Source: a virus | IMG/VR virus record: IMGVR_UViG_3300025141_000408 | Location: 1-33,307 of that record | Reading direction: 5' to 3' (one strand) | DNA length: 33,307 bases | In this document: positions 1-33,307 of the stretch, piece by piece | Numbering within the stretch: the first letter of the stretch is position 1 | Layout: each line of letters opens with the position of its first letter | Made by a program: the position numbers and the translations under genes | The notes under the pieces: model-generated | What the model was told of the DNA's origin: nothing | Databases searched by the model: none | What the model saw: the letters and a program-made list of their open reading frames with translations, nothing else

Positions 1-597
1 GAGATATCCTAAAACTTGGTTGCTAGAAAGCGGGTTATTGTAAGCAAAAAACGGCACCTTAATACGCAGTTGCACCACAGTAACAACGTATGAATAAGGA
101 ACAATAGGTTTAGTAGTTGGATGGTTAAGCGGGACAAATCCTGGGCCTGGGTTTGTCATCGAACCTTGCTGATATGCGCGTTTCGCAACTGTTTCTGACC
201 GCAGGCTGCATGTATTAGGAACCGTGCCACCGCCGCCTGCTACTCCTGGTTGCACATAATAGTTTGCCGTTACTAGGTATCGATTTTCACCTAAGCTTGC
301 AACATCAACTGTCCCTAAAGGTAATTCGTTGTCATCTGGGTGAACGATTGGATTTGCAGTGTTGTTGGCGGTGTTGTCATCAGGATCAACCCAACGAGGG
401 CCCAGGTCCGTTTCAGATTCGTGGGTTGATCCTGTGTTTTTCTTTAATCCCTCGCTGCCGTTGTTAAGTATGTCTTCTAAGTCAGTAAGGGTGCTATGGA
501 CAATAAATTTTCTTGTCGCTTTTAGCTTTCGATAATCAAACTCATAGCCCGTATAGCTAGACCCGGAAATATCTGAATGAACTATGTTTGTAGCCAT
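1..597 (-). CDS. Partial hypothetical protein, probably virion-associated
   Basis: The frame is open from an ATG at 597 to the left edge, giving at least 199 residues, so the C-terminus is missing. No known domain was recognised. The N-terminal part (GSSYT, DYR, RKFIV, ST) and a later segment (LPL, G, LV, A, YY) align, with the same internal spacing within each segment, with the neighbouring 98-residue protein at 607-903. The two genes therefore look like diverged tandem duplicates. This copy carries an extra Asp/Asn-rich middle section (PDDN occurs twice) and a C-terminal extension that passes out of the window. It is the last visible gene of a leftward run of likely structural genes. Its position downstream of connector-like genes suggests a tail or head-surface role, but that is inference only. 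Confidence 0.75.
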   Translation of the reverse strand, partial: MATNIVHSDISGSSYTGYEFDYRKLKATRKFIVHSTLTDLEDILNNGSEGLKKNTGSTHESETDLGPRWVDPDDNTANNTANPIVHPDDNELPLGTVDVASLGENRYLVTANYYVQPGVAGGGGTVPNTCSLRSETVAKRAYQQGSMTNPGPGFVPLNHPTTKPIVPYSYVVTVVQLRIKVPFFAYNNPLSSNQVLGYL

Positions 598-606
598 TGG
601 TGCTCA

Positions 607-903
607 TTAAAAAGGGTAATAGTATTGCGCTTCAACAAGCCACATTTGACGACCGATTTTTCTTATTGATGCTGATTGCAACGGTAAATAGCTGTTTGCA
701 GTACCTGAGTATTTTTGGGGGTGGATAAGGTTGCTGGACACCTTAATATCATCAATAACCTCTGCAAGGATTGCTGTTTTGACGTGAGAGCTAGTTGACT
801 CCACTAAAAACCTGCGCACAGCGCGTTCTTGCCTGTAGTCTTTGTGCGTGAAAGTTGTAAAAGAAGAGCCTTCAATATCGAATGCTCGTATGGTTACCGT
901 CAT
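607..903 (-). CDS. Hypothetical 98-residue protein, paralogue of the next gene
   Basis: This is a small soluble-looking protein with no signal peptide or membrane segment. Residues about 13-35 (GSSFT, DYR, RRFLV, ST) and the C-terminus (LPL, LVEAQYYY) match conserved positions in the partial protein at 1-597, which supports a tandem duplication. The start is the ATG at 903, three bases after the stop of the 52-residue gene, with a weak GGA upstream. It lies in the leftward run that includes a connector-like protein, so it is probably a minor virion component. The exact role is unknown. Confidence 0.7.
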   Translation of the reverse strand: MTVTIRAFDIEGSSFTTFTHKDYRQERAVRRFLVESTSSHVKTAILAEVIDDIKVSSNLIHPQKYSGTANSYLPLQSASIRKIGRQMWLVEAQYYYPF

Positions 904-906
904 AGG

Positions 907-1065
907 TTAATCCAGATTGCGATCTATCGTTGTCCGAAGCTGGGATAGGTCTGCTGCGATTTGCTGCAAAACTTGAGTCATCTGGCTCAATTTATCTTCC
1001 ATGCCAGAAAAATCATTTGTGCTTGATGACAGGTCCATTTGTGGAATACCTTCACCTTCGGGCAT
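907..1065 (-). CDS. Small 52-residue coiled-coil-like protein
   Basis: The ATG at 1063-1065 overlaps the TAA of the upstream gene as TAATG, a typical sign of translational coupling. The product has 52 residues. The first 20 are Ser/Gly/Pro-containing, and residues about 21-50 form a predicted amphipathic helix with regularly spaced Met, Leu and Ile (MEDKLSQM, VLQQIAADL, LRTTI) that could be a short coiled coil. No family was recognised. Its position inside a run of likely virion genes suggests a small structural or assembly factor. Confidence 0.6.
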   Translation of the reverse strand: MPEGEGIPQMDLSSSTNDFSGMEDKLSQMTQVLQQIAADLSQLRTTIDRNLD

Positions 1066-1640
1066 TAGCTAGTGTCCTCCTGAATAGGTGCGCCTATACC
1101 GCGATATTGGTCACTTAATCGACCTTGAATAGCTATGCCGACGAACGGCTGCTCTATATTCCAATCAACTCTAACGCGGTCTATGACCATGCGGAATTTG
1201 ATGTATTGCTTTTGCGTATCTGTTGCATCGCTACTTCTACCAACACCTAAAAGAAACTTAACATCGACATAGCTGTTGTCAACAGCAGCTAACCCAGGCC
1301 CAATTTCGAGATTAACTAATCCGATGGCATCATCAGGAAGAGCGTGGCCTTGCAAGGCAATTTGACCCTTTACTCGGTGTAAGCTTTCCATATGTGTGTC
1401 ATCAATTACGGTGTCTGTCCCGCTGGTATTCAAATTACCGCTAAACTCGCCAGTGGCCTCTATTACATCACAGCCAAATTCCATCTGGGCACTCATGACT
1501 TTCATCATGTAGTCGTTAGACCCACCATCTACTGACTTAATTTCAGCAATAGAATTACCACCAGTCTCAAGGACTTGGTTTGTGTTATCGCCAGCAAACG
1601 GCTTCAGACCAAAGGCGGGATGTCGTGATCGCCCTGCCAT
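1065..1640 (-). CDS. Hypothetical 191-residue protein, probable virion component
   Basis: The protein has 191 residues, a Gly/Asp-rich composition and alternating hydrophobic patterns consistent with beta structure. It has no transmembrane segment and no recognised catalytic motif. The N-terminus is Arg/Gly/Pro-rich (AGRSRHPAFGLKPF). It ends in a TAATG overlap with the 52-residue gene downstream. The gene sits between a small Gly-rich protein and the tandem paralogues, all on the minus strand and nearly gapless, in what looks like the connector and tail part of the genome. A structural role is inferred from context only. Confidence 0.65.
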   Translation of the reverse strand: MAGRSRHPAFGLKPFAGDNTNQVLETGGNSIAEIKSVDGGSNDYMMKVMSAQMEFGCDVIEATGEFSGNLNTSGTDTVIDDTHMESLHRVKGQIALQGHALPDDAIGLVNLEIGPGLAAVDNSYVDVKFLLGVGRSSDATDTQKQYIKFRMVIDRVRVDWNIEQPFVGIAIQGRLSDQYRGIGAPIQEDTS

Positions 1641-1659
1641 AGATTAGGCCCCAGACAGA

Positions 1660-1884
1660 TTACGAGGCGCTAGTAACAAGCTTCCAAGTAGCGGAAGAAA
1701 AAGTGCCGCCATTGACATACAGCTTGCCATTGGTGGTGTCTACGCCAATGGCGCCCTTGCCAAATCCGGACTCGCCGTCATCGCCACTGGCTGCTCCGGC
1801 CTTAATTTTGATGAATTTACCTTCAAATCCAGCAGCTCCGGCTTGGTTGGAGCCAAGTCCTGCAAGTAGGTCGTGTCCAGGCAT
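1660..1884 (-). CDS. Small Gly-rich virion-type protein (74 residues)
   Basis: This is a 74-residue, Gly/Ala-rich protein. Its second half reads GAIGVDTTNGKLYVNGGT followed by SATWKLV. This resembles the short segment found in many phage head-fibre, decoration or tail-fibre proteins, in which a small beta module ends with a GxLYxN...SATWxLV pattern. That resemblance comes from memory of the pattern, not a search. The ATG at 1884 has a good ribosome site (GAGGT, 8 bases upstream). It follows the connector-like 335-residue gene by 11 bases. Confidence 0.65.
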   Translation of the reverse strand: MPGHDLLAGLGSNQAGAAGFEGKFIKIKAGAASGDDGESGFGKGAIGVDTTNGKLYVNGGTFSSATWKLVTSAS

Positions 1885-1895
1885 GTTGTTTTACC

Positions 1896-2903
1896 TCAAT
1901 AAAGTGTGTTGTTAAAAGTTACGTTGTTGTTGGGGTCACGATACTTCGGGAATGGGGTCTGACCGTCAGACCTATCCCCGTTGTAACCATAGTATTCGAC
2001 CCGAGAAATCGTTCGATCTTGCGCTATTGCAGATTGCATTTGTTGCCCATAAAGGCGAGTAAAATGACCACTGTTAGGTGTATCTGCATACCCCTCCGCG
2101 ATGGCAAGTGCACCGTTAATAACAATGCCCTCAAAGCGATCAGGGATTACATCGACTGCTAAATCCTTCATGTAGGCGTACCGCAGCACATAGTCGGAAT
2201 TCGGTGGTGGGTAGAACATGAACTTGCCAAGTTTCTCATCGTAAGCCACATATTGCGGCCTGTTCGAGGAAATGGTCTTGGTTGAATACATATCCATCAT
2301 CGTGTTCCAGGGAATTACCTCAAGGTGTGGCTTGTTTATGTTCAAGTCGTGGGTCATAAACCCATCAAACGAACTAAAGCTGGCACCTGCATCGTGAAAC
2401 ACCTGATAAAAAGTAAACGACACCCCTGTGGTTTTAGCTGCAACATCAAGATCGGCATTTGCTGCGGCCAGTGTCATGGTAGTTGCCGTCAAAGCAGCAG
2501 GGATGTGCCAACCATCTGCAATGCCAAGGCCAGAAACTTCAACAACGGTAGTTTTTTGATCTGAGCCGCTAAAAGCCCATGTAGGGACTGCGCCACCACC
2601 AGTAAAATCAAAAGTAATAGTGCCGTTAGCAACCACAGGGCCACCCGAAGTGTCCAGTTTGCTGTTTGCGTGTGAAGCTGTGTAGGGGTCATTCAAGTAC
2701 ACGGCGCTGTTGGAGCGAAGCCACGACCAGATATGACCAACCTTATCGCCTTGCATGGGCGGTGGCATTAGAAAGTCTTTAGCTGCCCGGTCAGCAATAT
2801 TGTTAACCAGACTAGCTGTACCTGAAGGCAAGTTGGTAGTTGTGTACCCATACCCCAGGTAATGAGCAACTTCGTTTGCTAATACTGTTGCGCTAACTGC
2901 CAT
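1896..2903 (-). CDS. Probable head-tail connector/adaptor-like protein (335 residues)
   Basis: The protein has 335 residues. The N-terminus (ATVLANEVAHYLGYG) and the C-terminal half resemble phage neck or adaptor proteins, where a core ends with a hydrophobic 'YPPP...Y.LRYAY' strand followed by a helical 'RFEGIVINGALAIAEGYAD' segment. In this protein the two parts are at about residues 230-245 and 256-275. Between them is a Gly/Thr/Ala-rich insertion (about 85-165) that is probably a beta domain. The start overlaps the preceding stop as TAATG. I infer that it helps join the portal to the tail. The family assignment is by resemblance only; another minor virion protein remains possible. Confidence 0.55.
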   Translation of the reverse strand: MAVSATVLANEVAHYLGYGYTTTNLPSGTASLVNNIADRAAKDFLMPPPMQGDKVGHIWSWLRSNSAVYLNDPYTASHANSKLDTSGGPVVANGTITFDFTGGGAVPTWAFSGSDQKTTVVEVSGLGIADGWHIPAALTATTMTLAAANADLDVAAKTTGVSFTFYQVFHDAGASFSSFDGFMTHDLNINKPHLEVIPWNTMMDMYSTKTISSNRPQYVAYDEKLGKFMFYPPPNSDYVLRYAYMKDLAVDVIPDRFEGIVINGALAIAEGYADTPNSGHFTRLYGQQMQSAIAQDRTISRVEYYGYNGDRSDGQTPFPKYRDPNNNVTFNNTLY

Positions 2904-3583
2904 TAATAAAGCCTTGCTACTAATGCATCCGCTGAAACTGCTGTTGCAGAGCCAAAATTAAGACTGAAAATCACTTTTTGGAATGCGCTAATGTCATAAA
3001 TCAGACCAAACCCTGCGTCGTCTGGTGTGCCATTTGCTCCAGGAAGGTCAACAGCAGGCAAATCTTCTAAAGTGCTGGCTTTTGCAGACATAGCAATAGC
3101 ACCAAAAACTTTAAAAGCTGACCCAGTAGTTTGAGTGCCGCCGCCTACATATTGGTAATGAGCATTACCGCTTGGATGGACTAACGACAACTGGCTTGTT
3201 CCGCCAACACCGTATTCATTTGCGTCAAGAACAACCCCATCACCACTAGAAGGTGTGGCGATAGTATGAGCAGAGATGAAAGTTAGGTGAACAGGGTTAT
3301 TATCCCAAGATTTTTGAGTTGTTTCACCCAAACCAATAGCGCCATAAATGTTGAAATCAACATTAGTAGTGCCACTATCTCCTGTGATTGCTGATGCGGT
3401 TGCAATTACTGCAAGAGCTTTTGCACCTTCAGTGTCTAGGATGGCGATTTTATTGTCATCTTTATCAGCGCTTAATCGCTTTTGACTGACCCAGTTGGAA
3501 ATGTCGCCGTAAGTAGATGTGTTTACATCACCATCAGCGGTCAACTCAGATCCACTTAGCCAATGATACCCGGTGTTATACAT
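2903..3583 (-). CDS. Hypothetical 226-residue virion-type protein
   Basis: The protein has 226 residues, is rich in Gly, Ala, Thr and Asp, and has many short hydrophobic stretches typical of beta-rich phage structural proteins. It has no signal peptide, membrane helix or catalytic motif. A 'ISAFQKVIFSLNFGSATAVSADALVARLY' type ending (last 29 residues) gives a compact hydrophobic C-terminus. Its stop overlaps the start of the connector-like gene (TAATG), so the two are probably translationally coupled. Function unknown. Confidence 0.65.
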   Translation of the reverse strand: MYNTGYHWLSGSELTADGDVNTSTYGDISNWVSQKRLSADKDDNKIAILDTEGAKALAVIATASAITGDSGTTNVDFNIYGAIGLGETTQKSWDNNPVHLTFISAHTIATPSSGDGVVLDANEYGVGGTSQLSLVHPSGNAHYQYVGGGTQTTGSAFKVFGAIAMSAKASTLEDLPAVDLPGANGTPDDAGFGLIYDISAFQKVIFSLNFGSATAVSADALVARLY

Positions 3584-3586
3584 GTC

Positions 3587-3715
3587 TTAAGTTCTCTTTT
3601 TCTTTTTCTTTGAAGTGGCACCCTTTATAGGACGTTTTGCGGCGCCCCGGCCACTTTTTTGCGTTGGTTTTTTAGCGCTTTCTTTATTTTTACTTGACCC
3701 ACCGCCTCTAGGCAT
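3587..3715 (-). CDS. Lys/Arg-rich 42-residue protein
   Basis: The ATG at 3713-3715 opens a 42-residue frame ending just before the 226-residue gene. It is extremely basic (about 16 Lys/Arg) and Ser/Gly-rich, starts MPRGGG and ends KKKKKRT. It follows another Lys-rich small gene by a single base, and the two share the same style of C-terminal tail, so they may be duplicates or serve the same role. Nucleic-acid binding or DNA condensation is the obvious guess from charge. Its placement among virion genes and the tight spacing support it being a real gene. Confidence 0.6.
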   Translation of the reverse strand: MPRGGGSSKNKESAKKPTQKSGRGAAKRPIKGATSKKKKKRT

Positions 3716-3716
3716 T

Positions 3717-3851
3717 TTAGGACCTCTTTCTTTTTTTCTTTGATGTTTTGGATTTTCGCGCAGATCCGGACTTTTTGGAATTTGCTGCTTTCATAGCCAT
3801 CTTAATACCTTCTTTGGTATATGGGTATTCTTTGCCTTTTACTTTGGGCAT
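3717..3851 (-). CDS. Lys-rich 44-residue phage protein
   Basis: The frame from ATG 3849-3851 encodes 44 residues. The N-terminus MPKVKGKEYPYTKEGIKMA resembles a short 'K.YPYT..G...A' motif that I recall from many small basic proteins near phage connector genes. The rest is Ser/Lys/Arg-rich and ends KKKRKRS. It is followed by the second basic gene at 3587-3715. Function is not known for this type; binding to DNA inside the capsid is a possibility based only on charge. Confidence 0.65.
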   Translation of the reverse strand: MPKVKGKEYPYTKEGIKMAMKAANSKKSGSARKSKTSKKKRKRS

Positions 3852-3857
3852 TTGCTT

Positions 3858-3947
3858 TTACTCCTCATCAGGATCGACCTTGGGTATATCGGTCGGTTCG
3901 ATTTGACGCTGTAAATCATTGTCGTCGCCTATTGTCCAGGGGTCCAT
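3858..3947 (-). CDS. Acidic 29-residue small protein
   Basis: The ATG at 3945-3947 overlaps the stop of the upstream gene as TAATG, with a GAGG sequence 8 bases before it, so translational coupling is likely. The 29-residue product is acidic and Pro-containing (MDPWTIGDDN start, DPDEE end). It is too short to classify. The coupling on one side and the close spacing to the Lys-rich gene on the other (6 bases) are the reasons for calling it. Confidence 0.45.
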   Translation of the reverse strand: MDPWTIGDDNDLQRQIEPTDIPKVDPDEE

Positions 3948-4174
3948 TAGTCATCCTCTTCGTCGAGCTCAATCATCATAAGAAGGTCCATAGCTATATC
4001 GAACAATACCCCTGCGACGGACCATTTATCCATATCGAACTCAGTTTGCCAGTATACAACCTGCCTCTTAACCTCTTCATGCATCTTTTCTGGTGGGGTT
4101 TTCACAAAGGCATCCTTATCAGTTCTGCGTCCCAACATCGTCCACTGAGCCTGGATGGCTTGTCCCATATACAT
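3947..4174 (-). CDS. Small acidic-tailed hypothetical protein overlapping the phosphoesterase gene
   Basis: The frame continues upstream to 4303, but the first 43 codons lie inside the phosphoesterase gene in another frame and look like out-of-frame sequence. Plausible starts are ATG 4174 (used here), 4168 or 4138; none has a strong ribosome site. From 4174 the product has 75 residues. A helical middle (PPEKMHEEVKRQVVYWQTEF) is followed by a hydrophobic helix (VAGVLFDIAMDLLMMI) and an acidic end (ELDEEDD). It could be a small helical chaperone or structural protein. The stop overlaps the next ATG as TAATG. Confidence 0.55.
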   Translation of the reverse strand: MYMGQAIQAQWTMLGRRTDKDAFVKTPPEKMHEEVKRQVVYWQTEFDMDKWSVAGVLFDIAMDLLMMIELDEEDD

Positions 4175-4902
4175 TCGACAATCAACATAGCCGAGCCCCA
4201 CATTGAGGTGTCTTTTCTTTTTGCCCAGGTGGGTTTTAAGGGACCACAAGTTCCTACATTGGAGTACCAAAAAGGTAAACTTATCTTCTGGGTTCTCTTG
4301 CATTGGGTCACTGGCACAGGGCGATGGGTGTGCCCTCTGACGGCTAAACTAAATGGTATCCAGCCACAAGCCCCAATCATCTGGAGCCCCTCTAGCTCGT
4401 CTGAGCTTAATCCAGCGTCAAATCCGTGGTAAAAATGAGCTTGCCCAACCCGATAGACCCCTCGGCTAGATTTTTCATAGGGCAGCCAATACCATTTATT
4501 AAACTCCTCACCATATTCAGGGTGCTTCCTCCAATCCACAAGACCCCGCAGCGGCTTAGGTATTCGCCTGGGGTCTTGTGTTAAGAGGTTATCGTCATGG
4601 TTGCCTGTGTTTATCCAGCGATTACAGTCCTCTGGGAGCACTTCTCGAATGGATTTAAGCAGATTATGAGCGTGTTCATACTCATCCGCCAAAGAGTGGT
4701 CAAATTCGTTGACATGTATTGATGCGCTTGCTGCCTCAAAGACATCACCTAGATGGCCGAAATGAGTTAACCCTTTAATGTTTGAAAGTGTATCTAAAAT
4801 CCATTGGTGGGTTTCGGGGGGTGTAAAAGGCGAGTGTGTGCAAGAAATAACAGCTATTTTTGCTGTTCGCCTCCCTGTTCCCTGGATTTTTGTCTGAGAC
4901 AA
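4102..4902 (-). CDS. Calcineurin-like metallophosphoesterase
   Basis: The 266-residue protein shows the ordered metal-binding motifs of the calcineurin-like phosphoesterase family: an N-terminal strand ending SCTHSPF (residues about 20-26), FGHLGDVFE (about 48-56), NTGNHDD (about 98-104), FYHGFD (about 158-163) and RGHTHRP (about 189-195). The family hydrolyses phosphoesters with two metal ions. The first motif, normally DxH, has Cys in place of Asp here, which is unusual. The start is a TTG at 4902 with a good AGAGG site 8 bases upstream, placed just after the membrane-protein gene. The substrate is unknown; nucleic-acid or nucleotide processing is the common role of phage members. Confidence 0.85.
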   Translation of the reverse strand: MSQTKIQGTGRRTAKIAVISCTHSPFTPPETHQWILDTLSNIKGLTHFGHLGDVFEAASASIHVNEFDHSLADEYEHAHNLLKSIREVLPEDCNRWINTGNHDDNLLTQDPRRIPKPLRGLVDWRKHPEYGEEFNKWYWLPYEKSSRGVYRVGQAHFYHGFDAGLSSDELEGLQMIGACGWIPFSLAVRGHTHRPVPVTQCKRTQKISLPFWYSNVGTCGPLKPTWAKRKDTSMWGSAMLIVECIWDKPSRLSGRCWDAELIRMPL

Positions 4903-4915
4903 TGTACGAGCCTCT

Positions 4916-5056
4916 TTAACCTTCGTATTTGCCGCCTGTTATGAGTTTAAGGAATGCTTTCTTAAACATCATGCCAGCGCCAAAACCAAGAATGCCAACT
5001 AGGGCTATAAACCAAATAGTTCCAAAGAATCCGGACATGGATGCCAAGGTAGTCAT
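4916..5056 (-). CDS. Small single-pass membrane protein (46 residues)
   Basis: The start is taken as ATG 5056 because it forms an ATGA overlap with the stop of the lipoprotein-like gene; a longer frame would run back into that gene. The product has 46 residues: a short N-terminus, one strong hydrophobic helix (residues about 10-30, TIWFIALVGILGFGAGMMF) and a basic tail (KKAFLKLITGGK). This topology suits a small holin-like or membrane-anchoring protein. It sits in a row of four membrane genes and just before the phosphoesterase. No family was recognised. Confidence 0.6.
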   Translation of the reverse strand: MTTLASMSGFFGTIWFIALVGILGFGAGMMFKKAFLKLITGGKYEG

Positions 5057-5421
5057 CGGGTTTTTTTCTCCAATAGGATTTGCCTCACGACTTTGTACGT
5101 CCAAGCCCCACTAATCAGGGCCGTACAAGCCACGAGTGGATAAAATAAGTAATCGTCGTATTTCGCAACCATGTAGTTCAAAATCACCAAAATTATCCCG
5201 CCAATTACAGGAAACCAGCCTCTTTGGCCTCTGGTAATCACGAGTAGGACCATACCTGCTATAAGGCAAAGGCTCCCGGTAATTGATAACACTGTGAGTG
5301 GCTCTGAGGACTCTGTCGCTTGGCTAATAATCGAGCTTGCTTTCCCAGAAACCATTCCTCCAGGGTTAGAATATTGGCACCCTGTCAAAAAAACGGCTAT
5401 TAAGAGATACAGTTTAGACAT
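5053..5421 (-). CDS. Lipoprotein-like multi-pass membrane protein, lysis candidate
   Basis: The start ATG 5421 has AGGAG five bases upstream; a GTG at 5427 would be too close to it. The 122-residue product begins MSKLYLLIAVFLTGC, a clear lipoprotein signal with lipobox LTGC and the lipid-carrying Cys at 15. Three further hydrophobic segments follow (about 46-64, 71-86 and 92-111) and the C-terminus is basic (LLEKKTR). A lipoprotein signal followed by several membrane helices is an odd combination. Together with its small membrane neighbours, it could belong to a holin/spanin-type lysis group. This is inference; no endolysin is visible nearby. Confidence 0.6.
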   Translation of the reverse strand: MSKLYLLIAVFLTGCQYSNPGGMVSGKASSIISQATESSEPLTVLSITGSLCLIAGMVLLVITRGQRGWFPVIGGIILVILNYMVAKYDDYLFYPLVACTALISGAWTYKVVRQILLEKKTR

Positions 5422-5429
5422 CTGCACTC

Positions 5430-5633
5430 CTATTCCAAAGGTTTTCGGATTGTAAAAGCTTTATCAAAATGAGATTGAAGTTGGCTGCTATTGCTGGTTA
5501 CCCGGCGTTCAAGCGCTTCGATATGTTTTTCGGCGGCAGTAAGCCTTGCACTTACACGCCATAAAAACCCGAATATGCCAAGAATAGCAGGGCCTGCAAT
5601 ACTCAAACCAATTGTTGTTAGGTGGTCTTCCAT
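5430..5633 (-). CDS. Membrane-anchored coiled-coil protein (67 residues)
   Basis: The 67-residue protein has one hydrophobic helix near the N-terminus (residues about 8-26, IGLSIAGPAILGIFGFLW) followed by a charged heptad-like helix (RLTAAEKHIEALERRV and on) and a basic end. The start ATG 5633 has AGGTGA upstream and lies 3 bases after the previous stop. The layout, one membrane helix then a coiled coil, is the same as in the neighbouring gene at 5637-5900. It resembles small holin-associated or XhlA-like proteins in architecture only. Confidence 0.6.
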   Translation of the reverse strand: MEDHLTTIGLSIAGPAILGIFGFLWRVSARLTAAEKHIEALERRVTSNSSQLQSHFDKAFTIRKPLE

Positions 5634-5636
5634 ACA

Positions 5637-5900
5637 TCACCTATTTGAGTTCTCTAGCCGATCAATCCTACGGCGAAGATCAGCTAAAACACTTGCGTGG
5701 TTTGAATCGTTTGCTTCAGAAAGAACTTGAGATTTCACCAAGTCCTGGGAAATCTCTCGTAGTTCACTGATATCAGATGAGTTGTTATGTATTTCCTGAT
5801 CGCGGCGGCCAATATTCAGGAAGATACCCGCTGCTGTTGCAGTGAGAACGAGTGTCTGAAGAGCAGGCCAAAGACTACTAAGAACCTTATCAGAACTCAT
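5637..5900 (-). CDS. Membrane-anchored coiled-coil protein (87 residues)
   Basis: I chose ATG 5900; an in-frame TTG at 5924 would add eight residues, and neither has a strong ribosome site. The protein has a hydrophobic helix (about residues 9-30, LWPALQTLVLTATAAGIFLNI) and then a long polar heptad-type helix ending LRRRIDRLENSNR. It shares its architecture with the next gene, so the pair may act together or be duplicates. It is the first gene after the hairpin-rich gap at 5.94-6.25 kb. A role in lysis or the membrane is inferred from topology and neighbours. Confidence 0.6.
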   Translation of the reverse strand: MSSDKVLSSLWPALQTLVLTATAAGIFLNIGRRDQEIHNNSSDISELREISQDLVKSQVLSEANDSNHASVLADLRRRIDRLENSNR

Positions 5901-5940
5901 ATTTGCAACCAAACAAGCTATCAAGAATAAAGGTGAATAT

Positions 5941-6245
5941 CTTTCAGCATCCCTATCGGCAGTTTTAACGCTAAACCTTACTGCCCAGAGAATATCGTGA
6001 CAGACCGACCCCTTACGGGGCCGGATATCTCTTACTGCCCGTCGTTATTCGCTGACGAGCCGCCGCATATATTTAAGCATTACACGGTTTCACCCTGCCT
6101 CAAGAGTTACGGACTAAACGGGCAAAGCAGTGTGTCGGACGCCGACCTTGCCAACTCTCAATAACGCAACACAACGCCATGCGGGGCGCCCCAACTGTCC
6201 GCAAACAAGTACTCGCGTCGGGGAGCGAGGAGAGGATGTCGGCAC
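5941..6245 (-). ncRNA. Gene-free, hairpin-rich interval; candidate structured RNA or leader
   Basis: No convincing gene lies between RusA and the membrane genes. The interval instead holds many inverted repeats. GGCAGT/ACTGCC lies at 5958-5985, with inner TTTA/TAAA. A near-perfect 8-base stem with a TTAC loop lies at 6005-6024. GGCAA/TTGCC lies at 6121-6152, enclosing GTCGG/CCGAC. GGGGCGCCCC lies at 6183-6192 and CTCGC/GCGAG at 6212-6229. The 10-mer CTTACTGCCC occurs twice (5977-5986 and 6031-6040). The strand is assumed from the flanking minus-strand genes. It could be a noncoding RNA, a long structured 5' leader, or a replication origin. I could not match it to a known RNA family. Confidence 0.35.
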
Positions 6246-6260
6246 ATTAAACCTCAAGAA

Positions 6261-6680
6261 CTACTCGTTGTAAAGCTCTATACAAATGTTTATCCCCCCA
6301 ATGTCATCTTTTGCTTTCTCTTGTGTGACAGACAGAACTGTATGTTTTGGTGAGTCATCGTACACAATTCCTAAGCCACCTTTTTTCTTAATAGCATCAA
6401 GCAACAATTTACACCCCCCATACAAATTATCGATGTCAAAAGCGCGTTTGCGTTTGCCCCACAATCTAGTCACAGTGATTTTCACTTGTGAATCAAAAGA
6501 AGGCAACGGCTTGTCTCCATACACAACAAGGAGTTGAAGCAAGTTTTTAAGCGCTTTTTTCCTTGCCGCCCAATGCATTCGCATCAATTTGTTGGGGTTA
6601 ATGAGGTCGTATCCAGGGATGAAGCAGTTCCACGAATCAACTTCAGTAGATCCTGTCGAGTGCATCCTTGATTCTTCCAT
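6261..6680 (-). CDS. rusA: RusA-family Holliday junction resolvase
   Basis: The 139-residue protein matches RusA-type endonucleases. It has an N-terminal IPGxxxxNPNKLMRMHWAARKK segment (about residues 21-41), the acidic motif FDIDNL (about 80-85) followed by KLLLDAI, and GIVYDDSPKHT (about 104-114). Conserved aspartates in these motifs bind the metal. RusA cuts four-way DNA junctions; in phages it is thought to trim branched replication or recombination products before packaging. The ATG 6680 has AAAGGA upstream. The recognisable N-terminal motif shows that the protein starts well inside the primase gene, giving a 97-base overlap in a different frame. Confidence 0.88.
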   Translation of the reverse strand: MEESRMHSTGSTEVDSWNCFIPGYDLINPNKLMRMHWAARKKALKNLLQLLVVYGDKPLPSFDSQVKITVTRLWGKRKRAFDIDNLYGGCKLLLDAIKKKGGLGIVYDDSPKHTVLSVTQEKAKDDIGGINICIELYNE

Positions 6681-7438
6681 TCCCGCAAATCCTTTGTCGG
6701 TGGTGTAGCTACAGATACGCTTTTAGCATTAGTAAGTAACTCGGCTAATTTTTGAGCTCCAGTCTGACCAGGACCGTCAGAATCAGCCAAAATACACACA
6801 TGCTCGTTATCTAAAAGTTCCTTCAACAACTTCCCGCCACCCAGACAAGACGGCCTACCTACAGCCCGAAAATCTAAATCAACACAACAGGCAGTGTCTG
6901 TTGGGCCTTCGCAAACAAGAACAGGACGAGAATCATCACTAAACCCCTTAGGTATGAATAATCCCTCTTTACTACCCTTCTCAGAAAACTTGTTGCCATT
7001 ACTGCGCCGCACCCGAATACCCAAAACCTCATACCCCTTCCTAAACATAGGAAAGGTAAACGCCTTTTTACTTCTGCTATATCCAATCCAAAGAGCGTGT
7101 AACGCTTCAGCGCTAACTCCAAGAAGATCACCTAAAGTCGCCACTTGTTTATCAGTAGCCAGCTTCCGGTACTTCTTGGCAATATCTGCCATGATTTGAT
7201 TATGGTGAGGCAATTCAAAACGGTACGATTGTACCGCTTTTGGGTTAGTTGTTTCTTTTAAGACATGCAGCCACCCACTGCCGTCCACATATTTTTCTTT
7301 CCCGTCCTGATCTGTAGCAACAATCCGAGGGCAGATAACAGCCGACTTATCCTTCGCTATCAGACACCAATCAGGTTTTTTACAAATGGGGCAGGGGTTA
7401 TTGGACGTTGCCCTGTCCCACCACTCATTTTGGCTCAT
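6584..7438 (-). CDS. DNA primase with zinc-binding and TOPRIM domains
   Basis: The ATG 7438 forms an ATGA overlap with the helicase stop; an ATG at 7447 would add three residues. The 284-residue protein has an N-terminal zinc motif (Cys 16, 19, 25 and 36, CPIC-W-C-CPR), then a basic primase-like core. Its TOPRIM domain has the Glu motif VLVCEGPTD (about 173-181), the ILADSDGPG motif (about 216-224) and KDLREW near the end. It would make RNA primers on single-stranded DNA, as in T7 gp4-type primases, but no DnaB-like helicase domain is attached. The SF2 helicase is encoded immediately upstream. Confidence 0.88.
   Translation of the reverse strand: MSQNEWWDRATSNNPCPICKKPDWCLIAKDKSAVICPRIVATDQDGKEKYVDGSGWLHVLKETTNPKAVQSYRFELPHHNQIMADIAKKYRKLATDKQVATLGDLLGVSAEALHALWIGYSRSKKAFTFPMFRKGYEVLGIRVRRSNGNKFSEKGSKEGLFIPKGFSDDSRPVLVCEGPTDTACCVDLDFRAVGRPSCLGGGKLLKELLDNEHVCILADSDGPGQTGAQKLAELLTNAKSVSVATPPTKDLREWKNQGCTRQDLLKLIRGTASSLDTTSLTPTN
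7221..7236. promoter_or_regulatory. Palindrome CGGTACGATTGTACCG, candidate binding site
   Basis: The 16-base sequence has 6-base inverted arms (CGGTAC/GTACCG) around a 4-base centre. It is repeated exactly at 18574-18589, also inside a gene. The flanks are A-rich on the left and T-rich on the right in both copies. It lies within the primase gene in a different frame and codon context from the other copy, so shared protein coding does not explain the identity. It could be an operator or another protein-binding site. Confidence 0.5.
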
Positions 7439-9072
7439 CGTTTCCATCCATTAGATGACAAGCGATCAATTTCTAATGACGCCTCTTTGAACGTAAGCCC
7501 TGAAGCGTCAATACCAAATTTACTTAAAAGCTTTGCCTGCTTGAATGTGCAAAGCCCTTCCTTCCTTCGTTTAACGACATTGTCGAATAAGGCGCACTGT
7601 TCTGCTGGGTTGTGCTCATTAGGTTCTATACCCGACCGGCGTAATACAGTCAACTGGCGCTCGCTCAACCGCCTCTTGTACCAATCAGTGAACCGCTTAG
7701 GTTGAACCGCAAGGATTTGAAACGGATTAGAGCTCCGCGTTTCGTAATTAACCTTCGCCCGGATTTGGTTGCGCCGCAATTGAGCTTCACGCTGAAGCTG
7801 CTCATTCTTCTCCTCATATTCATCGTCGTATTCACGAGTCTCATCACCATCCTCCTCTTCAGGAAAATATGTGTCGAGTGGTTTCCGCTCCGGGAACCCG
7901 TGGTCAATCCAATCGACATGCTTGCCGCCTAAAACGTCTTGTGACGACATCAAACTATGACGGCCAGAGTTCCCAACAAAATCAATCACGGTCAACCGGG
8001 GCTTATCACTGCTGCTTATAGCCTGCTGGCGCAACTCAGGGTCATCGATGCCATCGAGTATCCCTGCCAATGGTCGTGTGCCTCGCCCTACACATTGGGC
8101 ATACAGGGCGCGAGAACATGTTGGCCGCGCCATAGAAACACAAGCAATGCCTGGAACATCGAACCCCTCTGTCGCAATACCAACGTTAACTAAATACTGA
8201 AGGTTTCCACGAATGTATTCACGAAGAATCTTCTGACGCAAATCTTTAGACATCCTGCCGTCAATCATGGCAGCAGACCCAGGCTTGGTTCTATTTATAA
8301 TTTCTGCCATGCGCTCTGCGTGAGCAACACGGGTAGCAAAAACAAGGGTCTTTTTGTCGCCAGCAATCTCCATGGTCGGCACCACTACACCGTGAAGGTT
8401 CTTCTCTTGTTCCATCACTGCGCCCAGGTCGCCTTGGTTGAAGTCATTTGCAATCTTCCGACATTCAGAAAAATCCAAAGACTTCACATAAACACGATGC
8501 ACATCGAGAGGAACTAACCAGCCATCATCGATAGCGTTAGAGATTTCATACTTAAAAGAAACAGACTCAAAGATTTGCCCTAGTGCTTGTTCATCTGCGC
8601 GATCAGGAGTGGCGCTTACTCCAACCACCTTGCAACCGCCGTTAATAAACCAGTCAATAACACGCCTATAACTAGGGGCACATGCGTGATGGCATTCATC
8701 AATAACCAAAAGAGAAAAGTCGTCTGGCTTAAACCGCTCCATACGACGAGCAAACATGCCAGCGTTTAATGTTTGAACACTTGCCACCACCACTTTGCTG
8801 CGATTAAAAAACGACTGCTCATTAGAACGCAGGTCAGCCATTTCAATAGCTGGACGCTCTCCTGTAAACAGTTCAATCTTTTCAGCAGCCTGATGGACAA
8901 GGATGTCTCGGTGAGCAATGACCAACGCGCGTTTTTTAGCAAGACGAACCGCTTCCGCGAAGACAATAGTCTTGCCAGTGCCAGTAGGCATCACGATTAA
9001 GGTTGAATCATTCTCTTGAAGCTGTTCTTTTAATCCATCGATGGCTCGTCGCTGATAGTCTCTGAGTTGCAT
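7435..9072 (-). CDS. Superfamily 2 DNA helicase (DEAD/DEAH type)
   Basis: The 545-residue protein has the complete SF2 set: Walker A PTGTGKT (residues 29-35), DECH (125-128), SATP (153-156), TEGFDVP (301-307) and QCVGRGTRP (326-334). It resembles the RadD/type III restriction-subunit-like ATPases found in many phages, which unwind or remodel branched DNA using ATP. The C-terminal region (about 400-545) is charged, contains an acidic stretch (EEEDGDETREYDDEYEEK) and ends in a small helical part that may bind DNA or partners. The start ATG 9072 overlaps the upstream gene by 43 bases. It is part of the replication block with the primase downstream and RecT upstream. Confidence 0.9.
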   Translation of the reverse strand: MQLRDYQRRAIDGLKEQLQENDSTLIVMPTGTGKTIVFAEAVRLAKKRALVIAHRDILVHQAAEKIELFTGERPAIEMADLRSNEQSFFNRSKVVVASVQTLNAGMFARRMERFKPDDFSLLVIDECHHACAPSYRRVIDWFINGGCKVVGVSATPDRADEQALGQIFESVSFKYEISNAIDDGWLVPLDVHRVYVKSLDFSECRKIANDFNQGDLGAVMEQEKNLHGVVVPTMEIAGDKKTLVFATRVAHAERMAEIINRTKPGSAAMIDGRMSKDLRQKILREYIRGNLQYLVNVGIATEGFDVPGIACVSMARPTCSRALYAQCVGRGTRPLAGILDGIDDPELRQQAISSSDKPRLTVIDFVGNSGRHSLMSSQDVLGGKHVDWIDHGFPERKPLDTYFPEEEDGDETREYDDEYEEKNEQLQREAQLRRNQIRAKVNYETRSSNPFQILAVQPKRFTDWYKRRLSERQLTVLRRSGIEPNEHNPAEQCALFDNVVKRRKEGLCTFKQAKLLSKFGIDASGLTFKEASLEIDRLSSNGWKR

Positions 9073-9824
9073 CCGCTAACCTTGTTTTTGAACTGTTGTG
9101 GCGCTTCATCCCAAACAGCTTTGGGAACCCAACCCAGCGTGTGACACGCCTTGCAATTTTCCTCGTTGCCGTCAAAAGAAAGCATTGTTCCGGCACCCAT
9201 GCAATATGGGCATGTTTGGTGTGGTTTAGCCATCCGAATGTTTGCCTTTAGGTTACGAAGATCCATACGAAACTCATCAAGATTCAGCCAGAGGCCAACG
9301 TCTTGTTCAGTAATACCCTCAATGATTGAGTTGACTCTAGTCAACGCATTAAGGCATGAGTCATAATCGTCGGTTAAAAGCTGGTATTTAGCCATAGGCT
9401 CAGTGTTGACCTCTGGCGTTGTGGCTTCGGCTACAACAGACTGTTTAATCCTATTAAGCTGTGTGCCTGTCACAAGCTTGGGGTCATTTACCTCATCGAC
9501 GGCGCGGCTAAACACTTCTACCTTCTTCTCGTCAGGAAGATCAACGAGTTGTCGGGCCTGCCACTCATTTTCGACATCAGGAACGACTTCCTTGACCTCG
9601 ACGGCTTTAATCATCTTACGAGCCCAGTTGCTTCCTTTAGACCATCTGTCGTTGCAATAATCCTCGAAAGACTTGTAGTTCTGCTTCCATAGTTTTTCAT
9701 CTCGAATAACCATGAGATTAAGGCCAATCCTAAAGACTGCCTTAAGGTCGTTTGTAATGTCTTCCTCAAGCTCCAAAAGGCGATTGAAGTTGTTTTCTGT
9801 AAGAGCGCTATCATTCATTCCCAT
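9030..9824 (-). CDS. ParB/KorB-like DNA-binding protein with C-terminal zinc motif
   Basis: The 264-residue protein has an N-terminal part (about residues 44-130) that resembles the helix-turn-helix region of phage ParB-like proteins. It reads LWKQNYKSFEDYCNDRW, then a WARKMIKAVEV helix and a WQARQLVDLPDEKK segment. Near the C-terminus (about 208-232) is a zinc ribbon resembling DnaJ-type motifs, CPYCMGAG and CKACHTLGW. The start ATG 9824 has AGGAAGG six bases upstream and lies just before the RecT stop; ATG 9818 is the alternative. Placed between RecT and the helicase, it may act as a DNA-binding accessory to replication or recombination. No function is proven. Confidence 0.7.
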   Translation of the reverse strand: MGMNDSALTENNFNRLLELEEDITNDLKAVFRIGLNLMVIRDEKLWKQNYKSFEDYCNDRWSKGSNWARKMIKAVEVKEVVPDVENEWQARQLVDLPDEKKVEVFSRAVDEVNDPKLVTGTQLNRIKQSVVAEATTPEVNTEPMAKYQLLTDDYDSCLNALTRVNSIIEGITEQDVGLWLNLDEFRMDLRNLKANIRMAKPHQTCPYCMGAGTMLSFDGNEENCKACHTLGWVPKAVWDEAPQQFKNKVSGCNSETISDEPSMD

Positions 9825-10618
9825 ACCGGGCCTTCCTCATTATCATCAGAGCTAATTGATTTAATAAAATCAGGCCATTTTGTTAGCTGGCCCATATGTT
9901 CATCAACAAAATCACAAGCAGTCTTGAATTGCTTGTCATCCGCAGTTCCATCTTGCGGCACATCGATGTGCTCCAAGATTCTTTTTGCATTACCAAAACC
10001 CTCTTGTGGGGTGCTTGCATCTGACCATATGTTGACCTTGTTAATGAATAACGCTTTATGGTCAGCGCTCTTTTTGTCCGGCACCGCACGTTGCGCCGGA
10101 GGAGGCTCCACCTCAACAGTTGCGTTGTCAGGAGCGTCAGCCTGCTCCATCTCCTCTTTGGTATACAGGCCAGCAAGCTCTGCCGGGAACGCTTTTCGCA
10201 GTGCTAATGATTCAGCACACTTCCCAAGCATCAAGTGCGGCATCTTCTTCCACATGAACCCTTGGCGGTCGCCAGGGTAATACTGTTCCCACCGTGCAGA
10301 CGCAGTAAATGCGCAACGTTCCCCATTAACAATCTTATAGACCGAGACAGTTGCCCTTTGCGGCTTGTCTTCATTGTCATAGACTGGGTCATCGTTTCCG
10401 GCGTAACGACCAGAGCGATCAGCAACCAGACGGAAGCCGTCAATGCCAGTCATAATTGTCATGTTCTTGCCCCGAACCTGGGGGTAAATTTGATTCGCAA
10501 TAGGGTTAAGGCCATATCGCGTAGCCGCAGAAAGAAAGACATCTAACTGATCCGCAGTCAAACTAAAGCGGGTCTTGATGTATTGCTTTTCAGCTTCCGA
10601 AAATGTGAGTTCCGACAT
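9815..10618 (-). CDS. bet: RecT/Bet-family single-strand annealing protein
   Basis: The 267-residue protein carries the Bet/RecT core: GLNPIANQIYPQVR (about residues 36-49), MTIMTGIDGFRLVADRSGRY (about 53-72) and a second conserved block ending KCAESLALRKAFP (about 132-144). The tail (about 150-267) is variable and acidic, as in Bet homologues. The family anneals complementary single strands during phage recombination, working with a 5'-3' exonuclease. The gene starts at ATG 10618 with AAGGAG seven bases upstream, overlapping the exonuclease stop (TAATG). This is the same arrangement as lambda exo-bet. Confidence 0.92.
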   Translation of the reverse strand: MSELTFSEAEKQYIKTRFSLTADQLDVFLSAATRYGLNPIANQIYPQVRGKNMTIMTGIDGFRLVADRSGRYAGNDDPVYDNEDKPQRATVSVYKIVNGERCAFTASARWEQYYPGDRQGFMWKKMPHLMLGKCAESLALRKAFPAELAGLYTKEEMEQADAPDNATVEVEPPPAQRAVPDKKSADHKALFINKVNIWSDASTPQEGFGNAKRILEHIDVPQDGTADDKQFKTACDFVDEHMGQLTKWPDFIKSISSDDNEEGPVWE

Positions 10619-11565
10619 TACTCATCTCCTTCTAATTGGACAGTGTCGAACCGGGAACAAAAATCCTCTGCCTCGCAAATCCCGCAACCTACAGGGTCAG
10701 GATTGCAGGGCCAAAATCCCTTTTTGTACATCTCAATCTTCTGCGAAAGATTGTTGAGCGCATGGGTTGCTTGCGATTCCTCGAACCTTACCACACGCAT
10801 CACTTGTCTGAGTGGGCGATCATCGCCTTTTTTGTACTCAACCTCCTGCCCATCATCGTTTTTGGTCACTGTCTTTCGCGTGTACGGCTTCAGGGAAGGT
10901 AAATCTACCCAAACCATTTGCGGAAACGTGTCAAACCCTAGCCACGCTTCACCGAACGGTGTGTTTACTAGCATTTCGCCATGCTTGCAAGCCAACCAGT
11001 ACAGCAAAAACTGCTGGTTACGAGCAAGGTACGCTTTGGATGGAGTGTCCTTGCGCCACTTCCAATCCAGCACTATCAACCCTGGTCCGCAGCCCAAGTT
11101 GTTATCTCGATCATGGACAACTAAATCTAAATGGCTGGCGTATTTAATATTGCGTTGTGTATCTTCCATGCGAATAGGCACTTCAGAACCAAGAAACTCA
11201 GTCTTACCAAAAAGAGGGCCGAGCCGTCTGATATAAGCATTCACAACAGGTTCAAGCTGTTCAGGAATAGTTGACCGTAATGCCTTCTCAGCCGCATCAG
11301 TCAGGATGCGATTGTCGGCATCAATCGACTCAGTTGTCGCGGTTACCCCATACAAGATAGCTTTGGCAGCGTTGCAATGGCTTTCACCCCATTCATCTGG
11401 GTTGTGGGCATGAAGGTATTCTAACGCTGCCCCCGCAGCCATACCCCTCACCATCGCGGTAGGGGCCCTGTTGCTAATTTTACCAAGCAAGCGCAAACGC
11501 ACTCGTGCAGGGCAATGATCCGTTAGATCAGTTGTGTGCCACTCTTCAGTCTCTTCCGGCTTCAT
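10618..11565 (-). CDS. PD-(D/E)XK exonuclease with Fe-S-type cysteines (Cas4/RecB-like)
   Basis: The 315-residue protein has a Cas4/AddB-type layout. An N-terminal Cys is at about residue 18 (DHCPARVRL). The nuclease core has ASHLDLVV (Asp about 147), LDWKWRK (D-x-K, about 167-169) and a NQQFLLYW helix. C-terminal cysteines lie in a C-x6-C-x2-C-x5-C pattern (about 287-303), consistent with a 4Fe-4S cluster together with the N-terminal Cys. It probably degrades or resects DNA ends to feed RecT, the Exo partner of the module. I chose ATG 11565 because AAGAAAGAG lies upstream; an ATG at 11583 and a GTG at 11589 are in frame but lie inside the upstream gene. Confidence 0.88.
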   Translation of the reverse strand: MKPEETEEWHTTDLTDHCPARVRLRLLGKISNRAPTAMVRGMAAGAALEYLHAHNPDEWGESHCNAAKAILYGVTATTESIDADNRILTDAAEKALRSTIPEQLEPVVNAYIRRLGPLFGKTEFLGSEVPIRMEDTQRNIKYASHLDLVVHDRDNNLGCGPGLIVLDWKWRKDTPSKAYLARNQQFLLYWLACKHGEMLVNTPFGEAWLGFDTFPQMVWVDLPSLKPYTRKTVTKNDDGQEVEYKKGDDRPLRQVMRVVRFEESQATHALNNLSQKIEMYKKGFWPCNPDPVGCGICEAEDFCSRFDTVQLEGDE

Positions 11566-11764
11566 CGTCACTCTTTCTTGCATCGCCACGCAGGATGCGA
11601 TCTATTTCCAAGATTTTGGCTAACACTTGCATGTGTAGCTCAAAATCTTTCAGGTCTTTCGCCCGTCGAATTTCCAACCGGATTTCATGGAATGTCCAGA
11701 ACAACAACGGAGGGCCGACTGTGCAAATAAACATGAATTCCAAAGTTATAAGGTGTGCAATCAT
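11546..11764 (-). CDS. Small membrane-anchored protein (72 residues)
   Basis: The 72-residue protein has a hydrophobic N-terminal segment (about residues 5-24, LITLEFMFICTVGPPLLFW) and a charged, probably helical C-terminal part (EIRRAKDLKDFELHMQV and on). This suggests one membrane helix with a cytoplasmic tail. Its end overlaps the exonuclease start. The ribosome-site region at 11765-11790 shares a 14-base repeat with the region before the GC-rich gene upstream. Function unknown; it could anchor or regulate the recombination proteins, but this is guesswork. Confidence 0.6.
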   Translation of the reverse strand: MIAHLITLEFMFICTVGPPLLFWTFHEIRLEIRRAKDLKDFELHMQVLAKILEIDRILRGDARKSDDEAGRD

Positions 11765-11771
11765 CTCGTTT

Positions 11772-12266
11772 TCACTTTCTGCGCGTTGACAGGCTGTCCC
11801 GACCAGAGATGGCGTGTCCGGGATACTCGTAGCCGTCTATGGTTGCCATGCCGCTTGCGATCCTGTGGAAGGGGAGCCAGGTATTCCCGCTGCTGCCGTC
11901 GAAGCGAATCCAGAGGCCGATGTGCTTCCGACCTCGGTGCGCGTTGATCACGGTGAATCTCCCGGACGGCGCGTCATGGACTCCTCCATTTCCGAGACTG
12001 ATATAGCAGTGCTCGACGACCTTCCCGGTGAGTTCCCTACTCGGCGCCCTCATCCCCATGATGTGATCGAGGCAAGCGAGGCGGTGAGCCTGAACGATCT
12101 GGTTGGACAGCTTGCGGAGCTGTTCCTTCCCCTTCTCATACTCGTCGGCGCGGTGCTTCTGACGTTCAGCTTCGATGCTCCGCATCGATTCGTCAATGGT
12201 GAGGAGCTTCTTCTGGAGGTCGGCGGTCTTGCCGTACTTGGCGATCACGGTCTCGGTCTTGCTCAT
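11772..12266 (-). CDS. GC-rich hypothetical protein with N-terminal coiled coil (164 residues)
   Basis: The N-terminal 60 residues are highly charged and helical (LQKKLLTIDESMRSIEAERQ and on), probably a coiled coil. Residues about 75-164 form a beta-looking domain (GKVVEHCYISLGNGG, RFTVINAHRG, HIGLWIRFDG). No family was recognised. By eye its base composition is clearly richer in G+C than its neighbours. A 14-base direct repeat (CTTTCTGCGCGTTG on the plus strand) lies at 11775-11788 and again at 12277-12290, on either side of most of the gene. The opposite strand also carries a long open frame here, which I judge to be a shadow. It may be an inserted cassette. Confidence 0.7.
   Translation of the reverse strand: MSKTETVIAKYGKTADLQKKLLTIDESMRSIEAERQKHRADEYEKGKEQLRKLSNQIVQAHRLACLDHIMGMRAPSRELTGKVVEHCYISLGNGGVHDAPSGRFTVINAHRGRKHIGLWIRFDGSSGNTWLPFHRIASGMATIDGYEYPGHAISGRDSLSTRRK
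11775..11788. repeat. Direct repeat CTTTCTGCGCGTTG, copy 1
   Basis: This 14-base sequence is identical to the one at 12277-12290, 502 bases away, with further partial similarity on its left side. On the minus strand it covers the last codons of the GC-rich gene and the leader of the 72-residue gene. The pair flanks the GC-rich gene and could mark an insertion or duplication event. Confidence 0.6.
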
Positions 12267-12276
12267 TTGGTTCTCG

Positions 12277-12290
12277 CTTTCTGCGCGTTG
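12277..12290. repeat. Direct repeat CTTTCTGCGCGTTG, copy 2
   Basis: This is the second copy of the 14-base repeat, sitting in the leader of the GC-rich gene. The sequence beside both copies includes a GA-rich stretch on the minus strand (GAAAGTGAAAAC or GAAAGCGAGAAC) that may act as the ribosome site, so the two genes share almost the same translation-start context. Confidence 0.6.
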
Positions 12291-12350
12291 TGCGGGCGCG
12301 CCCCCGCTGAGTTGTGAAGATCAGAATCCACAAATACTCCTGCAAGTAGA

Positions 12351-12392
12351 GGGGGCAAGAGCCAACTCAACCCAAGTTAAACTCTTGCCCCC
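12351..12392. promoter_or_regulatory. Long hairpin GGGGGCAAGAG / CTCTTGCCCCC
   Basis: A perfect 11-base inverted repeat (12351-12361 and 12382-12392) encloses a 20-base loop that has its own AACT/AGTT pair. There is no T-run after it on either strand, so it is not a classic intrinsic terminator. It sits in the gap between the GC-rich gene and the gene at 12438-12878, and may be an attenuator, a processing site or a protein-binding hairpin. Confidence 0.6.
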
Positions 12393-12401
12393 CCATCAGC
12401 A

Positions 12402-12429
12402 GTGTGTTTAGGAACAACCTAAAGCACAC
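12402..12429 (-). terminator. Terminator-like hairpin downstream of 12438-12878
   Basis: An 11-base stem (GTGTGTTTAGG pairing with CCTAAAGCACAC, one bulged base) has an AACAA loop and lies directly after the stop of the minus-strand gene at 12438. There is no clear T-tract after it on the minus strand, so termination efficiency is doubtful. It stands next to the larger hairpin at 12351-12392; the pair may act as a block between the accessory genes and the recombination genes. Confidence 0.4.
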
Positions 12430-12437
12430 AAGGAAGC

Positions 12438-12878
12438 TCAACGCCCTGTTGCTCGCTCCCTTATATCATTGACTCGAAGTGACCAAAAACTGGCAAGGCG
12501 GTTAATGTCATCTTGAATTAACGACAAACGAATACCTTCAGCAGTGGTCAGTTTCGGGTTTGTATGAGCGCGAACAACTAAATTGTTAAATCCATCAACA
12601 ACAGAGCGGACTGCAACGAAGCCAGGGTTACTGTTGCAAAAAAGTTTTTCCAGTGAGCCAATGGAAATTCCTCGCCCTTCGTTGGGAAGCTTGTCATCTC
12701 TAAAAATGACATGCTTCCCATCCCTGTTGCAAAAATCCATTGCTTCGTGAATCGTAGGTAAATCTGCTTTGGAAAAGGCTGTGTCGTCCACCTTGCGGCT
12801 ACCTAAGCGATCAGTAGTGCGCCTGTATACGCTGTAAAAGTCGTCTGGCTTGCTGTATTTGACGTAAAAATATTCCAT
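12438..12878 (-). CDS. Hypothetical protein (146 residues)
   Basis: The protein has 146 residues and starts MEYFYVKYSKPDDFYSVYRR. It has mixed alpha/beta character with no membrane segment, signal peptide or cysteine motif. No family was recognised. The first 11 bases around its start (CATGGAATATT) are identical to those around the start of a possible 26-residue gene at 13155-13235. Two hairpins follow its stop. It is the last gene of the small accessory block before the recombination genes. Early host-takeover or counter-defence roles are typical for such positions but cannot be assigned here. Confidence 0.65.
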   Translation of the reverse strand: MEYFYVKYSKPDDFYSVYRRTTDRLGSRKVDDTAFSKADLPTIHEAMDFCNRDGKHVIFRDDKLPNEGRGISIGSLEKLFCNSNPGFVAVRSVVDGFNNLVVRAHTNPKLTTAEGIRLSLIQDDINRLASFWSLRVNDIRERATGR

Positions 12879-12912
12879 GCTTTAATCTTGCCCTAAGCAA
12901 CAATCGAGATAT

Positions 12913-13077
12913 CTATTCTTCTTCTTCATAATCAAACCAAATGAAAAATTCATCGAGGATTCCTTTTTCATCCACACTTCTTAAAAGTTTGACCTTCTCT
13001 CTGGGTTGAGCTTTTAACTCAAAAACAAAGTCGTCTAATGCGTCTATAAGTTGTTTTGCAAATGCAATGTTATCCAT
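12913..13077 (-). CDS. Small acidic protein (54 residues)
   Basis: The start ATG 13077 has a strong GGAG seven bases upstream; the frame runs further back but without a good site. The product, about 54 residues, is acidic and helical, beginning MDNIAFAKQLIDALDDFVFE and ending FIWFDYEEEE. Small acidic phage proteins often bind host proteins or mimic DNA, but nothing specific can be said here. It lies in the accessory block with short spacers. Confidence 0.6.
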   Translation of the reverse strand: MDNIAFAKQLIDALDDFVFELKAQPREKVKLLRSVDEKGILDEFFIWFDYEEEE

Positions 13078-13154
13078 TTGAGTCTCCGTAAAAAATGTAA
13101 AGAGAACATCGCTTGCCCTACCACGCACGTTTTCCCTTCGGCTCATGCATAAAC

Positions 13155-13235
13155 CTAGGAGACTCGATGCAGTTGTTTGTGCGGGTTATCCTTTCGGCGA
13201 AGCACCTTTCGCCATTTGGGCAAGCAATATTCCAT
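13155..13235 (-). CDS. Possible 26-residue basic peptide
   Basis: An ATG at 13233-13235, just after the stop of the upstream gene, opens a frame of 26 residues (MEYCLPKWRKVLRRKDNPHK, then QLHRVS). It is very basic. The start context CATGGAATATT is identical to that of the gene at 12438-12878, but the ribosome site is weak (GGA 12 bases upstream). It may be a real small gene or the remnant of a duplicated start region. Low confidence. Confidence 0.25.
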   Translation of the reverse strand: MEYCLPKWRKVLRRKDNPHKQLHRVS

Positions 13236-13238
13236 GTT

Positions 13239-13499
13239 CTAAACTTGTCCTTCAATCCATTGATCCATAGCTTCATCAACCTCTTCATCAATCAGGTCAA
13301 TAATTGTCTGGTGTACAAGGTCTTCCCACCGATCCAGAACTTGGTCAAAGGCATCTTCGACAACGTTGGTAACAAGGTGAGCGGGGCATTTCTGTGTTAC
13401 AACCCGTTCTTGGATTTCAGAGCGAAGCCACTCTTCGGTGAATCCGAGCGCCATGCCGTCGTGTTTTTCCCTGGTCTTGTGGTCTGATATGACAAACAT
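13239..13499 (-). CDS. Hypothetical acidic helical protein (86 residues)
   Basis: The start ATG 13499 is chosen because AGAAAGGA lies about five bases upstream; the longer frame to 13562 lacks support. The 86-residue product starts MFVISDHKTREKHDGMALGF. Its remainder is helix-rich and strongly acidic, with VVEDAFDQVLDRWEDLVHQT followed by IIDLIDEEVDEAMDQW. No family was recognised. The run of regularly spaced acidic and hydrophobic residues suggests a helical bundle that may bind a partner protein. Confidence 0.65.
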   Translation of the reverse strand: MFVISDHKTREKHDGMALGFTEEWLRSEIQERVVTQKCPAHLVTNVVEDAFDQVLDRWEDLVHQTIIDLIDEEVDEAMDQWIEGQV

Positions 13500-13594
13500 G
13501 TTTGTCCTTTCTAAAAGCAAAGTAAAGGGGCAGTTTTGCGTCGGTTGCCCCAGGACGGCCATCGCGGCGAGCTAATGGCGGGAGCGTGAATCCG

Positions 13595-13888
13595 TTAATG
13601 CTCCACCGTTACGGCAAACTCGTTCCAGTCTTTCAACGCATTTTCAAGGGCAAGTTGTTCCTGCGGATCTTGCAAAAACTCCTCAAACGCTCGATGGCAA
13701 GATTCGTCGAGAACAAAGCCACACATCTCAACTTCTAGCACCTCAACCTTGTCAAGCTCAACCCTGTGAGCGTATCGCTCTACCAGAAGTGTGCCGGAAT
13801 ATTCGTTCACAAAATAACCTTCTGCTTGGATGCGCAAGTTGAAACTTACGCCACTCTTGTGTTTGTAAGTAAAAAAGAATTGAGCCAT
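13595..13888 (-). CDS. Hypothetical protein (97 residues)
   Basis: The 97-residue protein begins with beta-like strands (MAQFFFTYKHKSGVSFNLRI) and ends with an acidic helical part (FEEFLQDPQEQLALENALKD). It has two Cys but no zinc motif. The start ATG 13888 has GGAG eight bases upstream, inside the end of the 30-residue membrane-peptide gene, so the two are closely coupled. Function unknown. Confidence 0.65.
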   Translation of the reverse strand: MAQFFFTYKHKSGVSFNLRIQAEGYFVNEYSGTLLVERYAHRVELDKVEVLEVEMCGFVLDESCHRAFEEFLQDPQEQLALENALKDWNEFAVTVEH

Positions 13889-13889
13889 T

Positions 13890-13982
13890 CTAATTCTCCA
13901 CTGCCAGATAGATAATCGCGCTAAAGATAATGACGCCAGCCAGAAGCAAGGTCATCTCAAGATAGGGCATCAGCTTTTTCAT
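13890..13982 (-). CDS. 30-residue single-pass membrane peptide
   Basis: The ATG at 13980-13982 encodes a 30-residue peptide that is almost entirely one membrane helix: MKKLMPYLEMTLLLAGVIIF, then SAIIYLAVEN. GAGAGGAT lies upstream, preceded by the extended -10 promoter at 14007-14015, so transcription and translation signals are both present. Such peptides can modulate host membrane proteins or act in superinfection exclusion, but there is no direct evidence of function. Confidence 0.6.
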   Translation of the reverse strand: MKKLMPYLEMTLLLAGVIIFSAIIYLAVEN

Positions 13983-14006
13983 AAACTCAGATCCTCTCAA
14001 AGCCGA

Positions 14007-14015
14007 ATCGTACCA
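14007..14015 (-). promoter_or_regulatory. Extended -10 promoter TGGTACGAT
   Basis: On the minus strand the sequence TGGTACGAT fits an extended -10 element (TGnTAnnAT). It is followed after a short leader by TTGAGAGGAT and the ATG of the 30-residue membrane peptide at 13982. The first 12 bases, TGGTACGATTCG, are identical to the promoter at 18025-18033. No convincing -35 was seen. Confidence 0.5.
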
Positions 14016-14038
14016 CAACAATACAAGTGTGTGTGGGT

Positions 14039-14632
14039 TCAATCCCACAAATTCAAAAGAATTGTGAGGTCGTGCCCGTCCACTAGGCCATTTTGGTCAA
14101 GGTCTGCGCTGCCTGAAGTGCCCCACTCACTCAACAGTATGGCAAGATCCCCGCCGTCAACGGTGCCGTTGCCATCAATATCAGCACTCGCTTGCATTAT
14201 GACTACAAAATCCCATACCCAAGACATGTAATCAGGTCCGATAATTTCAGCTTCGCAATAAAAACGAACATCTTCGTTTGTTACGCAAATTTCGTATGGG
14301 TGACTGGGGCGGTCGATGTAGGCGCGATAATCTATGACTGCGACAGGTGGGCTGTGTAATAAATACTGCAAGCTCCACGCCATATTTTCAATGCGATCCG
14401 CGTTGCTGGTGCCAAGAGTGACGGTTCCAGCGGTCGAAAGATGGTCAGCTTGCGCTGCATGGTTGTCTTTGTAGCTGGCGAAAATCCGGCCAGTGACTGT
14501 CTCTTGGGTGAAAGACCACGCTCCCTTGTGGCTGGTTACGACACTTTCATCATTGTCAACGATTGGGCAGAGCGCAGCGGTTAAAAGAAGGCTTGCGACG
14601 ATTGCCAGTTGTGATCGCACTACTTTGCGCAT
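14039..14632 (-). CDS. Predicted secreted protein with C-terminal type I dockerin domain
   Basis: From ATG 14632 the 197-residue protein begins with a basic N-terminus and hydrophobic core (MRKVVRSQLAIVASLLLTAA), a Sec-type signal peptide. The middle part (about 30-145) is unrecognised. The last 50 residues hold two calcium-binding dockerin repeats, D-I-D-G-N-G-T-V-D-G-G-D (151-162) then LAILLSEWG, and D-L-D-Q-N-G-L-V-D-G-H-D (177-188) then LTILLNLW. Type I dockerins bind cohesins or anchor secreted proteins to surfaces. Repeats with this LLxxWG ending are especially common in Planctomycetota. The gene stands apart, just after a terminator, like a moron. A longer start exists at 14686 but would precede the signal peptide. 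Confidence 0.8.
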   Translation of the reverse strand: MRKVVRSQLAIVASLLLTAALCPIVDNDESVVTSHKGAWSFTQETVTGRIFASYKDNHAAQADHLSTAGTVTLGTSNADRIENMAWSLQYLLHSPPVAVIDYRAYIDRPSHPYEICVTNEDVRFYCEAEIIGPDYMSWVWDFVVIMQASADIDGNGTVDGGDLAILLSEWGTSGSADLDQNGLVDGHDLTILLNLWD

Positions 14633-14660
14633 ACACCAATCATCGTCCGTTGTTTGACTG

Positions 14661-14702
14661 TAAATAAAAACCCCCAACCTGCCCAAATGAGCAGGAAGGG
14701 GG
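14661..14702 (-). terminator. Intrinsic terminator downstream of 14725-15171
   Basis: On the minus strand a hairpin CCCCC-CCTGC / GCAGG-GGGGG, with a small internal A/A or T/T loop and an 8-base loop, is followed by TTTTTATTTA (14670-14661). It lies 22 bases after the stop of the gene at 14725. It would end transcription from the upstream accessory genes and isolate the dockerin gene. Confidence 0.8.
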
Positions 14703-14724
14703 CTTTGAAAGGACTACCGAATCT

Positions 14725-15171
14725 CTATAGCCGTGATACTTTCCCCCGCGCAGCGACAACCTCTAAATCGCGCCTGTAGCGCAAAGACGACTTGTTTGGC
14801 GCTTCATGCCCATCGATTCCAGCAAGGAGTTCTGATGCAATCGCTGGCTTTGTAGGCACAGCGTATGGGCCTACCGTTTCATCCATTGATTTAACCATCC
14901 AATGCGGGGCATCGGCGCGAATCAAATGGACTTCGAGCGTCTTAAAATGCAAATGCTTTGAAACTGTAAACTCGCGCACCAAATACAATTCAAATTGCAC
15001 TTCTGTCGCAGTGTGCAACCGCTTCACGCCTGATCGGGCCCAGTCGGGCCCCTCAATCGCATGGTATACCACTTCGCCAATTGCACCAGCATCAGTCGTG
15101 ACTGGCTTGAGAATGTGATCCACTACATCCCTTACGGGATCTTGTCTCGAAATAAATCCGTACCAACCCAT
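14725..15171 (-). CDS. Hypothetical protein, DUF6927-like ends
   Basis: The 148-residue protein begins MGWYGF and has a late segment KSMDETVGPYAVPTKPAIA (about residues 94-112). These features recall the 'MGW... K.MDE..GPY' pattern that I associate with a DUF6927-type family of unknown function; this is from memory and weak. No membrane or signal sequence is present. The start ATG 15171 is preceded by TTGAAAGGAACTGAAT, the leader shared by several genes of this block. Its stop lies just before the intrinsic terminator. Confidence 0.65.
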   Translation of the reverse strand: MGWYGFISRQDPVRDVVDHILKPVTTDAGAIGEVVYHAIEGPDWARSGVKRLHTATEVQFELYLVREFTVSKHLHFKTLEVHLIRADAPHWMVKSMDETVGPYAVPTKPAIASELLAGIDGHEAPNKSSLRYRRDLEVVAARGKVSRL

Positions 15172-15173
15172 AT

Positions 15174-15680
15174 TCAGTTCCTTTCAATACTTGTTTCATG
15201 CGAAGTCAAGAATCGCCTGGAGCGATCAATCGCTGCACCAGACACCCTGTGCCGTTCGTCCTCGAAATCGTCGGCGCGAAGAGTGACTATCGGTGCATCG
15301 ACAATGCGGTACAGCGTCCGCGTCATGTCGTCGAGATCGTTGCGCTCCATAGCCTCCCGCACAACTGCAAGCCAGGGAATCTCAACCGCGAGGCCGGGAG
15401 TAGCGAGCACAAAATCGTCAGCGCTTGAAATGCGCTCGTCCGATACCGAAATGACTGTCTCCCCGCCATGCGGCGCGGTAAGCGTTACTTCACCGCAGCA
15501 CACAGCAAGCAGGTGCTGGACAACATCATCACGCAAGATGTTTGTAAAGATGCACTCCTCGCAAATCTTAGCGCTAGTAAACCACCCAAAGTCATCTGTC
15601 ATTCGACCGCACTTGTTGCAAGGGCCGGACTCCATCCCTGGGTCGTCCCAGTCAACCAAATCGTCATTGCCTTGGTACAT
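15174..15680 (-). CDS. Hypothetical protein with N-terminal zinc ribbon
   Basis: The 168-residue protein has an N-terminal four-Cys motif (Cys 21, 24, 40 and 43, in CNKCG and CEEC) that likely binds zinc. The rest (about 50-168) is a mixed alpha/beta region with no recognised domain. The start ATG 15680 has the shared TTGAAAGGA leader. Its stop is 3 bases before the next start. Zinc ribbons in small phage proteins often mediate protein or nucleic-acid binding; the target is unknown. Confidence 0.65.
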   Translation of the reverse strand: MYQGNDDLVDWDDPGMESGPCNKCGRMTDDFGWFTSAKICEECIFTNILRDDVVQHLLAVCCGEVTLTAPHGGETVISVSDERISSADDFVLATPGLAVEIPWLAVVREAMERNDLDDMTRTLYRIVDAPIVTLRADDFEDERHRVSGAAIDRSRRFLTSHETSIERN

Positions 15681-15698
15681 GCTTTAATTCCTTTCAAA

Positions 15699-16088
15699 TC
15701 AGTTCAAGAATGACAACCAGTCAACCTTTGACCAGCTAACAACGTCCATATGTTCCAACGTCACAAAAGCTTCTAGGGGCTCTGTTGAGTTTTTGGGCGC
15801 GTTTGTACGCTCAAAGTAGACGGTAATCTCACCACCGAAAGCAGCCGCATATGCCAGTGCGTCAGGCAATTCCTCGGCAATATCTGGCAGGTAACGCTTG
15901 CCAGTCTGGCGCTCCTCATTAGGGAACTGTTTTCCAATACTGAGTCCAATCGTCACAATGCCATCAAACGATACCTGAGTGTATCCGTTCTCAATCGCCA
16001 CTTTCACCAGTTGCTTGAGGGTCCGATTGAACTCCAACCCTCGACTGATACCAGCCATTATGCGCTCATTTTCGTAGCTTTCGTACAT
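15699..16088 (-). CDS. Hypothetical protein (129 residues)
   Basis: The start ATG 16088 follows TTGAAAGGAAACAAT; an in-frame TTG at 16103 is the start of that leader and is rejected. The 129-residue product begins MYESYENERIMAGISRGLEF, is soluble-looking with an early helix and a later beta-rich part (SFDGIVTIGLSIGK, EITVYFERTN). It has no known motif. It is the first gene after the promoter at 16111-16119. Confidence 0.65.
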   Translation of the reverse strand: MYESYENERIMAGISRGLEFNRTLKQLVKVAIENGYTQVSFDGIVTIGLSIGKQFPNEERQTGKRYLPDIAEELPDALAYAAAFGGEITVYFERTNAPKNSTEPLEAFVTLEHMDVVSWSKVDWLSFLN

Positions 16089-16110
16089 ATTGTTTCCTTT
16101 CAATACGTGT

Positions 16111-16119
16111 ATCGTACCA
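16111..16119 (-). promoter_or_regulatory. Extended -10 promoter TGGTACGAT
   Basis: On the minus strand TGGTACGAT has a TTGATT about 16 bases upstream of TACGAT, a plausible -35. It precedes the leader TTGAAAGGA and the start at 16088 by about 20 bases. The element matches the promoters at 14007 and 18025. Confidence 0.6.
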
Positions 16120-16130
16120 CAAGAACAGAA

Positions 16131-16349
16131 TCAATCAACCAAGGGCGGGTGCCCATGCTCATTTTCGTAGAGGGCAAGGGCGATATCTTCAGGGCGTGGC
16201 GCTACTTTGTGCGCGTCCATCCAGGCATCGACCGCCTCTTGGAGCTCTGCTTCTGTGGCTTTGGTCATCCAATGCGCCTCTACCCAGGCCAGGGCGCTAC
16301 TTTCTTGCTCGGCGCGATGATCGCGCAGGCTGCCAGTGATTCTCAACAT
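16131..16349 (-). CDS. Hypothetical helical protein (72 residues)
   Basis: The start ATG 16349 has a good AAGGAG site six bases upstream; the frame runs to 16391 but inside the previous gene. The 72-residue product (MLRITGSLRDHRAEQESSAL and on) is acidic, Ala/Glu-rich and mostly helical (EAELQEAVDAWMDAHK), and ends PPLVD. No family was recognised. The start overlaps the end of the zinc-binding gene upstream. Confidence 0.6.
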   Translation of the reverse strand: MLRITGSLRDHRAEQESSALAWVEAHWMTKATEAELQEAVDAWMDAHKVAPRPEDIALALYENEHGHPPLVD

Positions 16350-16564
16350 GCGGGCTCCTTGTAGTTCTGAAGCGACGAACATTTGAGGCACCTAAGCAGC
16401 CAATAATGTTTCCATTCGCCCTTCGGATACTCGATGGTCTTTGCTTCTTCGCACTCCTGGCGCATCACTCCACCGCAACGGCACCTAGGCCATCGTAGTT
16501 TCCTGAACTCGTGTAGGGTCTCGGCTGTTTCTTCCTCTGCCGTACTTCGCTGGTCGTCGTTCAT
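16343..16564 (-). CDS. Small zinc-ribbon protein (73 residues)
   Basis: The start ATG 16564 is preceded by AAAGGAG about nine bases upstream; the longer frame has no support. The product of about 73 residues has an acidic N-terminus (MNDDQRSTAEEETAETLHEF) and a cysteine pair motif near the middle (WPRCRCGGVMRQEC) and another toward the end (LRCLKCSS), which together fit a zinc ribbon. It resembles transcription-factor-like zinc ribbons in general form only. Confidence 0.6.
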   Translation of the reverse strand: MNDDQRSTAEEETAETLHEFRKLRWPRCRCGGVMRQECEEAKTIEYPKGEWKHYWLLRCLKCSSLQNYKEPAC

Positions 16565-16581
16565 GCATCCGCGCTCCTTTC

Positions 16582-17289
16582 TTAGTGGCTGGGGTACACA
16601 GTGTCCGCGTGAGGGTCTGCGCAAATGGTGCAGGCTCCGCACTTGGCGCGGCCTGATTTGGTCTTGAGTTTCTGCGCAGCTACGGCGGGACAGACGTAGC
16701 AAGGGCGCCCACTGGCGCGGCTGCGCTTCTTCGCTAGTGCCTTCGCGGCATTGACCCCACCACCAACCGCTACGAATGAAACAGCACCGGATGCCTCAAG
16801 AAAACGCCGTTCAGATGTTCCCGACTCGCGTACCGTTACACCGAGCCCGCGCAATGCGCGTCGGTAGCGCGTAGCCTTCTGCCGCGTTTCTAAGGGAAGA
16901 TGAATAGGTACGGAGCGATCAGCAAGCCAGGAGCAGAGAGCGCGTAGCGCCTGGACATCGTCCGCGGTTGGATGCGGAGGTAATGAGCCTGAAACGTTGA
17001 ATCTAAACCAGACTGGGACGAATCCAGCACGGGCTCCGTCTTCTAGCTCCGCCAATGCAGCGCGAGCAGTGGCCGCTACCCCTTGCGCCGAATGTCGGCC
17101 AAGCTTGGCGGCGTACTCCTTGCGGAATGATTCCAGGCGCTCCGCATAGCAGCGGGTGCCATAGTGCGGGCACCTCTTGGAACAGTGAGAGCCAGAAGCG
17201 TCAGCCGATCCAGCGAACGATAGACCCAGAGAGCCCGGGATTCCTTTACCAAATGAAGAGCAAACGGAAGGTAATACCTTTAGCTGCAT
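16582..17289 (-). CDS. GP88-like cysteine-rich protein (235 residues)
   Basis: From ATG 17289 (GGGGGAAG just upstream) the 235-residue protein resembles the phage 'Gene product 88' family. It has an early FGKGIPGSLGLSF segment, then cysteines around residues 36-47 (CSKRC-PHYGTRCYAERLESF). A middle has VPVWFRFNVSGSLPP and IHLPLETRQKATRYRRAL, and the C-terminal set is CYVCP and CGACTICADPHADTVYPSH. The family's function is unknown; the Cys-rich ends may bind metal or Fe-S. Base composition is GC-rich relative to the head genes. It overlaps the next upstream gene by 10 bases. Confidence 0.7.
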   Translation of the reverse strand: MQLKVLPSVCSSFGKGIPGSLGLSFAGSADASGSHCSKRCPHYGTRCYAERLESFRKEYAAKLGRHSAQGVAATARAALAELEDGARAGFVPVWFRFNVSGSLPPHPTADDVQALRALCSWLADRSVPIHLPLETRQKATRYRRALRGLGVTVRESGTSERRFLEASGAVSFVAVGGGVNAAKALAKKRSRASGRPCYVCPAVAAQKLKTKSGRAKCGACTICADPHADTVYPSH

Positions 17290-17567
17290 TGCTTCCCCCC
17301 GTTCCAGTTTTGGCGGACCCACTCTTCTACGTCTTCGCAGTCGAGCCCGGACGGTAGCTCAAATAGTCGCGCAGCCTCTACAGGCATCCAGCTACCGTCT
17401 TGGAAGGCGCACACAATGAGCCCGGAGCAGCCTTGCTCCTCTTGGCCATCCGTGGCAATAGGCTCGGGGAGAGTGTACTCGGAGCCATCGCGCGTGATTG
17501 CTCGCGCCAGATCTTGGAACAGATCTAGAAATACATTGCGCAAGAATGGACTAGATAGATAGTGCAT
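17280..17567 (-). CDS. Hypothetical protein (95 residues)
   Basis: The 95-residue protein starts MHYLSSPFLRNVFLDLFQDL with an amphipathic helix. It continues with GCSGLIVCAFQDGSWMPVEA and ends with an acidic helix (CEDVEEWVRQNWNGGKQCS). The start ATG 17567 has the TTGAAAGGAT leader. It overlaps the GP88-like gene by 10 bases. No family was recognised. Confidence 0.65.
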   Translation of the reverse strand: MHYLSSPFLRNVFLDLFQDLARAITRDGSEYTLPEPIATDGQEEQGCSGLIVCAFQDGSWMPVEAARLFELPSGLDCEDVEEWVRQNWNGGKQCS

Positions 17568-17579
17568 TGGTTCATCCTT

Positions 17580-17810
17580 TCAAAGCAGGTTGAGCAGGTC
17601 AGCGGGTACGCCTTGACTTTTTAACGACTCCGCAAGCTCTTCTCTCTCAGCCTCAGCAGCAGCACGGCCAGCCTGGGCAGTATGGAGAGCAGTACAGGCA
17701 AAGCCACGAGCCATAAGCTCCAACTCGCGATCAACGCGAGCGTGTGCGCTCTCCATTTGCCTAGTAGCAGCCACGAACGCGGCTAGATCGTCCCAAATAG
17801 CGTCATTCAT
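17580..17810 (-). CDS. Hypothetical Ala/Glu-rich protein (76 residues)
   Basis: The start ATG 17810 follows TTGAAAGGATGCCCA; an in-frame TTG at 17825 is the leader itself and is rejected. The 76-residue product (MNDAIWDDLAAFVAATRQME and on) is mostly helical, with an Ala/Glu-rich C-terminal part (AAAEAEREELAESLK) ending GVPADLLNLL. Single Cys only. Function unknown. Confidence 0.65.
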   Translation of the reverse strand: MNDAIWDDLAAFVAATRQMESAHARVDRELELMARGFACTALHTAQAGRAAAEAEREELAESLKSQGVPADLLNLL

Positions 17811-17821
17811 TGGGCATCCTT

Positions 17822-17992
17822 TCAATCTTTAGGCCAGACGCCTAGGTTTAAAAAATACTCGTACTCAGTGAGACCGTTAAGAAGATCACACTGCGCATGG
17901 TCAAGGTCTGTAGGCTCACCAAGGCGTAAACCGGACCAGTGATCGATCAGGGCGTCGACAAGCACGCGGATACAGGTTTGAGGGTTGTTCAT
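17822..17992 (-). CDS. Hypothetical protein (56 residues)
   Basis: The frame extends upstream to 18244, but the upstream part crosses the control region and looks non-coding. ATG 17992 follows the TTTGAAAGGATGACCCAA leader. The 56-residue product begins MNNPQTCIRVLVDALIDHWS and ends NLGVWPKD. It is small, helical at the start, and has no recognised family. It is the first gene after the promoter/operator at 18017-18033. Confidence 0.6.
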   Translation of the reverse strand: MNNPQTCIRVLVDALIDHWSGLRLGEPTDLDHAQCDLLNGLTEYEYFLNLGVWPKD

Positions 17993-18016
17993 TTGGGTCA
18001 TCCTTTCAAAGATGGT

Positions 18017-18033
18017 TGGTACGAATCGTACCA
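18017..18033 (-). promoter_or_regulatory. Promoter with overlapping operator TGGTACGAATCGTACCA
   Basis: The 17-base sequence is a perfect palindrome with one central base. On the minus strand its first nine bases, TGGTACGAT, form an extended -10 element. A possible -35, TTGCTC, lies about 18 bases upstream. The leader TTTGAAAGGA and the start at 17992 follow. A repressor binding the palindrome would block the promoter. Confidence 0.65.
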
Positions 18034-18071
18034 GATAACATACGGCCAGAGCAACTCCGGAGCGTGAGAAA

Positions 18072-18236
18072 ATGCGATTGTTTCTATATATGAAACAACC
18101 CAAGACAAAGAAGCCAAACATGCAAGATCGGCTCTTGTTTGACATCAGCCAGCTTAGGCTATCCCCCCCCTCTTGTACTTTGGTACAGCCCTTCCAGGCG
18201 ATGAAATCCCTGAAACCGAATAGAGCAACGCTGTAG
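18072..18236 (+). CDS. Possible 54-residue protein in the control region
   Basis: A plus-strand ATG at 18072 opens 54 codons (start MRLFLYMKQPKTKKPNMQDR). It contains the TTGTTTC/GAAACAA palindrome and a C-tract, has only a weak GGAG ten bases upstream, and lies wholly in the divergent regulatory gap. It could be a small regulatory or Cro-like gene, but the amino-acid sequence has no clear motif. It may equally be chance. Low confidence. Confidence 0.2.
   Translation: MRLFLYMKQPKTKKPNMQDRLLFDISQLRLSPPSCTLVQPFQAMKSLKPNRATL
18078..18098. promoter_or_regulatory. Palindrome TTGTTTC-N7-GAAACAA
   Basis: Perfect 7-base inverted arms enclose TATATAT in the divergent control region. This spacing and arm length fit a dimeric DNA-binding regulator. 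The regulator is not identified. Confidence 0.5.
18174..18187. promoter_or_regulatory. GTAC palindrome TGTACTTTGGTACA
   Basis: Five-base inverted arms TGTAC/GTACA flank TTTG. This is a weaker relative of the GGTAC-N4/5-GTACC sites, located between the two divergent promoters. Confidence 0.4.
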
Positions 18237-18297
18237 GGCCTCAAGCAGCCGCACGGCGCATAGAGAGAGAGCGAACGCGCAAGCGCCCCCGCGCGCG

Positions 18298-18330
18298 TTG
18301 CCAGACCCTCCCCCCGCCGTCTGGTATATT
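18298..18330 (+). promoter_or_regulatory. Probable rightward promoter with extended -10 TGGTATATT
   Basis: TGGTATATT at 18322-18330 fits an extended -10. A TTGCCA lies upstream at 18298-18303, but 21 bases away from the -10, which is long for a -35. A perfect inverted repeat CCAGAC/GTCTGG (18301-18306 and 18319-18324) touches the -10, as an operator would. A further TATATA-rich stretch follows at about 18366. It would drive the head operon. Confidence 0.5.
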
Positions 18331-18364
18331 ATATTAGCCCTTCCCTACGTATCTGGATTAAACT

Positions 18365-18949
18365 GTGGTATATAACCAAAAGACACCAGCATCTAAGGAG
18401 CAGGCTCGCAAGCAGATGGTGATTGCGGGTTGTTACGATTCTTTCCGCGAGTACCAGAAGGGTTATATCAAGGGTGGGATGTCGGAGGAGGCTGCGTATT
18501 GGCAGGCATTTTCGGATGCGATGTCGAAGAATCCGCCTTTAATGGATTCCAAGGGTGTTTCGTCATCTAAAAGCGGTACGATTGTACCGTTTTCGTCTCC
18601 GAGTGATGATGAGTTAGGTGAGATGGCGGAGCGTATGGTATCTCGGAAGGTGTTTAAGAAGCGTAGTGCAACGCCTATTGAGAATTTGCAGTGGGTAGCG
18701 AGTCATTTGTGTGTGAAGGATGTGAAGCCTCGTGACGCTCCGAGCAGTACGGCTTGGGGTATGTTGATGTGGGCGCGAACGAGTCCGACTACGGAGAACA
18801 TTTTCTGGAGTAATTTGTTTACGAAGTCGATGCCTACGAAGCAGCAGTTGGATCACGAGGTGTCGAAATCTGACGCGAGTGGTGTTATAAATTTGATAGA
18901 CGAGGTAACTCGTATTTCTAGGGAGTCGAAGCGTGTCGAAGAGGGATGA
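18365..18949 (+). CDS. Hypothetical protein in terminase-small-subunit position
   Basis: The 194-residue protein begins at GTG 18365 (ATG 18416 is the alternative; neither has a strong ribosome site). It is the first gene of the head operon, where a small terminase subunit is usually found. Its N-terminal part has helical segments (KEQARKQMVIAG, YQKGYIKGGMSEEAAYWQAF), a Ser-rich linker (about 60-80), and a second helical region (ERMVSRKVFKKRSATP and on). I could not recognise a HTH or a known TerS family, so the role is inferred from position. It contains the palindrome at 18574-18589. Confidence 0.6.
   Translation: MVYNQKTPASKEQARKQMVIAGCYDSFREYQKGYIKGGMSEEAAYWQAFSDAMSKNPPLMDSKGVSSSKSGTIVPFSSPSDDELGEMAERMVSRKVFKKRSATPIENLQWVASHLCVKDVKPRDAPSSTAWGMLMWARTSPTTENIFWSNLFTKSMPTKQQLDHEVSKSDASGVINLIDEVTRISRESKRVEEG
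18574..18589. promoter_or_regulatory. Palindrome CGGTACGATTGTACCG inside the first head gene
   Basis: Identical to 7221-7236, with 6-base arms CGGTAC/GTACCG and A-rich/T-rich flanks. Lying inside the gene in the small-terminase position, it could be a packaging (pac-like) site, an operator, or a binding site for a phage DNA-binding protein. Confidence 0.5.
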
Positions 18950-19223
18950 GGAGAATCCGAAGAAGTTTTCGAGTCGTTCTGTGTTATTGAGGGCGGAGGG
19001 GTTTGACAGTTGTGTTATAGGTCTTGGCCGGAAGGGCAATGAGTGGACGATTGTTTACGACGAGGACAAGGTTATTGGTTTGTTATGTGATCGGGATGAC
19101 ATGGCTTTGTCTGAGGCGCGAGACTTTTTTGAATCAAAAATAGCGAGTGCATATGTAGGTGAGGGTACCCCGACCTTTGTCCGCATTATGAATCTTGACA
19201 GGATCATAGATGCGACGAAGTAG
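18933..19223 (+). CDS. Small conserved-type phage protein (96 residues)
   Basis: The start is a GTG at 18933 with GGGAG seven bases upstream, overlapping the end of the first head gene by 17 bases. The 96-residue protein contains FDSCVIGLGRKGNEWTIVYD, then DMALSEARDFFESKI and SAYVGEGTPTFV. I recall a family of small phage proteins with an 'MS..EA.EYF..N..GAYVGE.TP.FV' pattern located near terminase genes. Its function is not known. It is soluble-looking. Confidence 0.7.
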   Translation: MSKRDEENPKKFSSRSVLLRAEGFDSCVIGLGRKGNEWTIVYDEDKVIGLLCDRDDMALSEARDFFESKIASAYVGEGTPTFVRIMNLDRIIDATK

Positions 19224-19234
19224 GGATTTTTCTT

Positions 19235-19591
19235 ATGGCGAAGAAGGCGCAGCATGTACCTTCCTGGGACCGTCGTCGGTACGAGGATCAGGGTCACAGT
19301 TGCCTTGATTCTTTATCTGACATTGACGAGAAGACGTTAATTCAAAGTGTTCGCGGTTTATCTTTTGTTTTGTACGACATTGCGGAATCTCCTGGCGTTG
19401 TTGGCGAGGAGGACGAGATGGATATACGTTACGTTGGTGAGCGTTTACAGTTGTATATGGCGGAGTTATTTGAGCGTTGTAGCCATCGCACATCGACTCC
19501 TACGAGCACGAACCGCCAGCAGGCTGTTGCGAAGAATAGTTACAAGGGGAAGAAGCGTAAGTCAAATGCCAAAGGTGGACGTAAAACGTGA
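19235..19591 (+). CDS. Hypothetical protein with basic tail (118 residues)
   Basis: The 118-residue protein begins MAKKAQHVPSWDRRRYEDQG. A middle helical segment (residues about 30-80) is followed by a strongly basic, Ser/Thr/Lys-rich tail (KNSYKGKKRKSNAKGGRKT). The tail suggests nucleic-acid binding. The end overlaps the DnaA-like gene by 26 bases. No family was recognised. It could be a small accessory of packaging. Confidence 0.65.
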   Translation: MAKKAQHVPSWDRRRYEDQGHSCLDSLSDIDEKTLIQSVRGLSFVLYDIAESPGVVGEEDEMDIRYVGERLQLYMAELFERCSHRTSTPTSTNRQQAVAKNSYKGKKRKSNAKGGRKT

Positions 19592-19910
19592 TTGGGGTTT
19601 CAGGTTATTTGGTGGCTGGGATGTCCCGGAGAGTGCGAAGCGCAATGTTTGGGATTTATTGTTTGAGTTATCGGAGCATCACGGATTGTCGGTGCGTGAC
19701 ATTTTGGGTTCTCCGAGCCGCGAGCCGAGGGAGGTTAGGGAGAAGTGGTATTTTTTAGCCCATGAGGCGTTATATCCTTGGATGAGTCAGGTGATGATTT
19801 CTCAATTTGTAGGTTGCAAGTCTCACAGCACGTTTTTTACTGCACGGAAGCGATTTGAAAAACGGTATGTCAAAGAACGACTTTTACAGCTTGGTTCCGA
19901 AGGATTTTGA
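19566..19910 (+). CDS. DnaA domain IV-like DNA-binding protein (114 residues)
   Basis: The start ATG 19566 is chosen because the longer upstream frame crosses the 118-residue gene. Residues about 40-100 resemble domain IV of DnaA, the DNA-binding part: a helix with LSVRDILGSPSREPREVREK, then WYFLAHEALYPWMSQVMISQ, FVGCKSHSTFFTARKR. The SHSTFFTA segment corresponds to the DHSTVxxA signature. No AAA+ domain is attached. A stand-alone domain IV beside TerL could bind a specific site for packaging or replication. It overlaps TerL by 44 bases. Confidence 0.65.
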   Translation: MPKVDVKRDWGFRLFGGWDVPESAKRNVWDLLFELSEHHGLSVRDILGSPSREPREVREKWYFLAHEALYPWMSQVMISQFVGCKSHSTFFTARKRFEKRYVKERLLQLGSEGF

Positions 19911-21600
19911 AGAGAACCTAGCGTTCCGAAAAAGCGTGATTGAATTGGGTGCGAAAAGCGCTGCGAACGCTGAAGATTTGTGGCGTATGTGTGAGGCGGA
20001 TTTACTGTTTTATATAAACACGTTTTGTTGGACTTATGATCCGCGCAAGCCTGTTGCGTCGATTCCATTTTTGACTTACGACTTTCAAGACGACACGTTA
20101 TTGGACATGGACGAGTCGATTGGCAAGCGCGACATGTTGATTCAAAAGAGTCGTGACATGGGTGCGTCTTGGATGTTGTTGACGCTATTTGAGTGGCGTT
20201 GGCATTTTAAGAGCGGACAATCTTTCTTGTTAGTCAGTCGTAATGAGGATTATGTCGATAAGCCGGGTAACCCAAAAAGTTTGTTTTGGAAGATTGATTT
20301 TTTACACAAAAATCAGCCGTCTTACCTTCTTCCTGAAATGACTCGCACGAAGTTGCGGCTGACGAACGAGAGAAATGGAAGTTCAATAGATGGAGAATCG
20401 ACGACGGGTGATGTGGCTCGTGGCGACCGTAGAACTGCCATTGGGATGGACGAGTTCGCGGCTTTTGATGTTGACGCTGGCTATCGAGCGTTGGCTTCGA
20501 CGCGAGACGCGACGAAATGCAGAATCTTTAACTCGACGCCAGCGGGGTCAAGTAATGCGTTTTATGATCTTGCACACAAAGACGACATCAAAAAGGTCAA
20601 ATTACATTGGGCGTGTCATCCAGAGAAGGCGGAGGGCTTGTACTATGATGAGGAAGGGCGCCCTCGCTCGCCCTGGTATGACGCGGAATGCAAGCGCGTT
20701 GCTACGCCGAGGGAGATTGCACAGGAGCTAGACATTGACTTTACTGGCTCTGATTACCAGTTCTTTGATTCGCTTGAGCTTGATAAGTTGATGAAAGAAA
20801 CTGTGAAGCCACCAGCAATGGTTGGCGAATTAAATTTTGAGAAGGGGACTGGTTGCCCTGTAGGGATGGAAGCATCTCACAAGGGTCGTTTGCGTTTGTG
20901 GATGCTCCCTGACGCGGCTGGGATGATGCCGTTTGACAGGGAATTCGTCATTGGTGCCGATATTGCTACAGGCACCGGAAGTAGTAACAGTGTGCTGAGT
21001 GTAGGGGACTGTAAAACGGGCGAGAAAGTTGCGGAGTTCGTTTCTCCTCACACTCGTCCCGAGGAGCTCGCACAATATGCAGTTGCTTTGGCGAAGTTTT
21101 TTAAGGGCACGAACGATCAGGGGGCGTATCTCATTTGGGAAGCGCCTGGGCCGGGACGCAATTTTGGTGACGCTATTTTGGATATGGGGTATCGCAGGAT
21201 CTTTTACCGCCGCAACGAAACAAGTATTGGTAAGAAGCAGTCAGATATTCCTGGCTGGTGGCCGACAAAAGACGAAAAACGGGCAATCTACGGAGAATAC
21301 AGGGCAGCCTTGATGACGCGAAAATTCTTAAATCGATCTCAATGGGCGCTCCATGAGTGTAAGGAGATCATTTTCTCATCTAATGGGTGGATCACTCATA
21401 GTAAGATGTTCCGTAGTGCTGACCCCTCTGGCGCAAAGGATAATCATGGCGATAGACCTACTGCGGACGCGCTTTGTTGGCGTGGTATGCGAACACGGCG
21501 CGTTGAGCCGATAGAAACGGTTATAGACGTTCCGGTTGGCTCTCTTGCTTGGCGGCAACAGAGGCGAAGGAAACACGAAACTGAGGAGAACCTCTGGTAA
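19867..21600 (+). CDS. terL: Terminase large subunit
   Basis: From ATG 19867 the protein has 577 residues. The ATPase domain has an early conserved QKSRDMGASW (about 93-102, Walker A-like) and TAIGMDEFAAFD (about 190-201, Walker B), with RIFNSTPAGSSNAFYD (about 219-234) as the coupling motif. The nuclease domain has EFVIGADIATGTG (Asp about 365), and NHGDRPTADAL near the C-terminus. The enzyme pumps DNA into the head and cuts it. The stop overlaps the portal start (TAATG). No strong ribosome site is seen; coupling to the overlapping DnaA-like gene is likely. An in-frame TTG lies at 19855. Confidence 0.95.
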   Translation: MSKNDFYSLVPKDFEENLAFRKSVIELGAKSAANAEDLWRMCEADLLFYINTFCWTYDPRKPVASIPFLTYDFQDDTLLDMDESIGKRDMLIQKSRDMGASWMLLTLFEWRWHFKSGQSFLLVSRNEDYVDKPGNPKSLFWKIDFLHKNQPSYLLPEMTRTKLRLTNERNGSSIDGESTTGDVARGDRRTAIGMDEFAAFDVDAGYRALASTRDATKCRIFNSTPAGSSNAFYDLAHKDDIKKVKLHWACHPEKAEGLYYDEEGRPRSPWYDAECKRVATPREIAQELDIDFTGSDYQFFDSLELDKLMKETVKPPAMVGELNFEKGTGCPVGMEASHKGRLRLWMLPDAAGMMPFDREFVIGADIATGTGSSNSVLSVGDCKTGEKVAEFVSPHTRPEELAQYAVALAKFFKGTNDQGAYLIWEAPGPGRNFGDAILDMGYRRIFYRRNETSIGKKQSDIPGWWPTKDEKRAIYGEYRAALMTRKFLNRSQWALHECKEIIFSSNGWITHSKMFRSADPSGAKDNHGDRPTADALCWRGMRTRRVEPIETVIDVPVGSLAWRQQRRRKHETEENLW

Positions 21601-23357
21601 TGGCTGAAGAAATAGACATTAAACAACTTACTGGCGCAATGGAACATGCGCGTCGAAAACTACAGCCTTACCGAGAAAGGCGCTTAGAAGCTGTTCGTGA
21701 GTATGTTGGATACAATTACAGCGATAGCGGGTCTGACGACCGGATGCCGATCAACTTCTTGGAACTGGCGATTAATACCTATCGCAGGCAAATTGCGGCT
21801 GCAAACCCACAAGTAACAGTGTCAACCATTAACCCGCAGCTAGAAGATATTTCAGCGCGGTTTGAGCTCGCTATGAACAAGACATTGCGAGAAATTGATT
21901 TTGACAGAACACTCCAGCTTTGGGTTTTTGACGCACTTTTTTCAATTGGGATCATAAAAGTCGGAATTTCTGGCTCATCTCACGAAAAAACCCATGGCAT
22001 CCTACATGATGTGGGTCAGCCTTACGCAGACTTGGTCGATCTTGATGACTTTGTCTTCGATATTCACGCATCTCGCTGGGAAGATGTCCAATTTGCCGGA
22101 AATCGGTTTATTGTTCCCTACGATGAGGCGTTGGAATCTGGGTTAATACCAGAAGATCGCAAGAATGAGATTAAGCCAACTGGGTTTTACTCAACGACTA
22201 ACGAGCAAGGCGATCAGAAGGTTCAATCGATTACTTCGGGTTATTCTCGGACTGGGGAAGATTACTACCTTGAGACTGTGGAGTTGTGGGAGGTCTGGCT
22301 GCCAATCGAGAATAAAATCGTCCTCTTAGCTTCAAACGACGACGGCTCAATATCGAGTAAAAAGGCTTTAAGCGAGAAGGAGTGGGATGGCCCTGAGTAT
22401 GGTCCATATCATCTTCTTCGGTACAACGATGTTCCTGGCAGCATTATGCCTTTGCCCCCAGTATCGGTTTTGACTGATTTGAACGACTTGGCAAACCGGA
22501 TGTTCCGAAAGCTTGGTCGTCAAGCGGAGCGGCAAAAGACGGTTACTGTTGTGCAATCTGGCGCTGAAAACGATGGGGAGCGCATTTTGAACGCTGATGA
22601 CGGCGATATGGTGCGTTCAGACAGGCCAGAAGCAACGAAAGAAATGCAATATGGCGGCATTGACCAGACCAGTTTGGCCTTTTTGCTTCAGGTAAGAGAT
22701 ATGTTTTCTTACATGGGAGGTAATTTAGATACCCTTGCAGGCTTATCTCCCGTAGCTGACACGCTTGGTCAAGAGCAAATGGTCCGTTCTAGCAGCAGTC
22801 AGCGTATTATTGACATGCAGGAACGAACGAGCGGTGCTGTGCGTGATGTCATGCGAGCAATGGGCTGGTATTTATGGCATGATCCTATTAGTGATTACGA
22901 AGTCTCGCGCCAAATTTCAGAAACCCTCGCAATTGACACCTCATTTAGCGCGGATGACCGAGAAGGCGACTTCTTTGAGCACGAAATTGACATTATTCCA
23001 TTCTCAATGCAGAGCAGAAGCCCCGCAGAGCGCCTGCAAACGCTCAATGCAATGCTTTCTAACGTGCTAATGCCACTATCGCCTGTAATGAATCAGCAAG
23101 GTAAGACGATTGACTTCGATAAATTCATCGAACTGTCGGCCAAATACTCAAATGTGCCTGAAATCAAGGAGCTTATTAACGAAGCTATGCCCATGATGGC
23201 TCCAGAATCGCCTGGAACTCCGGCTGGGCCAGCGGAGCGTCGTTATGTGCGGCAAAATGCAGGCGGTATGGGGCGAGCAGACAGAGATAATGTCATGTCT
23301 CGCGCACTTATGGGGTCAAATCCCCAACAAGCAGAAATGAGAAAGGCAAGCCAGTAA
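21600..23357 (+). CDS. Portal protein
   Basis: The 585-residue protein follows TerL directly with a TAATG overlap. Its N-terminal helical part, FLELAINTYRRQIAAANPQV and on, the long conserved core (about 200-420) and the late helices (VRSSSSQRIIDMQERTSGAV, about 393-412) fit portal proteins of podovirus-like phages. It would form the dodecameric ring through which DNA enters and leaves the head. The C-terminal tail is Pro/Gly/Arg-rich (PGTPAGPAERRYVRQNAGG). Its stop overlaps the next start. Confidence 0.85.
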   Translation: MAEEIDIKQLTGAMEHARRKLQPYRERRLEAVREYVGYNYSDSGSDDRMPINFLELAINTYRRQIAAANPQVTVSTINPQLEDISARFELAMNKTLREIDFDRTLQLWVFDALFSIGIIKVGISGSSHEKTHGILHDVGQPYADLVDLDDFVFDIHASRWEDVQFAGNRFIVPYDEALESGLIPEDRKNEIKPTGFYSTTNEQGDQKVQSITSGYSRTGEDYYLETVELWEVWLPIENKIVLLASNDDGSISSKKALSEKEWDGPEYGPYHLLRYNDVPGSIMPLPPVSVLTDLNDLANRMFRKLGRQAERQKTVTVVQSGAENDGERILNADDGDMVRSDRPEATKEMQYGGIDQTSLAFLLQVRDMFSYMGGNLDTLAGLSPVADTLGQEQMVRSSSSQRIIDMQERTSGAVRDVMRAMGWYLWHDPISDYEVSRQISETLAIDTSFSADDREGDFFEHEIDIIPFSMQSRSPAERLQTLNAMLSNVLMPLSPVMNQQGKTIDFDKFIELSAKYSNVPEIKELINEAMPMMAPESPGTPAGPAERRYVRQNAGGMGRADRDNVMSRALMGSNPQQAEMRKASQ

Positions 23358-23722
23358 TGATATACTGTTTTCGTGACAAAAAGACTGGGGAAACGATTGA
23401 GAAGGTCTGGTCTGTAGCGGAAATGGAAAATAGCACTCAGGAAGACGGTTCATTTGTCGATAATAACGGCGTTATATGGCAAAGGGACCACGCAGCAGAA
23501 CTTGGGTCTATTGGCGGTTGTGGTAGTTGGCCGTTAAAGTCAGACGCTGCCGGGGTGCATCCAAGCCAAATCAAAGAGGCAACGGAAAACGCGGCCAAAA
23601 AAGGCGTTCCTACAAACTTTGACTCAAAGACGGGTCAAGCAATTTTTGAGTCCAGAGGACATAGAAAAAAATACCTAAAAGCACACGGTCTTCGAGACAG
23701 AAATGCAGGGTATGGAGATTAA
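23357..23722 (+). CDS. Small conserved-type phage protein (121 residues)
   Basis: The 121-residue protein overlaps the portal stop (TAATGA). Its second half contains SWPLKSDAAGVHPSQIKEAT, GVPTNFDSKTGQAIFESRGH and ends HGLRDRNAGYGD. I recall small phage proteins with this 'SAAGVhP.QI.e....G.PT.F...G...F.sR.HRKKYl..hG..DRnaGYGD' ending in head operons. Their role is not known. A few N-terminal strands suggest a small beta domain. Confidence 0.7.
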   Translation: MIYCFRDKKTGETIEKVWSVAEMENSTQEDGSFVDNNGVIWQRDHAAELGSIGGCGSWPLKSDAAGVHPSQIKEATENAAKKGVPTNFDSKTGQAIFESRGHRKKYLKAHGLRDRNAGYGD

Positions 23723-23723
23723 A

Positions 23724-24596
23724 GTGGCAAAAGAAGAAGAAAAGGTTGAAGAAGTAGAAGAGGAAGTCAAGGAGCAACAGGGCCCCTTTGACTTTGATGA
23801 GCCAGCAATGATAGATTGGGACGAGGAACTTACGTCCGATGAAACCATTGAAGAAGACGAAGAAAACGTCAGTGAAGTTATCGAAGCAGGGGCTAGTGAA
23901 GATCCAATCTTCGCCGCTGCCAAAGAACTGGGGATTGACGCTGAGTCTTTGGAAGCATTCCAGAGCGATCCGCAAGCTCTGAAGAAAGCACTCTCACTGC
24001 TAGAGAGCCAGGGCATAAAGCCCAAGCCAACAGAAGAAACAGATGCGGAAAATCCTGTTGGTGATACATTTAAAGCAACTCTTGACAAGGATTCTTGGGA
24101 TTCTGACATTGTAAGTCAGTTCCAAAGTCTAGAAAAAGTCACAGAAGCTTTGAACGCCAAGATTGCGACGTTGGAAACAGCGCTTAGTAATGCATCAAAC
24201 GATGCTTTGTTTCAAGAGGTCGATGACAAATTTACCGATCTTTTGGGCACTGGGCCGTCTGCCCTTCTGAGTGATGGCGATCAGTTGACTAACCGTAACA
24301 AGGTCATGGAGCAGGTAGACCTTTTACGGGCTGGTTACAAAAAAATGGGCAAGAACATTCCAAGCCCAAACAAGCTCTTGAATCAGGCGGTGAAGGTGGT
24401 CTTTACTGATGATATTGAGGCGCTTGCGGAAAAAAAAGCTAACTCCAAGATGGCAAAACGCCAGAACCAAAAAACCAATCGACCAACTAAGCGAACGGGC
24501 CGCAAGCTTGCTCCTCAAAAAGAAGCAGAGCGAAGTGTGGCCAAGCTTATGAGGGACAGAGGACTTCTTGGTTCAATCTCGGAGACGTTTGAATGA
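23724..24596 (+). CDS. Scaffold-like protein
   Basis: The start is taken as GTG 23724, with GGAG six bases upstream, just after the previous stop; ATG 23712 and 23703 are in-frame alternatives. The product has about 290 residues. The N-terminal 60 residues are very acidic (KEEEKVEEVEEEVKEQ), the middle is helical, with a stretch FQSLEKVTEALNAKIATLET (about 130-150), and the C-terminus is basic (KTNRPTKRTGRKLAPQKEAE). Acidic start, coiled-coil middle, basic end and position between portal and capsid are the hallmarks of phage scaffold proteins. Confidence 0.8.
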   Translation: MAKEEEKVEEVEEEVKEQQGPFDFDEPAMIDWDEELTSDETIEEDEENVSEVIEAGASEDPIFAAAKELGIDAESLEAFQSDPQALKKALSLLESQGIKPKPTEETDAENPVGDTFKATLDKDSWDSDIVSQFQSLEKVTEALNAKIATLETALSNASNDALFQEVDDKFTDLLGTGPSALLSDGDQLTNRNKVMEQVDLLRAGYKKMGKNIPSPNKLLNQAVKVVFTDDIEALAEKKANSKMAKRQNQKTNRPTKRTGRKLAPQKEAERSVAKLMRDRGLLGSISETFE

Positions 24597-24607
24597 CGAG
24601 GTAAAAA

Positions 24608-25648
24608 ATGGCAATTCTTCAAGCTGACGATATTGCCGATCTGATTAAGGTAACCCAAAAAGACCTGGGCAGACTCCGCTGGACGGAGATTGCATCAGAC
24701 CTTCAGGAGTATGTAGCACTCCCAAAGGTTCTTCAGGCTGAAAAGGTTTCGTATCAGAGCGGTTATGGAATCCAATGGAACGTAATGGTTGACACCAGTG
24801 GTGCAGCCAAGGACACAGGACTGTTTGCGGTTGACTCCGTGAACGTAGGTGATGTCATGCAGACAGCGTCTGCACCATGGCGACACCTGACAACGTCTTA
24901 CGCAATCGAACGCCGCGAAGTCGCAATGAACCGTGACCCCGCTCGCATCGTCGAGTTGGTCAAGATTCGTCGCGCCGATGCAATGATCGATCTCGCGCAA
25001 CACATGGAAACGCGCTTCTGGGCTCGCCCAGATGACGCAAATGACAACGAAAAGCTGTACGGCATCAAGTATTGGGTTGTTGGTGGCGGTGCATCTGAAG
25101 GGTTTACGGGCGGCGCTGCGTATGGCAGTACCGTTGCGGATCTTAATCCCAGCACATACACCAACTGGAAGAACTACTCAGCACGATACGCTGCTGTCAG
25201 TTCGACTGACCTAATCCGTGACTGGCGCAAGGCTGCGACCTTTACGCAGTTTAAGTCACCTGTTGACATTTCGGACTACAACACCGGAACGCGATATGGG
25301 TATTACACTAACTACAACGTGATTGGCCCGCTTGAGGAAGTCCTGGAAGCCCAGAACGACAACCTCGGTAACGACATCGCGTCCAAGGATGGCAGGCTGC
25401 TGTTCCGTCAAGTCCCCGTGACTTGGGTTCCGCACCTGGAAAACACTGCTGGCGATCCTGTTTACGGAATTAACTGGGGCGTATTTAAGCCCGTATTCCT
25501 GTCAGGTGAATACATGAAGGAAGATGGCCCCTCCACGGCACCTAACCAGCACACCGTCTTCCAAACATTCGTCGATTGCACTATGAACCTCATGTGTACC
25601 GACCGTCGTCGTAACTTCGTCCTGCAAACCAGTAGTTACGTCAACTAA
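24608..25648 (+). CDS. Major capsid protein
   Basis: The 346-residue protein lies after the scaffold and has the length and sequence character of HK97-fold capsid proteins. An N-terminal helical part is followed by a beta-rich E-loop-type region (about 50-80) and an acidic/basic long spine helix (about 96-130, RREVAMNRDPARIVELVKIR). The C-terminal P-domain-type part has WVPHLENTAGDPVYGINWG and a tail ending RRRNFVLQTSSYVN. The leader GACGAGGTAAAAA (about 24597) is shared with the next gene. Regular codon use and a strong ribosome site fit a highly expressed gene. Confidence 0.85.
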   Translation: MAILQADDIADLIKVTQKDLGRLRWTEIASDLQEYVALPKVLQAEKVSYQSGYGIQWNVMVDTSGAAKDTGLFAVDSVNVGDVMQTASAPWRHLTTSYAIERREVAMNRDPARIVELVKIRRADAMIDLAQHMETRFWARPDDANDNEKLYGIKYWVVGGGASEGFTGGAAYGSTVADLNPSTYTNWKNYSARYAAVSSTDLIRDWRKAATFTQFKSPVDISDYNTGTRYGYYTNYNVIGPLEEVLEAQNDNLGNDIASKDGRLLFRQVPVTWVPHLENTAGDPVYGINWGVFKPVFLSGEYMKEDGPSTAPNQHTVFQTFVDCTMNLMCTDRRRNFVLQTSSYVN

Positions 25649-25666
25649 GAAAGACGAGGTAAATAC

Positions 25667-26467
25667 ATGCCTACTTACACACAATACAAAGACGCGACTG
25701 ACACAACAGTCGGTCCAAGCCCGATTATTTGGGCTGATTGTCCTACCTTAGAAATGATTCACGACCCCGGTGTCGGCATTCATTTCTTTGACAACTTCCT
25801 TGTTTCTAACATTGAAAACGGGGATGGTTATCAAGGTCTTGGAGACAACGCTCCTGTTTATGTCGTAGACACGCTTAATGGTCGCGTTGCAATTACTTCA
25901 GGTGGCACTGATAATGACCAGTCAATGCTGGGAACTTCTGTTGATTTGGCCCACATTTCAGACGCTTCGAGCGAAGCTGCAAAGCTTTGGTTTGAATGCC
26001 GAGTAAAGGTAAGCTCAATCGCAGACATGGGCCTTTTTGTCGGGCTTGCCGCAGAAGCAGATATGGCCGTAGATTTCCTTGACGATAACACGGCTGATAT
26101 TGTCACTACCGTTAACGGTATTGGTTTCCACACTGCAACAACGGCTCCAAGCACTGTTCGGTCTGTTTATCACAACGGCAGTGGTGAAGCCACAGCAGTT
26201 GAATCTGGCGTACACACGTTTGTTGCTGACACATATGTCAAGCTTGGGTTCGTTTACGACCCCGCAGAAGCTGACGCAAAACAGATTAAGTTCTACGTCA
26301 ATGGCGCAGAAACTGCTACTTCTGTTACTGCAACAAACATTGCAGCATCCGCTTTCCCTGATTCGGTCAATATGGGCCTTTTGGCCACGACCAAGACTGG
26401 TGAAGGTGTGACAAAGACTCTCACCCTCGATTGGTGGCGAGTCGCTCAACTTTTCCCACGGGAATAG
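25667..26467 (+). CDS. Jelly-roll/LamG-like virion protein (266 residues)
   Basis: The 266-residue protein starts with the leader GACGAGGTAAATAC. It is beta-rich: FFDNFLVSNIENGDGYQG, GGTDNDQSMLGTSVDL, WFECRVKVSSIADMGLFVGL and VKLGFVYDPAEADAKQIKFY. These patterns fit concanavalin A-like/LamG jelly rolls with a carbohydrate-binding look. After the major capsid gene, a capsid-decoration protein that binds host or environmental glycans is a reasonable inference. It is the last gene before the terminator. Confidence 0.65.
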   Translation: MPTYTQYKDATDTTVGPSPIIWADCPTLEMIHDPGVGIHFFDNFLVSNIENGDGYQGLGDNAPVYVVDTLNGRVAITSGGTDNDQSMLGTSVDLAHISDASSEAAKLWFECRVKVSSIADMGLFVGLAAEADMAVDFLDDNTADIVTTVNGIGFHTATTAPSTVRSVYHNGSGEATAVESGVHTFVADTYVKLGFVYDPAEADAKQIKFYVNGAETATSVTATNIAASAFPDSVNMGLLATTKTGEGVTKTLTLDWWRVAQLFPRE

Positions 26468-26500
26468 TTAATTAGGGAACACTCATCTTCTCCCTTTTGG

Positions 26501-26533
26501 CTCCCTGTTATCTTCGGATAGCAGGGAGTTTTT
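26501..26533 (+). terminator. Strong intrinsic terminator of the head operon
   Basis: A 12-base stem CTCCCTGTTATC / GATAGCAGGGAG (one G-T pair) with a TTCG tetraloop is followed by TTTTTATT. The T-run overlaps the stop codon of the convergent minus-strand gene. It ends the plus-strand operon. On the opposite strand there is no T-run, so it is probably one-directional. Confidence 0.92.
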
Positions 26534-26783
26534 ATTGATTGAACTTCTTTTGCAAATAGTCGCCAATAATTAGGCCGTGCATTTCTTTTGGAGGCAACTT
26601 GGATTCAGCAATGCCAAGCCAAAGAGCTTTTTCAAGCTCCTCCATCCCAGCAAACCCGGCAATGATCTTTTCAATCAAATCAACAACCGGAACATTGAAG
26701 TGCTCAGAAATTGTTTTAAGGGTCTGCTTGCTGTCTGTGCGAATGCGAATAGATTCAGTTGGTTCTTTTCGTGGTCTTGCCAT
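26532..26783 (-). CDS. Ribbon-helix-helix-like small protein (83 residues)
   Basis: The 83-residue protein begins MARPRKEPTESIRIRTDSKQ, and its segment ESIRIRTDSKQTLKTISEHF is followed by NVPVVDLIEKIIAGF. This resembles a CopG-type ribbon-helix-helix (a beta-strand followed by two helices that bind DNA as a dimer). The rest is an acidic helical region. The start ATG 26783 lies two bases after the stop of the giant gene, with AAGAGAA upstream. It could be a transcriptional repressor; the DNA target is not known but the GGTAC palindromes are candidates. Confidence 0.7.
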   Translation of the reverse strand: MARPRKEPTESIRIRTDSKQTLKTISEHFNVPVVDLIEKIIAGFAGMEELEKALWLGIAESKLPPKEMHGLIIGDYLQKKFNQ

Positions 26784-26785
26784 TG

Positions 26786-29700
26786 TCAGTTATTCTCTTT
26801 AAGTTCTTCGTCTCGTTGTTTAATTTCTTCAAGTTGATCGATGTACAAATGAATGTCATTTATTAAGCCGTTATAAAGTTGTGCGCGAGCTTCCTGGTCA
26901 TCTTCTGCTTTCCACAGTTTAATCGTGTTGTTTATGTGGCCGCGGTATTTGCTCGATGCTTCTCTGGTATTTTCTGTTGCCTGAGAAAGCCTGTAAAACT
27001 TATCTAGCGAACGCGATCTAAGTCGATTAGCAAATCCTACATCTATCATTGAGCCTGCCATGTACTCCAAATTCTGGCCTAAATTTTCTATACTAGGCTC
27101 AGCCGCAAGCTGATAAGCTAGAGCAATTTGCTTACCGCGAATCCCAAATCCAGCTTCAAAAACAGCCCGTGCCATTCGTGGGTCTTTTGTGTCTCCTGCA
27201 ACAGACCGTCCTCCGATTGCATCGCCAACCGTAAGTATGTCTGTCAACCATTGCATCCAGCTAGTTTGATAAATAGCAGGGACGTTAGCAAATTTTTCTT
27301 GATTCCGCTGATCTACAGGTTTAGCCATTTCATAAGGAGGAACGATAGGGGTCTTGTGAAACGCATGGCGATTAGAATAGCGAGCAACTACACCTGAAAG
27401 CGGTCCAAAAAACCCGGCTCGAACAGTTTCAAGAGGGCCTAAAAGCTGTCGCATGGTGTGCCCTAAAGCACTATACGGATCTCGCTTTCCACGGATATGC
27501 ATTGCACCCATTTCAAAAAAGCTGCCAGCAACCCCGATTTCATAAGGTTTGGGCACCTTTACCCAACCGCCTCCAGGAAGAGCTAGATTCCAAAACATTG
27601 AGCGTTGCCAATCTGGAAGTTCTGCATATTCCTCTTCATAACCCATTAACATATTCCATGCGTATGTCATAACAGACGGAATAACTGAATATGTCAGTAA
27701 GCGGAAAAAGAAAAGCGGCATACTGCGCTTGCCAACCCTAGCAGTAGATCGCAAGCCTTGAATTGAAGGGTTGAAAAACATTACAATTCTACCTATTTGC
27801 CGGGACCATTTTCCGGCAACAGCAAAATCAATCAACTCTCGTGACGCTCGCATAGCTTCAAGACGAGCGTCATTTTCACTAAACCCTTGCTCCAGATATT
27901 TGGCTTTAACTCTCCTGTATTCGGCAACACGGTTAGTCATTTCGCCTGAACGAACAAGCTCAAGATAAGTTCTTCCCGCGTTTTTGGTAGTCGTCCATAT
28001 ATTGCCATAAACATTTCGCGGCCCAGCTAATTCTTTAATTGCTCTTTGAACAAACTTGTCACTGTTTTGTTTGCCGCCACGGATGCTGTACCACAAACCA
28101 ACTTGACTGCCACCTGCGCCTATAAGCTGACTTTCGGCTTCTAGATATTCACTATAGGTAGAAGTAAATTCATTTTTATCACGCTTAACTATTGCTTTAG
28201 TGGCAGCTTTGGCAACGACAAAACTGTCCCAAGGCATAGAGCCGCCTTGAGACTTAAATGCGCGATCCCAAGCATCACGGAACTTGTTGCGAACTGCAAA
28301 AGGCAAGGAATTAACAATAAAGGATTGCATAGTCCCGCGAACAATATTGAACCAATTAAGAAGCGCAAAACTAACGTCGTCATTTAGAGTCTCAAACGCT
28401 TTAGCGGCTCTTTTGTCTACAACGTGCCACCCTTGTGCTTCGCCATCAATAAATACAGTCAAATTAGCTTCTTGGGTTTCCGAAGCTGGCTGCATTATCT
28501 GTGAAGTTGCTGGAACCGGAGTTCTTGTGCTTATGTTAGAGCCTTCAGCTTCTGTTTCTTTTATAAGCTCAACAATAGCTCTGCCAATAAGGTTTCTTTG
28601 CGCTTCAAATCGAGCGTCGTAAGCCATTTTGACAAGCTGTTCAGTAGGCATTGCAATGTCAGCAGTGCTGCCTCTTCGCATTGGCGTTTCTGCCATGCCT
28701 TTACCAAGCGATTTACCGGGTTGTCCGCGTATTTCTTCAGCAAGCCTAAGATCGTCATAAGTTCCAACTACTGGGCCGACAAAAGTCATGCCCCGGCTTT
28801 CTAAAGTTCTTTTCATTGTGACGTATTGCTGACGCTCTTCCTTAATAGACTGGTAAGTTTCGTTAGACATGCGGCCACTATCAACCAATGGCTTCAATAC
28901 CATTGCGTCTGCCCAGTCTCGCCACATTTGGGCAGCACGTTCGTAACGCTCAAATTCGCCGGGTTCCCAATTGTCCTGGTCTTGTAGCCATTGTTCTAAA
29001 CGTTCGTGCGCTGGTTCAGCGGATTCAAGGCCAAGGCCAGCAGGAGTAATTCTGCTGTTTTTCCTGGCAACGTGTTGAAGAATTTTGTCAGGCTCAAGAT
29101 TGTCCTTGCTTATATTAAGACGCTTTCGATATTTCTGAATTGTTTCCGTATGGAATCGTTTTTCAATAACAAGGTTGTCTTTGGACTCACGCAAGACAAT
29201 TCGCTCAACTCTATATTCACCGTGGGTTATGTCGCCATCGTCTTTTGCGCGTTTTAGAAGCCTAAGCTCTAAATCAATTTCTGCAATTGCGTCAGTTACA
29301 GCCGCCAAATCCTCTAGCGCTGTAATTAACATTATTGCGTAACGATGATTGTTTCGTGCGTCCTCTAACGCGGATTGGTTAAGCATAAATGCTTCAAGCC
29401 GAAGTTTAGACTCAAAAATCCTAGCGTCAGAAGTTTGTCCTTCCGGAATAAGCGAAGCAAAAATTTCTTGCAACCCATAATGCAACTCTCGTCGCCCAGT
29501 CTCCACATTTCTTGGGCCAAATTTTAGTTGCTCCGCAAAATTGTCGTCAAAACCCCCAAGGCCGGAAAGCCTATTAAGTGGATTGCGTTCTCCAACAAAA
29601 GTCTTTTCCCAATCTTTGCCGCCCGCTTCTAAGCCAAGTTCGTCAATAAGATTGAGTAAGTAGTGACGGTCATCAATAAACAAATACCGCAAACGACCGT

Positions 29701-32700
29701 AGCCAAGTTTGTCTTTTACATTTTGAGCAAACGAAGCAAGCACACGGTCCATTCGCTCTACCCAGGGGAGCATCATGTTTTCATAAAAGTCTGAATCCGC
29801 AAACATACCGACAAGCTTGAACCATGGGTTTCCGTGGTAGAAAGCGCGAACTCGCAAGCCAAATACATGCAAGCCAGTTATAAAATCGTCACCCATTTTC
29901 CCGCCATGCTCTGGGTGAGTACGAATGGCGTTTTCAAAGTATTCGTAGAACCAAGGCGATTTTTCTTTTGCAGAATCTGGGTTAAAAAGATACTCAACAA
30001 TAAACGCTGCCACCATTTCCTGCCGCTTGTATTGCGGGGAAGAACTTGCTTTTGCGCTAGACCCGTTGGCGGTTAAGAAAAACAGCAAAGACTCGTCAAA
30101 GTTTGCAAGCAGTTCTAGCTTTTCTTTTTGCTGGGCTGACGTAGTGTTGTTTATTCGCGTTCGGGCTTTGCCTAGCGGAATGTTTAACATGTCTGGCGTA
30201 AGTTCAGAAAGCAGGCCAAAATGGTCGTGAATAAAGTGACCTACTTCATGTGCCATTGTCAAAAAGTCGTTGTGATATCGAATAGCAATTTGACCAGTTT
30301 TAGGCTGGTAAAATCCACCTGCACCCCGCATCATCCTCTTCGGTCGGCTAACAGGACGGCCAATTACCTTTTGCAAATCCAAGCGAACTTGTCGCAAGCT
30401 TAAACGCTTAAGGGGCACGTTTTCTGGCAGAGGGGCAGGAGTTACTTCGTGGCGCAGGTTTGTATCAACACCAAGCGCGTCGGTGTATTCAGAACTGTCC
30501 GCCAAAAGCGGGTCATCGCTTCTTACTGAAGGATTGTCTCGCGGCGCATTGTTTTCGGCAAGATCCGGCAGTTGAGAAAGAATGCTGCCTTCTGGTGAAT
30601 GTGCTTGAGCAAGTGAATAGATGTTATCTTCTGGTGCGGGGTCAATACGGAATTCTTCTTGGACAGCCGTGCCATTGGGGTTAGGTCTTTCGGGCAACGC
30701 CGCTTCAATGGTTTCAAAATTCAGCATGTTTTCATTGTTTTGGACAATGCTGATTCCTGCTTCTGAAGCTCCGGCATCAAAAACTAGAATGGCCGAGTGG
30801 TAGCCCATAACGCTCTTATGAAGAGGGGCAACGACGACATTTTGTTCAGCCAGCCAATCGAAGAAAGTGTTGTATCCAGGCGATTCACTGTCTTGCAAAA
30901 TTGACCAGGGCACAATGGTGACTAATCTGCCATTGTCGTTAAGAAGGTCAAAGGCGCTTTCGATGTGACTATACGCCAAAAGAGAATCGCCCTTGCTGTT
31001 AGGGGCAATTGGCGGCACCATTGCAATACTGTCAAACTGGCCTTGTTCTTCCCGTATTTTTGAATAAATGCCAGGGTCGTCAAAATTACCCTGATAGCTA
31101 TTCATGCTTGCTGGAAGTTTTGTAGATGCGGCAGTGATGTGCGTAGCTTTAGGATCAACAATAGTGATACTATTTGAGTAATCCATATAAATAAGCGCAT
31201 CGCCTTTGCCTGCACTTGGGTCAAGGATCTTTTGATTGTTGGGTTTATTAGCGCCTAAGAGGCGAGCGAAAAGCATAGCAACAGGACGGCGAGAACTAAT
31301 AGTTTCAGGGTTAGGGTCAACCGGAGTCCTGTAATTAGTTCGCGTTTCTTCTGTTTGAGCTTGCGCATAATCTTGAACTCGGATTTGGTGTGCGCTTGCA
31401 GAATCTTCTCCTCTGTATCCATCTAGGATTGTATCCGTAGCGTCTACAGTCCCTTCAAAGTGGAAAGACTCTAATTGCGAAATTGATTGCATGTCCTCTT
31501 TAGATAAGCCTTTGACAGTAGCGCCCAAGTCTTTCATTCGTTGAGCAACGCGGTTGGCTAACCCGGATTCAAATGGCATGTCCTGTGATCGAGCAAAAAG
31601 CCACTCCATGTAAACAGGACTTTTCATTCCGTATCTAGCAAGTCGGCCTGAAACCTGATCTACTTTGGCGGCTACCCAGGGAAGTGACAGCATAATTTGT
31701 GCACTTCCGTTAGGGCGATTGCCTAATTTGTCGTGCAGGGAAAGCCCTGTTCCACCCTTGCCCATAGTGACAATTAAAATGGGCACCTCATTGGTTTCCC
31801 ATTTCTTTAGATTGGCATTGGCTTGTTGGTCTGAGACACGCCCTGTGTATTCCGCAGCACGAACAGTCTCTTCGTCATTAAATCCCGACAAAAGCTCGTC
31901 AGCAACACTAGGCAAAGTTATTGCTAAGGAAGGATCGTTTTTCACAAGCCGAGCAATGTCATAGGAAACAACAGAAAATGGCATAACCCCAGCTTTGTCA
32001 TCGGCTAACCACTCCTCATATTCCTTAATAACCTCATCAGGCTCATAAAGCCCATCGTCGTCTTTCCAATAATCAAGTTGACCACCAAAGGCCAAGTATT
32101 CAGGGCGCTGAAATTTGCCAATTTGTGTGTCGGCTTTAGTTTCCGTAAATACAGCTATTTGCCTGCCTGCATCTAAATGCGCTTGAATCTTATCCTTAGC
32201 AGCGTCAACCTTTCCGCCTTCAGAAATTCGCTTTAGTCGGTGCGTAAGCCAAGCCCAGGTGTTTTGCGCCATCCCCTCGTCCGACTCATCTACAAGGGCA
32301 TCAAAAGCTTTAGTAAGTTGTTCTGCGTATTCCGAATATGTGCGATTGTGTGCATCGCCAGGAATAACATTTTCCCCGATATCAACTTTAGAAAACGTCA
32401 TTTCAACAAAATTAGTTTTCTTTTGTTGTCCAGTTTCGGGGTCTGTAATAGTTAGCTTCTTTGGCAAAACCTTCGTTCGCCGCGTAAACATTCCCCGCTT
32501 AGCAAACCATTCACTTGCGCCGATTGCGTCTTCTTGTGCTTTTTTGGCCTGCTCTACAGATTCAGTAGGCTTAGGCCACATCGGCACGATAGTGTTATTT
32601 TTTGGATTGAACCGAGTTTCTGCGCCGAACATTACGGCCCATTTGGTGAAACCGGGAATTGTGGTTTCTACACCAGAAGACTCGTCAGTAAATGTTACAG

Positions 32701-33307
32701 GCTCTCCGAACATTCCAGAAGCTGCAAGGTATTGAGCGTCTACAGGGTTTTTAAATGGTGTCGCAGAAGCAAATACAGTAAGACCGCCACTTGCCTTTAC
32801 GTCACTAATAAGGTTTTTAACTATTTGCCCTGTAGGCTTATGAAGATTAGGAACTCCTGCCATTTCGCTGTCAGGCTCGTCCAAAATTAAAACGTAACGC
32901 CCTTCTTGCTTAACCCTATTAAATGCGTCGGAGCCTTCTTCTAGCCCTTTCTTTATAGCAGCGGAGTCAAACGGCCTTACTGGATTTCTGGCACTGCGAA
33001 GTTGTGCGTAAGTAACAATTTGTATGTGCTTCGTTACTAGGTCACCGTTTTTAAGCCGCAAATCTGTGTTTTCAGCGTCTTCAGAAATTTGTTTTCTAAG
33101 ATTGTTTCCAGTAGTTACATAAACAACAGTTGCGTCCGGATTGTCATTTAAGATTTCTGCCGCAGCGCCAAGTAAAACAAACGTCTTTCCAGTGCCTGCT
33201 TCGTTTGCCAAAATAAATCCGTTGCGCGGACCTTTAGGCATATCCTCTATCGTTTCGTCAAACTGTTGTATCTTTGGACCAAAATACGCCTCTTTGATTA
33301 ATCCGAT
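26786..33307 (-). CDS. Giant polyvalent protein (partial): helicase, methylase-like, zincin and LPD38-like regions
   Basis: The frame is open to the right edge, so at least 2173 residues are present and the N-terminus is missing. Numbering from the Met at 33241: an SF2 helicase has NEAGTGKT (13-20), DEPD (121-124), SATP (159-162) and QVSGRLARYG (529-538). Next is a DNA-methylase-like fold with ILDPSAGKGDAL (672-683) but VPPI in place of the usual (N/D)PP(Y/F). A zinc metallopeptidase has HEVGH (998-1002) and a downstream Glu helix. Long helical regions follow, then a C-terminal region (about 1820-1980, MFFNPSIQGLRSTARVGKRS) with a hydrophobic helix and VPKPYE, like phage LPD38. Such polyvalent proteins are thought to be packaged and injected with DNA. 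Confidence 0.85.
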   Translation of the reverse strand: MGLIKEAYFGPKIQQFDETIEDMPKGPRNGFILANEAGTGKTFVLLGAAAEILNDNPDATVVYVTTGNNLRKQISEDAENTDLRLKNGDLVTKHIQIVTYAQLRSARNPVRPFDSAAIKKGLEEGSDAFNRVKQEGRYVLILDEPDSEMAGVPNLHKPTGQIVKNLISDVKASGGLTVFASATPFKNPVDAQYLAASGMFGEPVTFTDESSGVETTIPGFTKWAVMFGAETRFNPKNNTIVPMWPKPTESVEQAKKAQEDAIGASEWFAKRGMFTRRTKVLPKKLTITDPETGQQKKTNFVEMTFSKVDIGENVIPGDAHNRTYSEYAEQLTKAFDALVDESDEGMAQNTWAWLTHRLKRISEGGKVDAAKDKIQAHLDAGRQIAVFTETKADTQIGKFQRPEYLAFGGQLDYWKDDDGLYEPDEVIKEYEEWLADDKAGVMPFSVVSYDIARLVKNDPSLAITLPSVADELLSGFNDEETVRAAEYTGRVSDQQANANLKKWETNEVPILIVTMGKGGTGLSLHDKLGNRPNGSAQIMLSLPWVAAKVDQVSGRLARYGMKSPVYMEWLFARSQDMPFESGLANRVAQRMKDLGATVKGLSKEDMQSISQLESFHFEGTVDATDTILDGYRGEDSASAHQIRVQDYAQAQTEETRTNYRTPVDPNPETISSRRPVAMLFARLLGANKPNNQKILDPSAGKGDALIYMDYSNSITIVDPKATHITAASTKLPASMNSYQGNFDDPGIYSKIREEQGQFDSIAMVPPIAPNSKGDSLLAYSHIESAFDLLNDNGRLVTIVPWSILQDSESPGYNTFFDWLAEQNVVVAPLHKSVMGYHSAILVFDAGASEAGISIVQNNENMLNFETIEAALPERPNPNGTAVQEEFRIDPAPEDNIYSLAQAHSPEGSILSQLPDLAENNAPRDNPSVRSDDPLLADSSEYTDALGVDTNLRHEVTPAPLPENVPLKRLSLRQVRLDLQKVIGRPVSRPKRMMRGAGGFYQPKTGQIAIRYHNDFLTMAHEVGHFIHDHFGLLSELTPDMLNIPLGKARTRINNTTSAQQKEKLELLANFDESLLFFLTANGSSAKASSSPQYKRQEMVAAFIVEYLFNPDSAKEKSPWFYEYFENAIRTHPEHGGKMGDDFITGLHVFGLRVRAFYHGNPWFKLVGMFADSDFYENMMLPWVERMDRVLASFAQNVKDKLGYGRLRYLFIDDRHYLLNLIDELGLEAGGKDWEKTFVGERNPLNRLSGLGGFDDNFAEQLKFGPRNVETGRRELHYGLQEIFASLIPEGQTSDARIFESKLRLEAFMLNQSALEDARNNHRYAIMLITALEDLAAVTDAIAEIDLELRLLKRAKDDGDITHGEYRVERIVLRESKDNLVIEKRFHTETIQKYRKRLNISKDNLEPDKILQHVARKNSRITPAGLGLESAEPAHERLEQWLQDQDNWEPGEFERYERAAQMWRDWADAMVLKPLVDSGRMSNETYQSIKEERQQYVTMKRTLESRGMTFVGPVVGTYDDLRLAEEIRGQPGKSLGKGMAETPMRRGSTADIAMPTEQLVKMAYDARFEAQRNLIGRAIVELIKETEAEGSNISTRTPVPATSQIMQPASETQEANLTVFIDGEAQGWHVVDKRAAKAFETLNDDVSFALLNWFNIVRGTMQSFIVNSLPFAVRNKFRDAWDRAFKSQGGSMPWDSFVVAKAATKAIVKRDKNEFTSTYSEYLEAESQLIGAGGSQVGLWYSIRGGKQNSDKFVQRAIKELAGPRNVYGNIWTTTKNAGRTYLELVRSGEMTNRVAEYRRVKAKYLEQGFSENDARLEAMRASRELIDFAVAGKWSRQIGRIVMFFNPSIQGLRSTARVGKRSMPLFFFRLLTYSVIPSVMTYAWNMLMGYEEEYAELPDWQRSMFWNLALPGGGWVKVPKPYEIGVAGSFFEMGAMHIRGKRDPYSALGHTMRQLLGPLETVRAGFFGPLSGVVARYSNRHAFHKTPIVPPYEMAKPVDQRNQEKFANVPAIYQTSWMQWLTDILTVGDAIGGRSVAGDTKDPRMARAVFEAGFGIRGKQIALAYQLAAEPSIENLGQNLEYMAGSMIDVGFANRLRSRSLDKFYRLSQATENTREASSKYRGHINNTIKLWKAEDDQEARAQLYNGLINDIHLYIDQLEEIKQRDEELKENN

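Follow-up and report, generated by a model that had tools for sequence, protein, structure and literature searches.

Dockerins, which are docking tags that depend on calcium, are textbook components of the cellulosome and are abundant in planctomycetes, where many secreted proteins carry them. Among phage proteins that modify the host surface or exclude superinfection, the Llp lipoprotein of phage T5 is an example. The type I dockerin of the clostridial cellulosome (PF00404) consists of two repeats, each a calcium loop with one helix, and a compact C-terminal form, near NCBIfam NF041540 (dockerin_GC), occurs in secreted proteins of the Phycisphaerae. For freshwater planctomycetes a cohesin/dockerin complex, the 'planctosome', has been put forward as a hypothesis on host peptidases, which takes dockerin use beyond cellulose breakdown, and the passages concerned with it describe no phage part (PMC6461901). 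The dockerin we describe here is phage-encoded and lies in a window of 33,307 bases, the whole of an IMG/VR record in which terminal repeats, if any, do not exceed 10 bases. It shares the two-repeat, loop-and-single-helix plan of the clostridial type I dockerin, but differs from it in a compact 26-residue period, in helices ending LLxxW and in the lack of any recognised enzyme on the same protein. With the Phycisphaerae dockerins it shares spacing, C-terminal position and up to 64% identity, whereas it is carried by a phage on bodies for which no cellular relative was found. If our best explanation is right, the product also resembles the Llp-type lipoproteins as a small exported phage protein on the host surface, a likeness in proposed function only, as these have a lipid anchor whereas the window's protein would be retained by its dockerin. 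The parts are of known kinds and their combination is new; literature text searches surfaced no paper on phage dockerins and PHROGs holds no family for these proteins.

The gene occupies exactly the coordinates of the preliminary description but is read on the minus strand, from 14632 to 14039 (197 codons; Table 1), and the plus strand across it is crowded with stops. The N-terminus, MRKVVRSQLAIVASLLLTAALC, is basic and hydrophobic, and its hydrophobic peak is exceeded by only one other of the window's 41 gene models; signal peptides were called from hydrophobicity alone. The relatives described below share conserved cysteines and hydrophobic N-termini, that of type IIb (MQVPICAVALTAMQ...) being weak as a signal. 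Together these N-termini agree with the earlier view of a secreted protein. The earlier order of signal peptide and then dockerin repeats also stands, but the two are not directly joined, a body of about 125 residues intervening, which in the AlphaFold model is beta-rich and poorly resolved. Judged from the sequence, Cys22 and Cys116 are likely to form a disulfide; a lipoprotein reading was rejected, since no lipobox precedes Cys22.

Table 1. Coordinates of the dockerin gene, its parts and associated features in the window.
Feature	Position	Strand	Basis or remark
Secreted dockerin protein gene, 197 aa	14039..14632	-	ATG start at 14632, TGA stop 14041-14039
Signal-type N-terminus, residues 1-21 (MRKVVRSQLAIVASLLLTAAL), inferred	14570..14632	-	Hydrophobicity; hydrophobic N-termini of relatives
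Body, residues 22-149, predicted beta-rich	14186..14569	-	Conserved Cys22, Cys116
Cys22	14567..14569	-	Conserved
Cys116	14285..14287	-	Conserved
C-terminal dockerin pair, residues 150-197	14042..14185	-	Profile matches, AlphaFold helices
Calcium loop 1, DIDGNGTVDGGD, residues 151-162	14147..14182	-	Sequence
Calcium loop 2, DLDQNGLVDGHD, residues 177-188	14069..14104	-	Sequence
Intrinsic terminator of upstream gene 14725-15171	14662..14706	-	Ends ~30 nt before dockerin ATG
Calcineurin-like phosphoesterase	4102..4866	-	Homologues flank dockerin gene in 17/48 related loci
Phosphoesterase-adjacent site	3584..4101	-	Dockerin gene in G008/G011; small ORFs only in window

The C-terminal calcium-loop pair is a dockerin fold. 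With hmmscan, Dockerin_1 matches the window protein at 21.0 bits (E=4e-4; cut-off 22.9) and the type I and II relatives at 20.0-21.8 bits, and the sum over both stretches in frame, neighbours included, reaches 27.3 bits, above the cut-off of 22.9. We infer that the single scores are modest because the profile expects a longer repeat spacing; the GC-type profile NF041540 gives the window protein 20.5 bits, below its cut-off of 29. Both loops carry every calcium ligand (D/N at positions 1, 3, 5, 9 and 12) and lie 26 residues apart, and a search with the phage-family profile hits solved clostridial cellulosomal dockerins at E=4.4e-6. The AlphaFold model places a single helix behind each loop (residues 160-168 and 186-194, pLDDT about 82-96), the predicted arrangement being the F-hand, a loop and then one helix with no full EF-hand. 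Profile scores, loop ligands, fold model and family matches thus bear out the dockerin-bearing protein of the preliminary description. A chance EF-hand is ruled out by the F-hand geometry, family conservation and purifying selection.

Indeed, at least 51 IMG/VR contigs encode such dockerin proteins, many within the same phage clade by TerL, portal and MCP. Searches by TerL clade and by family profile were the only route to the relatives; scanning viral contigs and phage records with the whole protein as a single sequence gave no match. Among 50 related records Dockerin_1 matches at E<=1 in seven, three of them above the cut-off, while one match (L085) sits inside the RecT gene and was discarded as chance. 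The expectation that dockerins are rare in phages therefore holds for cultured phages, with no dockerin match in 50,697 annotated phage records, but not for uncultured ones, where the search for homologues in other phages that had been proposed earlier found more than 50 contigs. Three body types can be distinguished. Type I occurs in the window, G008 and G011, whose bodies are about 32% identical to one another; type II is found in 30 contigs; and type III, which has lost the first calcium loop, in 17 contigs and L156. Across types the bodies are 18-24% identical, the level of shuffled sequences, whereas the dockerins are 40-59% identical; profile comparison gives a marginal link only between types I and II (E=0.002, probability 13%), and hhalign finds none between type III and either. 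The dockerin is therefore the kept module, and the body has been exchanged or has diverged beyond recognition. As far as sequence identity can tell, these comparisons demonstrate module swapping, with the dockerin retained and the bodies exchanged. The family is under purifying selection, with dN/dS of 0.03-0.29 over ten pairs. An assembly chimera or host contamination is rejected for the family by conserved synteny and by the origin of the contigs in many metagenome sets, a rejection that extends to the family and not to the window copy by itself.

Dockerin-like repeats were also seen in other phage proteins. A tail fibre-like, collagen-rich protein of 1083 aa (L087:5188-8436) carries a dockerin pair internally, at residues 273-317, and is likely a virion adhesin with a dockerin, from an unrelated phage. 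Four viral-contig proteins of about 350 aa (L088:1541-2614, L091:2330-3388, L094:5191-6264 and L105:5167-6240) combine a trypsin-like GDSG[ST]P motif with a dockerin pair near the C-terminus and have no signal peptide, that of L088 matching Dockerin_1 at E=1.2e-8. Dockerin-like pairs are inserted in a baseplate-wedge-like protein (L090:1932-3515) and occur in short proteins (L096:546-1073, L104:3595-4122). In the phosphoesterase clade, EF-hand/dockerin-like repeats occur in a portal fusion protein (L159:9101-12121) and in two related proteins (L155:19471-20538, L154:18603-19859).

The best cellular matches to the window dockerin lie in two Phycisphaerae genomes (G141 and G153), at 49-64% identity with no length change. 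Their dockerins have the same 26-residue period and are C-terminal, and many of the proteins that carry them have signal-like N-termini (e.g. ...GDLDGDGVVGGADLALLLAEWGNAGDADLDGSGTVDAADLSILLDLWS). Relatives of the TerL in public genomes are found in Phycisphaerae MAGs (50-52%), Verrucomicrobia including the isolate Cerasicoccus frondis (45%) and Lentisphaerae. In a sampled comparison, whose genomes were drawn from a group picked for having a match, eight of the 298 Phycisphaerae genomes have a TerL relative, the centre genome counting among the eight, whereas in each of two comparison groups of 188 and 237 genomes the centre genome alone has one, an enrichment with Fisher p=0.002 when centre genomes are left out. 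TerL relatives and dockerin likeness thus point to a Phycisphaerae-like host, consistent with the planctomycete-type module proposed earlier as a host pointer.

The plus strand of the window encodes TerL and MCP, as assigned by PHROGs, and a further gene that we read as the portal; the minus strand encodes a helicase, RecT, an SU10-type adaptor and the phosphoesterase. The nearest TerL relatives are uncultured contigs (84-90% identical), and cultured phage TerL proteins are less than 27% identical among the matches listed. The dockerin gene falls in the stretch from 11.7 to 18.2 kb, for which relatives have few homologues. The intrinsic terminator reported upstream of it is real (-29.2 kcal/mol, z=-5.6, then a U run) and was missed by a simple scanner because of an internal loop; the promoter scan found no sigma-70-like promoter for the gene, and a 'tRNA T-arm-like' hairpin over the stop codon was set aside as not significant (z=-1.3). 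In relatives the dockerin genes keep a late-type neighbourhood of portal/MCP, minor-head and membrane-protein genes. In G008 and G011 the gene is flanked by the phosphoesterase and minor-head-like genes, the type II gene lies between the portal and scaffold/MCP genes (L020, L077), and the type III gene, which follows small membrane-protein/lipoprotein genes, stops 1-2 nt short of the phosphoesterase (L127, L128); 17 of 48 phosphoesterase loci have a dockerin gene within 2 kb. Neither relative-type site holds a dockerin gene in the window. The suggestion that the gene is a moron is not supported, as genes that are homologous or of the same architecture turn up repeatedly in the clade, elsewhere inside structural or membrane-gene blocks; the window copy is a relocated or exchanged member of a recurring phage family. 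Near the gene, a 107-aa protein (13239-13562, minus strand) has its 77% identical counterpart in G011 (L017); as this phage, too, bears a type I dockerin, the sequence likeness hints at exchange between these phages. Three small membrane/lipoprotein genes (5053-5924, minus strand), 57-91% identical across relatives, have no Pfam match, nor a PHROGs match for the two searched, and are possibly a lysis cassette.

We propose a model, to which we give a probability of roughly 0.5, in which an exported phage protein with a host docking tag stays on the infected envelope while its body masks or alters the surface. The infected Phycisphaerae-like host would export the protein through its signal peptide, and the protein would fold, probably disulfide-bonded, outside the cytoplasm. 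The C-terminal dockerin pair, copying the docking tag of the host secretome, would then hold it on the envelope or on extracellular complexes. Once there, the exchangeable beta-rich body would act at the surface, most likely by masking or altering it, with receptor masking, superinfection exclusion or progeny release as the possible effects. That the protein is exported and docked in the manner of host proteins is probable from its sequence, export because of the hydrophobic N-termini and the cysteine pair, and envelope docking because of the likeness to host tags. A function of the body at the surface is weakly inferred, from the position near late-type genes and analogy only, and by analogy receptor masking or superinfection exclusion in particular is a speculative and rather doubtful suggestion. 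The preliminary description suggested that the protein might anchor to host-surface cohesins, which we consider doubtful. Among 150 genomes of the Phycisphaerae class, dockerins (E<=1e-6) occur in 93 and Pfam cohesins in 21, with 16 genomes common to both, so that 77 of the 93 dockerin-rich genomes have no Pfam cohesin, and in one Phycisphaeraceae MAG 54 dockerins were counted but not a single cohesin. As most dockerin-rich genomes are without one, a cohesin is only one option for the docking partner.

The body could instead be a mere carrier for an active dockerin that competes for the host dockerin receptor and strips host extracellular complexes, thereby helping release or blocking receptors. 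The conservation of the dockerin and the interchangeable bodies favour such a decoy, which we nevertheless hold unlikely, as the bodies of a given type evolve under purifying selection and keep conserved cysteines, and a well-predicted beta sandwich (pLDDT 83, pTM 0.74) is modelled for type III, so that the bodies are more than ballast. The fold matches of the bodies bear on a further alternative, that the protein is a virion-associated adhesin, attaching to the host or its matrix by the dockerin or by a CBM-like body. Neither body model has a PDB match at E<=0.001; CBM2-like and cohesin-like sandwiches come up only at a non-significant E of about 0.02-0.5, and in the type III list carbohydrate-binding modules are among the better matches and cohesins lower, none significant. 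One BFVD match, at 1.3e-6, is to an unnamed entry, and the type III body was not found in 298 Phycisphaerae genomes in a search run without a positive control. The better matches of both models, to CBM2-type carbohydrate-binding modules (E about 0.03-0.05), the position of the G013 and G048 genes among head genes and the dockerin pairs of the tail fibre-like (L087) and baseplate-wedge-like (L090) proteins speak for an adhesin. The matches are not significant, however, and a Sec-type N-terminus would take the protein out of the cytoplasm, where virions are assembled, which makes a virion location quite unlikely. We regard as improbable a role in lysis, as a periplasmic accessory that acts with adjacent membrane proteins to disrupt the envelope: the type III gene does follow small membrane/lipoprotein genes 1-2 nt before the phosphoesterase, but in G013, G048 and the window the gene is distant from such genes, and no enzymatic domain is recognised. 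Finally, a passenger host gene, recently captured and with no phage function, would agree with the isolated position of the gene, which follows a terminator in a variable part of the window, but is largely refuted, and very improbable, because the family spans over 50 phage contigs, has dN/dS values well below 1 and occupies several independent genome positions.

Under the model of surface docking, the same tag on different bodies under selection suggests that related uncultured phages use the docking system of the host outside the cell. More broadly, the phages of Phycisphaerae-like hosts may carry secreted effectors in which interchangeable bodies are joined to a borrowed host tag and plugged into extracellular docking, a possibility that we advance tentatively. 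If this is true, the binding target of the tag would reveal the receptor for planctomycete dockerin proteins without cohesins. A dockerin kept while bodies are exchanged says that the tag matters at the infected cell surface, and the phage dockerin family provides a small, testable tool for finding the docking partner in the host. Elsewhere on the minus strand of the window, a DUF7227 protein (16582-17322) is 63-72% conserved in close relatives, and a 2151-aa protein (26786-33241), with relatives at 32-35%, reads as a helicase and methyltransferase with a virion-like C-terminal part.
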